Of a DNA stretch of 64,000 bases, positions 1-64,000 are shown in pieces. Location: the NCBI RefSeq assembly GCF_018603905.1, contig NZ_JAHFZZ010000029.1, positions 41,625-105,624 on the forward strand. The letters are read 5' to 3'. The notes under the pieces were generated by a model. That model did not search any database. It was not told the origin of the DNA and saw only the letters and a program-made list of their open reading frames with translations. Made by a program: the position numbers and the translations under genes. Positions within the stretch are counted from its first letter, which is position 1, and each line of letters opens with the position of its first letter. The DNA is from Nonomuraea sp. NEAU-A123 (GTDB lineage: Bacteria; Actinomycetota; Actinomycetes; Streptosporangiales; Streptosporangiaceae).

Positions 1-117
1 GTCGCACTCGCTCCCCCGCCCGCTGCGCAGCCCGCGGGGGGCGGCGGCCTGGACGGCTGACACACCGCCGAGGCCGCCGCCGACGACGACCAGGTCGAAG
101 TGCTGCGATCGGGACAC
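1..117 (-). CDS. FAD/NAD(P)-binding oxidoreductase, N-terminus only (cut by window edge)
   Basis: Only the first 39 codons are inside the window. From a GTG start at 117 the protein reads SRSQHFDLVVVGGGLGG, a beta strand followed by GGGLGG, the dinucleotide-binding Rossmann fingerprint of flavoproteins. It is the last visible member of the minus-strand catabolic operon, 12 bases after the dioxygenase gene. A GAGTG sequence just upstream is a weak ribosome site. After the fingerprint the reading (PRGLRSGRGSECD) looks unlike the usual helix A. A one-base shift in the C run at about 35-40 would give AAQRAGERVR, which looks more canonical, so a frameshift or sequencing error is possible. In this context it may be the flavin hydroxylase or a reductase of the aromatic pathway, but that is not proven. 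Confidence 0.6.
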   Translation of the reverse strand, partial: MSRSQHFDLVVVGGGLGGVSAVQAAAPRGLRSGRGSECD

Positions 118-129
118 GTGGTCACTCCT

Positions 130-984
130 TCATGTGGTGCTGTCAGGGGTTTCGGGCCGCAGCCGGATGTGCTCCTCGAGGTGGAGCCCTCCGTCCGGGC
201 TTCGCCGGAAGACGTGCCTGCGGCTCCGCTTCACGCCGAAGACGGCGTCGGAGTCGATGTAGGGGTCCTCCGCGTCGAAGATCGTCGTGGTCAACGTGTG
301 GTGGCCGGGGGCCGAGACGATGAGGTGGATGTGGGCGGCCCGCCACGGATGGCGGCCGGTGGCCGCGAGCAGGCGTCCCACCGGGCCGTCGGCCGGGATG
401 GGATAGCTGACGGGGCGGACGGTCCGGAAGTCGTAACGGCCGGCGTCGTCCGTCCGGAACCGGCCGCGCAGGTGGAACTCCGGCTGGCCGTCGTCCTGCA
501 CGTCGTACAGCCCGTTGGGGGCCGTCTGCCAGACGTCGACGACGGCGCCCGCGATCGGCCGGCCGGCGGTCGTGGCGACCTCGCCGGTGACGAGCAGCGG
601 CTCGCCGTCGAGGCCGGCGGCCGCGATGGAGGCGCCGCTCTCGCGGAACGGCGCGCCGGGCACGTAGAAGGGGCCGAGGATCGTCGACTCGGTGGCGCCG
701 TCGGTCGCGGGATGGCCGAGGTCGTCGACCAGGCTCGACAGGCCCAGGGTGTCGGACAGCAGGATGAACTCCTGCCTGGTCGGCGTGCAGGTCCGGCCCG
801 TCTCGGTGAGGAACACGATGCCCGCCAGCCATTCCTCCTCCCGCAGGCCGACGTCGACGGCGAACGCGTGCAGGTGGCGGACCAGGGAGCTCATCACCTC
901 GCGCAGCCGAGGGTCGGGAGTGGCCTCGAGGCGGTCGAGCACCGTGCGGGTGAGTTCATGCCGCGCCTGCGCATCCGGGTTCAT
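130..984 (-). CDS. Intradiol ring-cleavage dioxygenase, hydroxyquinol 1,2-dioxygenase type
   Basis: A 284-residue intradiol dioxygenase with the dioxygenase N-terminal helical domain (residues 1-95) and the beta-sandwich catalytic domain (from about 100, TILGPFYVPGAP). The four Fe(III) ligands of the family are visible: Tyr160 (NGLYDV), Tyr194 (SYPIP), His218 and His220 (AAHIHLIV). The family cleaves catechols or hydroxyquinol between the hydroxyls. Maleylacetate reductase is encoded next door, and maleylacetate is the product of hydroxyquinol cleavage, so hydroxyquinol (benzene-1,2,4-triol) is the best substrate guess. The start ATG at 984 has GAGGAAG six to seven bases upstream. Chlorocatechol or plain catechol activity cannot be excluded from sequence alone. 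Confidence 0.9.
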   Translation of the reverse strand: MNPDAQARHELTRTVLDRLEATPDPRLREVMSSLVRHLHAFAVDVGLREEEWLAGIVFLTETGRTCTPTRQEFILLSDTLGLSSLVDDLGHPATDGATESTILGPFYVPGAPFRESGASIAAAGLDGEPLLVTGEVATTAGRPIAGAVVDVWQTAPNGLYDVQDDGQPEFHLRGRFRTDDAGRYDFRTVRPVSYPIPADGPVGRLLAATGRHPWRAAHIHLIVSAPGHHTLTTTIFDAEDPYIDSDAVFGVKRSRRHVFRRSPDGGLHLEEHIRLRPETPDSTT

Positions 985-995
985 CACGTTCTTCC

Positions 996-2093
996 TCACG
1001 GGATCTCGGTGGGGTGCCGCCCGTCGAGGGCGGCTAGCAGGATCGCGCGGACGCCGGCGACGTCGGCCGGCCGCGGGTTGACGGGGTGCTCCTCGACGAC
1101 GAGCGCGGCGGCGTGGTCGAGGTCGGACGCGGTGAATCCGAGTCCTTCCAGGGCGGCCGGGGCGCCGATGGCGTGGCGCAGGTCCCACAGGGCGCCCGCC
1201 GCGTCGTCGCCGCCGAGCGCTTCGGCCACCCGGCGAAGGGGCTGGGGGGCCGCGGATCGGTTGTACGCCGCGACGTACGGCAACACGGCCGAGTGGACGG
1301 CGGCGTGCGGCAGCCCGTACGCGCCGCCGAGCACGTGGCAGATCTTGTGGTGCAGGCCCATGGGGGCCGAGCCGAGGGCCCACCCCGCGAGCCAGGCCCC
1401 CTTCAGGGCGTCCGCGCGCGCCACGGGATCCCGCGGCGTGGTGGTCACCCGCGGCAGCGCGCCGGCCAGCAGGCACAGGCCTTGCACGGAGATCGCGGCG
1501 GTCACCGGCGACACCCGCGGGGCGTAGCCGGCCTCCACGAGGTGGGCGACGGCGTTCATGCCGCTCCCGGAGGAGAACGCCGGGCTCAGTTCATAGGTGA
1601 GCTCCGGATCGTAGACGACCGTGACGGGCTGGACCACGGGGTCGCGGCCGGTCCGCTTGTGGCCGTCGCGGGTGATCCCCCAGATCGGGGTCATCTCGCT
1701 GCCCGCGTACGTGGTCGGCACGGCGAGGATCCTGGTCCGGGTGCGCAACGCGACGGCCTTGGCGAGCCCGGTGGCCGAGCCGCCGCCCACGCAGACGAGC
1801 AGGTCCGCCCCCCGCGTGCGGGCCAGCCGGGTGGCGTCCTCGGCCTGCTGGTGCGGAACGTGGGTGGCGGTCTCGACGACGCGGCCGCACACGCGCCCGC
1901 CGAGCAGGCCCGCGATCGTGTCAGCGACCCCGCGGTTGCGCCGGTCGGAGATCAGCAGGATCCGCTCGGCTCCCAGCCGTACGGCTTCGGCGCCGACTCG
2001 CCTCACCTCGCCGGGGCCGAACACCACGCGCGAGGCTCCCTGCTCGTGGACGAAGGTCGGGGCGGGGCTCTCCGTCACGGGGCCGGCCGTCAT
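996..2093 (-). CDS. Maleylacetate reductase (iron-type alcohol dehydrogenase fold)
   Basis: A 365-residue Fe-ADH-family protein. The NAD(P)-binding GGGSATGLAKAVAL motif and TTYAGSEMTPIWGIT are typical of maleylacetate reductases. The C-terminal His-rich segment (LHHKICHVLGGAYGLPHAAVHSAVLPY) matches the family helix bundle. The enzyme reduces maleylacetate to 3-oxoadipate with NAD(P)H, feeding the beta-ketoadipate route. Its ATG overlaps the stop of the upstream SnoaL-like gene (ATGA), and the dioxygenase follows after 11 bases, so the two steps hydroxyquinol to maleylacetate to 3-oxoadipate are co-translated. Confidence in the family is high; the upstream hydroxylating step is not identified. 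Confidence 0.9.
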   Translation of the reverse strand: MTAGPVTESPAPTFVHEQGASRVVFGPGEVRRVGAEAVRLGAERILLISDRRNRGVADTIAGLLGGRVCGRVVETATHVPHQQAEDATRLARTRGADLLVCVGGGSATGLAKAVALRTRTRILAVPTTYAGSEMTPIWGITRDGHKRTGRDPVVQPVTVVYDPELTYELSPAFSSGSGMNAVAHLVEAGYAPRVSPVTAAISVQGLCLLAGALPRVTTTPRDPVARADALKGAWLAGWALGSAPMGLHHKICHVLGGAYGLPHAAVHSAVLPYVAAYNRSAAPQPLRRVAEALGGDDAAGALWDLRHAIGAPAALEGLGFTASDLDHAAALVVEEHPVNPRPADVAGVRAILLAALDGRHPTEIP

Positions 2094-2677
2094 CGGCCGT
2101 CGCGCAGCCAGGCGCGTCCCCGCTGGTAGAGCGCTTCGACGGCCGCACCGGTGAGCTGCGGCATGTCGGTCTTCACCTGGTAGCCCAGCCCGGTCTGCAG
2201 GTACGCCAGGTGGCGGTAGCCGTCGGGCAGGCTCTTCAGCAGGTCCTGGTCCAGCCGCAGGTTCGCCCCGGGGTCGACCGGGTCGATGCGGTCGCGCTCG
2301 TAGACGGGCTGCCGGAGGACCAGCTTCCAGCCGTCGCCCCGTTCGAGGAAGTCGTAGAACCGCCCGGTGCAGACGACGTCGCACTCGACGCCCTCCACGA
2401 CGGCCCGCTGGGTGATCGTCATCTTCGTCTGGCCGATCGCCCGATGACCTGCCACCTCCACCGAGGTGCCGCCCAGGAAGTGCCAGATGCGCACCCCGCG
2501 CTCCCACCCCTGGCGGCTGACCTCGATGAAGTCACGGTAGCCGCCCTGGAACCAGGTGGCCTGCATGACGCCGTCGGGATGCCACAGCGTGGCGAACTGG
2601 TCCCAGTGGCCGGCGTCCCGCCAGACGGCCCAGTTCTCGACGAGCTGCCTGATCTCTGCCTGATCGGTGGTGTTCAC
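2090..2677 (-). CDS. SnoaL-like / NTF2-fold protein
   Basis: 195 residues with the SnoaL-like pattern: an N-terminal helix followed by WAVWRDAGHWDQFATLWHPDGVM, then a cone-shaped beta sheet (TKMTITQRAVVEGVECDVVCTGRFYDFLERGDGWKLVLRQPVYERDRIDPV). This fold covers dehydratases, isomerases, small-subunit dioxygenase partners and ester hydrolases, so the exact reaction cannot be assigned. The GTG start at 2677 overlaps the TGA of the TIM-barrel gene (GTGA), and its own stop overlaps the maleylacetate reductase start. It is clearly an integral part of the catabolic operon. A role in preparing the aromatic substrate is inference only. Confidence 0.7.
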   Translation of the reverse strand: MNTTDQAEIRQLVENWAVWRDAGHWDQFATLWHPDGVMQATWFQGGYRDFIEVSRQGWERGVRIWHFLGGTSVEVAGHRAIGQTKMTITQRAVVEGVECDVVCTGRFYDFLERGDGWKLVLRQPVYERDRIDPVDPGANLRLDQDLLKSLPDGYRHLAYLQTGLGYQVKTDMPQLTGAAVEALYQRGRAWLRDGR

Positions 2678-3513
2678 GCTGACTCCTTGTGGTGGTCGTC
2701 CTGATGGAGGAGGGGCCAGCCGGCCGCGGCCAGGGCGCCGGCGGTGGCGTCGTGGACGAGGCGGGCGGCCTGCGCCGGAGGGAGCAGTTCGAGCTCGTCG
2801 GACCACACCTCGGCGGACATGCGGGCAGTCACGCCGAGACCGCGCAGCTCCCGCGCGAAGGCGGCCGCTCCGGCTCCCGGCGGCAGGCGCAGGTGGCGGG
2901 CCTCGTAGCGGAGGTCGTCGTGCGCGGTGGGCCGCGTGTCGTTGAGCTGCACCGAGAACACCCGCTCCGGCGGGACCTCGGCGAGGTCTGCCGGCGAGCC
3001 GCCGGAGCGCCGGTGGTGCCAGCTGTCGAGCAGGAGCCCGGCGTTGGGCGCCTGGGACTCGCGGACCAGCCGCCAGGCGTGTGGCAGCGTGCGGATCTCG
3101 CTGAACGGCATGTACTCCAGCGCGATCCGTACGTCGTGGGCGGCGGCCCGCTCGCACAGCCCGGCCAGCCGTCCGACGAGCCGCTCGTGCGGGTGCGCGG
3201 CGAACTGGACGACGTTGAGCTGGTCGCAGCCGAACGTCTCCAGGACGTGGAAGAGCAGCCGTCCCTCGTCGCCTCGGTCCGGGCCGTCGGCGGCCCAGTC
3301 CCACGGCGCCTCCACCTCGGCGACGTGCAGGCCGTGCACGGCGAGCAGGCGGCGCAGCGACGCGTCGTCCCGTCCGTCACGGGCGGCCTGGTACTGGTCG
3401 AGGGTGAGCCCGATCGCGTCGAAGCCGGCTTCGGCGGCGGCCCGGAGCCGATCGGTGAACGAGGCGCGCCGCAACGTCATGGCGCAGAGCGTGATCGCGT
3501 ATCCCGACGTCAT
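2674..3513 (-). CDS. Sugar phosphate isomerase/epimerase-like TIM-barrel protein
   Basis: 279 residues of the AP-endonuclease-2 / xylose-isomerase-like TIM-barrel family. Recognisable elements are the N-terminal strand and helix (FDAIGLTLDQYQAARDG), VAEVEAPWDW, the metal-binding IALEYMPFSEI, GLLLDSWHHRRSGG and a C-terminal MSAEVWSDEL. Relatives include isomerases, epimerases and 3-dehydroshikimate dehydratases. In an aromatic operon the latter group is worth considering, but no diagnostic residue set was confirmed. It is the first gene of the operon; the promoter and the conserved palindrome at 3534-3553 lie immediately upstream. The ATG at 3513 is preceded by GGAATGGAGCG. Confidence 0.75.
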   Translation of the reverse strand: MTSGYAITLCAMTLRRASFTDRLRAAAEAGFDAIGLTLDQYQAARDGRDDASLRRLLAVHGLHVAEVEAPWDWAADGPDRGDEGRLLFHVLETFGCDQLNVVQFAAHPHERLVGRLAGLCERAAAHDVRIALEYMPFSEIRTLPHAWRLVRESQAPNAGLLLDSWHHRRSGGSPADLAEVPPERVFSVQLNDTRPTAHDDLRYEARHLRLPPGAGAAAFARELRGLGVTARMSAEVWSDELELLPPAQAARLVHDATAGALAAAGWPLLHQDDHHKESA

Positions 3514-3533
3514 GTCGCTCCATTCTGTGCGCT

Positions 3534-3553
3534 ATGTGCACACATGTGCGTAT
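3534..3553. promoter_or_regulatory. Probable IclR operator, site A
   Basis: The 20-mer ATGTGCACACATGTGCGTAT matches 16 of 20 positions of the better palindrome at 6302-6321. It lies just upstream of the catabolic operon start (3513). On the minus strand TATTAT, a good -10 hexamer, sits directly beside it (complement of about 3552-3558), so a bound protein would contact the promoter. The nearby IclR regulator (4501-5337) is the natural candidate binder. Confidence 0.6.
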
Positions 3554-3597
3554 AATAAACGCCACAAGGATGCCAGTGCAATGAGCCGGCCATCCCG

Positions 3598-4455
3598 TCA
3601 GGCGGGCAGGAACGCGAGGAGGTGCTCCAGCACCTGCTCAGGCTGCTCCTCGGGCAGGAAGTGCTTGCAGTCGCGGATGGGCGCCCCAGCGACCCGGTCG
3701 GCGTAACCGGACCAGATCCGCGTCACGTCACTGCTCCCGAGCCCCCCGTCGGCGCCCCACAGCAGGAGCAGCGGCCGCGTCAGGCGGTTGCCGGCGTGGT
3801 GGTCCCGCTCGTCGGCGTCCAGGTCCTGCCGGAACCCGGCCCGGTAGTCCTCGAGGGAGGCGTGCAGGGAGCCCGGGTCGCTGAAGGCCGCGACGTACTC
3901 GGCCACGGCCTCCTCGCCGACCGCGTCCGGCAGCAGGGCCTGCCGTTCCAGGAAGAAGCGCAGGTAGGCCTCGGTGTTGCCGGCGATCAGCAGCTCCGGC
4001 AGCTCGGGCTGGAGGTGGAAGAACCAGTGCCACATGGCCGCGGCGGAGTCCTTGTCGAAGGAGCCCATCACCTCCCGCGTCGGCAGGATGTCCAGGAGCG
4101 CCAGGTGGTCGATGTCACCGGGCCGGTCCAGCGCCCAGCGGTGGGCCACGCGGGCGCCCCGGTCGTGGCCCACGACGTGCGCGCTGTCGAAGCCGAGCGC
4201 CCTGATCAGCCGCGACATGTCCCCGGCCGTGGTGCGCTTGTCGTAGCCGGAGCCGGGCTTGCCCGACGCGCCGTAGCCGCGCAGGTCGGGGGCGATCACG
4301 GTGAACCGCTCGCCGAGCGGCCGCATGAGGTGCCGCCAGCAGTGGCTGGTCTGGGGCCAGCCGTGCAGCAGGATCACGAGCCGGTCCGCCGTGCCGCACC
4401 GGCGGTAGTAGATGTCGACGTCGTCCAGCTCGGCGCGGTGGGAGGTGACGGTCAC
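3598..4455 (-). CDS. Alpha/beta hydrolase, fluoroacetate/haloacetate dehalogenase-like
   Basis: 285 residues with an alpha/beta-hydrolase fold. The catalytic set of fluoroacetate dehalogenases is present and correctly spaced: nucleophile Asp98 in VVGHDRGAR, carboxylate-binding Arg99 and Arg102, acid Asp122 in LLDILPT (24 residues after the nucleophile, as in the family), the halide pocket His143-Trp144 (MWHWFFH) and Tyr204 (LEDYRAGF), and base His265 (CKHFLPEE). HGWPQT is the oxyanion region. Family members hydrolyse C-F or C-Cl bonds of 2-haloacids through an Asp ester; epoxide hydrolases share the nucleophile but normally lack the DRGxR/HW set. It is transcribed with the IclR gene direction. 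A dehalogenase in a hydroxyquinol island suggests a halogenated substrate, which is inference. Confidence 0.8.
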   Translation of the reverse strand: MTVTSHRAELDDVDIYYRRCGTADRLVILLHGWPQTSHCWRHLMRPLGERFTVIAPDLRGYGASGKPGSGYDKRTTAGDMSRLIRALGFDSAHVVGHDRGARVAHRWALDRPGDIDHLALLDILPTREVMGSFDKDSAAAMWHWFFHLQPELPELLIAGNTEAYLRFFLERQALLPDAVGEEAVAEYVAAFSDPGSLHASLEDYRAGFRQDLDADERDHHAGNRLTRPLLLLWGADGGLGSSDVTRIWSGYADRVAGAPIRDCKHFLPEEQPEQVLEHLLAFLPA

Positions 4456-4500
4456 AGAAATTCCTTTCCGGACCCGCGCTCTCTCCGTCCGAGGAGGCCC

Positions 4501-5337
4501 CTATCCGATGAGGCCGAACTCCTGGTGGACGGAGCTGTGGCGCAGGTCCGCTTCTATCTGGGCTGCCGCTCGCCTCATGGCGGGCAGGAAGTCACTCATG
4601 GCTTCGGCGCTTCCGCGGCCGGACAGCATCGACACGTTGAGCGCGGCCAGGACCCGGCCGGCCGCGTCGCGGACCGGCACCGCGATCGAGCGCGATCCGT
4701 CGTCGATCTCCTGGTCGACGATCGCCCATCCCTGGGTCCCGGTCTCGCGCACGATGGTCCGGAGCCCGTCCGGATCGGTCACCGTGTGCTCGGTGATGGG
4801 CGCCAGCTCCACGGAGGCGAGATAGTCGTCGAGCCGCTGCCCGGACTGCCCGGACAGGAGCACGCGCCCCATCGACGTCGCGTAGGCGGGGAATCTGCTG
4901 CCGACCATGATGGGGATGGTCATCAGGCGCTTGACGGGCACCCGGGCGACGAACACGACGTCGTTGCCGTCCAGCACGCCGAGCGAGCAGGTCTCGTGGA
5001 TCTCGCCGACGAGCTGCTCCATGTGCGGCAGGGCCACATCGGGAAGGCTGAGGCTCGACAGGTAGGCATAGCCGAGCTCGAGGATGCGCGGGCGCAGGGA
5101 GTACAGGCGCCCGTCCGTCATCACGTACCCCAGGTCGACGAGTGTCAACAGGAAGCGCCGCGCGGCGGCCCGGTCCAGACCGGTGATCTTGGCGACCTCG
5201 GTGGAGGTCAGCTGCGGCCGGGTGTGGTCGAACGCCTTGATGACGGCGAGTCCCCGCTCCAGGGACTGGACGAAGTAGGGTGGCCGCTCCTGAGCTCGCG
5301 AAGCCTGCTCGGCTTGGTCCACGTCGATTCGCGCCAC
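4501..5337 (-). CDS. IclR-family transcriptional regulator (Pca/Pob-type)
   Basis: 278 residues from the chosen start. The N-terminal winged helix is visible (FVQSLERGLAVIKAFDHTRPQLTSTEVAKITGLDRAAARRFLLTLVDLGYV), followed by the IclR effector domain (IPIMVGSRFPAYATSMGRVLLSG, then GWAIVDQEIDDGSRSIAVPVRD). The FVQSLERGLAVI opening is characteristic of the PcaR/PcaU/PobR group that controls aromatic catabolism. The GTG at 5337 has AGGGAG about 10 bases upstream; a GTG two codons earlier is too close to that site. The reading frame also continues further upstream without obvious homology. It lies between the dehalogenase-like and esterase genes, and the palindromes at 3534, 6230 and 6302 are its likely operators. 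Confidence 0.9.
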   Translation of the reverse strand: MARIDVDQAEQASRAQERPPYFVQSLERGLAVIKAFDHTRPQLTSTEVAKITGLDRAAARRFLLTLVDLGYVMTDGRLYSLRPRILELGYAYLSSLSLPDVALPHMEQLVGEIHETCSLGVLDGNDVVFVARVPVKRLMTIPIMVGSRFPAYATSMGRVLLSGQSGQRLDDYLASVELAPITEHTVTDPDGLRTIVRETGTQGWAIVDQEIDDGSRSIAVPVRDAAGRVLAALNVSMLSGRGSAEAMSDFLPAMRRAAAQIEADLRHSSVHQEFGLIG

Positions 5338-5449
5338 CGCTGCCACACTCCCTGTTCGCTCATATGGGGTGGTTCCGATCCGCCCCGGCGGAGGACCGCG
5401 GCGGCGCCCCCAGGATATGGGGCGTCGCGACGGCGGACGATTGATCATC

Positions 5450-6172
5450 TCAGGCATACCGCACCGCTTCGGTCAGCAGTGCTGTGAGCTCCCGAGGGTG
5501 CGACAGCATGGGGGAGTGGGCGCTGCCGATCTCGGCCCGCCGGGTCGCACGACCGGCCATGGCACGCTGCGCCTGCGGTGACAGGGCGACGTCCCGGGCG
5601 CACACGATGTAGGTGGACGGGATCTCGTGCCAGGCGGCCCGCGTCGCCGGGGCGGTGACGGTGCCGATGTGCTCGGGCGTGAGCCGCCCGGTCGCGGCGG
5701 CCACCTGCTCGGGGGAGCACCCGCCGTAGAACAGGTGGCGGGCGGCCGCCTCCGACACGTGCAGGTAGTCGCCCTCGGCCGTGGGGCCCAGCGCCGGATC
5801 GGCGGGCGCCGGCGTCAGGGCGTTGGCGTCGGCGCACGACTCGCCGGCCTCCAGCAGGAACGCCGTCAGATAGATCAACGACGCCACGTTCGGCGCCCCG
5901 GCCGCGGCCTCGGTGATCACCGCTCCGCCGTAGGAATGCCCGCACAGCGTCACGGGGCCGTCCAGAGCGGCGAGCTCGGATCGCAGGAACGCGGCATGAC
6001 CCGCGAGGTCGTGCCGGCCAGGGCCCCGGCCGAGGCCGGAAAGCTGCACGGCTCTGACGCTCAGGCCCGCCTCGGTCAGCAGGGGGACCACGGGGTCCCA
6101 CGCCCAGGCGCCATGCCAGGCCCCGTGGACGAGCACCAGCGTGGGCAGCGCCTTTTCGGTCGTCGAACGCAC
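5450..6172 (-). CDS. Alpha/beta hydrolase (EstC/SABP2-like esterase)
   Basis: 240 residues from a GTG at 6172 that is preceded by GAGAGG with 7-base spacing; the longer in-frame extension has no homology-like sequence. The N-terminal LVLVHGAWHGAWAWDPVVPLL is typical of the small EstC/salicylate-esterase/hydroxynitrile-lyase group. The nucleophile elbow is LCGHSYGG (Ser), and the C-terminal GSAHSPMLSHP supplies the His. It probably hydrolyses a small ester or lactone. It is divergent from the ABC operon, and the shared 240-base intergenic region carries two copies of the IclR-type palindrome, which places it in the same regulon. Confidence 0.8.
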   Translation of the reverse strand: MRSTTEKALPTLVLVHGAWHGAWAWDPVVPLLTEAGLSVRAVQLSGLGRGPGRHDLAGHAAFLRSELAALDGPVTLCGHSYGGAVITEAAAGAPNVASLIYLTAFLLEAGESCADANALTPAPADPALGPTAEGDYLHVSEAAARHLFYGGCSPEQVAAATGRLTPEHIGTVTAPATRAAWHEIPSTYIVCARDVALSPQAQRAMAGRATRRAEIGSAHSPMLSHPRELTALLTEAVRYA

Positions 6173-6229
6173 ATCGAATCCTCTCGCCTCGTCGCGCCGG
6201 GCGGCGCCACGGACAGCCGAATGGTAACA

Positions 6230-6249
6230 GTGCGCACAGCCGTGCGCCA
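6230..6249. promoter_or_regulatory. Probable IclR operator, site C
   Basis: GTGCGCACAGCCGTGCGCCA has the same arm-4-arm layout as the 6302 site and agrees with it at 14 of 20 positions. It lies 58 bases upstream of the esterase start (6172, minus strand). A weaker related sequence, ATACGCACAAATATGGGCG, overlaps its right edge at 6249-6267. Confidence 0.5.
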
Positions 6250-6301
6250 TACGCACAAATATGGGCGCACCTATTGCATTGGTTCCGGGCCGCTGAGTAG
6301 C

Positions 6302-6321
6302 ATGCGCACAATCGTGCGTAT
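6302..6321. promoter_or_regulatory. Probable IclR operator, site B (best copy)
   Basis: ATGCGCACAATCGTGCGTAT is an inverted repeat with 8-base arms (one mismatch) around a 4-base spacer. It sits about 94 bases upstream of the leader cistron of the ABC operon and matches site A near 3534 at 16 of 20 positions. Conservation between two separate promoter regions that flank the IclR gene is the evidence for function. Confidence 0.6.
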
Positions 6322-6414
6322 ACCGCACGGATCACTACGGGTCTCCTTCACAGCCCCGAGTGAAGGACGACCCCCCCTTCTCCACCACCCCGGTCACGCC
6401 CCAGGAGGAACGAC

Positions 6415-6486
6415 GTGGAACTGCATTCCGAGGTCCCTGAAGCCGCACTCTCCCGAGCCGCGGTCCCGAAGTGGGAAAAATGCTGA
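6415..6486 (+). CDS. 23-codon leader cistron translationally coupled to the ABC permease
   Basis: The sequence CCAGGAGGAACGAC precedes a GTG at 6415 and is the strongest Shine-Dalgarno in the transporter operon. The short frame (VELHSEVP ... PKWEKC) ends with TGCTGA, and the first permease ATG lies inside it as AATGCTGA (6480). The permease itself has only a poor ribosome site, so reinitiation or coupling from the leader is the simplest reading. No function is proposed for the peptide. The alternative is that the leader is chance and the permease starts at the GTG at 6471. Confidence 0.5.
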   Translation: MELHSEVPEAALSRAAVPKWEKC

Positions 6487-7424
6487 GATTCCTGGGCCGT
6501 CGCCTGTTTCTGGCGGTGCCGACGCTGTTCGGCGTCTCCCTGGTCGTCTTCGTCACCGCGAAGCTCGTGCCGGGCGATCCGGTGGCCAGCCTGCTCGGCC
6601 CCCTCGCACCGGAGTCGGCACGCCGCGAGCTGATCAGCAGCCTCGGCCTGGACCAGCCGGTGGCCGTCCAGTTCGGCACCTGGCTGTGGAACCTCGCCCA
6701 GGGCCGGCTCGGCACGTCCATCCAGCTGCAACTGCCGGTGCTGGACCTCATCGTGCCCGCCTTCGGCAACACGGCCCTGCTCGCGTTCGCCGGCGCGCTG
6801 ATCGCGTTCACCGGAGCCGTCGCGATGGGCTCCGCCGGCGCGTTCACCTCCCGGTCAGGGCCCGGCCGGTTCGCCTCCGGCCTGTCCTTCCTGGCCATGT
6901 CGGTGCCGCCGTACTCGGTCGCCCTGCTGCTGATCGTCGTCTTCGCCGTAGGGTTCCCCGTCTTGCCCGCCGGCGGCATGCACGACCCGATCAACGGCGG
7001 GGGCACGGCCGACCTGCTGCGCCACCTGATCCTGCCCGCGATCGCCGTGGCGGTGATCCCGATGGGGGTCATCGCCCGGATGCTCCAGGCCACGCTGGCC
7101 GAGGTGCTGGCCGGCGACCACATCACCGCCATGCGGGCGCGCGGCCTGAGCCGGGCCGCGATCGCCGGGCACGCGCTGCACAACGCCCTGCCCTCGCTGC
7201 TCACGATCGCCGGGCTCCAGCTCGCCTACCTCGTCGGCGGCGTGGTCTTCGTCGAGACGATCTTCTCCTGGCCGGGGCTCGGCCAGGCCCTCTACAACGC
7301 CATCGCCTCCCGGGACCTGCCGCTCATCCAGGGCGGCGTCCTGGTCATCGCCGTCTCGTTCGTCGTCATCAACATCGTGGTCGACGGGGCGCACGCCCTC
7401 ATCGACCCCCGCGTACGGAGATAG
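6480..7424 (+). CDS. ABC transporter permease, DppB/OppB type
   Basis: 314 residues of the binding-protein-dependent permease family. The N-terminal LFLAVPTLFGVSLVVF segment and ...PGDP... (VPGDPVASLLGP) are hallmarks of DppB-type subunits, followed by about six membrane spans. The cytoplasmic EAA loop appears as MRARGLSRAAIAGHALHNALP. It is the first subunit of a complete peptide/nickel-type (PepT family) importer comprising two permeases, two ATPases and a lipoprotein. GTG at 6471 is an alternative start three codons upstream. Substrate: not peptides by default here; regulon membership suggests an aromatic or acidic xenobiotic. Confidence 0.85.
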   Translation: MLRFLGRRLFLAVPTLFGVSLVVFVTAKLVPGDPVASLLGPLAPESARRELISSLGLDQPVAVQFGTWLWNLAQGRLGTSIQLQLPVLDLIVPAFGNTALLAFAGALIAFTGAVAMGSAGAFTSRSGPGRFASGLSFLAMSVPPYSVALLLIVVFAVGFPVLPAGGMHDPINGGGTADLLRHLILPAIAVAVIPMGVIARMLQATLAEVLAGDHITAMRARGLSRAAIAGHALHNALPSLLTIAGLQLAYLVGGVVFVETIFSWPGLGQALYNAIASRDLPLIQGGVLVIAVSFVVINIVVDGAHALIDPRVRR

Positions 7425-7426
7425 CC

Positions 7427-8311
7427 GTGGACGACACCTCACCCACCCGCGACACCACCACCCCTCGCCCTCCACGAGGCAGGCTCCAACGGCACCGGCT
7501 TCCGGCGGCCCTGGTCGCCGGCGCGCTCATGACCCTGGCCCTCGTCCTGACGGCGGTCCTCGCGCCGCTGCTGCCGCTGCCCGACCCCGACACCGGCTCC
7601 CTCGCCCAGCGGCTGCTGCCGCCCGGTTCCGCCGGCCACCTCCTGGGCACCGACGGGCAGGGCCGCGACCTGCTCAGCCGCCTGGTGTGGGGCACCCAGC
7701 CGTCGCTGGTCGTGGGATTCCTACCGGTCATGGTCGCCGGCATCATCGGCACCGTCCTCGGCATCGTCGCCGGACTCGGCGGGCGCGGGCTGGAGAACGC
7801 CGTCATGCGCAGCCTCGACGTGCTCTTCGCCTTCCCCGCCGTGCTCCTGGCCATCTCCATCGCCGCCTCGCTCGGCGCCGGCCTGACCAGCCTGATCATC
7901 GCCCTGTCCGTCATCCTCGTCCCCGCCGTCGCCCGGGTGGTCGTCACCGAGGTGGCCAGGCTGCGCGAGCTGGACTTCATGCAGGCGGCGCAGGCCAGCG
8001 GGGCCACCTGGCCCACGATCGCGCTGCGGCACGTGCTGCCCGGCATCGTGCCGCCGGTGACCGTGTACTGCTCGGCCCTGGTGGGGCTGTCCATCGTGCT
8101 CGGCGCCGGGCTGTCGTTCCTCGGCCTGGGCGTCGCGCCGCCGCGTGCCGAGTGGGGCGCGATGCTGGACGACGTGCGGCAGCACATCTTCGTCGCGCCG
8201 CTCCTCACCCTGATCCCGGCTGTGGCGATCTTCCTCGCGTCCGTGGCGTTCAACGTGCTCGGCGAGGGACTGCGCCGGCACTTCGACGTGCGATCGAGGT
8301 ACACGGTATGA
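7427..8311 (+). CDS. ABC transporter permease, DppC/OppC type
   Basis: 294 residues starting from GTG at 7427, 2 bases after the stop of the first permease, with GGAG eight bases upstream. After a Pro/Arg/Thr-rich cytoplasmic tail comes a first membrane span (LVAGALMTLALVLTAVLAPLLPLPDP) and the DppC signature HLLGTDGQGRDLLSRLVWGTQPSLVVG. The EAA loop reads QAAQASGATWPTIALRHVLPGIVPP. It pairs with the DppB-like subunit to form the pore. The stop overlaps the next ATG (ATGA). Confidence 0.88.
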   Translation: MDDTSPTRDTTTPRPPRGRLQRHRLPAALVAGALMTLALVLTAVLAPLLPLPDPDTGSLAQRLLPPGSAGHLLGTDGQGRDLLSRLVWGTQPSLVVGFLPVMVAGIIGTVLGIVAGLGGRGLENAVMRSLDVLFAFPAVLLAISIAASLGAGLTSLIIALSVILVPAVARVVVTEVARLRELDFMQAAQASGATWPTIALRHVLPGIVPPVTVYCSALVGLSIVLGAGLSFLGLGVAPPRAEWGAMLDDVRQHIFVAPLLTLIPAVAIFLASVAFNVLGEGLRRHFDVRSRYTV

Positions 8312-9306
8312 GCGCGCTGCTGGAGATCGACGACCTGACCGTGGACTTCGCCGCCGGCCCGCGGGTGGCCCACGCCGTCCGCGGCGTCAGTCTCACCGTC
8401 GAGGCCGGCCGCACGACGGTCGTCCTCGGCGAGTCGGGGAGCGGGAAGTCCGTCACCGCGCGGGCGATCATGGGGCTGGTGGGAGGCCCGGCAACGATCC
8501 GCGGCGCCGTCCGGCTCGACGGCGCCGACCTCCTCGGCCTCGACGAGCGCGCCATGCGGGATCTCCGCGGGCGCGACATGGGCCTGGTGCCGCAGGACCC
8601 CAACGGCTCGCTCGACCCGCTGCGCCGGGTGGGCGCGCAGATCGGCGAGGTGCTGCGCGCGCACCGCGTCGTGGCGTCGCGAGCCGCCCGCCGCGCCCGG
8701 GTGCAGGAGCTGCTCGCCCACGCCGGGATCACCGACCCCGCCCGCGTGGCCCGCTCCTACCCGCACGAGTTGTCCGGCGGCATGCGGCAGCGAGTCGCCA
8801 TCGCCGCGGCCGTGGCCTGCGGGCCCCGCCTGCTCATCGCCGACGAGCCCACCACCGCGCTCGACATGACGGTCCAGGCCAGGATCCTGGAGCTGTTCGA
8901 CCGGCTCCAGCGCGACCTGGACATGGCGATCCTGCTGGTCACCCACGATGTGGGCGTCGCCCGGCAGATGGGTTCCTCAGTGGTCGTCATGTACGCCGGC
9001 CGGGTCGTGGAGCAAGGCCCCGCCCGGCGGGTGATCGAACGGCCCGCCCACCCGTACACCGCGGCCCTGCTCGGCGCGCAGCCCCGTCCCGGGATCCCCC
9101 GCGGGGAGCTGCTGGCACTGCCCGGCCTGCCGCCGTCGGCCACGACCCCGATCGACGACAGGTGCGCGCTGGTGCCGCGCTGCGCCCACAGCATCGCGGG
9201 CTGCTCGGCCGCGCTGCCCCGGCTCGAGCCCGTCGCGGACAGCGGCTCGTCCGCCTGCCCCGTGCCGTGGGCGAGCGCCCCCGCCACCGAACGGAGCTCA
9301 GGATGA
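8308..9306 (+). CDS. ABC transporter ATP-binding protein, DppD/OppD type
   Basis: 332 residues. Walker A GESGSGKS is at 41-48, followed by Q-loop PQDPNGSLDP, signature LSGGMRQR, Walker B LLIADEP, D-loop TALD and H-loop THD. The C-terminal extension with clustered cysteines (RCALVPRCAHSIAGCSA ... ACP) is the oligopeptide-transporter C-terminal domain usual for DppD/OppD. It overlaps the permease stop by four bases and the next ATPase start by four bases, so stoichiometric co-translation is expected. Confidence 0.92.
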   Translation: MSALLEIDDLTVDFAAGPRVAHAVRGVSLTVEAGRTTVVLGESGSGKSVTARAIMGLVGGPATIRGAVRLDGADLLGLDERAMRDLRGRDMGLVPQDPNGSLDPLRRVGAQIGEVLRAHRVVASRAARRARVQELLAHAGITDPARVARSYPHELSGGMRQRVAIAAAVACGPRLLIADEPTTALDMTVQARILELFDRLQRDLDMAILLVTHDVGVARQMGSSVVVMYAGRVVEQGPARRVIERPAHPYTAALLGAQPRPGIPRGELLALPGLPPSATTPIDDRCALVPRCAHSIAGCSAALPRLEPVADSGSSACPVPWASAPATERSSG

Positions 9307-10061
9307 CCGAGCCGCTGCTGGCCGCGACCGGCCTGACCAAGAGGTTCGCCAACGGCGTCCTCGCCGTCGACGACGTCAGCCTCACCCTGCACGCGGGCGA
9401 GACCCTCGGCGTGGTGGGCGAGTCGGGGAGCGGCAAGTCCACCACCGCGAAGCTGATCCTGCGCCTGCTCCGGCCGGACGCCGGGCAGGTCGTCTTCGCG
9501 GGGCAGGACCTGGGACGCGCGCGGCGCTCGGAGTTGCGGGCGCTCCGCGCCAAGCTGCAGGTGGTCCCGCAGTCGCCGCAGACCTCGCTGAACCCGCGCA
9601 TGAGCGTCGGCGACGCCATCGCCTTCAACCTGCGCGCGCACGGCTGGCGCAGGCAGGCGATCGTGGCTCGCGTCGCCTACCTGCTCAACCGGGTCGGGGT
9701 GTCGCCGGCGGACGCCGGCCGCTACCCGCACGAGATGTCCGGCGGCCAGGTCCAGCGGGTCGCCCTGGCCCGCGCCCTGGCCACCGACCCGGAGCTGATC
9801 GTCTGCGACGAGGCGGTCTCCGCGCTCGACAAGAGCATCCAGGCCCAGGTGCTCAACCTGCTCGCTGAGCTCCAGCGGGAGACCGGCGTGGCCCTCCTGT
9901 TCATCTCCCATGACCTGTCGGTCGTCGAGCACATCGCCGACCGCGTCGCCGTCATGTACCTGGGGCGGCTGGTCGAGGAGGGCCGGGCCGACCAGATCTG
10001 GTCGGCCCCGCGCCACCCCTACACCCGCACGCTCCTGTCGTCCATCCCCTCGATCACCTGA
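9303..10061 (+). CDS. ABC transporter ATP-binding protein, DppF/OppF type
   Basis: 252 residues. Walker A GESGSGKST is at 39-47, with PQSPQTSLNPRM, signature MSGGQVQR, Walker B LIVCDEAVSALD and SHDLSVVEHIADRVAVMYLG (H-loop region). The second ATPase forms the heterodimeric motor with the preceding DppD-like protein. It is shorter than many OppF proteins because the Cys-rich C-terminal extension is missing. A short 24-base gap separates it from the binding-protein gene. Confidence 0.92.
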   Translation: MTEPLLAATGLTKRFANGVLAVDDVSLTLHAGETLGVVGESGSGKSTTAKLILRLLRPDAGQVVFAGQDLGRARRSELRALRAKLQVVPQSPQTSLNPRMSVGDAIAFNLRAHGWRRQAIVARVAYLLNRVGVSPADAGRYPHEMSGGQVQRVALARALATDPELIVCDEAVSALDKSIQAQVLNLLAELQRETGVALLFISHDLSVVEHIADRVAVMYLGRLVEEGRADQIWSAPRHPYTRTLLSSIPSIT

Positions 10062-10085
10062 CCCGCCCCACGTATGGAGACACCC

Positions 10086-11699
10086 ATGACCTTCCGGCGA
10101 CGTTCCACCCTGATCCCGGCCGCCCTCCCCTTCGCCCTCGTCGTCGCCCTCGCCGGCTGCGGCTCCGGCGCCTCCACCACCGGGTCGGGCTCCGGCTCCG
10201 GCTCCGGCGGCACTCTCGTGATCGGCATGACCGCGTCCGACATCCCCGGCACCGACACCGTCCTGGCGTTCACGCAGGGCTTCGAGGGCGAGCGTTTCGT
10301 CAACTTCCAGCTCTACGACGGCCTCACCCGCTACGACCTGAAGCAGGCGGACAAGACGCCGTCGATCGTGCCCGGCCTGGCCACCTCATGGGAGACCAGC
10401 AAGGACGGCCGCACCTGGACCTTCCACCTGCGGGAGGGGGTCACCTTCTCCGACGGCACCCCGTTCGACGCCGACGCCGTCGTGTTCGCCTTCGACCGGC
10501 TGCTGAAGAAGGACAGCCCCTTCTACCTCCCGACCGCGGCCGGCGCGGCGTCCCTGTGGGCCCACGACATCACCTCGTACGCGAAGGTGGACGCCCGCAC
10601 GGTCACCGTCACCACCGAGAAGCCGAGCGGGCACCTGCTCACCGACCTGACCTTCCTCACCGTTCCCAGCCCCACCGCGGTCAAGAAGTACGGCAACGAG
10701 CAGTTCGGCCTGCACGCCTCGGGCACGGGTCCCTTCACCTTCGAGTCGCTCAAGCCGGGGCAGCAGCTCACGATGGTGGCCAACAAAAAGTACTGGGGCG
10801 GCGCACCGAAGCTGGACAAAGTGGTCCTGCGGCCCATGCCGGACGCGGGCGCGCGCACCGCGGCGCTCCGGTCGGGCGAGGTCAACTGGATCGAGTACCC
10901 CAGCCCCGACGACCTCGACTCGCTGAAGTCGCTCGGCTTCCAGTTGCTGTCCAACAACTACGACCACCTCTGGTACTGCACGTTCGACCAGGCCAAGAAG
11001 CCGTGGAACGACGTGCGGGTGCGGCAGGCGGCCAACTACGCCATCGACCGCGAGTCCATCGCCAAGAACCTGCTCAAGGGCACCGGCGATCCGGCCTACC
11101 AGCACGCCCCCGCCTCGACGGAGCAGTACGTCGCCGCCAACGACACCTACTCCTACGACCCGGCCAAGGCCAAGAGCCTGCTGGCCGAGGCGGGCCTGGC
11201 CGGCGGGTTCAGCACGACCTTGGCCGTGCCGACCGGCGGCTCGGGCAACCTCATCCCCGTGCCCATCGCGACCGCCCTCCAGGCCCAGCTCGCCAAGGTC
11301 GGGATCAACGTGAAGATAGAGAAGGTGGAGTGGTCGGCGCTGCTGGCCGACCTCAACGCCGGCAAGCCCGCCCTGGGCGCCGACGTACAGTGCGCCTCGA
11401 CCGTCACCTACCAGGCCGAGGCCCTGATGCGGAAGTTCTGGGCCAAGGACACCCCTGTCTACACCGGCCACTGGTACTCCGCGAAGGTCGACCAGCTCAC
11501 CGAGAAGGCGGAGCGCACGCTCGACCCGGCCGCGCGGAACACCCTGTTCCAGCAGGCCGAGCAGATCATCAGCGCTGAGGCGCCGTACCTGTTCGTGGTG
11601 AGCGACCGCAACCCGCGCGCCGTCGCCCCCGGAGTCAAGGACGTGGTCCAGCCGAAGTCCTGGTTCATCGACCTGACCACCATACGCATCGGCGACTGA
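10086..11699 (+). CDS. ABC transporter substrate-binding lipoprotein (family 5)
   Basis: 537 residues. The start at ATG 10086 has GGAG six bases upstream, better than the ATG at 10074. The signal sequence ends in the lipobox LAGC (cysteine at about 26) and is followed by a Gly/Ser tether. The body has the family 5 (DppA/OppA/NikA) pattern: LYDGLTRYD, PGLATSWETSKDGRTWTFHLREGVTFSDGTPFDADAVVFAFDR, GTGPFTFESLKPGQQLTMVANKKYWGG and VRQAANYAIDRE. It is the extracellular receptor of the importer and determines specificity, so it is the protein to test for ligand binding. Confidence 0.9.
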   Translation: MTFRRRSTLIPAALPFALVVALAGCGSGASTTGSGSGSGSGGTLVIGMTASDIPGTDTVLAFTQGFEGERFVNFQLYDGLTRYDLKQADKTPSIVPGLATSWETSKDGRTWTFHLREGVTFSDGTPFDADAVVFAFDRLLKKDSPFYLPTAAGAASLWAHDITSYAKVDARTVTVTTEKPSGHLLTDLTFLTVPSPTAVKKYGNEQFGLHASGTGPFTFESLKPGQQLTMVANKKYWGGAPKLDKVVLRPMPDAGARTAALRSGEVNWIEYPSPDDLDSLKSLGFQLLSNNYDHLWYCTFDQAKKPWNDVRVRQAANYAIDRESIAKNLLKGTGDPAYQHAPASTEQYVAANDTYSYDPAKAKSLLAEAGLAGGFSTTLAVPTGGSGNLIPVPIATALQAQLAKVGINVKIEKVEWSALLADLNAGKPALGADVQCASTVTYQAEALMRKFWAKDTPVYTGHWYSAKVDQLTEKAERTLDPAARNTLFQQAEQIISAEAPYLFVVSDRNPRAVAPGVKDVVQPKSWFIDLTTIRIGD

Positions 11700-11713
11700 G
11701 GAGAAGACCAGCC

Positions 11714-12712
11714 ATGACAGCCATCGACGACCAGATCCGCTGGGCCCTGAACCTGCCGCTGCCCGGCCTCACGCTCCGCGACCACCGCCGGGCGGTGGAG
11801 GCCCTGCCCGATCTCGGCTACGGCGACGTATGGACCGGCGAGGGCGGCGGCCTGGACGCCTTCACCCCCCTGGCCGCAGCCGCGGCCTGGAGTCCCGGGC
11901 TGGGCGTGGGCACCGGCGTGGTGCCCGTTTTCACCCGCGGTCCCGCCGTCATCGCCCAGACGGCCGCCGCCCTGGCCGATCTGGCCGGCGGCCGGCTGAC
12001 GCTGGGCATCGGGACCTCGGTGCCCGCCCACGTCTCGGCCTTGAACGACGTGCCGTTCACCAAGCCGGTCACCCGCCTGCGCGACACGCTGCGGTTCCTG
12101 CGCGCCGCGCTGCGCGGCGACACCGTCGACCAGGAGTACGAGACCTTCACGGTCCGCGGGTTCCGGCTGCCGAGAACCTCCACCGTCCTTCCGAAGGTCG
12201 TGGTCGGCGCGCTGCGCCCCCGCATGGTCCAGCTCGGGCTCAGCGAGGGGGACGGGGTGATCACGAACGTGCTGACCGAATCCGACCTCACGCGGGTCCT
12301 CGACGCGGCCGGACCCCGGCCGCCGGGCAAGGAGATCGTGGTGAAGGTCTTCGTCTGCCCCACCGAGGACGAGGACTACGCCAGGAGCGCGGGCCGGGCC
12401 TTTCTGGGCTGGATCCTCAACCAGGCGCCCTACCGGGCCTTCCACGACTGGCTCGGCCGGGGCGACCGCCTCCAGGAGACGCGGGCCCGCTTCGACGCCG
12501 GCGACCGGGACGCGGCGGGCAGGGCGCTGCCGGAGGACCTGGTGGACGCCCTGTGGATCCACGGCTCGGCGGCGGAGTGCCACCGGCAGATCGCCCGCTT
12601 CGCGCAGGAGGGGATCACCTCGATCCTGCTGTACGTAGCCCCGACCCCCGAGCTGCTCACCGGCCGCGCGGACCTGCTGGACGTGCTGGCCGGCCTGAGG
12701 GGTGGCGCCTAG
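11714..12712 (+). CDS. LLM-class flavin-dependent oxidoreductase
   Basis: 332 residues of the luciferase-like monooxygenase superfamily. Features are ALPDLGYGDVWTGEGGGLDAFTPLAAAAAWSPGLGVGTGVVPVFTRGPAVIAQTAAALADLAGGRLTLGIGTS-type strand and helix order, PKVVVGALRPRMVQLGLSEGDGVITNVL, and a C-terminal GITSILLYVAP. Members use FMNH2 or F420H2; actinobacterial ones are often F420-dependent. It ends the transporter operon 14 bases after the binding protein and may oxidise the imported compound. Stem-loops follow the gene. Confidence 0.82.
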   Translation: MTAIDDQIRWALNLPLPGLTLRDHRRAVEALPDLGYGDVWTGEGGGLDAFTPLAAAAAWSPGLGVGTGVVPVFTRGPAVIAQTAAALADLAGGRLTLGIGTSVPAHVSALNDVPFTKPVTRLRDTLRFLRAALRGDTVDQEYETFTVRGFRLPRTSTVLPKVVVGALRPRMVQLGLSEGDGVITNVLTESDLTRVLDAAGPRPPGKEIVVKVFVCPTEDEDYARSAGRAFLGWILNQAPYRAFHDWLGRGDRLQETRARFDAGDRDAAGRALPEDLVDALWIHGSAAECHRQIARFAQEGITSILLYVAPTPELLTGRADLLDVLAGLRGGA

Positions 12713-12713
12713 A

Positions 12714-12753
12714 GGGGAACCACGCCGCCCAGCGATCCACGCGTGGTTTCCCC
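12714..12753. terminator. Stem-loop after the transporter operon
   Basis: GGGGAACCACGC (12714-12725) pairs with GCGTGGTTTCCCC (12741-12753) with a single bulged base, immediately after the LLM oxidoreductase stop. It fits a transcription terminator, though no long T run follows. Confidence 0.5.
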
Positions 12754-12803
12754 ATCGGGCGGTTGACGTAAGCGCTGCGCCGGCCGAGGAAGATCAAGCT
12801 GAC

Positions 12804-12833
12804 CGATGTCCGCGGCAAGGGCCGCGGACATCG
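12804..12833. terminator. Perfect 13-bp hairpin between convergent genes
   Basis: CGATGTCCGCGGC (12804-12816) and GCCGCGGACATCG (12821-12833) form an uninterrupted stem with a four-base loop, between the ends of the LLM gene and the convergent esterase gene. It probably acts as a bidirectional terminator. Confidence 0.55.
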
Positions 12834-12897
12834 CCCATACGTTGACCGCGGCCGGCCGGCCGTGCTCGCCTGCCGGCGCGGCAGGTGTCGGCAGGTG

Positions 12898-13746
12898 TTA
12901 TAGCAGGGATCCGGCGAGCGGGATGTTCTGCGTCCGCAGGGCGCCGGTGACCAGCCGGGCGATCCGCCGGGCGCCGTACGCCTCGAAGTGGGTGTGGTCG
13001 TTGCAGAAGAACTGTCCGACCAGCCCGGAGGTGTAATCGCCGTTGTTGGGACACAGACCCAGGGAGTTGTAGTAGTCGACGCTGAGGGTCTGCAGGTCGA
13101 TGACCGGTGAGCCGGTGGCGGCGCCGGCAGCGGTGGTCTGGGAGACGAAGCCGCGGTTCTTGACCGCGGTGCTGCCCGAGCAGGTGATGGCCGCGACGGC
13201 GGTGAGCAGGATCGGGTGGGCGCCGCGGGCCTGCGCCGCCTGCGCCATCATCGTCATCAGCGCCTGGTACCGCGCGGTGCCGACGTGGCGCGGGCAGGTC
13301 GTCGAGCCGTCGTTGATGCCGAACTGGATGAACAAGTAGTCACCGGCCTGCATGTTGGTGAGCATCTGCTGCCATCGGGACGAGTAGGCGGTGGAGCTGA
13401 GGACGCACTCGCCGTTCGAGCCGATCGTGGAGGTCACGTTCCCCTCGTAGAGCCAGGTCTGGATGCTGCGCCCGGCGACGGCGAGGTTGTTGACCACGAT
13501 GTTGCTGTGGAACAGCGAGTCGAATTCGGTGGCCCAGCCCACGGGGCAGGTGGCACTGGGGTTGGCCATGGTCGAGTCGCCGGCCATCCAGACGGTGGTC
13601 GTTGCCACGGCGGCGGTTGCGGCCGCGTTGGCAACCCGGGCGTTGCACCCGGTCGCGCCGATCACCGTGGCCGAGGCGGGGCTCGGGGCGATCAGCGACA
13701 GAGATGTCACCAGGGCAGAGACGATGGATAAGAGGATCTTACGCAT
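12898..13746 (-). CDS. Secreted SGNH hydrolase, rhamnogalacturonan acetylesterase-like
   Basis: 282 residues. The start is ATG 13746 with AGGAG upstream. A Sec signal peptide covers residues 1 to about 26 (ILLSIVSALVTSLSLIAPSPASA). Block I is VWMAGDSTMANP with nucleophile Ser58, the block III Gly-x-Asn-Asp is FGINDGST, and block V is NDHTHFEAYGARRIA with the catalytic Asp and His. The GDSTM opening and DHTHF end are typical of rhamnogalacturonan acetylesterases (CE12-like), which remove acetyl groups from pectin. A pectin role fits the plant-polymer genes around it but the substrate is unproven. It shares an operon with the small upstream ORF. Confidence 0.82.
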   Translation of the reverse strand: MRKILLSIVSALVTSLSLIAPSPASATVIGATGCNARVANAAATAAVATTTVWMAGDSTMANPSATCPVGWATEFDSLFHSNIVVNNLAVAGRSIQTWLYEGNVTSTIGSNGECVLSSTAYSSRWQQMLTNMQAGDYLFIQFGINDGSTTCPRHVGTARYQALMTMMAQAAQARGAHPILLTAVAAITCSGSTAVKNRGFVSQTTAAGAATGSPVIDLQTLSVDYYNSLGLCPNNGDYTSGLVGQFFCNDHTHFEAYGARRIARLVTGALRTQNIPLAGSLL

Positions 13747-13824
13747 GGTTTCTCCTGTCACCCCAATGGTGAAAAGGACCGCGCCGGCAGCCGCAGCAGA
13801 CGGCGGAGCGCGGGCGCGGCTGAG

Positions 13825-14046
13825 TCAGCACCAGGACAGCGTCGAGTTGACACGGGTCACGTTGCTGATCGTGTTGTTGCTGCCGCTGCAGGGACTCCAC
13901 CTGATATCGGTGGCGCCGCCGCTCTCCGAGACGCAGAAGACGCCCCGGCCGCCTCCGCGCGCTTTGACCGTGCCTACCCGAATGTTGTTCGGGTAGGCAC
14001 TGCCGACCCGGCGCCGGCGTGGCGCCGTGGTGGTGACTGCCGTCAT
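13825..14046 (-). CDS. Small Cys-containing protein, unknown
   Basis: 73 codons with AGGAGA five to six bases before the ATG at 14046, a good ribosome site. The basic N-terminus (MTAVTTTAPRRRRVGSAYP) lacks a hydrophobic signal core. The C-terminal half has three cysteines (GVFCVSES, WSPCSGS and a terminal SWC). No family is recognised. It lies 78 bases upstream of the secreted esterase in the same direction. Its codons 16-25 contain a perfect 13-bp hairpin, which is unusual inside coding DNA, so the ORF may be incidental to a regulatory leader. Confidence 0.4.
   Translation of the reverse strand: MTAVTTTAPRRRRVGSAYPNNIRVGTVKARGGGRGVFCVSESGGATDIRWSPCSGSNNTISNVTRVNSTLSWC
13970..14000. repeat. 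Perfect 13-bp inverted repeat with 5-base loop
   Basis: GTGCCTACCCGAA (13970-13982), loop TGTTG, TTCGGGTAGGCAC (13988-14000). It is inside the small ORF and encodes AYPNNIRVGT there. It may be an RNA element controlling the downstream esterase, or the relic of a mobile-element end. Confidence 0.7.
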
Positions 14047-14145
14047 GAGACTCTCCTAGGGGGCGCCCAGGTGGTGATGGCGATGCCGCCAGTCGGCGCC
14101 GCACGGTCGCTCCCGCCCCCTTGCACCTGAGATATCAGGCGGAAT

Positions 14146-14159
14146 TGTTGGCGCTAACA
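14146..14159. promoter_or_regulatory. LacI-type operator candidate
   Basis: TGTTGGCGCTAACA is one base away from the perfect palindrome TGTTAGCGCTAACA, a LacI-type operator. It is 100 bases upstream of the small ORF/esterase start, on the minus-strand promoter side. No LacI gene is directly adjacent. Confidence 0.5.
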
Positions 14160-14596
14160 TTAAACGGAGTCATCCCTTCGTGGGCGCCATTGAGGGATAG
14201 CGGTGATGCCGCCGAGCAAATATGACGCCGCCGAGGCTTGTCAATTCCGGTGTCAGCTCTCCTGTGCCTGCCGATCGCGAAGGTCCTCTTTCCGGGCATG
14301 GCCTCATCGAGGTGCTGGTGTGGTGAGATTTCATCCGGCTTCAACGCATTGCCTTGGTCGAACGCGGTTCCCGTACCGGCATGGGTTCGCTTGCGCGGCG
14401 GGGTAAGTGACGGTAGTCAAGGCCACCGGATCACCCGCCCACGCGGGTCGTATCCGATGAAAATTTCAGAAGGGGTTTGTTGGGGGCGAGGTGGTCAGTT
14501 GTTTGTTAGAACAACGTCGCGTGCTCCTGAAGTTCATTCATCGCTTTCATTGCCGTCGCCAACACAAGCCGGGTGGCGGCCGCCGCCGCCGGTTGC
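14160..14596. other. Intergenic region without a supported gene
   Basis: Several open frames cross this stretch but none has a convincing start, codon bias or recognisable sequence. It is visibly more AT-rich than its surroundings (for example around 14455-14540). It separates the leftward esterase unit from the end of the leftward anti-sigma gene. No clear terminator or RNA gene was found. Confidence 0.6.
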
Positions 14597-15022
14597 TCAG
14601 GGGTCGTTCGACTGTTTCGACTGCGGGGTGGTGGCCTCCAGGGTGACGCTGGTGCCCTCGGCGTCGCTCTCGATGGTCAGGCGGTTGACCCACTGCCGGG
14701 CCAGCCACAGGCCCCGGCCACTGCTGCTGCCGGGTGGCACGGGACGGTGGCCGGGCTCGTCCGGCCACGGCAGGCCGGGCCCGTTGTCGGTGACCCGGCA
14801 GTAGAGCCGGCCGTCGGCCTGCCACAGGCTCAGCCGCCCGCCCCCGCCGCCATGGCGCACGGCGTTGGTGGTGATCTCGTTGACCGCGACCACGAACCGG
14901 TAAAGGTCCGCCTCGGTGAGACCGTGGCGCTCGGCGTACCGCTCCACCAGCCGCCGCGCCGCGACAAGCGTGTCGAAGTCGAAGTCGTACTCCAGGCCGA
15001 GGGTTTCGCCGGGCTCACTCAT
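14597..15022 (-). CDS. RsbW-like anti-sigma factor / ATP-binding protein
   Basis: 141 residues of the HATPase_c_2 family. N-box VNEITTNAVRHGGGG and G1/G2 boxes CRVTDNGPGLPWPDEP and GRGLWLARQWVNRLTI are present. Such proteins are serine kinases that bind a sigma factor or phosphorylate a STAS antagonist. ATG 15022 has GGAAGG upstream. It is encoded 73 bases downstream of a STAS protein gene in the same direction, the classical partner-switch arrangement. No sigma factor gene is in the window. Confidence 0.85.
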   Translation of the reverse strand: MSEPGETLGLEYDFDFDTLVAARRLVERYAERHGLTEADLYRFVVAVNEITTNAVRHGGGGGRLSLWQADGRLYCRVTDNGPGLPWPDEPGHRPVPPGSSSGRGLWLARQWVNRLTIESDAEGTSVTLEATTPQSKQSNDP

Positions 15023-15095
15023 CGGCGCCTTCCCGCCGAGCGGCGCGGGCGGGCAGGCGCCGCGAGGCAGAGGCCATGAGGGCACCCAGCCGTCC

Positions 15096-15413
15096 TCAGC
15101 CCAGGCCGAACGCGGTGAGCAGCCCGGTTATGCGCAGCTGGTCGAAGACCCGGGGAGTGGGATGCCCCACGCTGAAGGACGCGTCGACCTCGGCGGACGC
15201 CTTCATCGCATCCACGAGCACGCCGATCCCGGAGGAGTCGAGGAAGGCCACCTCGCCCATCTCGATCCGCACCACGGAAGGATGCTGGTCGATCACGGCG
15301 GCGGATACGGTCTTCCGTACCCAGGCCGCGTTGGTGAAGTCGATATCGCCCCGCAGCACCACCTCCAGCAGGCCGTCGGTTACGGTGCCTACCGACACCA
15401 CTTCCATACGCAT
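15096..15413 (-). CDS. STAS-domain anti-sigma factor antagonist
   Basis: 105 residues and a single STAS domain: VVLRGDIDFTNAAWVRKTV, then VRIEMGEVAFLDSSGIGVLVDAMKA. The DSSG loop (Ser60/Ser61) holds the phosphorylatable serine of SpoIIAA/RsbV-type antagonists. ATG 15413 with GAGGAAGGA directly upstream is preferred over the ATG two codons later. Together with the RsbW-like gene it forms a partner-switching module, probably acting on a stress sigma factor encoded elsewhere. Confidence 0.88.
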   Translation of the reverse strand: MRMEVVSVGTVTDGLLEVVLRGDIDFTNAAWVRKTVSAAVIDQHPSVVRIEMGEVAFLDSSGIGVLVDAMKASAEVDASFSVGHPTPRVFDQLRITGLLTAFGLG

Positions 15414-15764
15414 TCCTTCCTCTGCCGAGCACGGCGGGCTCGCCCCGTGACGCACTCCGGCCCGCCGGTCGGGTATGGCCGGCTGCTCGCACGAACCATT
15501 GTCCCGGTATATACGGGTATTTATCACCGGCTCGCCCGCCACGCCACCCACCCGACCGTTCTCAGCAGCCTGTTCACGCGCCTGAGCCGAGCAGAACGGC
15601 GATCCATCCGGCCGCCGATTCGTGCGCGGTCGGGCCGTGGGTCCGTCTGGCAGACGATCCGCGGGCGGTCGAGTCCGGCGGGGTCGTGGTTCGGGGCGGC
15701 TTACCATGTGATCGTGAGTTTCAGCCCCCGGCGTGAGCCGCGCTCCGGCGCCCGCAGAGGGGCC
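15414..15764. other. Divergent promoter region, no gene
   Basis: This is the spacer between the leftward STAS gene and the rightward LacI gene. A near-palindromic AT-rich core CCCGGTATATACGGG lies at 15509-15523 and may hold the STAS promoter. The frame of the LacI gene is open through here, but the sequence does not look coding. Nothing else is supported. Confidence 0.5.
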
Positions 15765-16766
15765 GTGCCCAGCATCCGCGACGTCGCGGCCGCGGCGGGC
15801 GTCTCGTACCAGACCGTTTCGCGGGTGCTCAACGACTCGCCCCGGGTGCGTCCCGACACCAGGGCCGCGGTGCTCGCGGCCATCGAGACGCTGGGCTTCC
15901 GCCCCAACCGGGCCGCGCGGGCGCTCGGTCTCGGGCGCGCTCCCGGCATCACCGTGGTGACCGCCAACACCATGCTGTACGGCTACGCGTCCACGCTGCA
16001 GGGCATCGAGGAGGCCGCGCGGACCGAGGGTCTGGCCGTCGGGGTCAGGGTCGTGGAGTCGGACTCGCTCGCCGAGGTCAAGCAGACCGTCGACTACGTG
16101 AGCGACCCGAGCGCGGGCGGCCTGATCATCATCGCGTTCGACCCGGCGGGCACCGCGGTGCTGGGGGCGCTGCCGCCGGACATACCGGCGATCGCCGCGA
16201 CCGAGCCGGTGGCGCCCGACACGGGCAGGGTCACGATCGCGCTGGACGAGCGGAGGGCCGCCGCCGACGCCACCGAGCACCTGCTGGCTCTGGGCCACCG
16301 GACCGTGCACCACGTGGCGATCCCGTCCGAAGGGCGCTCCAGCGGCAGGCAGGCCGGCTGGTGCGACGCGCTGTCGCGGGCGGGCGCCGAGATCCCCGAG
16401 GTGATCGGCTCCGGCTGGGACATCCGCGCCGCCTACCTGGCCGGGCAGCGGCTGGCCGGCGACCCGGACGTCACGGCGGTGCTGTGCGGCAACGACGACA
16501 TCGCTCAGGGGGTGCGCCGCGCTCTCTACGACGCGGGCCGGGACGTGCCTGGTGACGTGAGCATCGTCGGGTTCGACGACATCCCGGGCTCGGCGTTCTG
16601 GATCCCCGCGCTGACCACCGTGCGGATGGACTTCGTCGGACTGGGCCGGGCGTGCTTCCTGGCGGCGGTGGCCGAGCTGACCGGGCAACCGCAACCGGAC
16701 ACCGAGTTGACCCCGCCCCGCCTCATTGTGCGCGAGTCGACCGCCCCTCCGCGCCGCACGCCCTGA
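15765..16766 (+). CDS. LacI-family transcriptional regulator
   Basis: 333 residues from GTG 15765, preceded by GAGGGG, which gives the usual N-terminus PSIRDVAAAAGVSYQTVSRVLND (helix-turn-helix and hinge); GTGs at 15708 and 15714 are alternatives. The periplasmic-binding-like effector domain includes GGLIIIAFDPAG, TEHLLALGHRTVHHVAIP, VLCGNDDIAQGVRRAL and SIVGFDDIPGSAFWIPALTTV. It precedes a secreted glycosidase, and two perfect palindromes lie between the two genes, so it probably represses the GH39-like/GH36/importer genes in response to a sugar. Confidence 0.92.
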   Translation: MPSIRDVAAAAGVSYQTVSRVLNDSPRVRPDTRAAVLAAIETLGFRPNRAARALGLGRAPGITVVTANTMLYGYASTLQGIEEAARTEGLAVGVRVVESDSLAEVKQTVDYVSDPSAGGLIIIAFDPAGTAVLGALPPDIPAIAATEPVAPDTGRVTIALDERRAAADATEHLLALGHRTVHHVAIPSEGRSSGRQAGWCDALSRAGAEIPEVIGSGWDIRAAYLAGQRLAGDPDVTAVLCGNDDIAQGVRRALYDAGRDVPGDVSIVGFDDIPGSAFWIPALTTVRMDFVGLGRACFLAAVAELTGQPQPDTELTPPRLIVRESTAPPRRTP

Positions 16767-16864
16767 GGACCGCGCCCGTGTCACCGCGCCTTCGCGTGCC
16801 CGCTCGAGACCGGGTCTGAAATCCGCACGTAACAATCCGGCAAAGGACCCTTCCGCTCTTGGCA

Positions 16865-16878
16865 TGTGAGCGCTCACA
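16865..16878. promoter_or_regulatory. LacI-type operator, perfect 14-bp palindrome
   Basis: TGTGAGCGCTCACA with the central CG expected of LacI-family operators, about 50 bases upstream of the secreted glycosidase start. The likely ligand is the LacI protein encoded just upstream. Confidence 0.7.
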
Positions 16879-16882
16879 CTCC

Positions 16883-16898
16883 ATGTGACCGGTCACAT
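16883..16898. promoter_or_regulatory. Second perfect palindrome, 16 bp
   Basis: ATGTGACCGGTCACAT, centre 19 bases from the first palindrome, so about two helical turns away and on the same DNA face. It may be a second operator for the same repressor or a site for a different regulator. Confidence 0.6.
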
Positions 16899-16930
16899 GA
16901 CCGCCCCTCTCCCGGCAGGAGGTACTCCCG

Positions 16931-19084
16931 TTGACATCGCTCCGGCTCCTGGGTGTCACGACCATCGTCTCCACGCTGCTCTGCGCCGCCGTCCCCGCGC
17001 AGGCGGCGTCCCCTGCCCTCGTCGTCGACCTCGCCTCGGACACCGGCCCGCTGAAGTACGGCGCGACCGGCTTCCTGTACGGCCTGGGAAACGACGGGAT
17101 CCCCACCGACACCATGCTGGCGGCCCTCAAGCCCCAGGTCACCGCGCAGAAGGCGCCCGACGGCCTCCAGCACCCCAACGGCGACGCGCTCCAGATCGCG
17201 CCCATGTTCAAGCGCGCCGGCGGCCGTGACATCCAGGTCTACATGCAGGACATCTACCGCGAGTGGCCGTACGAGAACCTGGGCATCGACGACTACCTGG
17301 CCAAGGTCGACACGATGACCCGCAAGATCGTCGCGGACCCCTACCGGACGTCGTACGTGTACGTCCCCTTCAACGAGCCCGACCAGATCTGGTACCAGGG
17401 CAACCTCAACGGCCTGCTCGACGCCTGGAAGCGCGTCTACCAGAAGATCCGCTCGATCGACCCCGCCGCGCGGATCGCGGGCCCGAACTTCGCCTCCTAC
17501 CGCGCGGCCGACTACCGCACGTTCTTCACCTACGCCAGGGCCAACAACGTGCTGCCCGACGTCACCACCTGGCACGAGCTGGGCAACGACTTCTTTACCG
17601 GCTGGTACGACCACCACGCCGACTACCGGGCCATCGAGACGAGCCTCGGCATCAGCCCCCGGCCCATCGCGATCAACGAGTACGCCCGCTTCTCCGGCGA
17701 CCTCGGCGTGCCCGGCAACCTGGTCCAGTACGTGACCCGGTTCGAGAACAGCAAGGTGGACGCCTGCCTGGCCTACTGGACCACGGCCGGAGCCCTCAAC
17801 GACCTGGTCACCAGGAACAGCCAGGCGACCGGCGGCTGGTGGCTCTACAAGTGGTACGGCGAGCTGACCGGCCACACGGTCACCGTCACCCCGCCCACCA
17901 AGAACGGCTCCCTCCAAGGGCTGGCCGCCCTGGACCCGGCCAGGAAGCAGGCCCGGGTCATCTTCGGCGGCTCCCTCAACGTGACCGACACCTACTCCGC
18001 CGACGTCGTGGTCAAGGGCATGGGCTCGGCCTCCTACCTCGGCAGCTCGGTCCACGTGACGGTGTGGGGGGTGAACAGCACCGGCCTCAACGCCTCCCCG
18101 GGGCCAGCCCTGATCCACGAGGGCGACTACACCGTCTCGGGCGGCCAGATCACCGTCCCGCTCACCGGCCTGAACGGCGCCGCCGCGTACCAGCTCATCG
18201 TCACCCCGAACACCGACCTGACGCCCGCCGGCCCGGCCACCCGCTACCAGGCCGAGTACGCGGCGCTCGGCGGCACCGCCCGCGTCACCTTCGGCCCCAA
18301 CACCGGCTACTCCGGCACCTCCTTCTCCGAGGGGTACGGCGCCAGCAACACCGCCGCGACCACGTTCGTGGTGACCGCGCCCGGCGACGGCTACTACAAC
18401 CTGGGCCTGCGTTATTCGGCGGGCCCGTACACCGGGGCGCCGCAGACCCGGGCCGCCCGCCTGATGCTCAACGGCACCGCGCTGACCGACCTCACCCTGC
18501 CGGGCACCGCCGACTGGAACACCTGGAACACGGTGACGACCAAGGTGTTCCTGCAGGCCGGCGTCAACCGGATCGGCGTGCACGCCTTCACCACCGACGA
18601 CCGTGACGCCGTCAACCTCGACTACCTGGACGTGACGGCCACCACCGGCACCATCACCGCCTACGAGGCCGAGAGCGGCGCCAACGTCCGGGGCGGCACG
18701 GCCGCGGTCGGCGCCAACAGCGCCGCGTCCGGCGGCTCGTACGTCGGCTACATCGGCAAGGGCGCCGCCAACATTTTACGGTTCACCGGCGTCAACGCCC
18801 CGGCCGCCGGGCGCTACCGCGTGGTGATCACGTACGCCAACGGGGAGCTGGGCGAGGGCGCGACCAACTACAACTCCAACATCGTGGACCGCTACGCCGA
18901 CGTCAGCGTCAACGGCGGCGCGGCCACCCGGGTCTACTTCCGCAACACGCTGGGCTGGTCGAACTTCCGCACCACCGTGATGACCGCCGACCTCAGGGCC
19001 GGCGCCAACACGATCGAGTTCGGCAACGCCACCGCGTACGGCCCCGACGTCGACCGCATCCAGATCGCCGCGGCACTCGGCTGA
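16931..19084 (+). CDS. Secreted GH39-like glycoside hydrolase with CBM35-like modules
   Basis: 717 residues from TTG 16931, preceded by GCAGGAGGT. Signal peptide residues 1 to about 25 (LLGVTTIVSTLLCAAVPAQAA). The clan GH-A TIM barrel shows acid/base Glu149 in VPFNEPDQIWY and nucleophile Glu250 in AINEYARFSGDLG, followed by a beta domain. Two C-terminal CBM35/CBM6-like beta-sandwiches begin near RYQAEYAALGGTARV and TAYEAESGANVRGG. GH39 contains beta-xylosidases and alpha-galactosyl-arabinofuranosidases; the GH36 gene that follows makes a galactose-containing arabinan or arabinogalactan side chain attractive, but this is inference. A hairpin terminator follows. Confidence 0.75.
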   Translation: MTSLRLLGVTTIVSTLLCAAVPAQAASPALVVDLASDTGPLKYGATGFLYGLGNDGIPTDTMLAALKPQVTAQKAPDGLQHPNGDALQIAPMFKRAGGRDIQVYMQDIYREWPYENLGIDDYLAKVDTMTRKIVADPYRTSYVYVPFNEPDQIWYQGNLNGLLDAWKRVYQKIRSIDPAARIAGPNFASYRAADYRTFFTYARANNVLPDVTTWHELGNDFFTGWYDHHADYRAIETSLGISPRPIAINEYARFSGDLGVPGNLVQYVTRFENSKVDACLAYWTTAGALNDLVTRNSQATGGWWLYKWYGELTGHTVTVTPPTKNGSLQGLAALDPARKQARVIFGGSLNVTDTYSADVVVKGMGSASYLGSSVHVTVWGVNSTGLNASPGPALIHEGDYTVSGGQITVPLTGLNGAAAYQLIVTPNTDLTPAGPATRYQAEYAALGGTARVTFGPNTGYSGTSFSEGYGASNTAATTFVVTAPGDGYYNLGLRYSAGPYTGAPQTRAARLMLNGTALTDLTLPGTADWNTWNTVTTKVFLQAGVNRIGVHAFTTDDRDAVNLDYLDVTATTGTITAYEAESGANVRGGTAAVGANSAASGGSYVGYIGKGAANILRFTGVNAPAAGRYRVVITYANGELGEGATNYNSNIVDRYADVSVNGGAATRVYFRNTLGWSNFRTTVMTADLRAGANTIEFGNATAYGPDVDRIQIAAALG

Positions 19085-19091
19085 CCTTTGT

Positions 19092-19121
19092 CCCGCCCGC
19101 GCCCGAAGCGACGCGGGCGGG
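19092..19121. terminator. GC-rich 10-bp hairpin after the GH39-like gene
   Basis: CCCGCCCGCG (19092-19101) and CGCGGGCGGG (19112-19121) flank a 10-base loop, eight bases after the stop codon. It has no T tract, which is common for actinobacterial terminators. Confidence 0.5.
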
Positions 19122-19132
19122 CACCGCCGACC

Positions 19133-19280
19133 TCACCGACCCGACCCGCCGGACCACCGGACCCGCCCGACCCGCCCGGACCCCCGACTCCCTGACCCGC
19201 CGGACTCCCTGGGACCGGACTCCCTGAGAGCGGACCTCCGGGACCGGACCCCCGACCCCTCGGACCGGATCTCCCGGCCC
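19133..19280. repeat. Degenerate short tandem repeat region
   Basis: Low-complexity DNA built from variants of GGACCCGCC/GGACTCCCT/GGACCGGAC. It contains no credible ORF or ribosome site and separates the GH39-like gene from the alpha-galactosidase. Confidence 0.6.
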
Positions 19281-19356
19281 CTTGAAGATCCCCGCTTATC
19301 GCGGCGGACCAGTGTGCGCGCCTGCGGACACCCGCACAACCGAAGGAGATTTCTTG

Positions 19357-21450
19357 ATGCCTGTTGACGTGGTCAAGACCCTGCGCTGGGGACATGACGC
19401 CCTGGCGGCGGTGGTGGAGATCCACCCGGACCGGCCGGTGGCCCTGCAACGGCTGGGGCCGCCCGGCGAGGAGCCGCGCCGATTGTCGCAGCCGCTGGTC
19501 GAGGTGCTGATCCCCGGCGAGGGCCGGGCCAAGGCGTCGCCGCGCCTGTCGGAGACGGCCGTCGGCTGCCGGTTGCGGTACACAGGTGCCGAGCAGGGCC
19601 GCGACGGCGACTGGCACACGCTGCGGATCGCGCTGCGCGACGAGGTGTCGGGGCTGGCGGCCGAGATGACGCTGCGCTCGTTCGAAGGGGTCGCCGCCTG
19701 TCAGATCCAGGTACGGGTGACCAACGAGGGCACGGACCCGGTGCTGCTGCTCGCCGTGTCCTCCTTCGCCGCCGGGTTCCTCGGCCACCCCGTGAGCGAG
19801 CTGGACGTCCTGTCCGCCGACAGCGAGTGGCTGGGCGAGAGCCGGTGGAGCAGGCGGCCGCTCCGCGACCACATCGCCGACCTCAACCTGGCCGCGCACG
19901 GCCAGCACGGGCGCGGCCGGTTCGCGCTGAGCAGCTCCGGCACCTGGTCCAGCGGGCGGCACGTGCCGATGGGCGGTCTGGCCGACCGGCGTACCGGCCA
20001 GACCTGGCTGTGGCAGATCGAGCACAACGGCGCCTGGGGGTGGGAGACCGGCGAGCGGCTGGACGGCGTGTACGTCGTGGCCACCGGCCCCACCGACGCC
20101 GACCACCAGTGGAGCCAGACCCTGGCGGCGGGGGAGTCCTTCACCACCGTGCCGGTCTCGGTCGCGGTCTCCGCCGACGGCCTGGAGGACGCCGTCGCCG
20201 CGCTCACCGCGCACCGGCGCGCGCTGCTGCGCCCGCACCCCGACAGGTCGGCGCTGCCGGTCGTCTTCAACGACTACATGAACACCCTGATGGGCGACCC
20301 GACGACGGCCAAGCTGCTGCCGCTGGTGGACGCCGCCGCCGCGGCCGGGGCCGAGATCTTCTGCATCGACGCCGGCTGGTACGACGACGACGGAGCCTGG
20401 TGGGACAGCGTCGGCGAGTGGGAGCCGTCCCGGACCCGCTTCCCCGGCGGCATCCAGGAGGTGCTCGGCCGCATCAGGGAGCACGGCATGACACCGGGGC
20501 TGTGGCTGGAGCCCGAGGTGATCGGCGTACGCAGCCCGATGGCGGACAAACTGCCCCCGGAGGCGTTCCTCCAGCGCGGCGGCCATCGCCTGACCGAGCA
20601 CGGTCGCCATCACCTGGACCTGCGCCATCCCGCGGCCGTCGCGCACCTGGACCAGGTGGTGGACCGGCTGGTGGAGGAGCTCGGCGTCGGCTACTTCAAG
20701 CTCGACTACAACATCAACCCGGGCGTCGGCACCGACCTGGACGCCGACAGCGCGGGCGCCGGGCTGCTGGCCTGTAACCGGGCCCACCTCGCCTGGCTGG
20801 ACGGCGTCCTGGATCGGCACCCCGGGCTCGTCCTGGAGAACTGCGCCTCGGGCGCGATGCGCATGGACTACGCGCTGCTGTCGCGGCTGAACCTGCAGTC
20901 GACCAGCGACCAGCAGGACTTCCTCCGCTACCCGCCGATTGCCGTGGCCGCGCCGCTGTCCATGCTGCCGGAACAGGCCGCGAGCTGGGCCTACCCGCAA
21001 CCGGAGATGACGGACGAGGAGCTCGTCTTCACCATGTGCACCGGCGTGCTGGGGCGGCTCTACCTGTCCGGCAACCTGCACGCCATGAGCGCCACCCAGC
21101 TCGACCTGGTGCGGGCGGGCGTGAGCGCGCACCGTGACCTGCGCGCCGACCTGGTACGCGCGGTCCCGTGCTGGCCGCTCGGCCTGCCCGGCTGGGACGA
21201 CCACTGGCTCACCCTCGGCCTGCGCGCCGGGGACACCACCCATCTCGGGCTGTGGCGCCGCCCCGGCGCCGCCGAGACCGCGGTCCTGTCCCTGCCGCAC
21301 CTGGCCGGGCGCCGCCTGCAGATCGAGACCGTCTACCCGGGGTACGCGGAAGGCTGGGGACACTCCTGGGACCCGCTGACCGCCGAGCTGACCGTGACCA
21401 GCGCCATCACCGGTCCGACCGCCCGAATCCTGAAGCTCCGCTCCCTGTGA
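19357..21450 (+). CDS. GH36 alpha-galactosidase
   Basis: 697 residues and no signal peptide, so cytoplasmic. AAGGAGAT precedes the ATG. The GH36 hallmarks are VFNDYMNTLMGDPT, FCIDAGWYDD, PGLWLEPEVI, nucleophile Asp450 in GYFKLDYNIN, ENCASGAMRMDYAL and acid/base Asp518 in QSTSDQQDF. The N-terminal beta supersandwich and C-terminal beta domain complete the fold. It removes terminal alpha-galactosyl residues from imported oligosaccharides; the binding protein and permeases of an importer follow directly. Confidence 0.92.
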   Translation: MPVDVVKTLRWGHDALAAVVEIHPDRPVALQRLGPPGEEPRRLSQPLVEVLIPGEGRAKASPRLSETAVGCRLRYTGAEQGRDGDWHTLRIALRDEVSGLAAEMTLRSFEGVAACQIQVRVTNEGTDPVLLLAVSSFAAGFLGHPVSELDVLSADSEWLGESRWSRRPLRDHIADLNLAAHGQHGRGRFALSSSGTWSSGRHVPMGGLADRRTGQTWLWQIEHNGAWGWETGERLDGVYVVATGPTDADHQWSQTLAAGESFTTVPVSVAVSADGLEDAVAALTAHRRALLRPHPDRSALPVVFNDYMNTLMGDPTTAKLLPLVDAAAAAGAEIFCIDAGWYDDDGAWWDSVGEWEPSRTRFPGGIQEVLGRIREHGMTPGLWLEPEVIGVRSPMADKLPPEAFLQRGGHRLTEHGRHHLDLRHPAAVAHLDQVVDRLVEELGVGYFKLDYNINPGVGTDLDADSAGAGLLACNRAHLAWLDGVLDRHPGLVLENCASGAMRMDYALLSRLNLQSTSDQQDFLRYPPIAVAAPLSMLPEQAASWAYPQPEMTDEELVFTMCTGVLGRLYLSGNLHAMSATQLDLVRAGVSAHRDLRADLVRAVPCWPLGLPGWDDHWLTLGLRAGDTTHLGLWRRPGAAETAVLSLPHLAGRRLQIETVYPGYAEGWGHSWDPLTAELTVTSAITGPTARILKLRSL

Positions 21451-21478
21451 ACCCCCCGATGAATAAAGGAAGCACACC

Positions 21479-22801
21479 GTGAAACTCACCGCGATCACGG
21501 CCGCGGCCGCCACCGCGTTCCTGGCCCTCACCGCCTGCAGCGACCCGGCCTCCGGACCCGCCGCCACCCCGGCCGGGAGCGGGCAGCCCGCCGCCTGGGC
21601 CGCGCCCACCGCGCGGCTCGACGGCACCGCGCTCACCATCTGGGCCGCGCAGAACAGCAACACCGTGCCCAAGCAGGTCATCGACGCCTTCACGAAGGCC
21701 ACCGGCGCCAAGGTGGACGTCGTCACCATCCCGGACCCGTACGAGCAGGGCGTGCAGACCAAGGTGGCCACCGGCGACAAGCCCGACCTGGCCTTCTGGC
21801 AGCCGACCGCGTCCATGCTCACCGCGCTGAACGCCAGGACCAACCTGCAGCCGCTGGACGGCGCCCCCTGGCTCGCCTCGATGACGCCCGAGCTGCGCGA
21901 CATCACCGGCCTGCTGGACAAGACCCGCTATGCCGCCCTCATCACCAGCCCGGCCGTCGAAGGCGTCTACTACAACAAGGAGGTCTTCGCCGCCAACGGC
22001 GTCACCGCGCCGCCCAAGAACTTCGACGAGATGGTGGCGACGGCCCGCAAGCTCAAGGGCAAGGGCGTCACCCCGTTCTTCGAGATGGCCGGCGACAAGT
22101 GGGCCACCCAGTGGTGGGTGCAGGTGCAGCTCGCCGACGCCGCCCGCGACGGCCTGTGGGACCGGGTCAACACCGGCAAGGAGACCTTCGCCGACAAGAC
22201 CATCCTGGACGCGATCAAGAAGTACAAGGCGCTGATCGGCGAGGGCCTGTTCAACTCCGACATCAAGACGGCGACGTTCGAGGACCAGGGCGCGGCGCTG
22301 CTGGCCGGGAAGGCGGCGATGGCCGTCCAGGTGAACTCGTTCTTCGGCCAGCTCCAGGCCAAGGCCGACACCGCGACGCTGGACAAGAAGATCGGCTTCT
22401 TCCCCATCTCGCCGTCCGGCAACGTCGGCACGTTCATCCCCGACCAGAGCAACGCGCTGGTGGCCTTCAGGACCGGCGACGCCAAGCGCGAGGCGGCGGC
22501 CCGCCAACTGCTGTCGTACTGGATGGGCCCCGGCTACCAGAGCTTCATCGCCGACCGGAAGACCGTCTCGCTGCGCGCCGACGTGCCCAGCCCGGCCGGA
22601 GTGCCGCAGGCGCTGCTCGACGTGCACAAGTCGCTCGGTGACGCGGTCGGGTCGATGCAGGCGCTCGCCGTGGCCAACCCCGACCTGTACCTCAACCTGG
22701 CCGACATGATCACCGGCAGCCTGACGCCCGAGCAGGTGGCCGCCGCGACCCAGAAGCAGTTCGCCCAGCTCGCGAAGGCTGCTGGAGCCTCCGGGTTCTG
22801 A
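21479..22801 (+). CDS. Sugar ABC transporter substrate-binding lipoprotein (family 1)
   Basis: 440 residues from GTG 21479 with AAAGGAAG upstream. The lipobox LTAC puts the lipid cysteine at about residue 20. The family 1 body includes ALTIWAAQNSNTVPKQVIDAFTKATGAKVDVV, PDLAFWQPTAS, VYYNKEVFAANGV and GKAAMAVQVNSF. It lies 28 bases after the alpha-galactosidase and 4 bases before the first permease. It probably binds alpha-galactosyl oligosaccharides. Confidence 0.9.
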   Translation: MKLTAITAAAATAFLALTACSDPASGPAATPAGSGQPAAWAAPTARLDGTALTIWAAQNSNTVPKQVIDAFTKATGAKVDVVTIPDPYEQGVQTKVATGDKPDLAFWQPTASMLTALNARTNLQPLDGAPWLASMTPELRDITGLLDKTRYAALITSPAVEGVYYNKEVFAANGVTAPPKNFDEMVATARKLKGKGVTPFFEMAGDKWATQWWVQVQLADAARDGLWDRVNTGKETFADKTILDAIKKYKALIGEGLFNSDIKTATFEDQGAALLAGKAAMAVQVNSFFGQLQAKADTATLDKKIGFFPISPSGNVGTFIPDQSNALVAFRTGDAKREAAARQLLSYWMGPGYQSFIADRKTVSLRADVPSPAGVPQALLDVHKSLGDAVGSMQALAVANPDLYLNLADMITGSLTPEQVAAATQKQFAQLAKAAGASGF

Positions 22802-22805
22802 CCAC

Positions 22806-23684
22806 ATGACCGACACCAGCGCGCGCCGCACGCATCCCATGTGGTTCCTCGGCCCGGCCTTCGCGATCCTGTTCGTCTTCTTCTTCCTGCCGACCCTGTT
22901 CAACTTCATCTACGCCTTCACCGACTGGTCCAGCTTCAAGAGCGAGATCCGCCCGGTGGGGCTGGACAACTTCACCGACCTGCTGTCGGACGGCACGCTG
23001 TTCGCCGCGCTGCGCATCACGGTCGTGTACGCCGTCCTGGTGGCGCTGTTCCAGAACCTCTTCGGGTTCGGCCTGGCCGTGCTGCTGGAGCGCGACACCT
23101 GGCTGAACCGGGTCGCGCGGCTGTTCTTCCTCATCCCGGTGCTGATGTCGGCTCTGGCGGTCGGCTACGTCTTCCAGGCGCTGCTGAAACCCAACGGCAG
23201 CCTGAACGGCCTGCTCGGCGGTCTGCTCGGCCACCCGGTCAGCATCGCCTGGCTCGGCGACACCACCTGGACGCTGGTCGTGGTCTCGGTCATCCACGCC
23301 TGGAAATGGATGGGGCTGTCCATGCTCATCTACTTGGCCGGGCTGAAGACCGTGCCGGAGGACATCACTGAGGCGGCCAGGATGGACGGCGCCTCGCCCT
23401 GGCAGGCGTTCTGGTCGATCCGCTTCCCGCTGCTCGCGCCCGCGGTGACCTTCAACGTCGCCACCGCGCTGCTCGGCTCGATGAACGGCTTCGACATCGT
23501 CCAGGCCACCACCGGGGGCGGGCCGGCGCGCAGCACCGAGATCCTCAACATCTTCATCTACCGCACCTTCGGCCAGGGCCTGTTCGCGCAGGCCACGACC
23601 ATGAGCCTGGTGCTGTTCCTGCTGGTCGGGCTGCTGGCCTTCCCCGTCATCCGGACCCTGCGCAAGCGAGAGGAGATCCTGTGA
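22806..23684 (+). CDS. Sugar ABC transporter permease (MalF/UgpA type)
   Basis: 292 residues with six predicted membrane spans beginning MWFLGPAFAILFVFFFLPTLF. The EAA loop is ITEAARMDGASPWQAFWSIRFPLLAP. It is a CUT1-family subunit that pairs with the next gene, which it overlaps by four bases. No ATP-binding gene is present in the cluster, so a shared MsiK-like ATPase is expected. Confidence 0.9.
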   Translation: MTDTSARRTHPMWFLGPAFAILFVFFFLPTLFNFIYAFTDWSSFKSEIRPVGLDNFTDLLSDGTLFAALRITVVYAVLVALFQNLFGFGLAVLLERDTWLNRVARLFFLIPVLMSALAVGYVFQALLKPNGSLNGLLGGLLGHPVSIAWLGDTTWTLVVVSVIHAWKWMGLSMLIYLAGLKTVPEDITEAARMDGASPWQAFWSIRFPLLAPAVTFNVATALLGSMNGFDIVQATTGGGPARSTEILNIFIYRTFGQGLFAQATTMSLVLFLLVGLLAFPVIRTLRKREEIL

Positions 23685-24544
23685 CCATCCCCGCGTACGG
23701 CGTCCGGGTCCGGCCGCCCCGGGCGAGCGGCCTGGCGGCGCGGCTGCGGCCCTTCGCCGTCGTCGCGCTCGTCGTCACCGTCATGGGCGTGCCGCTGTGG
23801 CTGATCGTCTCGACGGCGGCCAAGTCACAGGCCGAGGCGCTCTCGCCGGACCTGTCGCTGCCGTCGCGCTGGCTGCTCTGGGAGAACCTCGCCCAGGTGT
23901 GGACCCAGGGCGACATCCCGGCCGCCTTCCTCGGCAGCGTGCTGATCGTGGTCCCGGCCGTCGCCCTGGTGCTGACGTTCGGCTCCATGGCGGCGTGGAT
24001 CCTGGCCCGCCGGGCCGGCCGGCTCACCGCCGTCCTGTACGCGCTGGCCATCAGCGGCATCGTGCTGCCACCCGCCGTGGTGACGATCGTGCTGCTGCTG
24101 CGCCAGCTCGGCCTGGCCGGGACCCTCACCGGTATGATCGGCGTGTACGTCGGCATCTACCTGTCGACCGTCGTCTTCTTCGTCACCGGCTTCGTCCGCA
24201 CGGTGCCGCTGTCGATCGAGGAGGCCGCGCGCATGGACGGCGCGGGCCCGGTGCGGGTCTTCGTCTCGGTCATCCTGCCGATGTTGCGCCCGGTGCTGGC
24301 CACCGCCACGATCCTCATCTGCCTGTACGTGTGGAACGACGTCTTCTACGCGTTCTTCGTCATCGGCGGACGGATGGACACCTTGCCCCTGAACCTCTTC
24401 CAGGTGGCCAACGCCGGGCTCTACCTCAACAACTGGCACTTGATCTTCGCTTACATCATCCTGATGAGCCTGCCGCTGCTGGTCGTCTTCGCCGTGGCGC
24501 AGCGCAAGATCATCTCCGGGATCACCGGGGGCGCGGTGAAGTGA
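23681..24544 (+). CDS. Sugar ABC transporter permease (MalG/UgpE type)
   Basis: 287 residues from GTG 23681 overlapping the previous stop. The EAA loop is SIEEAARMDGAGPVRVFVSVILPMLRP, and the C-terminus QRKIISGITGGAVK is typical of MalG-like subunits. The stop codon abuts the stop of the convergent propeller gene with no base between them (TGA then TCA at 24542-24547), so the two transcripts must overlap at their ends. Confidence 0.9.
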   Translation: MTIPAYGVRVRPPRASGLAARLRPFAVVALVVTVMGVPLWLIVSTAAKSQAEALSPDLSLPSRWLLWENLAQVWTQGDIPAAFLGSVLIVVPAVALVLTFGSMAAWILARRAGRLTAVLYALAISGIVLPPAVVTIVLLLRQLGLAGTLTGMIGVYVGIYLSTVVFFVTGFVRTVPLSIEEAARMDGAGPVRVFVSVILPMLRPVLATATILICLYVWNDVFYAFFVIGGRMDTLPLNLFQVANAGLYLNNWHLIFAYIILMSLPLLVVFAVAQRKIISGITGGAVK

Positions 24545-26191
24545 TCATTGGGGGACGTTCCACTTCTGCGGGTCGAGGCCGTTGCAGTCATAGATCTGCA
24601 GGCGGGTGCCGTTGGCCGTGGCGCCTTGGGGGGCGTCGAGGCAGCGGCCCGACTGCGGGTTCAGCAGTGAGCCGTTGGCCTGGCGGCGCCACTGCTGGCC
24701 GCCCGCGGTGTTGCACTGCCACAGCTGGACCTTGCTGAAGTTCGCGGTGGCGTTGGCGTCGATGTCGAGGCACTTGCCGAACGCCCGGACAGTGCCGTTC
24801 GGGTGCATGGACCAGCGCTGGCCGGTGGCGGTGCCACAGTCCCAGAGCTGGACGGCGTTGCCGTTGGTGTTCGTGTTGGTGTTGACGTCCAGGCACTTGC
24901 CGGCCGTGGCCGGGCCGGTGATCTGGCCGACCGGGCCGCCCAGCGTGCCGATGCCGTAGCGGACCTGGCACTGGTTGCCGGTGAGCAGGGTTCCGGCCAG
25001 GTAGAGGAAGCTCGTGCCGTCGGCGGAGGGCACGATCGGGGAGCTGTAGCCGGGGCAGGCCGGCGCCCCGGCGGCGTATCCGCCGGTGGGGCTGATGTTG
25101 ACCGGGGCCTCGATCTCGGTCCACGCTCCGGTGCCCAGGTTGGTGTTGGCGAACACGACCTGGCCCGACTCCCCGTTCACGGTCTTGTTCCCGGTGGGAC
25201 CGGCGACCACGCGCTGGCCGGACATCAGCAGCGTGCCGTTGGGGCCGCCGCCGGGCAGCCAGGCGACGTAGGGAGTGTGCAGCAGCTCCCGGCTGTCGGA
25301 GGTGCGGACGATGGTCCCGGCCGCGCTCCAGTTGAGGCCGTCCGGGCTGGTCTTGGTGTACACCTCGCAGGCGTGGTCGGGGTCGGTGGCGTCGCGGCAC
25401 AGCTCGTACGCCATCAGGAACGTGCCGTTCGGCAGCGCCGTGAGGATGGACATGCCGGGCCGGGCCAGGTTGTCGGCCGGGTAGGCCACGTCCTGGGTGA
25501 GGGTGGGGCTCCAGGTCTGGCCGCCATTGGTGGAGGTGTAGTGGCCGATGACCTGGTTGTTGGTCGGGGTGCCGGCGGGCCGCTCGTCGGAGATGAAGCA
25601 GGCCAGCGTGTTGTTCGGGGCGAGCAGGAACCACGGCTCCCAGGTGCCGTGCCCGACCGTGTTGGGCTGGCCGCTGCTCTGCGTGCAGTTGGACAGGTAC
25701 GTCCAGGTCACGCCGTGGTCGGTGCTCTTGAACACCTCGACCTTCTGCGCGGTGAAGTCGCCGACGTGCCAGGCCGTGCCCGCCGCCAGCAGGTCGCCCT
25801 GGTTCAGCCCGTTCGCGGTGCGCGGCACCTCGTACAGGACCGGGGCGCCCAGGTCCCAGCCGGCGGTGTGCGAGGTGATCGTGGAGATGGGGTTGGCGGT
25901 CCAGGTGCGGCCGCCGTCGGTGCTGCGGTAGACCGGGAACGCGTTGGGCGCGTTGTGGTTGTTGCGGGCGAACGTGGCCAGCATGGTCTCGTTCGGCGAG
26001 CCGTCGTAGTCGAGCCGGACGGCCCTCGGGTAGCTGGCGTCACCCTGCGGATAGGTGGTCAGGTTGGGCGAGTAGAGCACCTGTCCGGCCGGGGCGGCCG
26101 AGGCGGGACCGGCCAGGGCGACGAGCAGCCCGGCGATCAGGGCGAGCGCCATCACCAGCGGTAACGGACGCCTGGGGGGTGCTATGCGCAC
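24545..26191 (-). CDS. Secreted Asp-box (BNR) beta-propeller with CBM13 ricin-type lectin domain
   Basis: 548 residues from GTG 26191 with CCAGGAGACACC upstream. The signal peptide ends at ALAGPASA. The sialidase-like propeller carries four Asp-boxes (YRSTDGGRTW, FKSTDHGVTW, YTSTNGGQTW, TSPDGLNW). The last ~125 residues are a ricin B trefoil with three QxW-type repeats (VQLWDCGTATGQRW, VQLWQCNTAGGQQW, LQIYDCNGLDPQKW). The fold is shared by GH33 sialidases and GH93 exo-arabinanases. The plant-polymer context favours the latter, but catalytic residues were not assigned. It closes the GH2/importer operon. Confidence 0.75.
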   Translation of the reverse strand: MRIAPPRRPLPLVMALALIAGLLVALAGPASAAPAGQVLYSPNLTTYPQGDASYPRAVRLDYDGSPNETMLATFARNNHNAPNAFPVYRSTDGGRTWTANPISTITSHTAGWDLGAPVLYEVPRTANGLNQGDLLAAGTAWHVGDFTAQKVEVFKSTDHGVTWTYLSNCTQSSGQPNTVGHGTWEPWFLLAPNNTLACFISDERPAGTPTNNQVIGHYTSTNGGQTWSPTLTQDVAYPADNLARPGMSILTALPNGTFLMAYELCRDATDPDHACEVYTKTSPDGLNWSAAGTIVRTSDSRELLHTPYVAWLPGGGPNGTLLMSGQRVVAGPTGNKTVNGESGQVVFANTNLGTGAWTEIEAPVNISPTGGYAAGAPACPGYSSPIVPSADGTSFLYLAGTLLTGNQCQVRYGIGTLGGPVGQITGPATAGKCLDVNTNTNTNGNAVQLWDCGTATGQRWSMHPNGTVRAFGKCLDIDANATANFSKVQLWQCNTAGGQQWRRQANGSLLNPQSGRCLDAPQGATANGTRLQIYDCNGLDPQKWNVPQ

Positions 26192-26255
26192 GGTGTCTCC
26201 TGGGGTGGGGGCCCGGTGAGCGGATCTCACCGGGACGTTTCAGGGGGAGGCGGGC

Positions 26256-28292
26256 TCAGGGGCGGGCCTGGGGGTCGTCGCCGATGACCGGGGCGGTGTG
26301 GGTGTCCACGTCCACGGCGGAGCGGGCCAGGACGGCGCCGTCCGACACGAGCGCGATGTGCAGGCGGCCGCTGGTCCAGCCGTCGGGCAGTTCGGCGTGG
26401 ACCTCGGCGGGCGCGCCGAGCAGGAACGGCTTGGCCTCGGCCGCCGCTCCGGCCGTTCCCGGCCGCGAGGGGGCGGGCCCGTAGACGGGGGACCAGGCGG
26501 TGTGCAGGTGACCGCTGACCGACTCCGTGCCGTGATGGGAGATCCGGACCGGGACCGTGACACGCCCGGTGTCGCTGAGCAGGTCACGGCCGGGCGCGAC
26601 GGGGACCACGTCAAGGACGAGCGTCGTCGTCGCGTTGACGTGCGCCGGATCCACCCCGGCCAGGTCCTTGGCCCGGCGCTCGAAGTCCAGCAGCCCGGCC
26701 GACTCGTGCTCGATGTCGTACAGCTCGGTGTAGACGTACCCGGCCAGCCGGTCGTGGCGGCGCATCTCCTGGGTCTGCCAGCGCAACTGCCAGGCCCGTT
26801 CCACGGAGGTGAAGCCGGTTCCGTACTCGCTGTTGAGGTTCGGCAGGCCGCGCAGCGGCTGCGCCGGCGTCCCCGTCAGCTTCTTGCGGACCACGTAGTC
26901 GGGGCCGAGCGGCACGGGGAAGTCGTCCTGTTCGCCGTCGAGCAGCGCGGCGATCGTCTTACCCCAGGAGGCGGCGGACTCGTCGTAGTAGTGCCAGTCG
27001 AGCAGGTCCGTCTTCACGTGCGCCCAGCCGGAGTTGTCGACCGCGGGCCGGGACGGGTCGAGGGCCTTGAGCAGGTCGTACGCGCGGGCGACGGCCTCCT
27101 GCTTGGCCGGGTCGCCGGGGATGTCCCAGTCCAGGCCCCACTCCTCGTTGTACAGGCCCCAGATGACGATCGCGGGGGAGTTGCCGTCGCGCTCGGCCAT
27201 CGGGGCGATCTGCGCCTCGAAGGCGGCGACCGACTCCGCCGAGAACCGGCCGGTGGCGGCGGGCTCGGCCCAGACCAGCATGCCGAGCGTGTCGGCGTGG
27301 TGGACGAAGCGCGGGTCCTCCAGCTTGAGATGCTTGCGCACCAGGTTGTAGCCGGCCGCGGCGGCCAGCTCGATGTCGTGGCGCAGCGCGGCGTCGTCGG
27401 GCGCGGTGATGCCGGTACGCGGCCAGTAGCCCTGGTCGAGCACGCCGCGTACGAACAGGCGGCGGCCGTTGAGATACAGGTCCTCGCCGGACACCTCGAT
27501 CCGGCGCAGCCCGGTGTAGCCGGTGACCCGGTCGGTGCCGTCGTCCGAGACCAGCTCGGCGTCCACGTGGTAGAGGTGCGGGTCCTCGGGCGACCACAGC
27601 CGCGGCTCGGTGACCGCCACCACAGTCCGCGCGGCACCATCGGAGACCGTCACGTCCACCGTCGTTCCGTGGCCGCGCAGGGTCAGCCGGAGCGTGGCCG
27701 GAGACGGTCCCTCGACGCGGGCCTCGACGGCGATGCCATCCAGCCCCTCGGCCGGGCGCAGCTTCAGCGAAGCCAGGTAGGTCGCGGGCCGCGCCTCCAG
27801 CCAGACGCTCTGCCAGATGCCCGACGACGGGGTGAAGCACACGCCGTCGAAGTCGTCGCGCGGCACGCTGCGCTGCTTGCCGTGCGCGATCTCCCGCTTG
27901 TCGGCGGGGGAGGAGACCCGGACCACGATCTCCTGCTCGCCGTCACGCAGCGCGTCGGTGATGTCGGCCTCGAACGGCGTGTAGCCGCCCACGTGCCGGG
28001 CCACCTCGGTGCCGTTGACCCAGACGGTGGCCTCGTGGTGCACGGCCCCGAAGTGGAGGACGATCCGCTGCCCCGCCCACCCGGCGGGTACGGCGACCCG
28101 GCGGCGGTACCAGGCCACCGGCAGCCAGTGGGCCTCGATGCCGGACGCCGGGGTCTCCCAGGCGAACGGCACGGTGATGGTCCGGTCCCAGTCCTCGTCG
28201 GCGTCGGCCCGGAAGTCCCAGTCGCCGTTCAGGCTCGACCAGGTGTGCGACCGGTCGAAGTGGGGCCGGGGGTATTCCGCACGCGGCGTCAT
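26256..28292 (-). CDS. GH2 glycoside hydrolase (beta-galactosidase/beta-glucuronidase family)
   Basis: 678 residues, no signal peptide. The sugar-binding jelly roll (WSSLNGDWDFRAD, VWVNGTEVARHVGGYTPFEADIT), immunoglobulin-like domain and TIM barrel are in order. Acid/base Glu383 is in LYNEEWG and nucleophile Glu489 in NSEYGTG. GGAGCACC precedes ATG 28292. GH2 specificity cannot be read off the sequence; beta-galactosidase, beta-glucuronidase and arabinopyranosidase-like activities are all possible. It lies between the importer genes and the secreted propeller protein. Confidence 0.88.
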   Translation of the reverse strand: MTPRAEYPRPHFDRSHTWSSLNGDWDFRADADEDWDRTITVPFAWETPASGIEAHWLPVAWYRRRVAVPAGWAGQRIVLHFGAVHHEATVWVNGTEVARHVGGYTPFEADITDALRDGEQEIVVRVSSPADKREIAHGKQRSVPRDDFDGVCFTPSSGIWQSVWLEARPATYLASLKLRPAEGLDGIAVEARVEGPSPATLRLTLRGHGTTVDVTVSDGAARTVVAVTEPRLWSPEDPHLYHVDAELVSDDGTDRVTGYTGLRRIEVSGEDLYLNGRRLFVRGVLDQGYWPRTGITAPDDAALRHDIELAAAAGYNLVRKHLKLEDPRFVHHADTLGMLVWAEPAATGRFSAESVAAFEAQIAPMAERDGNSPAIVIWGLYNEEWGLDWDIPGDPAKQEAVARAYDLLKALDPSRPAVDNSGWAHVKTDLLDWHYYDESAASWGKTIAALLDGEQDDFPVPLGPDYVVRKKLTGTPAQPLRGLPNLNSEYGTGFTSVERAWQLRWQTQEMRRHDRLAGYVYTELYDIEHESAGLLDFERRAKDLAGVDPAHVNATTTLVLDVVPVAPGRDLLSDTGRVTVPVRISHHGTESVSGHLHTAWSPVYGPAPSRPGTAGAAAEAKPFLLGAPAEVHAELPDGWTSGRLHIALVSDGAVLARSAVDVDTHTAPVIGDDPQARP

Positions 28293-28325
28293 GGTGCTCC
28301 GATCATGAGAGAGAGGGGTGTCCGG

Positions 28326-29168
28326 TCAGCCCTTGACGCTGCCGGCGAGGATTCCGCTGATGAAGTGGCGCTGCAGCAGGATGAAGATCACCAGCAGCGG
28401 CAGCATGGCGATGCTGCCGGCGGCGAGCAGCTCACCCCAGACGGTGGCGAAGTCGGCGCCGACGCGGTTGCCGGTGACGTTCTGCGCCAGGGTCGACAGC
28501 ACCACCTGGAGGGTCTGGTGCTCGGTGTCGTTGACGGCGACGACCGGCCAGACGAAGTCGTTGTAGATGTTCATGGTGGTCAGCACCGCCAGCGCGACCA
28601 GGCCGGGCCGGATCACCGGGATGACGACCCGGTAGAAGACCCCGAACTCGCTCGCGCCGTCCACCCGTCCGGCGTCGAGCAGCTCGTCCGGGATGGCGGC
28701 GATGACCTGGCGCATCCAGAAGATGCTGAACGCGTCGACGCTGCCCGGCAGGATCAGCGCCTGGTAGGTGTTGACCCAGCCCAGCGCGCTCATCTCCAGC
28801 AGCAGCGGGATGATCAGCACCAGGGTGGGCAGCATCAGGGTGAGCATCACCACCCCGAACAACGCGTTCTTGCCGGGGAAGGTGTACTTGGCGAAGGCGT
28901 ACCCGGCCAGCGGGCAGAACACCATCGTCATCGCGCCCTTGACCGCCAGGACCAGCGCGGTGTTCACGAAACCGGTGCCGATCGGCACGTCGGCGAACAT
29001 CGCCCGGTAGTTGTCCAGCGTCACGGCGCCCACCGACAGCGGGCTGGTGATGATCTCGGTGGCCGGCTTGAGCGAGGAGCTGAGTGCCCACCAGATCGGG
29101 TACAGGAACGCGATGGCGAGCAGCACGAGCACCGCGTACTGCACTGGGCCGGGCCGGGCCTGCTTCAT
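28326..29168 (-). CDS. Sugar ABC transporter permease (MalG type)
   Basis: 280 residues. The first span is YAVLVLLAIAFLYPIWWALSSSLKP, the EAA loop is LLDAGRVDGASEFGVFYRVVIPVIRP and the C-terminus is QRHFISGILAGSVKG. Its ATG overlaps the upstream permease stop (ATGA). It is part of the importer whose genes precede the GH2 enzyme. Confidence 0.9.
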   Translation of the reverse strand: MKQARPGPVQYAVLVLLAIAFLYPIWWALSSSLKPATEIITSPLSVGAVTLDNYRAMFADVPIGTGFVNTALVLAVKGAMTMVFCPLAGYAFAKYTFPGKNALFGVVMLTLMLPTLVLIIPLLLEMSALGWVNTYQALILPGSVDAFSIFWMRQVIAAIPDELLDAGRVDGASEFGVFYRVVIPVIRPGLVALAVLTTMNIYNDFVWPVVAVNDTEHQTLQVVLSTLAQNVTGNRVGADFATVWGELLAAGSIAMLPLLVIFILLQRHFISGILAGSVKG

Positions 29169-30079
29169 GAAACCTCCTCTTTCGGGCGCAGCAGCCGGAC
29201 CGCGCCCAGCGAGAGGCCGAACACGAGCAGCACCAGCAGGAAGGAGTTGGCGGCACCGGTGCCCAGGTCGGATGCCGAGATGTGTTCATAGAGGTAGAGG
29301 CCGGCCGTGGTGGTGGAGCCGTACGGGCCGCCCTCGGTGACCACGTACGGCTCGGCGAACATCTGGAACACCGCCAGCGTCTGCACGACCACCAGGAAGG
29401 CGATGCTCCGCCGGACCAGCGGGACGGTCAGCGACCAGAACTGCCGCCACCGCGAGGCGCCGTCGATCGAGGCGGCCTCGTACACCGCTCCGGGAACGGC
29501 CTGCAGCCCGGCGAGCAGGATGATGATCGCGAATCCGGTGGTCTTCCACAGGAACAGCAGCGCGAGCGTCGGCTTGGCCCACGCGGTGGAGGTCAGCCAG
29601 CCCACGGCGGGCAGGCCCACCAGGCCGAGCACGTGGTTGACCAGCCCGTAGTCCTCGTCGAACACCACGATCCACACCTGCGCCATGGCCACCAGCGGGG
29701 TCACGAACGGCGCGATGAACGCCACCCGGAACAACCCGCGCAGCCGCAGCCGCGCGTTGGCCAGCAGCACCGCCGCGCCCAGCCCGGCGACCACCTGGAT
29801 CGGCACGATCAGCAGCCACATCACCGCGCTGTTGCCGAGCGAGGCCCAGAAGTCGGGGTTGGTCAGCAGATAGACGTAGTTGCCCACGCCGACCCAGGTG
29901 GCCTCGCCCGCGCCGCGCCAGCGGGTGAAGCTGAGCCGCAGCGCGTACATCAGCGGGTAGACGCCGAAGGCCGCGAAGACCACGAAGAACGGGGCGATGA
30001 ACAGGTACGGCGACAGCCGGGGCAGGCGCCGCGAGCCGATGGCGGCCCGCCTGGCCGTCGTGGCGGTGAGACCCGCCAT
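29165..30079 (-). CDS. Sugar ABC transporter permease (MalF type)
   Basis: 304 residues. The N-terminal YLFIAPFFVVFAAFGVYPLMYALRLSFT and EAA loop VYEAASIDGASRWRQFWSLTVPLVRR are typical CUT1 features. Start and upstream stop overlap as TGATG (30077-30081), a coupling arrangement. Confidence 0.9.
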   Translation of the reverse strand: MAGLTATTARRAAIGSRRLPRLSPYLFIAPFFVVFAAFGVYPLMYALRLSFTRWRGAGEATWVGVGNYVYLLTNPDFWASLGNSAVMWLLIVPIQVVAGLGAAVLLANARLRLRGLFRVAFIAPFVTPLVAMAQVWIVVFDEDYGLVNHVLGLVGLPAVGWLTSTAWAKPTLALLFLWKTTGFAIIILLAGLQAVPGAVYEAASIDGASRWRQFWSLTVPLVRRSIAFLVVVQTLAVFQMFAEPYVVTEGGPYGSTTTAGLYLYEHISASDLGTGAANSFLLVLLVFGLSLGAVRLLRPKEEVS

Positions 30080-31440
30080 CAGGACCGGTCGATCAGGTTG
30101 CGCTGGATCTTCTTGGCCGACTCGGCGATCACGTCGTCGGGGGACATCTTCCCCTCGATCAGGCGCTGGGTGTTGTCACCGAGATAGTCCACGGACTGGG
30201 CCCACCACACGGGCAGCGGCGCCGCGGCCGGGATGGTGGCGGCGGCCTCGACGGCGACCTTCCACAGGTCCTGGCCGCCGAGCGCGTCGATCGGCTTGAA
30301 CAGCGGCTTGTCCGGCCGCAGCGCCGGGCTGAAGGAGGGCACGGAGGTGGACAGGCCGCCGGGGTAGATGCTGTTGGGGCCGTACACGGCGGTGTATCCG
30401 GGCTCGGTGAAGCACAGGAACTCATACAGCAGCCAGGCCAGCTCCGGGTTCTTCGCCTTGGCGGGGATGATGAAGCTGCTGCCGCCCATCGCGCCGCTGC
30501 GGGCGCCGCCGGGCGTCCACGCGGGCAGCGGCGCGGCCCGCCACTTGCCCTTGGTCGCCTTGAGGAGCTGCTGCGGCGCGAACGACCACCAGATCGCCCA
30601 CGGGACGAACACCTGCTGCCCGCTGTCGAGGGTGTTGATGTCGGCCGCTTCCAGGTAGGGCGCGTGGGTGACCAGCTCGCCCTTGACCGCGTCCTGGATC
30701 CAGCCCAGCGTCCGCCGGTATTCAGCCGACTCCAGCCGCAGCTTGCCCTGCGCGTCGGCGAGGCTCGTGCCCTGCTGGTTGGCCAGCATCTCCAGCCAGA
30801 GCTGGCCGAGGAACGGGTTCTTGTCCAGGTGGATGGGCCTGGTCTTCGGGTCCTTCTCCTTGATCGTCCGGGCGGCGGTCAGCAGGTCGTCGTAGGTGCT
30901 GATCCCGGCCGGGTCGACCCCGGCGTCCTGCAAAATGTCCTCGCGGTACCAGAGCAGGCCGGGGTCCAGATCCCACGGCACGCCGTAGATCTTGCCGCCG
31001 ACGGTGTTGACGGACAGCTTGTACGGCGCGATCTTGTCGCGGTACGGGCTGATCAGGTCGGTCAGGTCGTACAGGTGCTCGGACTGACCGCCGATCTTGG
31101 CGTCGTCCCAGAAGCTGCCGTCCGGCACGTCGGTGCCGCTGATCAGGGTGTTGGCCAGCTTGGCGTCGATGTCGACGGCCTGGTGGTTCACCTTGACCCC
31201 GGGATAGGCCTCCCGGAACTTCCCGATCGCCGCGTCGAACACCTTGAACAGGTCTCCGGAGCGGTTCCAGATGGTGATCTCGCCCTTGGCGGACGCGGAC
31301 GAGGTCGTGGTCGGCTTGGCCAGCTTGCTCGGCGCCGCGCTGGTGCCGCCGCCGGGAGCGCAGGCGCCGGCCGCGGCCAGCGCGCCAATCCCGAGCGCTC
31401 CCTTGAGGAAGCCGCGGCGGGCCATGGCGGGTGTGGACAT
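30079..31440 (-). CDS. Sugar-binding lipoprotein of ABC importer, Tat-exported
   Basis: 453 residues. The N-terminus has a twin-arginine motif (MARRGFLKGALGIGALAAAGAC) and a lipobox ending in AAGAC. The family 1 body includes GEITIWNRSGDLFKVFDAAIGKFREAYPGVKVN, WYREDILQDAGV and LAWLLYEFLCFTEPGY. GGAGGAG precedes the ATG. It is the first gene of the minus-strand operon; two operator copies lie between it and the divergent LacI gene. Confidence 0.9.
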   Translation of the reverse strand: MSTPAMARRGFLKGALGIGALAAAGACAPGGGTSAAPSKLAKPTTTSSASAKGEITIWNRSGDLFKVFDAAIGKFREAYPGVKVNHQAVDIDAKLANTLISGTDVPDGSFWDDAKIGGQSEHLYDLTDLISPYRDKIAPYKLSVNTVGGKIYGVPWDLDPGLLWYREDILQDAGVDPAGISTYDDLLTAARTIKEKDPKTRPIHLDKNPFLGQLWLEMLANQQGTSLADAQGKLRLESAEYRRTLGWIQDAVKGELVTHAPYLEAADINTLDSGQQVFVPWAIWWSFAPQQLLKATKGKWRAAPLPAWTPGGARSGAMGGSSFIIPAKAKNPELAWLLYEFLCFTEPGYTAVYGPNSIYPGGLSTSVPSFSPALRPDKPLFKPIDALGGQDLWKVAVEAAATIPAAAPLPVWWAQSVDYLGDNTQRLIEGKMSPDDVIAESAKKIQRNLIDRS

Positions 31441-31508
31441 CTTTACTCCTCCGGCGGGGGTACGGCACAGTCGTCCCCACAGTAGGGGAAGCGACCTGGT
31501 GAAAGCTC

Positions 31509-31551
31509 TGCAACGATGCAGACATCATGCATGTGCCTCTGCAACGATGCA
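31509..31551. promoter_or_regulatory. Two LacI-type operators between importer operon and lacI-like gene
   Basis: TGCAACGATGCA occurs twice, at 31509-31520 and 31540-31551, both preceded by CTC. The half-sites TGCAAC/GATGCA form a near-palindrome with central CG. The centres are 31 bases apart, roughly three helical turns, and sit in the divergent promoter region. Confidence 0.7.
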
Positions 31552-31590
31552 AGAGTGAGTTATGATCCAGAACGACGACCGAGGAGGAAC

Positions 31591-32601
31591 ATGGCCGGCC
31601 CAACGCTGCGTGACGTCGCCAAACGGGCGAATGTCTCGATTCGCACGGTGTCCAACGTGGTCAACGGCTACGCGCCGGTCTCCGACGAGCTGCGGGCCCG
31701 GGTGCAGGTCGTGCTGGACGAGCTGGGCTACCGCCCCAACCTCATCGCCCGCAACCTCAAGCAGGGGCGTACCGGGATGATCGCCCTGGTCGTCCCCGAG
31801 CTGGACGTCCCCTACTTCGCCGAGCTGGTGCGTGAGGTGATCACCGCGGCCCGCGCGCAGGGCTACGTGGTGATGGTCGACCAGACCGACGGCGACGCCG
31901 AGCGGGAGCGGGAGCTGCTGGCCCGCGACTCACGGGCGACGATGTTCGACGGGCTGCTGCTGAGCCCGCTGGCGATCTCCGCCGAGGACCTGCGCGGGCG
32001 GGGCAACCGGGTCCCGATCGTGCTGCTCGGCGAGCACATCTTCAACGGCAGCTTCCACCACGTCGCCATCGACAACGTCGCCGCCGCCCGTGAGGCCACC
32101 GCGCACCTGCTGGAGCAGGGCCGCCGCCGCGTCGCCGCGATCGGCGACCAGCCGTACGCCACCGGTGAGACCGCCCAGCTCCGCACGTCCGGCTACCGCC
32201 AGGCACACGCCCGCTTGGGACTGGCCGTGGACGACCGGCTCATCGTCCCGACTCCCCGCTTCCACCGGCGCCTGGGCCTGGAGGCGATGGAGCACCTGCT
32301 CGCGTTGCCCGACCCGCCCGACGCCGTGTTCTGCTACAACGACCTGCTCGCCCTCGGCGCGATGCGCGCCCTGACCAGGGCCGGCCGCCGGATCCCCGAC
32401 GATGTCGCGGTGATCGGCATCGACGACATCGAGGAGGGCCAGTACAGCACGCCCAGCCTCACCACGGTCGCCCCGGACAAGGCGGAGATCGCCCGCCTGG
32501 CGGTGGACATCCTCCTGCAGTCGATCAACGGCACGGCCACCACCCCGTCGGAGCTCGTCGTCCCGCACCGCCTCATCGTCCGGGAGAGCACCGCGACCTG
32601 A
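31591..32601 (+). CDS. LacI-family transcriptional regulator
   Basis: 336 residues. GAGGAGGAAC precedes the ATG. HTH and hinge are PTLRDVAKRANVSIRTVSNVVNGYAPVSDELRARVQVVLDELGYRPN; the effector domain ends DVAVIGIDDIEEGQYSTPSLTTVAPDKAEIARLAVDILL. It is divergent from the binding-protein/permease/GH2/propeller operon and probably represses it through the two TGCAACGATGCA sites. A decayed copy of its 3' third occurs at 41693-41940. Confidence 0.92.
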   Translation: MAGPTLRDVAKRANVSIRTVSNVVNGYAPVSDELRARVQVVLDELGYRPNLIARNLKQGRTGMIALVVPELDVPYFAELVREVITAARAQGYVVMVDQTDGDAERERELLARDSRATMFDGLLLSPLAISAEDLRGRGNRVPIVLLGEHIFNGSFHHVAIDNVAAAREATAHLLEQGRRRVAAIGDQPYATGETAQLRTSGYRQAHARLGLAVDDRLIVPTPRFHRRLGLEAMEHLLALPDPPDAVFCYNDLLALGAMRALTRAGRRIPDDVAVIGIDDIEEGQYSTPSLTTVAPDKAEIARLAVDILLQSINGTATTPSELVVPHRLIVRESTAT

Positions 32602-32650
32602 CCGACGGCTCCCTCACGTGCCTGTATTCACGGCGTAAAGCCCGACCGGG

Positions 32651-32735
32651 GGATGCCCAGCCTGAGTCTCGGCATGGGCTCGGACGGTAAAAATCCAGGT
32701 CAGAAGCCCTCTCGGCGGGCAGGCTCAGGGCATCC
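32651..32735 (+). ncRNA. Structured RNA candidate in front of a 39-codon ORF
   Basis: A long-range helix joins GGATGCCCAGCCTG (32651-32664) to CAGGCT (32720-32725) plus GGGCATCC (32728-32735) with only a CA bulge, 14 base pairs in all. Inside, GGGCT (32676-32680) can pair with AGCCC (32705-32709), leaving an A-rich loop (GGTAAAAATCC). The arrangement resembles a compact ligand-binding leader. It does not match the riboswitch classes I compared it with from memory (TPP, FMN, cobalamin, SAM). Confidence 0.5.
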
Positions 32736-32807
32736 GATGGGTTGTAGCCGTGGAGAGCGGGGTCAGTAACCATCCCCGCTGACACCAGAAATTCCACGGA
32801 GAACACT

Positions 32808-32927
32808 GTGTTTATTCTGCGCTTCCTCGGCATGACCCGCCCGCCGGTGCCCATGCCGCCGGATATCTTCTCAGGCGGCAGCTCTGGTGCGGAACTTGCG
32901 CGCCGTCGTCGCCGTCACCGCCACTGA
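32808..32927 (+). CDS. Small basic protein, 39 residues, unknown
   Basis: The GTG at 32808 has GGAG seven bases upstream. The peptide begins FILRFLGMTRPPVPMPPD and ends with a run of Arg and His (ELARRRRRHRH). It lies between the structured element and an intrinsic-type terminator, making a self-contained transcription unit. No family is recognised. It could be a leader peptide or a small nucleic-acid-binding protein. Confidence 0.5.
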   Translation: MFILRFLGMTRPPVPMPPDIFSGGSSGAELARRRRRHRH

Positions 32928-32950
32928 GTTCAACGCTCAACCCAGAAAGA

Positions 32951-32983
32951 CGCTCGGCGGGGAGATTCCTCGCCGGGCGTTTC
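32951..32983 (+). terminator. Intrinsic terminator after the 39-codon ORF
   Basis: A 12-bp stem (CGCTCGGCGGGG with CCTCGCCGGGCG, two G-T pairs, loop AGATT) is preceded by AAAGA and followed by TTTC. Confidence 0.65.
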
Positions 32984-33141
32984 GCTGCGCCGGCCCTCGG
33001 GTGTGTAGCACGGCGTTATGAGGTGGCAGGGTGTGAGTCCGCAACCTTGGCGCCACCCCTAGCCAATACCGGGCCGCCACCCTGCCGGACCAGCGCAACA
33101 CCGGTACGCGTCGTACGCCGACACGCTGCTAGCGTGTGCTC

Positions 33142-33174
33142 GTGCCGAAGACAGACAAGGTGCGCCGTCGCTGA
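33142..33174 (+). CDS. Attenuator leader peptide MPKTDKVRRR
   Basis: GTG CCG AAG ACA GAC AAG followed by GTG CGC CGT CGC TGA encodes ten residues. KTDK at positions 3-6 matches the MVKTDK start of the cat-86 leader peptide, whose nascent chain stalls the ribosome with chloramphenicol. TAGCGT at 33130-33135 could be a -10 element 6 bases before the GTG, so the message may be leaderless; GTG 33136 would add two codons. The stop codon lies in the first hairpin (TGA at 33172-33174). Confidence 0.65.
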   Translation: MPKTDKVRRR

Positions 33175-33268
33175 GAGCGACGGCGCAAAACCCCAGTTCT
33201 CGCCGTCGCTCCTGAGCCTTGGCCAGGAGCGCCTTCGTGGCGCTCGGATTTCCCTTGTTCCGGAGCGC
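33161..33268 (+). promoter_or_regulatory. Six-segment translational attenuator upstream of MFS exporter
   Basis: Segments: 1 = 33161-33172, 2 = 33175-33187, 3 = 33201-33214, 4 = 33224-33233, 5 = 33239-33245, 6 = 33263-33268 (overlapping the Shine-Dalgarno GGAG). Perfect pairings are 1:2 (12 bp), 2:3 (11 bp), 3:4 (8 bp CGCTCCTG/CAGGAGCG), 4:5 (7 bp GAGCGCC/GGCGCTC) and 5:6 (6 bp). The resting state 1:2 + 3:4 + 5:6 hides the ribosome site; stalling over segment 1 allows 2:3 + 4:5 and frees it. Confidence 0.7.
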
Positions 33269-33272
33269 ACCC

Positions 33273-34601
33273 ATGTTCGCCTTGTCTTCTCGTCAACGTC
33301 GGCGTGTCCTTGTCGCTGACCTCATTTCCACCGCGGTGTTCCCGCTCGCCATCACCGGCGCGACAGCGGCTGTCCCCGACGCGACCGCGCAGTTGCCCGG
33401 TGCGGATGCCCTGGGCCCGTGGATCGTCCTCGCCTACAACGGGCTCTTCGCCGCGGCCCTGCTGCTGGCGGGGGCGACAGCGGACCGTACCGCCCGCACC
33501 CGGTTCTTCGCCGTCGGCAACATCGTCGTCGCGGCCACCGGGGTCTTGTCGGCCCTCGCTCCGGACCTGTCGTCTCTGGTAGCCCTCCGTGCGGTCGCTG
33601 GCGTCGGGGCGGCCATGTGCGCCGCCGGTGGATCGTCGATGGTCTTGGCCGTGTACCCGCCGGAGGAGCGGCGTCGGGTGTACGGCTACGCGGGCGTCGT
33701 GCTGGGCAGCAGCCTGGCGCTGGGACCGATCGTCGCCCAGGCCCTCATGGCCGTGGGAGGTTGGCCGCTCGTCTTCGTCGCGCCGGGGGCTGTCGCCGCC
33801 GTCGCGGCCTTGGTCACGCTCGGGCTTCCGGGTCTTCGCAGCCCCGAGGTGTCCGATGACTTCGACCTTGCCGGCGCCGTCCTGTTCGGAGTGACCATCG
33901 CCGCGGTGGTGACCGCACTCGGGCCTGGCCTTGGGGCTGGCGTCCCGTGGTGGGGACCGGGCGTGCTCATCCTCGTCGCGGCAGCCGGCGCCACCGGGCT
34001 CATCCGCGTGGAACGGCGCGCAGCTGATCCCGCGATCCCCGTGGACTTGTTGCGGATCCCCGCCTATCGCGCGTACGCCGTGGCGACGGGTGCCTTCATG
34101 GGGATGCTCGTGGTGGGATTGACCGTCCTCCCGCAGCTCGGCGCTGTCCAGAACATGGGTCCAGGCGAGGCGGCGATCATGCTCAGCCTGCTGACCGTGC
34201 CATCGACGGTCCTTCCGCTCCTTGCCGCTCGGCTCGCGCGCCGACTGGCACGGCAGATGGTGACAACCGCCCTGTTCGCCTGCACCGTCACCGCCGTCAT
34301 CCTCCAGGTGACCGACCATCCTGCCGCTCTTCTCGTGGCGGCCGGGGTCATCGGGCTGTGCCTGGGGCTGACCGAAGGCGTCCCGGACGGGCAGGCGCTC
34401 ACGTACGTGCCCTCCCATCGCGGAGGGGCGGGCGCCGCGCTGTTCAGCACGACGCGGATGAGCCTGGAAACTCTCACCCTGGCCGCCGCCACCGGGGTGA
34501 TGGCGGCTCTCGGCCCCTCATCCGGGATGGCAGTCGCCGGAGCCGTGTGCCTCGCCGCCGCTCTCATCGTCCAGCAAGCCGTCCCCTCCCGCGACACATA
34601 G
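33273..34601 (+). CDS. MFS transporter, probable drug exporter
   Basis: 442 residues, about 12-14 membrane spans. ATG 33273 has CGGAGCG eight bases upstream; the in-frame GTG further upstream lies inside the attenuator. MFS features are LAYNGLFAAALLLAGATADRTARTRFFAVGN (motif A region), LRAVAGVGAAMCAAGGSSMVLAVYPPEERRRVYGYAGVVLGSSLALGPIVAQ (motif C-like) and a Gly/Ala-rich C half. The leader peptide and attenuator suggest induction by a ribosome-targeting antibiotic, most simply an amphenicol; the exported drug is inference. Confidence 0.85.
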   Translation: MFALSSRQRRRVLVADLISTAVFPLAITGATAAVPDATAQLPGADALGPWIVLAYNGLFAAALLLAGATADRTARTRFFAVGNIVVAATGVLSALAPDLSSLVALRAVAGVGAAMCAAGGSSMVLAVYPPEERRRVYGYAGVVLGSSLALGPIVAQALMAVGGWPLVFVAPGAVAAVAALVTLGLPGLRSPEVSDDFDLAGAVLFGVTIAAVVTALGPGLGAGVPWWGPGVLILVAAAGATGLIRVERRAADPAIPVDLLRIPAYRAYAVATGAFMGMLVVGLTVLPQLGAVQNMGPGEAAIMLSLLTVPSTVLPLLAARLARRLARQMVTTALFACTVTAVILQVTDHPAALLVAAGVIGLCLGLTEGVPDGQALTYVPSHRGGAGAALFSTTRMSLETLTLAAATGVMAALGPSSGMAVAGAVCLAAALIVQQAVPSRDT

Positions 34602-34627
34602 CCCACCGCCGTCGCCACTCGCATCTC

Positions 34628-35197
34628 TCAGCTCGCGGGAGCGAAGTCGGCGAATCTTGGGGTGTTCGGCTCGTGGGGCACGCGTGCCGCGGTGGCGGCG
34701 AAGCTGATCGCGTGGTACCAGCCGCAGAGCAGGAGCAGATCGAGGAGCTGGCCGTCGTCTATGACCTCCGCGAGCCGGGCCCACAGTGCGTCGTCGATGT
34801 CGCAGTTGGCGTGCAGGGCGTCGACGGCCTCGATCAGCAGGCGTTCCCGCGGGGACTCCCAGCACGGATCGTCGGGCGTCCCGTGCGTCACCGAGACGAT
34901 CTGCGCGGTGGTCAGCCCGACCCGCTCGGCGAACATCGACACATGCACGCCCCACTCGTACTCGCAGCGGCACCGCGCACACGTACGGGCGATCGTGATC
35001 TCCCGCTCCCGCATGCTCAGCGTCAGCTGACGCCCCAGCTCGTAACGGCCCCATCCGTGCATCGCACCGGTCATCGGAAGATTACCGGCGAACATCCTGA
35101 ACAGCCCGATCGGCGGCACACCCGTCGGCATCATGCTCTCCAACTGCGCCCCGACCTCGGGCTCGTACGGCGGCTCCACAAGCGCTATGCGCGACAT
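34628..35197 (-). CDS. Carboxymuconolactone decarboxylase (CMD/AhpD-like) family protein
   Basis: 189 residues. The core motif REITIARTCARCRCEYEWGVHVSMFAERVGLTTAQI contains CxxC followed by a distal His, the redox/proton-relay set of AhpD-like proteins. Such proteins act as peroxidase partners or lactone decarboxylases. GGGAGGG precedes ATG 35197. It is divergent from the HxlR-type regulator gene, with two operator copies between them, so it is probably that regulator's target. Confidence 0.85.
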   Translation of the reverse strand: MSRIALVEPPYEPEVGAQLESMMPTGVPPIGLFRMFAGNLPMTGAMHGWGRYELGRQLTLSMREREITIARTCARCRCEYEWGVHVSMFAERVGLTTAQIVSVTHGTPDDPCWESPRERLLIEAVDALHANCDIDDALWARLAEVIDDGQLLDLLLLCGWYHAISFAATAARVPHEPNTPRFADFAPAS

Positions 35198-35210
35198 CCA
35201 CCCTCCCAGG

Positions 35211-35229
35211 TGTTTCGGAAATCGAAACG
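35211..35229. promoter_or_regulatory. HxlR operator candidate 1
   Basis: TGTTTCGGAAATCGAAACG: inverted repeat TTTCG-GAAAT-CGAAA, 14 bases upstream of the CMD-family gene start. Nearly identical to the second copy at 35246-35264. Confidence 0.65.
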
Positions 35230-35245
35230 GCCGCCTCGATGCTAA

Positions 35246-35264
35246 TGTTTCGGAAAACGAAACA
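35246..35264. promoter_or_regulatory. HxlR operator candidate 2
   Basis: TGTTTCGGAAAACGAAACA: perfect seven-base arms around GAAAA. It lies 12 bases before the regulator ATG, so binding would also block the regulator's own expression. Confidence 0.7.
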
Positions 35265-35275
35265 CAAGGAGGGGC

Positions 35276-35635
35276 ATGTCCACGAATCGGACTCCGCTTC
35301 CTGGCCGGCCCGTCCGCGGCTCCAAGACAGGCCGGCCGCTGATGGCCGCCATGGACCTACTGAGCCGCCGCTGGGCGCTGCGGATCATCTGGGAGTTGCG
35401 AGACGGCCCGCTCGGCGCGCGCCCGCTACTCGCACGCTGCGAAGGACTGTCCTCCAGCGTCCTGTACCAGCGCCTCGACGAACTGACGACCGCCGATCTG
35501 GTCGCCCCCAGTGAGGCCGGCTACACGCTGACCGACGTGGGAATGTCCCTCGGCCCCGCCCTCCACGAGCTCAACATCTGGGCCGACGCCTGGGCCGAGA
35601 CCATCCACGCACGCTCACCTGAACAGCCCCACTGA
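35276..35635 (+). CDS. HxlR-family winged-helix regulator
   Basis: 119 residues. The MarR/HxlR wHTH reads LMAAMDLLSRRWALRIIWELRDGPLGARPLLARCEGLSSSVLYQRLDELTTADLVAPSEAGYTLTDVG. The lead Cys typical of redox-sensing members is absent from the N-terminus; Cys appears only in the recognition region (ARCEGLS). AAGGAGGGGC precedes the ATG. It likely controls the divergent CMD-family gene via the paired TGTTTCG sites. Confidence 0.9.
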   Translation: MSTNRTPLPGRPVRGSKTGRPLMAAMDLLSRRWALRIIWELRDGPLGARPLLARCEGLSSSVLYQRLDELTTADLVAPSEAGYTLTDVGMSLGPALHELNIWADAWAETIHARSPEQPH

Positions 35636-35788
35636 CCCGACTCCAGATCGGGCCCAGGACTGGCGACCTCTGAGATGACGCGGTTGGTTGGCTCGTCGCT
35701 GTAGCCGAGCATTTGAGCGATCACCGGTGCCGGTACTTGGAGAGCGGGGCTGAGCCGGTGTCGGGGGCCGGTTCCAGCCGACGCGCTG

Positions 35789-36211
35789 TCAGTTGATCGC
35801 GGTCATGCCTGCTCCGGCGATCTTGATGTCGTCGCTCCAGTGGCCGCCGGACACGCCGATGCCTCCGACGATATGGCCGTCGACCGTGATCGGGATCCCG
35901 CCGCCGAACGCCACCAGGCGGTCGACGCCGGTGGGGGCGCCCAAGGCCAGCGGGGCATCATCCTTGATGAACTCGTGCCACTGCTCGGTGCTCATCCCGA
36001 AGCCTGCGGCGGTGTAGGCCTTGTCCTGGGCGACCTGTGCGGCCATCACCGGCGCGCCATCCATGCGGATGAACGCGGTCAGGTGCCCGGCGGCGTCGAC
36101 GACGGCGATGGCGTACGCGATCGAGGTTTCCCCAGCGGCCTCGACGGCCGCGTCGATGATGGCGCGGGCTGCGGCGTGGGTGATGGACGGGTTCTGCGTG
36201 ACGTACTTCAT
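35789..36211 (-). CDS. HbpS/GlcG-family protein
   Basis: 140 residues. The GlcG/HbpS/PduO C-terminal fold is recognisable: ITHAAARAIIDAAVEAA, YAIAVVDAAGHLTAFIRMDGAPVMAAQVAQDKAYTAAGFGMST and GGGIPITVDGHIVGGIGVSGGHWSDD. Relatives bind haem or cobalamin-type cofactors and sense redox stress. AAGGAGATATCG precedes ATG 36211. It is 59 bases downstream of the MFS gene in the same operon. Confidence 0.85.
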   Translation of the reverse strand: MKYVTQNPSITHAAARAIIDAAVEAAGETSIAYAIAVVDAAGHLTAFIRMDGAPVMAAQVAQDKAYTAAGFGMSTEQWHEFIKDDAPLALGAPTGVDRLVAFGGGIPITVDGHIVGGIGVSGGHWSDDIKIAGAGMTAIN

Positions 36212-36270
36212 CGATATCTCCTTAGGCGATTGTCCGACACGAGCTCGAGAGGGCCGCTGTTCCTTCGGGG

Positions 36271-37509
36271 TCAGCGCGCCTGGGCGGTGTCGGCTGCCGC
36301 GGGTGCTGAGTGGCGCCGCTTCTCGACGCGAACGGGGATCACGGCAACCGCCAGCAGCGGAAAGACCGCAGCAGCCGCGAACGCGGTCGCGTACCCGTCG
36401 GCTCCGATCACCATGGCCATGATCGGCGGGGTCGCCGCGGCGACCGCGTTCTGCGCGGTGTTCTGGATGCCCAGCGCCCGGCCGGCCCAGGCGCGGCCGG
36501 CGTGCTCCGCGACGGCGGTGAACGCCAGCCCGTTGGGGCTGACGGACACGATCGAGGCGGCCACCACCGCACCGACCGCGATGGCGGATCCGCCCGCCGC
36601 ACCCGCGGCCAAGATCGCGACAACGACCGCGATAGCCACCGAGACCGTGCGCATCGGGCGCATGCGGCTGCCGACCCGGTCCGACCACCAGCCCGACAGC
36701 AACCGCGCGGCGGCACCGCCGATCTGCGCGGCGGCCAGCATGTGCCCCGCCTGGGAGGGATCCCAGCCGCGCTCGTCGATCAGGAACACCAGAGCGAACG
36801 TGGCCACCGTGAACTGCGGCACGATCAGCAGGGCGCTGGCGCCGTGGAGACGCCACAGCATCGAGGTGCGATACGGCGACCCCGCCCGCTCGTCCGAACC
36901 TGCCGGCGTCCGTTGCGGATCGCGGACCACGGCGGCCACCAACACGGCCGCCGCCAGGCAGAACACGGACATGAACACCAGGGCCGGGATGCGGCCCGTG
37001 GCGGCCAACGCCGGCAGGGCGATCGCCGCGATCGCCACCCCCAGCGGCTGAGCGGTCTGCCGCAGCCCCATCGCCAGACCGCGTTCGTGGGCGGTGAACC
37101 AACCCAAGATCAACCGCCCGCTGGAGGCGTGTACGGAGGCGCCGGCAGCCCCCGCCAGCAGGAAACAGAAACCCAGCGCGACCGCGCCGTCCATCTGGGT
37201 TGCCACCGTCAGCACCGCTCCGGCCGCGACCAGCCCACCGGCCAGCACCCACCGCTCGCCCCACCGATCGGCGGCGGCACCCCAGGCGACCAGAGTCAGC
37301 AGCAACCCGGCAGTCGGCGCGGCGGCCAGCACACCCGCGGTGCTCAACGACAAGCCTTCATCGCGTAGCGCGGGCATGAGGTAGGCCAGGCCGAACTGGA
37401 ACGTGCAGCCCGCGGTCATGGCGAGCATTCCCACCGCCAGTACGGCCCACCGGCGCCTGTCACCGTCTTGCCGCACCGCCATCGCGGTGCGCGCACTCGT
37501 GTTGCCCAC
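36271..37509 (-). CDS. MFS transporter
   Basis: 412 residues with 12 spans from GTG 37509, preceded by GGAGG. Features are AVLAVGMLAMTAGCTFQFGLAYLMPALRDEGLSLSTAGVLAAAPTAGLL, WGAAADRWGERWVLAGGL (motif A) and GWWSDRVGSRMRPMR (second-half motif A). It is cotranscribed with the HbpS-like gene and divergent from a marR-type gene, the usual layout of a MarR-repressed efflux pump. Substrate unknown. Confidence 0.85.
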   Translation of the reverse strand: MGNTSARTAMAVRQDGDRRRWAVLAVGMLAMTAGCTFQFGLAYLMPALRDEGLSLSTAGVLAAAPTAGLLLTLVAWGAAADRWGERWVLAGGLVAAGAVLTVATQMDGAVALGFCFLLAGAAGASVHASSGRLILGWFTAHERGLAMGLRQTAQPLGVAIAAIALPALAATGRIPALVFMSVFCLAAAVLVAAVVRDPQRTPAGSDERAGSPYRTSMLWRLHGASALLIVPQFTVATFALVFLIDERGWDPSQAGHMLAAAQIGGAAARLLSGWWSDRVGSRMRPMRTVSVAIAVVVAILAAGAAGGSAIAVGAVVAASIVSVSPNGLAFTAVAEHAGRAWAGRALGIQNTAQNAVAAATPPIMAMVIGADGYATAFAAAAVFPLLAVAVIPVRVEKRRHSAPAAADTAQAR

Positions 37510-37604
37510 AGAGTCCTCCCCATCCTCCAGCCACGCTCCCGGCCCTTGTTCGATGCCTGACAGTTAACAGTAAGCATGCTGATAGAGGCAAGTGCGCTGT
37601 TTGT

Positions 37605-37624
37605 TGCCAGCCAGTAACCTGGCA
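37605..37624. promoter_or_regulatory. Inverted repeat in MFS/MarR intergenic region
   Basis: TGCCAG and CTGGCA separated by eight bases, ending two bases before the MarR start codon. A second palindromic core, AAGCATGCT, lies at about 37573-37581. Either could be the MarR operator. Confidence 0.4.
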
Positions 37625-37626
37625 GC

Positions 37627-38061
37627 ATGCACTACTCCGAGCGCCTTCTCGCCTATGTCAAACGCGCTGAGCAGACCACTCAGCAGGCCAAGGAGAACGT
37701 CCTGCGCGAGTTCGGCATGACCGCCGCCCAACAGGCAGCGCTCGCCATCCTCAGCGACCACGACGGCATCACCTCCGCCGAACTCGCCCGCAAGGTCGGC
37801 GTCACCGCGCAGACCATGAACAGCACGGTCAGCCGCCTGGAGGCTCGCGGCCTGATTGCCCGCGCCTCTCATCCGATGCACGGCACTCTCATCGAGATCC
37901 GTCTTACCGATCACGGCCGAGACCTGTTCGATCGCGCGGATGCCCGCGTGGCCGAACTCGACACGGCACTGGGCGCAAACCTGTCCGCCAAGGAACTCGA
38001 CACGCTCAAGAAGCTGTTGACCCGCCTCGGCGACACCGCGACCCAGGCAGCCAAGCGCTGA
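37627..38061 (+). CDS. MarR-family transcriptional regulator
   Basis: 144 residues. The wHTH reads QQAALAILSDHDGITSAELARKVGVTAQTMNSTVSRLEARGLIARASHPMHGTLIEIRLTDHGRDLFDRA, flanked by dimerisation helices. The upstream ribosome site is weak. It is divergent from the MFS/HbpS-like operon and probably represses it and itself. Confidence 0.9.
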   Translation: MHYSERLLAYVKRAEQTTQQAKENVLREFGMTAAQQAALAILSDHDGITSAELARKVGVTAQTMNSTVSRLEARGLIARASHPMHGTLIEIRLTDHGRDLFDRADARVAELDTALGANLSAKELDTLKKLLTRLGDTATQAAKR

Positions 38062-38430
38062 CGCAAGCCGACGCTGACCTTTTCATCCCGGCCCAGGGAT
38101 CACATCACCATCTTGAGCGGACGATTCTGACGCTGGGCACCTAATGTCCGTCACCAGGGGCCTTTCGTAGTCTCGAACCCAGCCCACGAGGTGACGTCGT
38201 GCCCGTAAGCCCGGACGAAGTGCCGTAGTCCTCGACGGTGATGCCGGCCAAGGTGAAAGCTTTCACAGCTGTGGAAGTCAGGCATCAGCTCGGCACCGGC
38301 CGGGTCGAGTCCGACGCGGCGGCTGGCCATGTCGAGCGTGGCCCACGCGGACGCCTCGGCGTTGCTGGTTTGGGTCATGCCTTCCAGGCCCGGCCGGTAA
38401 GGGCCGGGCCTGGGTGGGTGTGGTCGGTGG
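38062..38430. other. Intergenic region between convergent units
   Basis: A 75-codon minus-strand frame (38151-38378, ending FETTKGPW) is open but has no ribosome site or recognisable family, so I do not call it a gene; it could be a decayed fragment. The only clear signal is the hairpin at 38385-38412. Confidence 0.5.
38385..38412. terminator. 11-bp hairpin downstream of S8 protease gene
   Basis: CAGGCCCGGCC (38385-38395) and GGCCGGGCCTG (38402-38412) with a six-base loop, 18 bases after the protease stop on the minus strand. Confidence 0.6.
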
Positions 38431-41400
38431 TCAGCCGACGGCGTACGCGCGGATGATCGTCTGGGTCAGTCCGATGCCCGCCGTGCCGGTCACCACCGCG
38501 CGGAGCGAAACGAATCCGGCCGTGCTCGGGTTCGGTACCGTGGCGGACCAGCCCGAGCCGGTGCGGACGACCGGGATCCTGCGCCAGTTCGCGCCGTCGT
38601 CGACGGACATCTCCAGCCGGACCGACTCCGCCTCCACCGGCGCGGACCCGGGGTTGCGCTCGATCCGGACGGGCAGGCGAGTCACGCTGCCCGGCTTGGC
38701 ACGGTTCGAGTCATCCAGGCCCACGGGGCTGTACCGGACCGCGGTCAGCGGCAGCGGCTGCTCCTTGGCGGTGGGCGCGGACGGGAACGTCCACACCGAT
38801 TCCACGCCGGTGGACAGCGTCGAGTGCGGGACCTGCCTGCGCATCGACGCGGTCAGCGTGTACGAGCCGCGCCCGGAGGCAAGGTCGGCGCGCAGCTCGC
38901 ACCCTTGCGGCTCGTAGATCGAGCAGCTGGCGAGGTCGGCGGTGGTCAGCACCTTCCCGTCCTTGGTGAGGGTGGCGGTGCCGGTGGCGGCGGTGTCCGA
39001 CCCCGTCCTTCCCGCTCCCCCGTCGGAGAACAGCCCCACCCCGGAGAAGGTCAGCTTGTCGCCGGTACGGTTGCCGCCCGGCAGCAGGAACGACGGCCCG
39101 ATGACCGCGGCGTTCCAGACCTCGCTGGTTTCGCCGCGCTTGGCGAGCCGGCCGCCGTCGAACATCAGCGAGGTGCCGACCTCGAGCCCGCTCTCGTAGG
39201 TCAGCCCGGGGGTGCGGTAGCGGATGAGCGTACCGGGCAGGGTGATGTCGCCGACCAGCGGTATCAGGGCCGAGCCGGGGAAATCAGGGTCACGCAGTCC
39301 GGCCATCGGCGTGCCCGTGGCCGCCGCTCCTGAGGCCCGGTAGGTCGCGGTGACCTTCGCCAAATCCTTCTGCCTGGCGTTGTAGACAGGATCCTCGGGA
39401 AGGCCGTCGGTGCGACGGTCGACGAGGTTGTAGACGTACGGGCTGGGAGAGGCGTCCTTACTGAGCCACCTGGTCTCCAGACCGTAAATCAGACCTGCCC
39501 GGCGGCTGGGAACGACGAAGAGTGAGGTGTTGACGTCGCCACTGATCGACCACCAGGAGTTCCATGCGCCGTGTGTCACCCCGAGGGCGTACTCGAGCTG
39601 AAGTTCGGCGCTCGGATCGTCAAGCGTGACCTTGGCCACCTTGCCCTGGCGCGCGTCCACCGTCAGCTTCTGGTCGCCGCCGTCGATCTTCAGCGCGGGG
39701 TCGGCGATCGTCATGAGCCGCTTCCCGTCGATCTTCTCCGCGATCTCGGTGTAGACGTTCCAGTCGCCCTCGGGCAGTCGTATCTTGGCCACGCCACCCG
39801 GAAGGCCGCCTGGTGGACGGTGCCGGTCTTCGCGTCGTAGATCTCGCTGCGCATGGGGTTGATCGGCTGGCCCTGCTTGCCGATGACGGTGAGCGTGACG
39901 TTATAGGACTCGGGCTCGACGTAGGCGCCGGCCAGCGTGCGGACCACCGTCTCGCCCGATCTGGCGGTGACCGTTCCCGGGTAGTCGCCCGGCGCCTTGC
40001 CGCCGGCGTCGATGGTGAGCGTGATCGAGGCCTCGCCCTTGGCCGGGACCGTGACCTGATCGGCCGGCAGCTTCAGCACTTCACCCTGCGCCGACAGGTC
40101 CAGGGTGACCGGAGCGTCGCTCGCGTTGGCGTACGTGATCGTTTTGGTCGTCACCCGCTCGCCGGCGGCCTTCCACGGGAAGGCCGCCCAGAGGTTGCCC
40201 GGCGCGGCCACGACCTGCTGCTTCAGCACGCGTACCAGGTCGATCAGCCCGGCTCCCTGCTGATAGAGCGTCGGGCCCTCGGCGGGCGCGGCGCTGCCGG
40301 TCAGCGCGGCCTTGAGCTGCGCGCCCGTCCACTCCGGATGACGCTGGGCCAGGATCGCCGCCGCCCCCGCCACGTGCGGGCTGGCCATCGAGGTGCCGCT
40401 GAGCGGCCGGTGGAGGCCGTCGGCGGTGCCCGCGGCGGCCGCGGCCACGATGCCCACGCCCGGCGCGGTCACGTCGGGTTTGATCGCGTGGTCGCTCACG
40501 CGCGGCCCCGGGCTGGAGAACGCGGCCAGGAGGCCCTGTTTGTCCACCGCGCCCACGGTCAGCGCCGCCTCAGCACTACCGGGGCTGAGCACCCTGCCGT
40601 CAGCGCCGTCGTTCCCCGCCGCCGCGACGAACAGCGTGCCGGTCCGCCCCGACAGCGTGTTGACCGCCTGCTCCAGCGGGTCCAGATCGGGGCCGTCCGG
40701 GTCGCCGAAGCTCATGTTGACGACCTTGGCCTTGAGCTCGACGGCCGCCCACTCCATGCCGGCGAGGATGGCCGAATCGGTCGGACCCGCGGCGCCGCCC
40801 ACCTTCCCGATGGCCAGCGTCGCCTCCGGCGCCACTCCCCGATACTTCTCATTCCTGCCCGCCACGATCGAGGCGACATGGGTGCCGTGGCCGTTGGTGT
40901 CGCGGATGTCGGGTTCGTCGCTGAAGTTGCGTTCCTGCGCCACCGCGTCCTTCAGGTCCGGATGGTCAGGGTCGTAGCCGGAGTCGAGGACCGCGACGGT
41001 GACGCCCTTGCCCGTCATGCCCTGCTGCCACGCCTGCGGGGCGCCGATCTGCTTGACGCTCTCATCCAGCGAGAACGACCTGCGGCCGTCCAGCCACAGC
41101 TTGGTACGCCCCGCTGCCAGGGCGCGGGCGCCGCCGCCCGTCAGGTCCTTCCAGGTCTGGGCGGCGTTCGCCTTCGGCACGCGCGACGCGCTCATTCCGA
41201 GGCTGGACAACTGCCGGACCCGCTGGGCGCCCTGCGGTGCGACGGCCGGTCCGGCGGTCTCTTGAGAGATCACGGGGATGTCGGGGGTGTCGGCGTCGCC
41301 GTACTTCCAGGCCAGGAGCTGGGTGACGTCGAACAGCCGGCGGTCCAGCACGCCCCGGGCGATCAGCGGCGTGGCGTCGGCGGGTATCACGTACAGGTGG

Positions 41401-41603
41401 CCTCCGAGCACCTGACTCGTGAAGTCCGCCTGCCTGCCGGGACCGGGCTCCACGCGGTGCCCCCGCCCGGTGACCACGACCCGGTCGCCGGTGATCAGGG
41501 TCACCCCGTTCTCCTGTTGAGGTGGGGCCTGCGGGGCCGACGCCGGTGTGGCGCTGATTGCTCCTGCCGCGAGCGCGGCGATGAGCGACTTGCCTAAAGT
41601 CAC
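38431..41603 (-). pseudogene. Secreted S8 (subtilisin-like) peptidase, broken by a one-base frameshift
   Basis: Two overlapping frames make one protein of about 1,057 residues. The upstream frame starts at GTG 41603 (signal peptide to about residue 23) and contains the full catalytic set: Asp207 (AVLDSGYD), His239 (NGHGTHVAS), oxyanion Asn331 (AAAGNDG) and Ser405 (SGTSMASPHVAG). It runs into a wrong-frame tail after VHQAAFR. The second frame resumes exactly there with VAKIRLPEGDWNVYTE and ends at 38431 with beta-rich C-terminal domains. Restoring one G in the GGG run (complement of 39797-39799) joins them as FRGGVAKIRL. The frameshift is either a real mutation or a homopolymer sequencing error; the protease domain itself would survive. 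Confidence 0.85.
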
Positions 41604-41692
41604 GATCTACCTCATAGACGTAGGAGAGTGATCTTCCTCTCCTGTCTTCGCCGAAGACCGCATTCGTCTTCCCGGCCGCCACATTTCGTCGT

Positions 41693-41940
41693 CGCCCTGG
41701 CGCGATGCGCGTCCTGACCAGGGCCGGCTGCCGGATCCCGGACGACGCGGTGATCGGCATCGACGACATCGAGGAGGGCCAGTACAGCACCCCCAGCCTC
41801 ACCAGGATCGCCCCGGACAAGGCGGAGATCGCCCGCAGAGCGGTGGACATCCTCCTCCAGCCGATCAACAGCGCGGCCACTACCTCGTTGGAGACCGTCG
41901 TCCCCACTGCCTCATCGTCCGGGAGAGCACCGGGAGCTGA
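41693..41940 (+). pseudogene. Decayed 3' fragment of a LacI-family gene
   Basis: The frame reads MRVLTRAGCRIPDDAVIGIDDIEEGQYSTPS-type sequence that matches, base by base over long stretches, the end of the LacI gene at 31591-32601 (from about 32353). Differences are a three-base deletion (VA lost to A) and a one-base deletion near 41910, after which the original ending HCLIVREST continues in another frame to TGA 41940. The N-terminal two thirds, including the DNA-binding domain, are missing. It is a remnant of a duplicated or horizontally acquired regulator. Confidence 0.85.
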
Positions 41941-42344
41941 CCGCGCTTTGCCAGGCGGCCCGGGGTGACGCCCTGGCTGGCGAACTAGTCCTCCCCGATC
42001 ATCGAGCGAAAGTCCTCCTCTCCCTCCTCGGCGGCACGTGGATCGGCAACGTAGTGGACGCTGACGACGGCCAGATGATGCTGCTCGATCTGGAGTGCTC
42101 CTCGCCCTCGAGGTGTCGGCGATCACGTGTTCCATGCTCGTCTTGTGGCCAGATCCTCTTTGCAAGGGAGGTGTGAGTTGGTGATACTCGTGATGGGCTT
42201 TCCTGGTCGTGTGCTTCGGAACCTGAAGTGCTCATGCGACGCGCCAGGTGTTCCGAAGGAGATATGGCCCTGTATGTTGCTTGATGGGTGAATTGTTAGT
42301 GAATGGTTTCTGGTCTTGAGAGGCGCATTGCCTGATCAGATGCC
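41941..42344. other. Intergenic region with AT-richer leader before the CRISPR array
   Basis: No gene is supported. The last ~110 bases (about 42235-42344) are markedly AT-richer than the surroundings, as expected for a CRISPR leader. At 41960-42110 the plus strand reads as a protein-like stretch (KVLLSLLGGTWIGNVV) without a start, perhaps another gene remnant. Confidence 0.45.
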
Positions 42345-42599
42345 GTGGCGGTCGCCCTTCCGGGCGGCCGAGCATCGCAACGAGCTGACCGCGCGCACCA
42401 AGCTCGCCGCCGGCTGGTGGCGGTCGCCCTTCCGGGCGGCCGAGCATCGCAACTCCATGTGGGCTGGGCAACGGCACTTGGCCTCGTTGCGTGGCGGTCA
42501 CCCTTCCGGGTGGCCGAGCATCGCAACGTCCTGTTCGGCACGACCGGCGCGGGCAAGAGCAAGTGGCGGTCACCCTTCCGGGTGGCCGAGCATCGCAAC
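42345..42599 (+). CRISPR. Orphan CRISPR array, four 37-bp repeats and three spacers
   Basis: Repeats lie at 42345-42381, 42417-42453, 42491-42527 and 42563-42599; spacers are 35, 37 and 35 bases. The repeat starts GTGGCGGTC and ends CCGAGCATCGCAAC. Its centre forms an 8-bp hairpin around TTCC. Repeats 1-2 have CGCCC/GGGCG arms and repeats 3-4 have CACCC/GGGTG, a compensatory pair of changes. The AT-rich flank on the left suggests the leader is there and the ATCGCAAC end gives the crRNA 5' handle. No cas gene is in the window. Confidence 0.85.
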
Positions 42600-42740
42600 A
42601 TCGGGGTCTATGTCCTCGTCAGCATCGAGTTCGAGTGCCGGCGGCCCGCCGACTACTCGGTGACGAGCTCGACCACCACCTTGTAGGGGCTGGCCCACGG
42701 ACCCGATCCCTACCCGCGGTCACCTGCATCCGCAGACTCT

Positions 42741-42878
42741 GACCCGCGTCTGCGGTCAGGACCCACCGTCCGGGTGAAGACCCGCGTCTGCGGTGAGGAC
42801 GTACGCGCCCACGGTGAGGACCTACGCGTCCGCGTGAGGCCCCACGCGTCCGCCTGAGGCCCCACGCGTCCGCGTGAG
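42741..42878. repeat. Seven imperfect 19-21-bp tandem repeats
   Basis: Units such as GACCCGCGTCTGCGGTGAG, GACCTACGCGTCCGCGTGAG and GCCCCACGCGTCCGCGTGAG follow each other without spacers. Several units are internally palindromic (ACGCGTCCGCGT). They lie between the CRISPR array and the GH31 promoter. Function unknown. Confidence 0.75.
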
Positions 42879-42953
42879 GCCTGGGTGGTCAGCTCGCGGC
42901 GGTCCAGCCGCCTGCGCGCTGGCGGCCCAGGGCCGTTGCACGCTCTCTTCCTT

Positions 42954-42974
42954 TGTTTGGCTGGCATCTAAACT
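42954..42974. promoter_or_regulatory. ROK-type operator, copy 1
   Basis: A 21-base inverted repeat with arms GTTTGG and CTAAACT matches the near-perfect copy at 51279-51299 at 14 of 21 positions. It is 80 bases upstream of the GH31 start. A TTGACG hexamer at 42987-42992 is a possible -35 box immediately downstream. Confidence 0.5.
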
Positions 42975-43053
42975 AATCAGCGACCGTTGACGTTTGTTCG
43001 TTGGGACGGAAAACTAACTCGCGAGCCTGTGCCGGTCAGTTGAAGGAGCTTTC

Positions 43054-45351
43054 ATGCCCTACCGCCCGCCTTTGGTCGCGCACGAGTACTTCGTCGCCGA
43101 CCCACCGGAGCTGCCGGTCCGTACGCGTGGCGAACAGGGCCTGTCCGCGTTGACCGCCGCCGAGCCGGTGGCGGTGGACGACTCGGGGGTGACGCTGAAG
43201 GGTGTGACCTCGGCCGAGGAGAGCCTGGTCGTGCAGGTGCGGGTGGCGGGGGAGGGGGTGATCCGGGTCCGGCTCGGCCAGGACGTGGACGCCCGCGCCC
43301 GCTCGGCCCGGGCGATCTCCCTGGTGACCCCGGGCACGTACGCGGGGGCCCGGGTGGAGAGCCGGTCCGGCGGGCTGACCATCGACGCGGGCTCGTTGCG
43401 CGCGGAGATCACTCTGGACCCGTGGCGGCTGCGGTTCACCGACGCGGCCGGCGCCACGCTGGTGGAGCAGGACCGGGGGCACACCGACATCAGCGGGCGG
43501 ATGCGCACGCTGCCGTTCGGGCGCTCCCACGCCGACGGTGTCACGGTGGCCTACCACGAGAGCTTCGCCGCGCCGGCCGACGAGGCGTTCACCGGGTTCG
43601 GGGAGTCGTTCACCCCGTTGGACAAGCGCGGCCAGCGGCCCGTCATGTGGAACTTCGACGCCTTCGGCGCCGAGTCGCAGCGCGCCTACAAGAACGTGCC
43701 CTTCTACCAGTCGAGCAGGGGATACGGCATCGTCGTCGACAGCGGGGCGCCGACGGAGTTCGACGTCTGCCAGTCCACGCACAGCGTCGTGCAGATCGTC
43801 GTCCCCGACGACCTGATCGACTACTACGTGCTCGCCGGGCCGACGCCGCCGGAGATCCTCGACCGCTATGACCGGCTGACCTGCCGCCCGGCGCTGCCGC
43901 CGAAGTGGGCGTTCGGCACCTGGATCTCCTCGGGCTTCTTCGTGGACAGCCAGGAGCGGGTCATGACGCGGGCGCGGAAGATCCGCGAGCGCGGCATCCC
44001 GTGCGACGTGCTGCACCTGGACACCTACTGGCAGACCGACGGCCACTGGTCCGACATGCGCTGGGACGAGGCCCGCTTCCCGGACCCCGCCGGGATGCTC
44101 GAAGAGCTCAACGGGATGGGCTTCAAGGTCTGCCTCTGGATGAACCCCTACATCTCCCACCTGAGCCCCGCCTTCGCCCCCGCCGCCGAAGCCGGATATT
44201 TCCTGAAAAATCCTGACGGCGAGGCGTACGTCGCCGACTGCTGGCACGGCTCCTACCCGGCCTGCGGCATCGTCGACTTCACCAACCCGGCCGCCGCCGC
44301 ATGGTTCAAAAACCTCCTCCGCCCCCTGCTCCAGCAGGGCGTCCAGGCGTTCAAGACCGACTTCGCCGAGGGCGTGCCGCACGACGCGACGGCCTTCAAC
44401 GGCATGACCGGCACCGACCTGCACAACGTCTACACGCTGCTGTTCAACGACGCCGTCGTCGAGGTGACCCGCGAGATCAACGGGCACGGCCTGGTCTGGG
44501 CCCGCTCGTCGTTCCTGGGTGGGCAGCGGCACTCGGCCCAGTGGGGCGGCGACACCTTCACCAGCTACCCGGCGATGGGCAGCACGCTGCGCGGCGGCCT
44601 GGCCCACGGCCTGTCGGGCGTGCCGTTCTGGAGTCACGACGCGGGCGGCTTCACCGGCCGCCCGGCCGACGACCTCTACGTCCGCTGGACCCAGTTCGGC
44701 GCGCTCTCCCCGCTGCTGCGGCTGCACGGCACCACCAGCCGGGAGCCGTGGGAGTTCCCCGCGGTGGAGGCCGAGGCGGTGGCCGCGCTGCGGCTGCGGT
44801 ACCGGCTCATGCCCTACCTCTACTCGGCGGCTGTGGAGGCCGCGCGGACCGGCGCGCCGATGATGCGGGCGCTGTGCGTCGACCATCCGGGCGACCCCGT
44901 CGCTTGGCAGGCCGATCTGGAGTATCTGCTCGGCCGTGACCTGCTGGTCGCGCCCATGACCGCGCCCGACGGCACTCGGCAGGTGTACCTGCCCGAGGGC
45001 CGGTGGGTCGACTACTGGACCGGGGAGCTGCTGGAGGGCGGGCGCTACCGCGTCGTCTCCGCGCCGCTGGATCGGATCCCGCTGTTCGTCCGGTACGGCG
45101 CGCTGATCCCCGTCACCGCGCCGGGGGACACCGTGGACGTCCCCTCGGAGATCACCCTTGTCGCCTTCGGGGGCGGCGACAGTCGTACCACCGTCCACGA
45201 TCTCGACGGCGAGACCGTCGTCGACGCCACCCGCGACGGCGACACCCTGCACGTCACCGTCACCGGGCCGAAGCGGATCGCCGGGGTCGAGTTCGCCCCC
45301 GTGGCGGGCGCCCCGGTCCGGGCGGTCATCACCCCCCAGGAGACACCATGA
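43054..45351 (+). CDS. GH31 alpha-xylosidase (YicI-like)
   Basis: 765 residues, no signal peptide, so cytoplasmic. TTGAAGGAGC precedes the ATG. The N-terminal beta-sandwich includes FTGFGESFTPLDKRGQ. Catalytic residues are nucleophile Asp436 in AFKTDFAEGVP and acid/base Asp500 in WGGDTFTSYPAMG. KTDFxE rather than the WNDMNE of alpha-glucosidases points to alpha-xylosidase specificity. It would release xylose from the non-reducing end of xyloglucan oligosaccharides. It overlaps the next gene (ATGA). Confidence 0.9.
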   Translation: MPYRPPLVAHEYFVADPPELPVRTRGEQGLSALTAAEPVAVDDSGVTLKGVTSAEESLVVQVRVAGEGVIRVRLGQDVDARARSARAISLVTPGTYAGARVESRSGGLTIDAGSLRAEITLDPWRLRFTDAAGATLVEQDRGHTDISGRMRTLPFGRSHADGVTVAYHESFAAPADEAFTGFGESFTPLDKRGQRPVMWNFDAFGAESQRAYKNVPFYQSSRGYGIVVDSGAPTEFDVCQSTHSVVQIVVPDDLIDYYVLAGPTPPEILDRYDRLTCRPALPPKWAFGTWISSGFFVDSQERVMTRARKIRERGIPCDVLHLDTYWQTDGHWSDMRWDEARFPDPAGMLEELNGMGFKVCLWMNPYISHLSPAFAPAAEAGYFLKNPDGEAYVADCWHGSYPACGIVDFTNPAAAAWFKNLLRPLLQQGVQAFKTDFAEGVPHDATAFNGMTGTDLHNVYTLLFNDAVVEVTREINGHGLVWARSSFLGGQRHSAQWGGDTFTSYPAMGSTLRGGLAHGLSGVPFWSHDAGGFTGRPADDLYVRWTQFGALSPLLRLHGTTSREPWEFPAVEAEAVAALRLRYRLMPYLYSAAVEAARTGAPMMRALCVDHPGDPVAWQADLEYLLGRDLLVAPMTAPDGTRQVYLPEGRWVDYWTGELLEGGRYRVVSAPLDRIPLFVRYGALIPVTAPGDTVDVPSEITLVAFGGGDSRTTVHDLDGETVVDATRDGDTLHVTVTGPKRIAGVEFAPVAGAPVRAVITPQETP

Positions 45352-46655
45352 TCAAGCTGAGAAGTGCCGCGGCGGCGCTCGCCGTCGCGGCCTTGACCCT
45401 GACGGCCTGCGGCTCCAACGCGGACAAGCAGCAGCCCGCCGCGAGCGGCCAGCCGCGCGTGCTCAAGCTGTGGCACTACGAGAGCGCCGACGGCGCGATG
45501 GGTAAAGCCTGGGCGGCGGCGATCAAGAAGTTCGAGTCGACCCACCCGGGCGTGACGGTGAAGTTCGAGGAGAAGGGCTTCGAGCAGATCCAGAAGACGG
45601 CCAGCATGGTGCTCAACTCCGACGAGGCGCCCGACATCATGGAGTACAACAAGGGCAACGCCACCGCCGGACTGCTGTCGAAGCAGGGCCTGCTGACGGA
45701 CCTGTCGGAGCAGGCGACGAAGCGCGGCTGGGACAAACTGCTCTCCGCCAGCCTGCAGACCACCGCCAAATATGACGACCGGGGCATCATGGGCTCAGGC
45801 AAGTGGTTCGGCGTGCCGAACTACGGCGAGTACGTGATGGTCTACTACAACAAGGACCTGTTCGAGAAGAACGGCGTCACGGTGCCGACGACGTTCGAGG
45901 AGTTCACCGCCGCGCTCGACAAGTTCGCCAAGGCCGGCGTCACGCCGATCTCCACCGCCGGCGCCGAGTACCCGGCCCAGCAGATCTTCTACCTGCTCGC
46001 GCTGAGCAAGGCCAACCGGGCCTGGGTCGACTCCTATGAGCTCTACAAAGGCAAGGTCGACTTCCATGGTCCCGAGTTCACCTACGCCGCCGACACCATG
46101 GTCGACTGGGTGAAGAAGGGCTACATCGCCAAGGACTCGGCCGGGATCAAGGCCGAGGACATGGCCACCGCGTTCATGGGCGGCAAGTTCCCGATCATGG
46201 TGTCCGGAAGCTGGTGGTACGGCCGGTTCCAGACGGAGATCAAGAAGTTCCAGTGGGGCTCGTTCCTGTGGCCCGGCAACCAGCTCGCCCCCGGCTCCAG
46301 CGGCAACATCTGGGTCGTCCCCGAGAAGTCCAAGAACAAGGACCTGGCCTACGACTTCATTGACATCACGATGAGCAAGGAGATCCAGAACCTGCTCGGC
46401 AACTCCGGCGGCGTCCCGGTCGCGGCCGACCCCGCCGCCATCACCGACCCCAAGAGCAAGGAGCTCATCGACAACTTCAACAAGCTGACCTCGCAGGACC
46501 AGCTCGCCTTCTACCCCGACTGGCCCGCCCCCGGCTACTACGACGTCCTCGTCGCCGGCGTCCAGAACCTCATCAACGGCAGCAAGCCCCCGGCCAAGGT
46601 GCTCGACGAGATCGCCCAGCCGTACACCGAGAACCTCGCCGACCTTGGCAACTAG
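45348..46655 (+). CDS. Sugar ABC transporter substrate-binding lipoprotein
   Basis: 435 residues. Lipobox LTAC (Cys about residue 21). The family 1 body includes VLKLWHYESADGAMGKAWAAAIKKFESTHPGVTVKFEEKG, VYYNKDLFEKNGVTVPTTFEEFTAAL and MVSGSWWYGRFQ. It is cotranslated with the alpha-xylosidase. The 3' end contains the first unit of a 15-base tandem duplication (CTTGGCAACTAGAAC) that carries the stop codon and runs into the permease start. Confidence 0.9.
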   Translation: MIKLRSAAAALAVAALTLTACGSNADKQQPAASGQPRVLKLWHYESADGAMGKAWAAAIKKFESTHPGVTVKFEEKGFEQIQKTASMVLNSDEAPDIMEYNKGNATAGLLSKQGLLTDLSEQATKRGWDKLLSASLQTTAKYDDRGIMGSGKWFGVPNYGEYVMVYYNKDLFEKNGVTVPTTFEEFTAALDKFAKAGVTPISTAGAEYPAQQIFYLLALSKANRAWVDSYELYKGKVDFHGPEFTYAADTMVDWVKKGYIAKDSAGIKAEDMATAFMGGKFPIMVSGSWWYGRFQTEIKKFQWGSFLWPGNQLAPGSSGNIWVVPEKSKNKDLAYDFIDITMSKEIQNLLGNSGGVPVAADPAAITDPKSKELIDNFNKLTSQDQLAFYPDWPAPGYYDVLVAGVQNLINGSKPPAKVLDEIAQPYTENLADLGN

Positions 46656-47526
46656 AACCTTGGCAACTAGAGCGGCACGCGGCTACTGGCCGTACCTGAT
46701 CCCCAGCGCGGTGCTGTTCACCGCGGTCATCGTCGTGCCGTTCGTGATGAACGTCGCGACGAGCTTCACCCGCTGGTCAGGGGTGGGCACACCCACCTGG
46801 ATCGGTGCGGACAACTACGTCCGGCTGTTCCACGATGAGCGGTTCTGGACGTCGTTCGCCAACAACGTGGCGCTGATCGTCGCGATGGCGATCGTCCCCA
46901 CGGTGCTCGGCCTGGTGCTGGCCGCCGCGTTGTTCGACTACATCGGCAAGAGGTTCGGTCCCCGCACGGCCTCGGCCCTGCGGGCGGCCTACTACCTGCC
47001 GCAGGTGCTGCCCGTCGCGGTGGCCGGGGTGGTGTGGGGCTGGATGCTCCACCCGACCTACGGCGCGGTGAACCAGATCTTCGGGCTGAAGGTCAACTGG
47101 CTCGGCGATCCGGACTTCGCGCTGGCCACCGTGATGGCGGTGATGGTGTGGTTCCAGCTCGGCTACCCGGTCGTCATCTTCATGGCCGGGTTGCAGCGGG
47201 CCGACCCGGCCCTGCACGAGGCGGCGGAGATCGACGGGGCCTCGTGGTGGCGCAGGTTCTGGCACATCACGATCCCGCAGATCCGTCCTGAGATCTTCGT
47301 CGTGCTGCTGACCTGCACGATCGCCGCGCTCAAGGTGTTCGGGCCGATCTTCGTGCTCACCAGGGGCGGGCCGGCCAATGCCACGATGGTGCCCTCGTAC
47401 TTCTCGTATCTGAACTTCTTCCAGAAGTCCAACGTCGGGTACGGCTCGGCCATCGCCACCATCCTGGCGCTGATCATCGTCGTGGTGACCTTCGCCTTCC
47501 TGCGGGTCCAGGAGCGAGAGTCGTGA
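46645..47526 (+). CDS. Sugar ABC transporter permease (MalF type)
   Basis: 293 residues from TTG 46645, or 288 from the equivalent TTG 46660 in the second repeat unit; neither has a good Shine-Dalgarno, so translation probably depends on the upstream gene. Spans begin YWPYLIPSAVLFTAVIVVPFV. The EAA loop is LHEAAEIDGASWWRRFWHITIPQIRP. CUT1 subunit. Confidence 0.88.
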   Translation: MATRTLATRAARGYWPYLIPSAVLFTAVIVVPFVMNVATSFTRWSGVGTPTWIGADNYVRLFHDERFWTSFANNVALIVAMAIVPTVLGLVLAAALFDYIGKRFGPRTASALRAAYYLPQVLPVAVAGVVWGWMLHPTYGAVNQIFGLKVNWLGDPDFALATVMAVMVWFQLGYPVVIFMAGLQRADPALHEAAEIDGASWWRRFWHITIPQIRPEIFVVLLTCTIAALKVFGPIFVLTRGGPANATMVPSYFSYLNFFQKSNVGYGSAIATILALIIVVVTFAFLRVQERES

Positions 47527-48335
47527 GACGCTACCCGATCCTGGCCGCGATGACGGTGCTCGCCGTCGTCATGCTGTTCCCGTTCGTCATCGTCACGTTC
47601 AACGCCTTCAAGACGCCCGCCGAGTATTCGGCGGGCAGCCCGCTGAGCCCGCCGCAGGGCCTGAACCTCGACGGGATCATCGCGTTCTGGACCCGGGTCG
47701 ACTTCGGCGAGAAGCTGCTGAACAGCCTCGTGATCAGTGGCTCCGTCGCGGTGCTCGCCGTGGTGCTGTCGGTGCTCAACGCCTACGCCCTCGGCATCGG
47801 CCGGGTCCGGGGGCGGCTCTGGATCCTCGTGCTGTTCCTGGTGGCCAACACGCTGCCGCAGGAGGCGCTGGCCTACCCGCTCTACTACCTGGCCAAGGCG
47901 GCAGGCCTGTACGACTCCAAGCTGGCGGTGATCATCGTGTTCACCGTCATCCAGGCCGCCTTCGGCACCTACCTGCTCAGCGCCGTCCTCGGCGAGTTCC
48001 CCCGGGAGATCCTCGAGGCGGCGCGGATGGACGGCGCCGGGCGGTTCCTGGCGCTGTGGCGGATCGTCGTGCCGATCAGCAGGCCCACGCTGTCGGTCCT
48101 GGTGATCTTCTTCTTCATCTGGACCTGGAACGAGTTCTTCCTTCCGCTCATCTTCCTGGTCTCCAACGACACCCAGACGGTCCCCGTCGCCCTCGGCGTG
48201 CTGCAGGGCGAGAAGTACATGGACGCCACCATGTCCAGCGCCTCGGCGCTGCTCGGCATCGTCCCGGCCGTCGCGTTCTTCCTCATCTTCCAGCGGACGC
48301 TGACCCGGGGCATCACGGTCGGCGCCATCAAGTAG
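47523..48335 (+). CDS. Sugar ABC transporter permease (MalG type)
   Basis: 270 residues from GTG 47523 overlapping the previous stop. First span ILAAMTVLAVVMLFPFVIVTFNAFKTP; EAA loop ILEAARMDGAGRFLALWRIVVPISRP; C-terminal QRTLTRGITVGAIK. It completes the importer of the alpha-xylosidase operon; the ATPase is not encoded here. Confidence 0.9.
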   Translation: MRRYPILAAMTVLAVVMLFPFVIVTFNAFKTPAEYSAGSPLSPPQGLNLDGIIAFWTRVDFGEKLLNSLVISGSVAVLAVVLSVLNAYALGIGRVRGRLWILVLFLVANTLPQEALAYPLYYLAKAAGLYDSKLAVIIVFTVIQAAFGTYLLSAVLGEFPREILEAARMDGAGRFLALWRIVVPISRPTLSVLVIFFFIWTWNEFFLPLIFLVSNDTQTVPVALGVLQGEKYMDATMSSASALLGIVPAVAFFLIFQRTLTRGITVGAIK

Positions 48336-48345
48336 GAGCTTCCGA

Positions 48346-51279
48346 ATGAAGCGAGTCCTAGCGGCCGTCTTACTGGCGGTCACCATGGGCGCGGCGCCCG
48401 TCAACGCGGCGTCCGTCCATGCCATGGAGGTCCTGCCGTACCAGAACCCGGCCCTGCCGCTCGACCAGCGCGTCGGCGACCTGCTGGGCCGGCTCACCCT
48501 CGACGAGAAGATCTCGCTGCTGCACCAGTCGCAGCGGGCGATCCCCAGGCTCGGCATCCCGTACTTCAAGGCCGGGACCGAGGCGTTGCACGGCGTCGCC
48601 TGGTCCAACGACCACAACGACGCCTGGAACCAGAAGCTGGCCAGCGGCACGGTCTTCCCGCAGGCCGTCGGCCTGGCCAGCACCTGGGATCCGGAGCTGA
48701 TCAAGCGGGTCGGCTCGGCCGTGGGCGACGAGGTGCGCGGCTACAACGCGATCGACCCGGTCCTGTGGGGCACCCAGGTGTGGGCGCCGGTGGTCAACCT
48801 GCTGCGCGACCCGCGCTGGGGGCGCAACGAGGAGGGCTACTCGGAGGACCCGCTGCTGACCGGCGCCATCTCCACCGCCTACGGCAAGGGCCTGTCCGGC
48901 GACGACCCCGTCTACCTCAAGACCGCGCCGGTGCTCAAGCACTACCTGGCCAACAACAACGAGTACCTGCGCGGCCTCACCTCCTCCAACCTGCGGCCCC
49001 GGGTCAAGCACGAGTACGACGAGGCCGCCTTCAAGCCGGCCATCTCCGCCGACGCCGCCACCGGCGTGATGGCCTCCTACAACCTGGTCAACGGGCGGCC
49101 GAACACCGTCAACCCCGACCTCGACGAGGTCGTGCGCTCGTGGACGGCCAAGGACCTCTACAACGTGAGCGACGCCTGGGCGCCCGACGCGCTCCAGGAG
49201 TACGAGCACTACTACGACACCAAGCCCGAGGCCGTCGCCGCGACGCTCAAGGCCGGGCTCGACAGCTTCACGGTCAACGGCGACGACCCCGCGCCCATGA
49301 CCGCGAACCTGACCGCCGCCCTCTCCCAGGGGCTGATCACCGTGGCCGACATCGACCAGGCCGTGCGGCACACGCTGTCGATCAGGATCCGGCTCGGCCA
49401 GCTCGACCCGGACGGCGGGCCGTACGCGAAGATCACCAAGGACGTGATCAACTCGGCGGCGAACCAGCGGCTCAACAGGGAGACCGCGGGCAAGGCGATG
49501 GTCCTGCTCAAGAACTCCGGCAGGACGCTGCCGCTCTCGCCCGGCCTGAAGAAGGTCGCGGTGCTCGGGCCGCTGCAGAACACCCTGTTCAGCGACTGGT
49601 ACGGCGGCACCATGCCGTACCAGGTCACCCCGCTCGACGGCATCAAGGAGCGGCTCGGCGCGAACGCGGCGGTGACCGGCGCCGACGCGCTGGACCGGAT
49701 CGCGCTCAAGGACCTGGCCACCGGCAAGTACGTCACCGCGACCGGCACCACGGGCCAGAACGTCGTCGTGTCCGACACCGCGCCCGGCGGCGCCTCGACC
49801 TGGGACCAGACCGACTGGACCGGAGACGTCTCGACCCTGCGCAACGTGGGCAACGGCAAGCTGCTCACCGGCAACTTCGGGCCGTACGTCACCAACTCCG
49901 ACGTCCCGGGCGGTTGGTTCGTCCAGCAGCAGTTCCGGATGGAGCGCCAGGCGGACGGCACGTACCTGATCCAGTACGTCGGCTACGAGGTCAACGAGGG
50001 CTGGTGGCCCTTCCCCGAGCACTACGTGACCGTCGGCGCGGACGGCACGCTCGGCACCGGGACGAAGGCCGCCGCGGCGCACTTCGCCAGGGAGGTCGTC
50101 CAGAGCGGCGCCGAGAGCGCGGCGGCGGCGGCCAAGGGCGCCGACGCGGCGGTGGTCGTGGTCGGCAGCAACCCGTTCGTCTACGGCCGCGAGAACCACG
50201 ACCGCGCGAGCCTCGCGCTCGGCCAGGGACAGCAGGAGCTGATCAAGGCCGTGCGGGCGGCCAACCCCAACACCGTGGTCGTCCTGGAGGACAGCTACCC
50301 CACCACGATGAACGTGGACACCCCGTCCCTGCTCTGGACCACCCACGCGGGCGCCGAGACCGGGCACGCGCTCGCCGACGTGCTCTTCGGCGACCGCGAC
50401 CCGGGCGGCCGGCTGACCCAGACCTGGTACCGGTCCGACGACCTGCCGGACATCCTGAATTACGACATCACCAAGACCGGGATGACCTACCTCTACCACC
50501 GGGGCGACCCGCTCTACGCCTTCGGCCACGGGCTCAGCTACACCACCTTCGGCTACCAGGGCCTGAAGGTGACCCCGCGCGGCGACTCCTACGACGTCAC
50601 CGTCAAGGTCACCAACACCGGGTCGCGGGCCGGTGACGAGGTCGTCCAGCTCTACACCCACCAGCAGAGCTCGCGCGTGACCCAGCCGGTCAAGCAGTTG
50701 CGCGGCTTCACCCGCGTCTCGCTGCGGCCCGGCGAGAGCCGGACGGTGAAGCTGACCGTCAAGAAGGCCGACCTGGCCCTGTGGGACGTCACCCGCGGCA
50801 AATGGGCCGTGGAGAGCGCCACCCATGACGTCCTGGTCGGCTCCTCCTCCTCGGCCATCAGGGCACGCACGACGCTCCAGGTGAGCGGCGAGCGGATCCC
50901 GCCCCGCGACCTGACCAGGAGCACCCGGGCGATCGACTTCGACGACTACTCCGGCGTGGACCTGGTCGACACCTCGAAGGTGAGCGGCGAAGCGATCGGG
51001 GCGTCCGCGGGCGACTGGCTGAAGTTCGCCGACGCCGACCTCCGCGGCGGGCTCACCGGCATCACCGCGGGCGTGTCCTCGGTGGCGGGCGGCTCCTTCG
51101 AGGTCCGCTCGGGCTCCCCGACGGGCGCGCTCCTGGCCACCGTCGCGGTCCCGGCCACGGGCGGCATCTACCAGTACGGAACGGTGTCGGCAGGGCTGTC
51201 CGGAGCCGGCGGGATCCGGGACCTCTACGTGGTCTTCAAGGGCGACCTGCGGATCAAGGATCTGGCGCTCACCAAGTAA
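48346..51279 (+). CDS. Secreted GH3 beta-glycosidase with inserted and C-terminal accessory domains
   Basis: 977 residues. Signal peptide residues 1 to about 22 (VLAAVLLAVTMGAAPVNAA). The GH3 barrel includes VWAPVVNLLRDPRWGRNEEGYSEDP, LKHYLANNNE and nucleophile Asp276 (YNVSDAWAP). The alpha/beta sandwich is interrupted at about 458-585 by an extra beta-rich domain (DLATGKYVTATGTTGQ ... QYVGYEVNEGWW). It is followed by a fibronectin-III-like domain (YDVTVKVTNTGSRAGDEVVQLY) and a CBM6-like end (IDFDDYSGVDLVDTSKVSGEAIG). Beta-xylosidase or beta-glucosidase acting on xyloglucan fragments outside the cell is likely. Confidence 0.85.
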   Translation: MKRVLAAVLLAVTMGAAPVNAASVHAMEVLPYQNPALPLDQRVGDLLGRLTLDEKISLLHQSQRAIPRLGIPYFKAGTEALHGVAWSNDHNDAWNQKLASGTVFPQAVGLASTWDPELIKRVGSAVGDEVRGYNAIDPVLWGTQVWAPVVNLLRDPRWGRNEEGYSEDPLLTGAISTAYGKGLSGDDPVYLKTAPVLKHYLANNNEYLRGLTSSNLRPRVKHEYDEAAFKPAISADAATGVMASYNLVNGRPNTVNPDLDEVVRSWTAKDLYNVSDAWAPDALQEYEHYYDTKPEAVAATLKAGLDSFTVNGDDPAPMTANLTAALSQGLITVADIDQAVRHTLSIRIRLGQLDPDGGPYAKITKDVINSAANQRLNRETAGKAMVLLKNSGRTLPLSPGLKKVAVLGPLQNTLFSDWYGGTMPYQVTPLDGIKERLGANAAVTGADALDRIALKDLATGKYVTATGTTGQNVVVSDTAPGGASTWDQTDWTGDVSTLRNVGNGKLLTGNFGPYVTNSDVPGGWFVQQQFRMERQADGTYLIQYVGYEVNEGWWPFPEHYVTVGADGTLGTGTKAAAAHFAREVVQSGAESAAAAAKGADAAVVVVGSNPFVYGRENHDRASLALGQGQQELIKAVRAANPNTVVVLEDSYPTTMNVDTPSLLWTTHAGAETGHALADVLFGDRDPGGRLTQTWYRSDDLPDILNYDITKTGMTYLYHRGDPLYAFGHGLSYTTFGYQGLKVTPRGDSYDVTVKVTNTGSRAGDEVVQLYTHQQSSRVTQPVKQLRGFTRVSLRPGESRTVKLTVKKADLALWDVTRGKWAVESATHDVLVGSSSSAIRARTTLQVSGERIPPRDLTRSTRAIDFDDYSGVDLVDTSKVSGEAIGASAGDWLKFADADLRGGLTGITAGVSSVAGGSFEVRSGSPTGALLATVAVPATGGIYQYGTVSAGLSGAGGIRDLYVVFKGDLRIKDLALTK

Positions 51280-51299
51280 GTTTGGTTAATAACCAAACT
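51279..51299. promoter_or_regulatory. ROK-type operator, copy 2 (perfect palindrome)
   Basis: A 21-base perfect inverted repeat: left arm AGTTTGGTTA, central A, right arm TAACCAAACT. It begins on the last base of the GH3 stop codon and precedes the GH74 gene. The AGTTTG...CAAACT layout is that described for XylR-type ROK repressors of actinobacteria. Confidence 0.7.
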
Positions 51300-51304
51300 A
51301 TTGA

Positions 51305-51339
51305 CCTCACTCGGAGGCTGTGTGAGCCTCTGAGTGAGG
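51305..51339 (+). terminator. Intrinsic terminator after the GH31-GH3 operon
   Basis: CCTCACTCGGAGGCT pairs with AGCCTCTGAGTGAGG (15 bp, one G-T pair), loop GTGTG, followed by TTTC. It lies between the operator and the GH74 gene, so a GH74 promoter must be downstream of it or the hairpin is part of the GH74 leader. Confidence 0.7.
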
Positions 51340-51457
51340 TTTCGGGGCCTCTACACCATGCGCGCTGGAACGGCGACGGCAGGGTCCTGTACCCGGTCGT
51401 GCATGGCGGTCGTCTGCTGCTGTGGGGCGCCTCACGCCCCGGAGAGGGAAACCGCTC

Positions 51458-54166
51458 ATGCGAAGAAGGTTGTTCAGCCTGCTCGCGATGGCCGCCGTCG
51501 TCGTGACGATGGTGGTCGTGCGGATGGCGCCGGTCGGCGCCGTCGCCGCGGATCCGTACGCGTTCAAGGGGGTGAAGATCGGCGGCGGCGGCTTCGTCCC
51601 CGGCATCATCTTCAACCAGAAGGAAAAGGACCTCATCTACGCGAGGACCGACATCGGCGGCGTCTACCGCTGGGACAAGACCAAGTGGGTGCCGCTGCTC
51701 GACTCGATCGGCTGGGACAAGTGGAACTGGGTCGGCGGCGTCAGCGTCGCCACCGACCCCGTCGACCCGAACCGGGTCTACGTCGCCACCGGCATGTACA
51801 CCAACGACTGGGACCCCAACAACGGCGCGATCCTGCGCTCCACCGACCGGGGCGCCACCTGGGCCGCCACCGAGTTGCCGTTCAAGGGCTTCGGCAACAT
51901 GCCGGGCCGCGGCATGGGCGAGCGCCTGGTCATCGACCCGAACAAGAACAACATCCTGTTCTACGGCACGGCCAACAAGAACGGCCTGTGGAAGAGCACC
52001 GACTACGGCGTCACCTGGGCCAAGGTCACGACCTTCCCGAACGTCGGCAACTTCGCCCAGGACCCGAACGACACCACCTACAACTACAACACGATGACCC
52101 AGGGCATCCCCTGGATCACCTTCGACCCGCGCACCGGCTCGGCCGGCACCGCCACCAAGACGATCTACGCCGGGGTGGCGGACAAGGACAACAACGTCTA
52201 CCGCTCCACCGACGCCGGCGCCACCTGGAGCCGGGTGGCCGGCCAGCCGACCGGCTACATCCCGCACAAGGGCGTGCTCGACGCCGTCAACGGCTACCTC
52301 TACCTGGCCACCGGCAACACCGGCGGCCCGTACGTGGGCGAGGACGGCGAGGTGTGGCGCTACGCCACCGCCACCGGCACCTGGACCGAGATCACCCCGA
52401 CCCCCGACGCCGACCGCTACTACGGCTTCAGCGGCATGACCATCGACCGGCAGAACCCGAGCACGATCATGGTCGCCAGCCAGGTGTCGTGGTGGCCGGA
52501 CAACATCATGTTCCGCAGCACCGACAGCGGCGCCACCTGGACGCGGATCTGGGACTGGAACGGCTACCCCAACCGGACCTTCCGCTACACCCAGGACGTC
52601 TCCTCCCACCCGTGGCTGGCCATGGGCAACCCGCAGCCGCCCGAGATCACCCCCAAGCTCGGCTGGATGACCGAGGCGATGGAGATCGACCCGTTCGACT
52701 CCAACCGGCTGCTGTACGGCACCGGCGCCACCGTCTACGGCACCACCAACCTCAAGCAGTGGGATGTCGCCGGCGGCAAGATCACCATCAAGCCGTTCAT
52801 CGAGGGGCTGGAGGAGACCGCCGTCCTCGACCTGATCAGCCCGCCGTCCGGGGCGCCGCTGCTCTCGGCGGTCGGCGACATCGGCGGCTTCGTGCACAGC
52901 AACCTCGACGCCGTGCCGCCGATGATGTACACCCAGCCCAACCACGTCACCACCAGGAGCATGGACTACGCCGAGCTCAGCCCGTCGAACATGGTCCGCG
53001 CCGGCGACAATGACACGGCCGGGGTGACCCGCCTCGGGTTCTCCTCCAACGGCGGCGCCAACTGGTGGCAGGCCAGCAGCGAGCCGGGCGGGGTCACCCA
53101 GGGCGGCAGCGTCGCGATCTCGGCCAACGCCGGCGCCACGGTGTGGTCGCCCACCGGCGGCGCGGTGAGCCGCTCGACCGACTCGGGCAGCTCGTGGACC
53201 GCCTCCACCGGCATCCCGGCCGGCGCGCAGGTGCGCTCCGACCGGGTCAACCCGAACAAGTTCTACGGCTACTCCGCCGGCAAGCTCTACGTCAGCACCA
53301 ACGCGGGCGCCACCTTCACCCAGTCCGCCGCCACCGGCCTGCCCACCAGCGCCGCCACCGTCAAGTTCAAGGCCGTACCCGGCAAGGAGGGCCACATCTG
53401 GCTGGCCGGCGGCTCCCCGTCGACCGGCAAGTACGACCCGGCGGGCACGTACGGCCTGTGGCGCTCGACCGACTCCGGCGCCACCTTCACCCGGCTCGCC
53501 AACGTCACCGCGGCCGAGAACGTCGGCTTCGGCAAGGCGGCGCCCGGCGCCTCCTACATGGCGATCTACCTGGTCGGCATGATCGACGGGGTGCACGGGC
53601 TGTTCCGCTCCGACGACGCGGGCGCCTCGTGGGTGCGGATCAACGACGCCCAGCATCAGTACGCCAACATGGGCGAGGCGCTCACCGGCGACCCGCGCGT
53701 CTACGGCCGCGTCTACTTCGGCACCAACGGCCGCGGCATCATCTACGGCGACCGCACCGGCCCCAACCCGACCCCGACCCCGACGCCCACCCCGACCCCG
53801 ACCCCGACTCCGACACCCACGCCCACCCCGACACCCACGCCGACGCCCACGGTTCCCGGCAAGGCGTGCGCGGCGACCTACGCGCCCAGCGGCCAGTGGC
53901 AGGGCGGCTTCCAGGCCGGGGTGACGGTGCAGAACTCCGGCACCGTGGCCATCACCGGCTGGACGGTCGGCTGGACCTTCCCCAACGGTCAGACCATCAC
54001 CCAGCTCTGGAACGGCGCCCTCACCCAGACCGGCGCCGCCGTCAAGGTCGCCAACGTGAGCTACAACGGCGCGCTGAACCCGGGCGCGAGCACCACGTTC
54101 GGCTTCACCGGCAGTTGGACGGGCAGCAACAACCCGCCCGCCACGGTCACCTGCACGCCGGCCTGA
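51458..54166 (+). CDS. Secreted GH74 endoxyloglucanase with CBM2
   Basis: 902 residues. Signal peptide residues 1 to about 34. The double beta-propeller of GH74 carries catalytic Asp65 (RTDIGGVYRWD) and Asp474 (VGDIGGF), and repeated Asp-box-like SxDxGxxW blades. A Pro-Thr linker (about 770-800) leads to a C-terminal CBM2 (TYAPSGQWQGGFQAGVTVQNSG ... TCTPA). It cleaves the xyloglucan backbone outside the cell while CBM2 binds cellulose. This enzyme defines the substrate of the locus. The start has GGAGAGGG upstream. Confidence 0.93.
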   Translation: MRRRLFSLLAMAAVVVTMVVVRMAPVGAVAADPYAFKGVKIGGGGFVPGIIFNQKEKDLIYARTDIGGVYRWDKTKWVPLLDSIGWDKWNWVGGVSVATDPVDPNRVYVATGMYTNDWDPNNGAILRSTDRGATWAATELPFKGFGNMPGRGMGERLVIDPNKNNILFYGTANKNGLWKSTDYGVTWAKVTTFPNVGNFAQDPNDTTYNYNTMTQGIPWITFDPRTGSAGTATKTIYAGVADKDNNVYRSTDAGATWSRVAGQPTGYIPHKGVLDAVNGYLYLATGNTGGPYVGEDGEVWRYATATGTWTEITPTPDADRYYGFSGMTIDRQNPSTIMVASQVSWWPDNIMFRSTDSGATWTRIWDWNGYPNRTFRYTQDVSSHPWLAMGNPQPPEITPKLGWMTEAMEIDPFDSNRLLYGTGATVYGTTNLKQWDVAGGKITIKPFIEGLEETAVLDLISPPSGAPLLSAVGDIGGFVHSNLDAVPPMMYTQPNHVTTRSMDYAELSPSNMVRAGDNDTAGVTRLGFSSNGGANWWQASSEPGGVTQGGSVAISANAGATVWSPTGGAVSRSTDSGSSWTASTGIPAGAQVRSDRVNPNKFYGYSAGKLYVSTNAGATFTQSAATGLPTSAATVKFKAVPGKEGHIWLAGGSPSTGKYDPAGTYGLWRSTDSGATFTRLANVTAAENVGFGKAAPGASYMAIYLVGMIDGVHGLFRSDDAGASWVRINDAQHQYANMGEALTGDPRVYGRVYFGTNGRGIIYGDRTGPNPTPTPTPTPTPTPTPTPTPTPTPTPTPTVPGKACAATYAPSGQWQGGFQAGVTVQNSGTVAITGWTVGWTFPNGQTITQLWNGALTQTGAAVKVANVSYNGALNPGASTTFGFTGSWTGSNNPPATVTCTPA
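53763..53852. repeat. Low-complexity CCGACNCC repeat encoding the Pro-Thr linker
   Basis: A run of CCGACC/CCCACG hexamers inside the GH74 gene, encoding alternating Pro and Thr. Repeat number is prone to change by slippage. Confidence 0.85.
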
Positions 54167-54175
54167 CAACGTGGA

Positions 54176-54205
54176 GAGGGAGGACCCCACCCGGGGTCCT
54201 CCCTC
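54176..54205. terminator. Perfect 13-bp hairpin between convergent GH74 and importer operons
   Basis: GAGGGAGGACCCC (54176-54188), loop ACCC, GGGGTCCTCCCTC (54193-54205). It lies between the GH74 stop (54166) and the convergent permease stop (54208), so it acts in both directions. Confidence 0.75.
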
Positions 54206-54207
54206 GA

Positions 54208-55104
54208 TCAGCCCTTGACGGCCCCGATGATGACGCCCTTGGTGAAGTGCTTCTGCACGAACGGGTAGATCACCAGCACCGGGATCAGCGCCAGCGTCAC
54301 GATGGCCATCTGGATGGCCAGGCTCGGCGGCAGCGCGTGCCCTCCGATGGCGGTGTCGCCCGTCTGGCCGACGAACATCGACTGCCCCTGCAGGACGAAC
54401 TGCCGCAGCACCACCTGCAGCGGCCATTTGGTGTTGTCGTTGAGGTAGAGGGTCGCGTTGAAGAAGGCGTTCCAGTAACCGACCGCGTAGAACAGCCCGA
54501 TCACCGCCGTGACGCCCTTGGACATGGGCAGCACGATCCGCCACAGGATGCGGAACTCGCTCGCCCCGTCGATCCGCGCGCTGTCGGTGACCTCCTCCGG
54601 GATGTTCATGAAGAACGCCCGCATGACGACCAGGTTGAACGCGGTGACGGCGGTCGGCAGGATCAGCGCCCAGTACGAGTCGATCAGCCCCAGCGAGCTG
54701 ACCAGCAGGTAGCTCGGGATCATGCCGGGCCCGAACAGGAACGTCAGCAGCACGAGGAACAGCATCGGCCGGTGCAGCAGCGAACCGGGACGCGACAGCC
54801 CGTAGGCCGCCAGGACCGTGACCGACAGGCTGAGCAGGGTCCCGACGACGGTCACCCCGAGGCTGACGGCGATCGACCGGGTCACCACCCCGCCCGCGAA
54901 CAGTTGCTCGTAGGCGCCGAAGGACAGCTCGCCCGGCACGGTGACCAGGCCACCCGCCTTCGACACCGCCTCCTGCGTGGACAGGCTGGTCAGCACGACC
55001 ATGTAGATCGGGAACAGCACGGCGGCCACGATGAGGGCCAGCACCAGCCCCTTGACGCTCGCGCCGAGCCGGGTGGGCCGCTCGGCCCAGGCAGGCATAG
55101 TCAT
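54208..55104 (-). CDS. Oligosaccharide ABC transporter permease (YtcP/LplC type)
   Basis: 298 residues. KGLVLALIVAAVLFPIYMVVLTSLSTQEAV, GLVTVPGELSFGAYEQLFAGG and GYWNAFFNATLYLNDNTKWPLQVVLRQFVL are typical of the YtcP/LplC group, a branch distinct from the CUT1 permeases elsewhere in the window. The start overlaps the previous stop (ATGA). Final gene of the operon. Confidence 0.9.
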   Translation of the reverse strand: MTMPAWAERPTRLGASVKGLVLALIVAAVLFPIYMVVLTSLSTQEAVSKAGGLVTVPGELSFGAYEQLFAGGVVTRSIAVSLGVTVVGTLLSLSVTVLAAYGLSRPGSLLHRPMLFLVLLTFLFGPGMIPSYLLVSSLGLIDSYWALILPTAVTAFNLVVMRAFFMNIPEEVTDSARIDGASEFRILWRIVLPMSKGVTAVIGLFYAVGYWNAFFNATLYLNDNTKWPLQVVLRQFVLQGQSMFVGQTGDTAIGGHALPPSLAIQMAIVTLALIPVLVIYPFVQKHFTKGVIIGAVKG

Positions 55105-56129
55105 GATCTTTTGTAGATTCCCTGCTCGCCGAATCGATGGGCGACCTTGTTGGCTATGAGGATCAGGATCAGCCCGGCCACGCCCTTGACCAGGCCGGCC
55201 GCGGCGCCGTAGCTCCACTCGCCGGTCAGCAGCGTGCGCCAGTACATGAACGTGTCGAGCACCTCGGCGGCGTCCCGGCCGACGGCGTCGCGCTGCAGGA
55301 AGAACTGCTCGAAGCCGACGTTGAGCGCGTCGCCCAGCCGCAGGATCAGCAGCAGCACGAACACCGGGCGCAGGCCGGGCAGCGTGATGTGCCACAGCCG
55401 CCGCCAGCGGGAGGCGCCGTCCACGGCGGCGGCCTCGTAGAGATGGGGGTTGATGGCCGCCAGCGCCGCCAGGAAGATGATCGTCCCCCAGCCCGCGTCC
55501 TTCCAGACCGTCTCCGCGGTGACCAGCAGAATAAACGTGTCCGGATTTGTCATGATGTCCACGCCCGAGAAGCCGTGGTCGCGCAGGATCTGCGCGAGCA
55601 GCCCCGCGCCGCCGAACATCTGCTGGAACAGGGTGACGACCAGGACCCAGGAGAAGAAGTGCGGCATGTACACGATGCCCTGGATGAACAGCCGCAGCCG
55701 GGGACGTACGACGCTGTCGAGCAGGATGGCCAGCAGGATCGGTAGCGGGAAGTAGAAGATCAGCTGGAACGTGGTGATCGACAGCGTGTTGATCGTCGCG
55801 TCCCAGAAGCTCTCGTCGAACATCAGCCACTGGAAGTTCGACATCCCCACCCACGGGCTGTCCTTGATGCCGACGTAGGGGGAGTAGTCCTGGAAGGCGA
55901 TCACGTTGCCGAGCAGCGGCACGTAGTGGAACAGCAGCAGCAGCCCGATCGCCGGCACGGTCATGAGCAGCAACTGCCAGTCGCGCCGGAACCGGCTCCG
56001 CAGCGAGCCGTGCTTGGCCCGCTCCTGAGCCCTTCTCCGGGTGGTGCCCGGGCGACCGGGTACGGCCGGGCTTCCCGCCGGCCCGGCGTCCGTGGAACGC
56101 TCGACCGCGAGGTGGTCAGGCGCGGCCAT
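55101..56129 (-). CDS. Oligosaccharide ABC transporter permease (LplB type)
   Basis: 342 residues with a long hydrophilic N-tail, then WQLLLMTVPAIGLLLLFHYVPLLGNVIAFQDYSPYVGIKDSPWVGMSNF, the LplB hallmark. EAA loop LYEAAAVDGASRWRRLWHITLPGLRP. It overlaps the binding-protein gene by 14 bases, and its ribosome site lies inside that gene. Confidence 0.9.
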   Translation of the reverse strand: MAAPDHLAVERSTDAGPAGSPAVPGRPGTTRRRAQERAKHGSLRSRFRRDWQLLLMTVPAIGLLLLFHYVPLLGNVIAFQDYSPYVGIKDSPWVGMSNFQWLMFDESFWDATINTLSITTFQLIFYFPLPILLAILLDSVVRPRLRLFIQGIVYMPHFFSWVLVVTLFQQMFGGAGLLAQILRDHGFSGVDIMTNPDTFILLVTAETVWKDAGWGTIIFLAALAAINPHLYEAAAVDGASRWRRLWHITLPGLRPVFVLLLILRLGDALNVGFEQFFLQRDAVGRDAAEVLDTFMYWRTLLTGEWSYGAAAGLVKGVAGLILILIANKVAHRFGEQGIYKRS

Positions 56130-57771
56130 TGTCCCGCAGGACCTTCATGTAGAACTCGCGTGCCTCGTCGCCGCCGTCGCGCCGCCACTCCGCGGCGATC
56201 TGCTTGGCGTCGCTGACCGGCCGGCGACCACGCATGATGTCGGTGAACTTGTCCTCGGTCGGCACCTGCAGGCCCGCGTACTTGGACGGCCGCTGGATCC
56301 TGATCCCGTCGAACGGCGTCTTCTCGATGTACTGGAACGAGGTGTTCTGCCACTCGATGTTGGCCTTGGCCGCCTCGGGGAAGGGCCAGTCCACGAACAG
56401 GGGGCGCCCGCCCAGGAAGCCGTAGGTGTAGGCGACCTCCTTGCGGCCCAGGTCCGTGGTCTGCGGGATGCCCTTGGCGTCCAGGGTGAAGTGCTTGCCC
56501 TTGATCCCGAAGTTGGAGAGCTCGTACTCCTTGGTCCCGTACGGTGCGGCGCACCAGTTGAGGATGGAGAGGATCTCCTCCATCTTCTCCTTCGGCAGCC
56601 CCTTCTTGATGAAGGTGAACATGCCCGCCGCGTTGTTGTGGTACATGATCGGCGTGCCGCCATCGTGCGCGAACAGTGGGAAGACGCCCATCGCGAAGTC
56701 GGGGTTCTTGCCGGTGTGCTGCTGGAGCAGCTCTTTCCAGCCGCCGAAGCCGTCCCGGTAGATCGTGATCTGGCCGGCGCCGATCAGGTCCTTCTCGTTG
56801 GCGCCCTTGCTGCTGGCGACGTTCGGGTGGATGAGCCCCTCGGCGAAGAGCTTGCGCATCCACGCCAGCATCTCCTCGAACTCCGGCGTCTCGTACTTGT
56901 TCACCAGCTTGCCGCCCGCGTAGCGCCAGTCCTGCGGGACGCCGAAGATGGGCCAGGCCATCTCGTGGATGTCGCCGAACGCCCAGCGCTTGGCCTTCGC
57001 GTCGGTGATCGTCTTGCCGAGCTGGTAGAGCTCGTCGGCGGTCTTGGGGTTCTGGTTCCAGCCGTTCTTCTCGAACAGGTCCTTGCGGTAGAGCAGGCCG
57101 TACGGGAAGGGCTCGGTGGGGTAGGGGACCGCCATCAGCTTGCCGTTCCACACCGACCACTCCCATGAGGCGGTCGGCAGGTTGGCCAGCAGCGGGTACG
57201 GCTTGACCTTGTCGCCCTGCAGGTACGGCGTGAGGTCCTCGAACGCCTTGTCCACGGCGGTGTTGAAGTCGGCCATCTTGTCGATCTCCCAGCTCGGGAG
57301 GGCGAAGATGTCGGGCAGGTCGCCGGAGGCCAGCCGGGCGATCGCCTTGTCGGCGTAGGTGTTGCCGTCGGCGATCTGGAACTCGACCGTCGCGCCGATG
57401 TCGGCGTTGACCGCCTGGAAGTAGGAGTTGCTCGACAGCCCGGGCGGCGGCGGCCCCCACAGCGGGGTCATCGCCTTGTAGCTGCCGCCCTTGCCCGCCT
57501 TCTGGGTGAGCGCCGCCGTGGGGCTGGCCGGGTAGGTGGTGAAGCCCCCGGCGATGCCGGGCACACCCGGCAGGTTGGAGACCGTGCCGGCCAGGTCGGG
57601 CTTGACGCCGGCGAACGCGATGTAGGTCGGCGCCAGCTTGGTCAGCTTGTCCGCGGCCGCCGCGGTCGCGCCGCTCGAGCCGGGCCTGGTTCCGGTCGGG
57701 GCCGAGCAGGCGGCGAGTGTGGTGAGACCGGCCAGGCCGAGAAATCCACGGCGAGTCATCGACGGTGTCAC
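56116..57771 (-). CDS. Large oligosaccharide-binding lipoprotein (LplA type)
   Basis: 551 residues, longer than CUT1 binding proteins, as usual for LplA-type receptors. Twin-arginine and lipobox N-terminus MTRRGFLGLAGLTTLAAC. The body includes ADIGATVEFQIADGNTYADKAIARLASGDLPDIFAL, WEWSVWNGKLMAVPYP and GLLYRKDLFEKNGWNQNPKTADELYQL. GTG 57771 has AGGGAG upstream; ATG 57759 is an alternative. The large size suits bulky branched xyloglucan oligosaccharides. Operator copy 3 lies 70 bases upstream. Confidence 0.9.
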   Translation of the reverse strand: MTPSMTRRGFLGLAGLTTLAACSAPTGTRPGSSGATAAAADKLTKLAPTYIAFAGVKPDLAGTVSNLPGVPGIAGGFTTYPASPTAALTQKAGKGGSYKAMTPLWGPPPPGLSSNSYFQAVNADIGATVEFQIADGNTYADKAIARLASGDLPDIFALPSWEIDKMADFNTAVDKAFEDLTPYLQGDKVKPYPLLANLPTASWEWSVWNGKLMAVPYPTEPFPYGLLYRKDLFEKNGWNQNPKTADELYQLGKTITDAKAKRWAFGDIHEMAWPIFGVPQDWRYAGGKLVNKYETPEFEEMLAWMRKLFAEGLIHPNVASSKGANEKDLIGAGQITIYRDGFGGWKELLQQHTGKNPDFAMGVFPLFAHDGGTPIMYHNNAAGMFTFIKKGLPKEKMEEILSILNWCAAPYGTKEYELSNFGIKGKHFTLDAKGIPQTTDLGRKEVAYTYGFLGGRPLFVDWPFPEAAKANIEWQNTSFQYIEKTPFDGIRIQRPSKYAGLQVPTEDKFTDIMRGRRPVSDAKQIAAEWRRDGGDEAREFYMKVLRDNGRA

Positions 57772-57840
57772 GACGCGCTCCCTTTCGTTGGTCGGAGCAG
57801 GATGAGGGGTGTCGGAACGGGATGCCTACCGGCTAGAATT

Positions 57841-57861
57841 AGTTCGTCTAATGACCAAACA
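57841..57861. promoter_or_regulatory. ROK-type operator, copy 3
   Basis: A 21-base match (16 of 21) to the palindrome at 51279-51299, beginning AGTTCGTCTAATGACC. It lies between the importer operon (minus strand) and the ROK gene (plus strand). The wider sequence 57839-57867 also forms TTAGTTCGT ... ACAAACTAA arms. Confidence 0.65.
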
Positions 57862-58076
57862 AACTAAACCCGAGGCGGCGCTCACCACAAGGTGTGCCGC
57901 CGGTCACAGATTGATGTCGGGAGTGAGATGAGATTCCCTGACGGCTCCCTCCGGGGAGCTGCCGCCGCCCACGAGGGCCCGCCCGGCTCTCGCCGATGGC
58001 GTGGGAACACCGAGGAACGGCGCACACTGGTACCGCGGCATGACCGCCCGCGACGGCCTGACGGACGGGACTGACT

Positions 58077-59261
58077 GTGATCACCTCATCGACCGACCCG
58101 CAGCCGGCCGACTTCGCCGATGTGCGGGCCACCAACCTGGCCGTCGTGCTGCGCTTCGTCCGCGAGCACGCGCCCTGCTCCCGGGCCGACATCGCGGCCT
58201 CCACGGGCCTGAACAAGGCGACCGTGTCGAGCCTGGTCGCCGACCTGATCGACCGCCGGCTCGTCCGGGAGACCGGCCTGACCGAGAACCGGGTGGGGAG
58301 GCCGGCCACGATGCTGGTGCTCGACGGCTCGCCGTACGCGGCGATCGGGCTGGAGATCAACGTCGACTACGTGACGGCGGTCGCCGTCGACCTGGCGGGG
58401 GAGCGGCTGCTGTCCTGGCGGCGCGCCTTCCCCGGCTCCGTGGCCGCCGTCGCCGCGATCGTCCGGCGGGTGGTCAACCGCATGGCCAAGGAGGACAAGC
58501 AGATCCTCGGCCTGACGGTGGCCGTGCCCGGCCTGGTCGACGGGCAGGGCGTCGTGCGGGTGGCGCCCAACCTCGGCTGGCTCGACACCGACGTGAGCGG
58601 CGACCTCGCCAAGGCGCTGCGCGATCCCGGCTTCCCCATCCAGGCCGACAACGACGCCAACCTCGGCGCCCTGGCCGAGCACCGGTTCGGCCCCCATGGG
58701 GCGGTCTCCGACCTGGTCTACCTCACCGGCGAGATGGGCGTGGGCGCCGGCGTCATCCTCGACGGGCGGCTGCGCCGCGGCGGCCGCGGCTACAGCGGCG
58801 AGATCGGCCACATCCAGATCGACCCGCAGGGCCCGGAGTGCCGCTGCGGCCGGATCGGCTGCCTCGAAGCGGTGGCCGGCATCGGCGCGGTGCTGGAGCA
58901 CGCCTCGCCCTCGCCGGTCGAGGTGGAGCTGGAGATCGAGGAGGTCGTCCGGCGGGCCCGCGCGGGCGACGCCCGCACTCTCGCCCTGCTCGCCGGCGTG
59001 GGCCGCGACCTCGGCCGCGGGGTGGCCATCCTGGCCAACCTGCTCAACCCCCAGGTGGTGATCCTCGGGGGCTACTACGTGCCGCTGGCGCCCTGGCTGC
59101 TGCCCGCGGTCCAGGCCGAGGTGCGCGACCGCACGATCGCGCCGGAAGCCGGCGGCTGCCAGGTGGTGATGTCGTCCCTCGGCTATGACGCAGCCGCGCT
59201 CGGCGGGGCGGCCCGGGTGCTCGACTCCGTCGATTCAGGAAGATTGCCGCGAATCTCTTGA
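58077..59261 (+). CDS. ROK-family transcriptional repressor (XylR-like)
   Basis: 394 residues. The N-terminal winged HTH is NLAVVLRFVREHAPCSRADIAASTGLNKATVSSLVADLIDRRLV. The ROK domain has VPGLVDGQGVVRVAPNLGW, NDANLGALAEHRFG and the zinc motif GEIGHIQIDPQGPECRCGRIGCLEAVAG. GTG 58077 has a weak GGGAC site upstream. The three 21-bp palindromes at GH31, GH74 and its own divergent promoter region make it the probable master regulator of the xyloglucan locus, with xylose or an oligosaccharide as inducer. Confidence 0.9.
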   Translation: MITSSTDPQPADFADVRATNLAVVLRFVREHAPCSRADIAASTGLNKATVSSLVADLIDRRLVRETGLTENRVGRPATMLVLDGSPYAAIGLEINVDYVTAVAVDLAGERLLSWRRAFPGSVAAVAAIVRRVVNRMAKEDKQILGLTVAVPGLVDGQGVVRVAPNLGWLDTDVSGDLAKALRDPGFPIQADNDANLGALAEHRFGPHGAVSDLVYLTGEMGVGAGVILDGRLRRGGRGYSGEIGHIQIDPQGPECRCGRIGCLEAVAGIGAVLEHASPSPVEVELEIEEVVRRARAGDARTLALLAGVGRDLGRGVAILANLLNPQVVILGGYYVPLAPWLLPAVQAEVRDRTIAPEAGGCQVVMSSLGYDAAALGGAARVLDSVDSGRLPRIS

Positions 59262-59345
59262 CCCCGCTCGCGCACGCGTGCACCCTTCAGAAGAACTCCG
59301 TTCGAAACACTCGTGTAACCGGGCGGGGTTTTTCTGGACCGGCTA

Positions 59346-59359
59346 TCGAAGCGCTTCGA
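59346..59359. promoter_or_regulatory. LacI-type operator, perfect 14-bp palindrome
   Basis: TCGAAGCGCTTCGA, with the CG centre of LacI operators, upstream of the cytoplasmic GH3 gene. The LacI gene downstream (62276) is the likely binder. Confidence 0.7.
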
Positions 59360-59383
59360 CAGAGGCGCGCTCCCGCCCGCTAG

Positions 59384-59397
59384 TCGAAGCGTTTCGA
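59384..59397. promoter_or_regulatory. LacI-type operator, second copy
   Basis: TCGAAGCGTTTCGA, one mismatch from the perfect palindrome and 38 bases from it, 20 bases before the GH3 start codon. Confidence 0.65.
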
Positions 59398-59417
59398 CGC
59401 TCTCAGAGGATGGCTCC

Positions 59418-62279
59418 ATGAACGAACCGTTCCGCGACCCGGACCTCCCCCTCGCCGAGCGGATCGCCGATCTGCAGGCCCGGCTGACCGTGACCGAGAA
59501 GCTCGGACTGCTCCACCAGTACCAGGCGCCGGTCGAACGGCTCGGCGTGGGCGCCTTCCGCACCGGCACTGAGGCCCTGCACGGACTGGCCTGGCTGGGT
59601 CCGGCGACGGTGTTCCCGCAGGCCGTGGGGCTGGCCTCGACCTGGGACCCGGAGCTGGTGCGCAGGGTGGGGGAGGCCGCGGGCGAGGAGGTCCTGGCCT
59701 TCCATCACAAGGACCCGTCGGGCGCCGGGCGCAACGTGTGGGCCCCCGTGGTCAACCTGCTGCGCGATCCCCGCTGGGGCCGCAACGAGGAGGGCTACTC
59801 CGAAGATCCGTTGCTGACCGGGGTCATGGCCACGGCCTACGCGCACGGACTGCGTGGGAGCGCTCCCGTGATGCGGACCGCGCCCACCCTCAAGCACTTC
59901 CTCGGCTACAACAACGAGACCTACCGCTGCGTCACCTCCAGCAACCTGCCGCCGCGGGTGCTGCACGAGTACGAGCTGCCCGCCTACCGGCCGGCCCTGG
60001 AGAGCGGCGCCGCCGTCGCGGTCATGCCCTCCTACAACCTGGTCAACGGCCGCCCGGCGCACCTCAGCCCGCTGATCGAGCAGGTGCTGCGGGCCTGGGC
60101 GCCGGACGACCTCCTCGTGGTCAGCGACGCCTACGCCCCCGGCAACCTCACCGGGCTGCAGGGCTACTACGACAACCCCGCCGAGGCGTACGCGCACGCC
60201 GTACGGGCCGGGCTCGACAGCTTCACCCAGGACGACGACCGCGCCGAGGCCACCCTCGGTCACCTGCGCGAGGCGCTGGAGCGCGGCCTGCTGACCGAGG
60301 CCGACATCGACACCGCCGTACGGCACACGCTGTCGATCCGCTTCCGGCTCGGCGAGTTCGACCCCGCCACGCCGTACGACGACATCACCGAGGCGGTCGT
60401 CAACTGCCCCGAACACCAGGCACTGGCCCGGCGGGCGGCCCGCGGCTCGATCGTGCTGCTGAAGAACGACGGCCTGCTGCCCCTGCGGGCGCCGGCCCGG
60501 ATCGCGGTGATCGGCCAGCTCGGCGACACCCTGATGGAGGACTGGTACAGCGGCACGCTGCCGTACGAGGTGACCGCCCGCGCCGGTCTGGCCGAACGCG
60601 GCGAGACGATCTTCTGCGAGGCCGTCGACCGCGTCACGCTGACCGCCGACGCGGGCCCGGTGGTGGCCGGCCTCGACGGCGGCCCCCTGGGCATCGGCAC
60701 GCCAGGAGGCCGGTTCGACCTGTTCGACTGGGGCGGCGGGGCGTTCGCGTTCCGCGCGGTCGCGACCGGCCGCTTCCTGTCCGTGGACGACGACGGAGTC
60801 CTGGTCAACGACCAGCCCGGCCCGAACGGCTGGGAGGTACGCCAGACCTTCCGGCTGGAACAGCGCACCCGCGGCGCCGTCGTCCTGCGTCACATCTCCA
60901 CGGGCCGCTACATCGGCCTGGCCGCCGACGGGGTCTTCCGGCTGGTGGACGACGCCGACGCCGCCACCTGGCTGACGGTGGACGTCGTCGAGAGCGGCGC
61001 CGCCGCGGCGGCCCGGCTGGCGGCCACCGCGGACGTGGCGGTCGTGGTGGTGGGCGACCACCCGCTGGTCAACGGCCGCGAGACCGAGGACCGTACGGAC
61101 CTGGCCCTGGCCCCCGCCCAGGACGCGGTCGTCCGGGCGGTACGGGCGGCCAACCCGCGCACGGTCATGGTGATCACCAGCGGCTACCCCGTCACCTGGA
61201 CGGACCCGGACGTGCCCGCGGTGCTGTGGTCCTCCCACGGCGGCCAGGAGTACGGCCACGCGCTGGCCGACGTGCTGTTCGGCGACGCCGACCCGGAAGG
61301 GCGGCTCACCCAGACGTGGTACCGCTCGGCCAGCGAGCTGCCCGACCTGCTCGACTACGACGTCATCGCCACGGACGCCACCTACCTCTACTACCGGGGC
61401 ACCCCGCTGTACCCGTTCGGCCACGGCCTCAGCTACACGACGTTCGACTACTCCGGCCTGACCGTCGCCGTCGACGGCGAGAGCGTCACCGCCACGGTCA
61501 CGGTCACGAACACCGGCTCGCGCCCCGGCGCCGAGGTCGTGCAGTTCTACACGCACCAGCGGCGTTCCCGGGTCAAGCAGCCGCTGCGCCGCCTGCGGGG
61601 CTTCGAACGGGCGCGCCTCGCGGCCGGTGAGAGCTGCACCGTCACGCTCACCTTCCCCGTACGGGACCTGGCCTTCTGGGACGTCACCCGCGACAGGTTC
61701 GCCGTCGAGGACGCGCCGCACCAGCTCATGGTCGGCCGCAGCGCGACCGACCTGCGGCTGAGCGCGGCCTTCCACGTCGCGGGCGAGACCATTCCGCCCA
61801 GGAGGGGCGCGCTCCCCGCGGCGGACCACGACGCCTACGACGCGGTCGCCTTCGTCGACGCGGCCAAGGTGTCGGGCGACGCCGTGCGATCCGAGGCCGA
61901 GGGGGCGTGGATCCTGTTCCGCGACGTCGAGCTCACCGGGGCCGCCTCGTGCCTGATCGAGGCCGCGAGTACCGAGGGCGGCGTCGTCACGCTCCGGCTG
62001 GACGACCTCCTGCACGGCCCCACGCTGGGCGCGATCCCCGTGCCTCCGGCCGGGCGCTACGCTCCGGCGGCCACCTCGGCCGAGCTTGCGGAAGCCTCCG
62101 GGGTGCACGATCTTTATGTCGTGTTCGAGAATGTGGGCATCACGCTGGGCAGGCTGGAACTGACCGGCACCGGACGGGCGACCCCCAGATCGGCCGGCGC
62201 CGTACGCGCCGACCGGGGACGAGCAGGCAGAGGGCGCATGGACAGAGGCCGAGCCGGCACCGGACGGGCGGCTACGTGA
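59418..62279 (+). CDS. Cytoplasmic GH3 beta-glycosidase with inserted beta-trefoil-like domain
   Basis: 953 residues, no signal peptide. GH3 core: VWAPVVNLLRDPRWGRNEEGYSEDP and nucleophile Asp237 (LVVSDAYAPGNL). An inserted domain at about 410-530 reads AFAFRAVATGRFLSVDDDGVLVNDQPG ... VVLRHISTGRYIGLAADGVFRLV, which looks like a fascin or ricin-type trefoil. A fibronectin-III-like domain and a CBM6-like region follow. The last ~40 residues are an Arg/Gly-rich tail with no family match. It overlaps the LacI gene by four bases. Likely a beta-glucosidase or beta-xylosidase for imported oligosaccharides. Confidence 0.87.
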   Translation: MNEPFRDPDLPLAERIADLQARLTVTEKLGLLHQYQAPVERLGVGAFRTGTEALHGLAWLGPATVFPQAVGLASTWDPELVRRVGEAAGEEVLAFHHKDPSGAGRNVWAPVVNLLRDPRWGRNEEGYSEDPLLTGVMATAYAHGLRGSAPVMRTAPTLKHFLGYNNETYRCVTSSNLPPRVLHEYELPAYRPALESGAAVAVMPSYNLVNGRPAHLSPLIEQVLRAWAPDDLLVVSDAYAPGNLTGLQGYYDNPAEAYAHAVRAGLDSFTQDDDRAEATLGHLREALERGLLTEADIDTAVRHTLSIRFRLGEFDPATPYDDITEAVVNCPEHQALARRAARGSIVLLKNDGLLPLRAPARIAVIGQLGDTLMEDWYSGTLPYEVTARAGLAERGETIFCEAVDRVTLTADAGPVVAGLDGGPLGIGTPGGRFDLFDWGGGAFAFRAVATGRFLSVDDDGVLVNDQPGPNGWEVRQTFRLEQRTRGAVVLRHISTGRYIGLAADGVFRLVDDADAATWLTVDVVESGAAAAARLAATADVAVVVVGDHPLVNGRETEDRTDLALAPAQDAVVRAVRAANPRTVMVITSGYPVTWTDPDVPAVLWSSHGGQEYGHALADVLFGDADPEGRLTQTWYRSASELPDLLDYDVIATDATYLYYRGTPLYPFGHGLSYTTFDYSGLTVAVDGESVTATVTVTNTGSRPGAEVVQFYTHQRRSRVKQPLRRLRGFERARLAAGESCTVTLTFPVRDLAFWDVTRDRFAVEDAPHQLMVGRSATDLRLSAAFHVAGETIPPRRGALPAADHDAYDAVAFVDAAKVSGDAVRSEAEGAWILFRDVELTGAASCLIEAASTEGGVVTLRLDDLLHGPTLGAIPVPPAGRYAPAATSAELAEASGVHDLYVVFENVGITLGRLELTGTGRATPRSAGAVRADRGRAGRGRMDRGRAGTGRAAT

Positions 62280-63304
62280 CGGACGGCCACACCCAGGACG
62301 GGCACGCAACGGGCAGGGCGGTCACCATCGTGGAGGTCGCCCGGCACGCGGGTGTGGCCGTGAGCACGGTCTCCTATGTGCTCAGCGGTAAGCGGGCGAT
62401 CTCGGCGGACACCCGGCGGCGGGTGCTCGACAGCGTGCGGACGCTCGGCTACCACCCCAACGCCGGCGCCAGGGCGCTGGCCAGCAAGCGGGCCAACGTG
62501 ATCGCGCTGGTGCTGCCGCTGCGGGCCGGGATGCACGTGCCGGTGCTGATGCGCTTCGCCACCTCGGTTGTCACTGCGGCCCGCCACTTCGACCACGACG
62601 TGCTGCTCCTGACCGCCGACGAGGGCCTCGACGGGCTGCGCAGGGCCGCGGCAAGCGCGCTGGTCGACGGCCTGGTGCTGATGGACGTCGAACTCGACGA
62701 CCCCAGGGTGCCGCTGCTGCGCCGGCTCGCCGAGCCCAGCGTGCTGATCGGCTTCCCCGCCGACTCCGCCGGGGTGACCTGCGTCGACCTCGACTTCGCC
62801 GCCGCCGGGGAGCTGTGCGTGGCGCACCTGGCCGAGCGCGGGCACCACGAGGTGGCCCTGCTCGGCGCGCCGTCGGTGGTCTACGAGCGGGGGACCGGGT
62901 TCGCCCGCCGCACGCTCGAAGGCTTCACCACCGCTCTGGCCGAGCACGGGCTGGACGGCACGGCGCTGCCGTGTGAGGAGACCTTCGACGAGGTGCACGC
63001 CACCGTGAGCGGGCTGCTGGCGGCCCGGCCCGGCCTGTCGGGGCTGGTCGTGCACAACGAGGCGGCCGTCAACCACGTGCTGAGCTCGCTGCGGCAACTG
63101 GGCCGCAAGGTGCCGCAGGACCTCGCGGTGGTGGCGATCTGCCCCGACGACATCGCCGAGCCCGCCCGGCTCACCTCGGTGCTGATCCCGGCCGAGGAGG
63201 TCGGCAGGGAGGCGGTCGGGCTGCTGATGGAGAAACTGGCGGGCCGCACGGTGCCGCCCGCGACCCTGCTGGTCCCACGCTTGACCGTGCGGGCGAGCAC
63301 GTGA
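62276..63304 (+). CDS. LacI-family transcriptional regulator
   Basis: 342 residues from GTG 62276, overlapping the GH3 stop (GTGA). HTH: VTIVEVARHAGVAVSTVSYVLSGKRAISADTRRRVLDSVRTLGYHPN. Effector domain: VIALVLPLRAGMHVPVLMRFATSVV, LCVAHLAERGHHEVALLG and LAVVAICPDDIAEPARLTSVLIP. It likely represses its own GH3 operon through the TCGAAGCG sites. The gene end merges into a short tandem repeat. Confidence 0.92.
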   Translation: MTDGHTQDGHATGRAVTIVEVARHAGVAVSTVSYVLSGKRAISADTRRRVLDSVRTLGYHPNAGARALASKRANVIALVLPLRAGMHVPVLMRFATSVVTAARHFDHDVLLLTADEGLDGLRRAAASALVDGLVLMDVELDDPRVPLLRRLAEPSVLIGFPADSAGVTCVDLDFAAAGELCVAHLAERGHHEVALLGAPSVVYERGTGFARRTLEGFTTALAEHGLDGTALPCEETFDEVHATVSGLLAARPGLSGLVVHNEAAVNHVLSSLRQLGRKVPQDLAVVAICPDDIAEPARLTSVLIPAEEVGREAVGLLMEKLAGRTVPPATLLVPRLTVRAST

Positions 63305-63391
63305 CCGTACGGGCGCACCTGACCGTGCGGGCGGGCACCTGACGGGAACCGTGCGGGCGAGCACCTGACCGTACGCGCGACGAGGCGCCTG
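63281..63391. repeat. Tandem repeat derived from the LacI gene end
   Basis: About five degenerate copies of TGACCGTGCGGGCGAGCACC follow one another, the first being the last codons (LTVRAST) and stop of the LacI gene. Each unit supplies TGA. It looks like slippage duplication of the gene terminus. Confidence 0.65.
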
Positions 63392-63400
63392 GCCGTCGGC

Positions 63401-64000
63401 TCAGCGGTGGCGCGTGGCGCCCTTCGCCGGGCAGCGGTCCGTCGCCTCGGGGGGGAACAGGGAGACGCTGGAGGGGCGGGGGAGGGGCACGTCCGACGGG
63501 CGGGTGCCGTCGAGGAGGAGCGCCAGGTAGCGGCGCCGGTCGGCGTCGTCGTCGGCCTCCCGGTGGACGGTCGTCGCCAGCGCCATCACCACGATCGCCG
63601 CCAGATCACGGACCAGCAGGTCGTCGCGGACCAGCCCGCGCTCCCGCGCGGTGGCCAGCACGTCGCCGAGCGGTCCCATGAACCGCTCGGCGATGCCGAT
63701 CGTGAACGCCCCGGCCTCCTTCGCCGCGGACAGGAGGGCCCGGTGGCCGGCCAGCGTGCCGACCGTGGTCGCCAGCGCGTCGGCCAGCCCCTGCCTGGGG
63801 TCGGCGGCCACGCGGGCGGCCTGGACGACCGGCTCGATCTCCTCGGCGAAGTAGGTCTCGAAACAGGCCCGGATCACGCCGTCGCGGTCACCGAAGCGCC
63901 GGTAGACGGTGGCGATGCCGACCCCGGCGCGACGGGCGACCTCCTCCAGCGAGACGGTCGTGCCCGACTCGTGCAGGGCCGTGATCGCCGCCCTGACGAT
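63401..64000 (-). CDS. TetR-family transcriptional regulator, 5' end outside the window
   Basis: 200 codons are visible to the edge. The HTH reads ITALHESGTTVSLEEVARRAGVGIATVYRRFGDRDGVIRACFETYF, the TetR signature, followed by an all-helical ligand domain ending RPSDVPLPRPSSVSLFPPEATDRCPAKGATRHR. The start codon lies beyond position 64000, so length and target genes cannot be judged. Confidence 0.88.
   Translation of the reverse strand: MVRAAITALHESGTTVSLEEVARRAGVGIATVYRRFGDRDGVIRACFETYFAEEIEPVVQAARVAADPRQGLADALATTVGTLAGHRALLSAAKEAGAFTIGIAERFMGPLGDVLATARERGLVRDDLLVRDLAAIVVMALATTVHREADDDADRRRYLALLLDGTRPSDVPLPRPSSVSLFPPEATDRCPAKGATRHR

Follow-up and report, generated by a model that had tools for sequence, protein, structure and literature searches.

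A leader peptide with a constrained fourth residue and a six-segment RNA switch suggest phenicol-type translational attenuation of an MFS exporter in Nonomuraea and other actinomycetes

The cat-86 leader of Bacillus, which carries K-T-D in its peptide and has a single hairpin, and the macrolide attenuators of ermC and ermA, which consist of mutually exclusive multi-segment hairpins (in ermA, six segments with two leader peptides), are among the described systems closest to the locus analyzed here. Macrolide arrest is associated with the peptide motif +X+. In cat-86, chloramphenicol is described as stalling the leader ribosome, with induction of the gene (PMC4191407). The description of cmlA combines a short leader and chloramphenicol-dependent arrest with stem-loops that hide the Shine-Dalgarno sequence of an MFS exporter, under a promoter of its own (PMC8876359, PMC10192921), and the arrested leader motif is given as KNAD (PMC10192921). 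Arrest by chloramphenicol and by linezolid is reported to be best with Ala as the penultimate residue of the nascent chain and less with Ser or Thr (PMC8987054, PMC12121999). With promoters supplied, an intact cmx transposon is reported to raise the chloramphenicol tolerance of E. coli (PMC5467266), and annotation of Corynebacterium striatum already uses the name "chloramphenicol resistance leader peptide" (PMC10486106), a comparison by name only. In the accessible portions of the literature, peptide strings included, we recognized no description of the leaders reported below.

Here, we analyzed a stretch of 64,000 nucleotides from the soil bacterium Nonomuraea sp. NEAU-A123 (the window), in which a 10-codon ORF ends in a hairpin (1:2) and is followed by two further hairpins (3:4 and 5:6) before an MFS exporter gene; close relatives conserve 2:3 and 4:5 as alternative helices (Table 1). 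Judged from sequence comparison, this arrangement suggests that ribosome stalling by a chloramphenicol-like antibiotic acts through the mini-gene and the hairpin chain to switch on the exporter. We consider it probable that leader and switch form a translational attenuator of the exporter with a phenicol as the likeliest natural inducer, and call the putative system phenicol-type translational attenuation, widespread and new in form.

Table 1. Features of the leader, switch, and exporter unit, in window positions
Feature	Position	Strand	Remarks
Block of leader, switch, and exporter	33125-34604		~1.48 kb
Extended -10 promoter element TGC-TAGCGT	33127-33135	+	TGnTAnnnT type; read from sequence
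Leader ORF MPKTDKVRRR	33142-33174	+	10 codons; GTG start; predicted leaderless
Predicted stall site	33151-33159	+	Inferred; Thr4 codon penultimate, Asp5 P site, Lys6 A site
Segment 1	33161-33172	+	
Segment 2	33175-33187	+	
Segment 3	33201-33214	+	
Segment 4	33224-33233	+	
Segment 5	33239-33248	+	
Segment 6	33259-33268	+	Holds Shine-Dalgarno GGAG (33262-33265)
Helix 1:2	33161-33172/33176-33187		12 bp; -23.9 kcal/mol
Helix 2:3	33175-33185/33201-33211		11 bp; -21.0 kcal/mol
Helix 3:4	33207-33214/33224-33231		8 bp; -13.4 kcal/mol
Helix 4:5	33227-33233/33239-33245		7 bp; -15.0 kcal/mol
Helix 5:6	33240-33248/33259-33268		6 + 3 bp, one bulged base, over GGAG; -14.1 kcal/mol
MFS exporter	33273-34601	+	442 aa; DHA2-like; ATG start; TAG stop

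The window shares with cmlA, which resides in class 1 integron cassettes, a short leader, alternative stem-loops over the Shine-Dalgarno sequence of an MFS exporter, and, as it seems, a separate promoter, and in KNAD, as published, Ala is penultimate and Asp last. The described cmlA leader is a 9-aa ORF with a strong Shine-Dalgarno sequence and two alternate stem-loop pairs, whereas the window leader has no visible Shine-Dalgarno sequence, its RNA comprises six segments, and its exporter belongs to another family. The likeness to cat-86 on which the initial annotation had relied, the K-T-D of the peptide, is real in the window; other members of the leader family, however, have E, L, I, A, V, or T in place of Lys3, so that the cat-86-like Lys is not the signal, and the gene product differs as well. 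With ermC and ermA the window has mutually exclusive multi-segment hairpins in common, but the drug logic is different, and ermA uses two leader peptides for its six segments.

The leader peptide that had been proposed to end in the first hairpin was confirmed (codons GTG CCG AAG ACA GAC AAG GTG CGC CGT CGC TGA). Its GTG lies 6 nt downstream of TAGCGT, part of a promoter element absent from the initial annotation, and a TAnnnT is mostly found 6-7 nt upstream of the leader start codon in relatives; a Shine-Dalgarno sequence of the leader's own, as in cmlA, was not seen upstream. For WblC-type promoters, TANNNT is reported to precede most start sites by 7 or 8 bp, a spacing said to match profiling of Streptomyces coelicolor (PMC7157823). 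With this spacing, the GTG itself is the predicted transcription start, and the ORF appears to be leaderless. The complete WblC/WhiB7 promoter motif (GAAAWY, TKGMNN, 16-19 bp, TANNNT) is absent from the window; of 54 leader promoters, 8 match it strictly and another 3 loosely, and every one of these belongs to the distant group. Promoters of GAAAAC / TAnnnT type resembling WblC/WhiB7 targets were seen at L071, L073, L074, and L078 besides distant-group leaders; four Amycolatopsis loci have such a promoter before the exporter and no leader.

The strongest evidence for the phenicol reading is the peptide as it varies among relatives. Residue 4 is Thr (22), Ser (21), or Ala (9) throughout the 52 distinct leaders, which comprise 34 peptides. 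Its neighbors are freer, with K, E, L, I, A, V, or T found at residue 3, D, K, V, E, or N at residue 5, and K, R, D, E, or T at residue 6. On a tree of the exporters (49 rows; L069 was left out for its short frame, and L008 and L042 for their broken exporters), residue 4 changed at least 10 times, always within A/S/T, the fewest changes for residues 3 to 6 being 11, 10, 7, and 11; this is a quick tree with several long branches. A finder blind to the peptide gave 40 candidates in 59 loci, 39 of them with A/S/T at residue 4, compared with 14 candidates in 1180 shuffles (3 with A/S/T at this position) and none on 59 reverse strands. At other positions of these candidates, A/S/T occurs at residue 2 in 1/40, residue 3 in 2/40, residue 5 in 1/40, residue 6 in 4/39, residue 7 in 2/38, and residue 8 in 15/38 (the Ala group). 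The one candidate without A/S/T at residue 4, L095 (MARERRPAAKYAV), stands outside the 52 leaders, as does another finder candidate, L081 (MVKSS). With Asp5 in the P site, residue 4 would be the penultimate residue of the chain, a register that KNAD of CmlA also fits. Because A/S/T is universal at residue 4 and agrees with the published context rule, we place the predicted stall site at this point; if stalling occurs at codon 5, every one of the 52 leaders has an early penultimate Ala, Ser, or Thr, as expected of a phenicol attenuator.

A similar peptide core precedes curated chloramphenicol exporters of another family. The Cmx/CmrA cut-off was passed in 30 of 197 class genomes, and 12 of these 30 loci (L102-L131) have leaders of the form M[S/R]SPE[A/S][S/D]..., one more (L129) has a possible MSTPIADRA, and 17 have no recognized leader. 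The peptide-blind finder returned candidates in 12 of the loci, ten of them the SPE[A/S] leader, one L129, and one unrelated (L126, MIQN); L104 and L118 were added to the leader count by motif search, and short ORFs that this search found in L108 and L113, with extra ones in L117, were taken as chance. In L122, the downstream hairpins seem by eye to be kept and the leader ORF to be lost to unrelated upstream sequence. Among 574 matching plasmid records, the five cmx loci chosen for reading all have a leader, MSSPESDR... in two copies adjoining an IS5564-family transposase and MTSPESDR..., MSSPESAE..., and MACPESDT... in the others. Like the leaders of the window's family, those of Cmx/CmrA are short, begin 6-8 nt after TAnnnT, and have the core P-x-[A/S]-[D/S/A], and their PESDR is the core of MPESDR in L049, L050, and L084. 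They differ in having peptides of 8-32 residues that start M[S/R/T/A][S/C]P and in serving another exporter family, in a comparison made at the peptide level. The earlier phenicol reading is thus supported by the peptides of both groups, with A/S/T at residue 4 in 52/52 leaders and P-x-[A/S] in 12/30 Cmx/CmrA and 5/5 plasmid loci.

The inducer could instead be another, perhaps undescribed, peptidyl-transferase inhibitor that follows the Ala/Ser/Thr rule, phenicols being incidental. Linezolid, a synthetic drug, is reported to obey nearly the same penultimate rule, and the window's exporter reaches no cut-off among the 25 NCBIfam families listed of 28 matched (best, EmrB/DHA2); Cmx/CmrA (NF033135) is absent from these 25, and none of them provides a curated phenicol-exporter cut-off that is reached. 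The leader core nevertheless matches leaders of some Cmx/CmrA chloramphenicol exporters, and we regard such an inducer as rather unlikely. Far less probable is a macrolide-type attenuator, in which a macrolide would stall the ribosome at +X+ (K6-V7-R8 or R-V-R). The majority of close leaders, and those of the MPISDRVRRP type, do contain K/R-V-R, yet MPESVDVAA, MPLAKELAAL, and MPESNE lack any +X+ motif and keep Ala/Ser/Thr4. Arginine attenuation, with the VRRR codons sensing charged Arg-tRNA, is more improbable still: most close leaders have three Arg codons, but of the 51 leaders that extend far enough, 17 have Ala at residues 8-9, and the Arg codons also serve as segment 1.

Under the preferred reading of a phenicol-responsive attenuator, a ribosome translating without drug would reach the stop codon and cover segment 2, and 3:4 and 5:6 would stay closed. 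A stalled ribosome, with its front edge at about nt 28 of the leader, would mask segment 1 and let 2:3 form, after which segment 4 would turn to segment 5 and the Shine-Dalgarno sequence would become more accessible, ideally while segment 6 is still in transcription; the exporter produced would then remove the drug. All five helices of the two alternative pairing sets proposed in the initial annotation are present at the expected lengths, 5:6 with a bulge in its pairing over GGAG, and the window has both a short ORF overlapping a hairpin 5' of an export gene and an exporter Shine-Dalgarno sequence inside a hairpin (segment 6), as phenicol attenuators do. Its chain of five overlapping stems scores 123, and no such chain arose in 100 dinucleotide shuffles that kept the first 15 nt; the minimum free energy of 33130-33290 has z = -3.3. 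An Rfam search of 32600-33400 gave two matches at E <= 1, of 18 and 13.4 bits versus gathering scores of 42 and 45. A scan of 33000-33400 found no terminator on the + strand, and its sole - strand hit is hairpin 1:2 in reverse orientation, which disfavors attenuation of transcription through an intrinsic terminator.

In predicted folds with a stall mask on 33142-33169 (leader nt 1-28), 2:3 forms at 95% and 4:5 at 34% in the window, and 5:6 is still at 66%; with a mask to 33184-33187 for a ribosome at the stop codon, 3:4 is at 87-90% and 5:6 at 80-82%. Averaged over 26 close leaders, opening of the exporter start costs 13.1 kcal/mol in free RNA, 10.7 in the stop-bound state, 9.6 in the stalled state, and 9.2 when stalled with 4:5 forced. 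The mean predicted gain in Shine-Dalgarno access of stalled over stop-bound RNA is 1.1 kcal/mol at equilibrium and 1.5 kcal/mol with 4:5 forced, a small step whose direction is right in 23 of the 26 leaders in both stalled cases. The corresponding values for the window (free 9.4, stop-bound 11.8, stalled 9.6, and stalled with 4:5 forced 9.0 kcal/mol) show no clear gain of the stalled state over free RNA. Of the cascade flip originally proposed upon blocking of segment 1, folding predicts the formation of 2:3, but the freeing of the Shine-Dalgarno sequence by 4:5 is weak at thermodynamic equilibrium. The model is weakest at this final step, which may depend on co-transcriptional kinetics.

Conservation of the switch is clearest in the close group. 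Across its 26 leaders, 41 of 56 paired columns are invariant, compared with 2 of the 39 columns that are unpaired and noncoding (p = 2e-13 in a Mann-Whitney test on minor-letter frequency, with columns treated as independent). Pairing is kept in 98.8% of cells for conformer A and 99.8% for conformer B, and falls to 27-61% when the partners are slid by 1-3 columns. Covariation is thin: conformer A has two pairs with double changes, a number that 11 of 500 shuffles reach, and conformer B has none and is not distinguished from shuffles in one shuffle control. Bases that fit two partners are expected to vary little, and covariation alone proves little here. The strict five-stem chain is present in 33 of 52 leaders (24/26 close and 9/26 distant) versus 140 of 5200 shuffles, the real score being reached by one shuffle in 100 for L063 and L083; a brittle test based on minimum free energy found five helices in 26/52 leaders versus 8/1040 shuffles. 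The alternative pairings, whose absence from homologs was to count against the switch, thus stand in the close group and hold in strict form for only part of the distant one. The distant group has different sequences in which the relay logic is readable by eye (e.g., L092 and L082), and some leaders of Nocardiopsis type have the relay again, built from other sequences. Its MAFFT alignment (A4) misplaces a gap, and we drew no pair statistics from it; the RNAalifold consensus of A4 is the alternative set (2:3 and an extended 4:5), with a covariation term of 0.11 and double changes in 1 of 18 pairs. By eye, L070 and L087 have additional bases between segments 1 and 2, and the L087 leader is shortened to MPESNE with Ser4 kept. 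That the conserved block is mainly coding, with an exporter start upstream near 33219 and the helices as by-products, is the least probable alternative. Both the window and close relatives do have an open frame upstream, but the codon at the 33219 position is TTG, GTG, CTG, TGG, or ATG among relatives, L018, whose leader is that of L055, has its upstream stretch in a different frame from the exporter start, and the constraint described above tracks pairing.

Leaders of this kind occur well beyond the window. Among 297 sampled genomes of the same order, the peptide pattern matched in 6 (reversed control, 0), and a close exporter (E <= 1e-60) was found in 9, all 9 with a leader; in a tenth genome (G182), a leader lies 5' of a broken exporter. 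A covariance model built from 10 leaders matched 11 of 54 genus genomes and 8 of 394 class genomes, the latter comprising the genome of the window itself, a single strong hit outside the family (G380), three weak hits (G036, G392, and G503) that lie 5' of related exporters, and three further hits that were rejected. Agreement of the peptide and of the downstream MFS gene led us to keep the covariance hits L026, L028, and L029, of which L026 and L029 were removed before counts as duplicates of L091 and L088; L027, L030, and L031 look like terminators or chance and were dropped. A scan with the exporter alignment, at one genome per species, gave 59 named actinomycete loci with a related exporter (G-handle loci repeating these were counted once). 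A leader is present in 44, found by the peptide-blind finder in 38 and by motif search or eye in 6 (L061, L065, L069, L084, L088, and L094), and absent from 15 (L068, L071-L074, L078, L080, L081, L090, L095, L096, and L098-L101). The leader-bearing genera include Nonomuraea, Streptosporangium, Sphaerisporangium, Streptomyces, Kribbella, Nocardiopsis, Streptomonospora, Saccharopolyspora, Glycomyces, and Leucobacter.

In comparisons of the window with 43 loci, many of which are one place fetched repeatedly, homology mostly runs from 33124-33127, at the extended -10 element, to 34582-34604, around the exporter stop codon, with flanks that do not match, so that leader, switch, and exporter behave as a single block. 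Exceptions to these boundaries are the broken copies L008, L042, and L069, the Kribbella loci L057-L059, L056 (ending at 34629), and L018, L041, and L055 (starting at 33134), L041 having an extra 153-base match further upstream. A plasmid search with the window's exporter gave one weak record only.

Somewhat short of even odds, and held tentatively, is a joint reading in which actinomycetes share a nascent-peptide code, the relay, and a mobile block. P-x-[Ala/Ser/Thr]-x in leaderless mini-ORFs would report phenicol-type arrest one residue behind the P site; this code would stand before at least two exporter families, here driving a three-step RNA relay, and the natural inhibitor that it reports may be one other than chloramphenicol. 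Leader, switch, and exporter would move between genomic sites as a single unit of ~1.48 kb with its own extended -10 element. If the leaders do sense phenicol-type arrest, they would amount to a natural saturation experiment on the context specificity of chloramphenicol, in which Ala/Ser/Thr is enforced solely at the residue predicted to contact the drug and its neighbors drift. The penultimate-residue rule could then be tested in native sensors, actinomycete reporters for phenicol-like drugs could be built, and a sequence signature would be at hand for finding undescribed exporters and inducers.

Remnants of the unit were also observed. In L008, L042, and L069, the leader is retained and the exporter frame is broken. 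The window's own genome carries an orphan leader stub (MPKTDKVRRWSSRRG; L002 1501-1544, C67) behind a LysR-like gene, with no exporter. The flank of this second leader copy (G000:C67) is 95% identical to that of N. guangzhouensis L043, which has an intact unit at this place.
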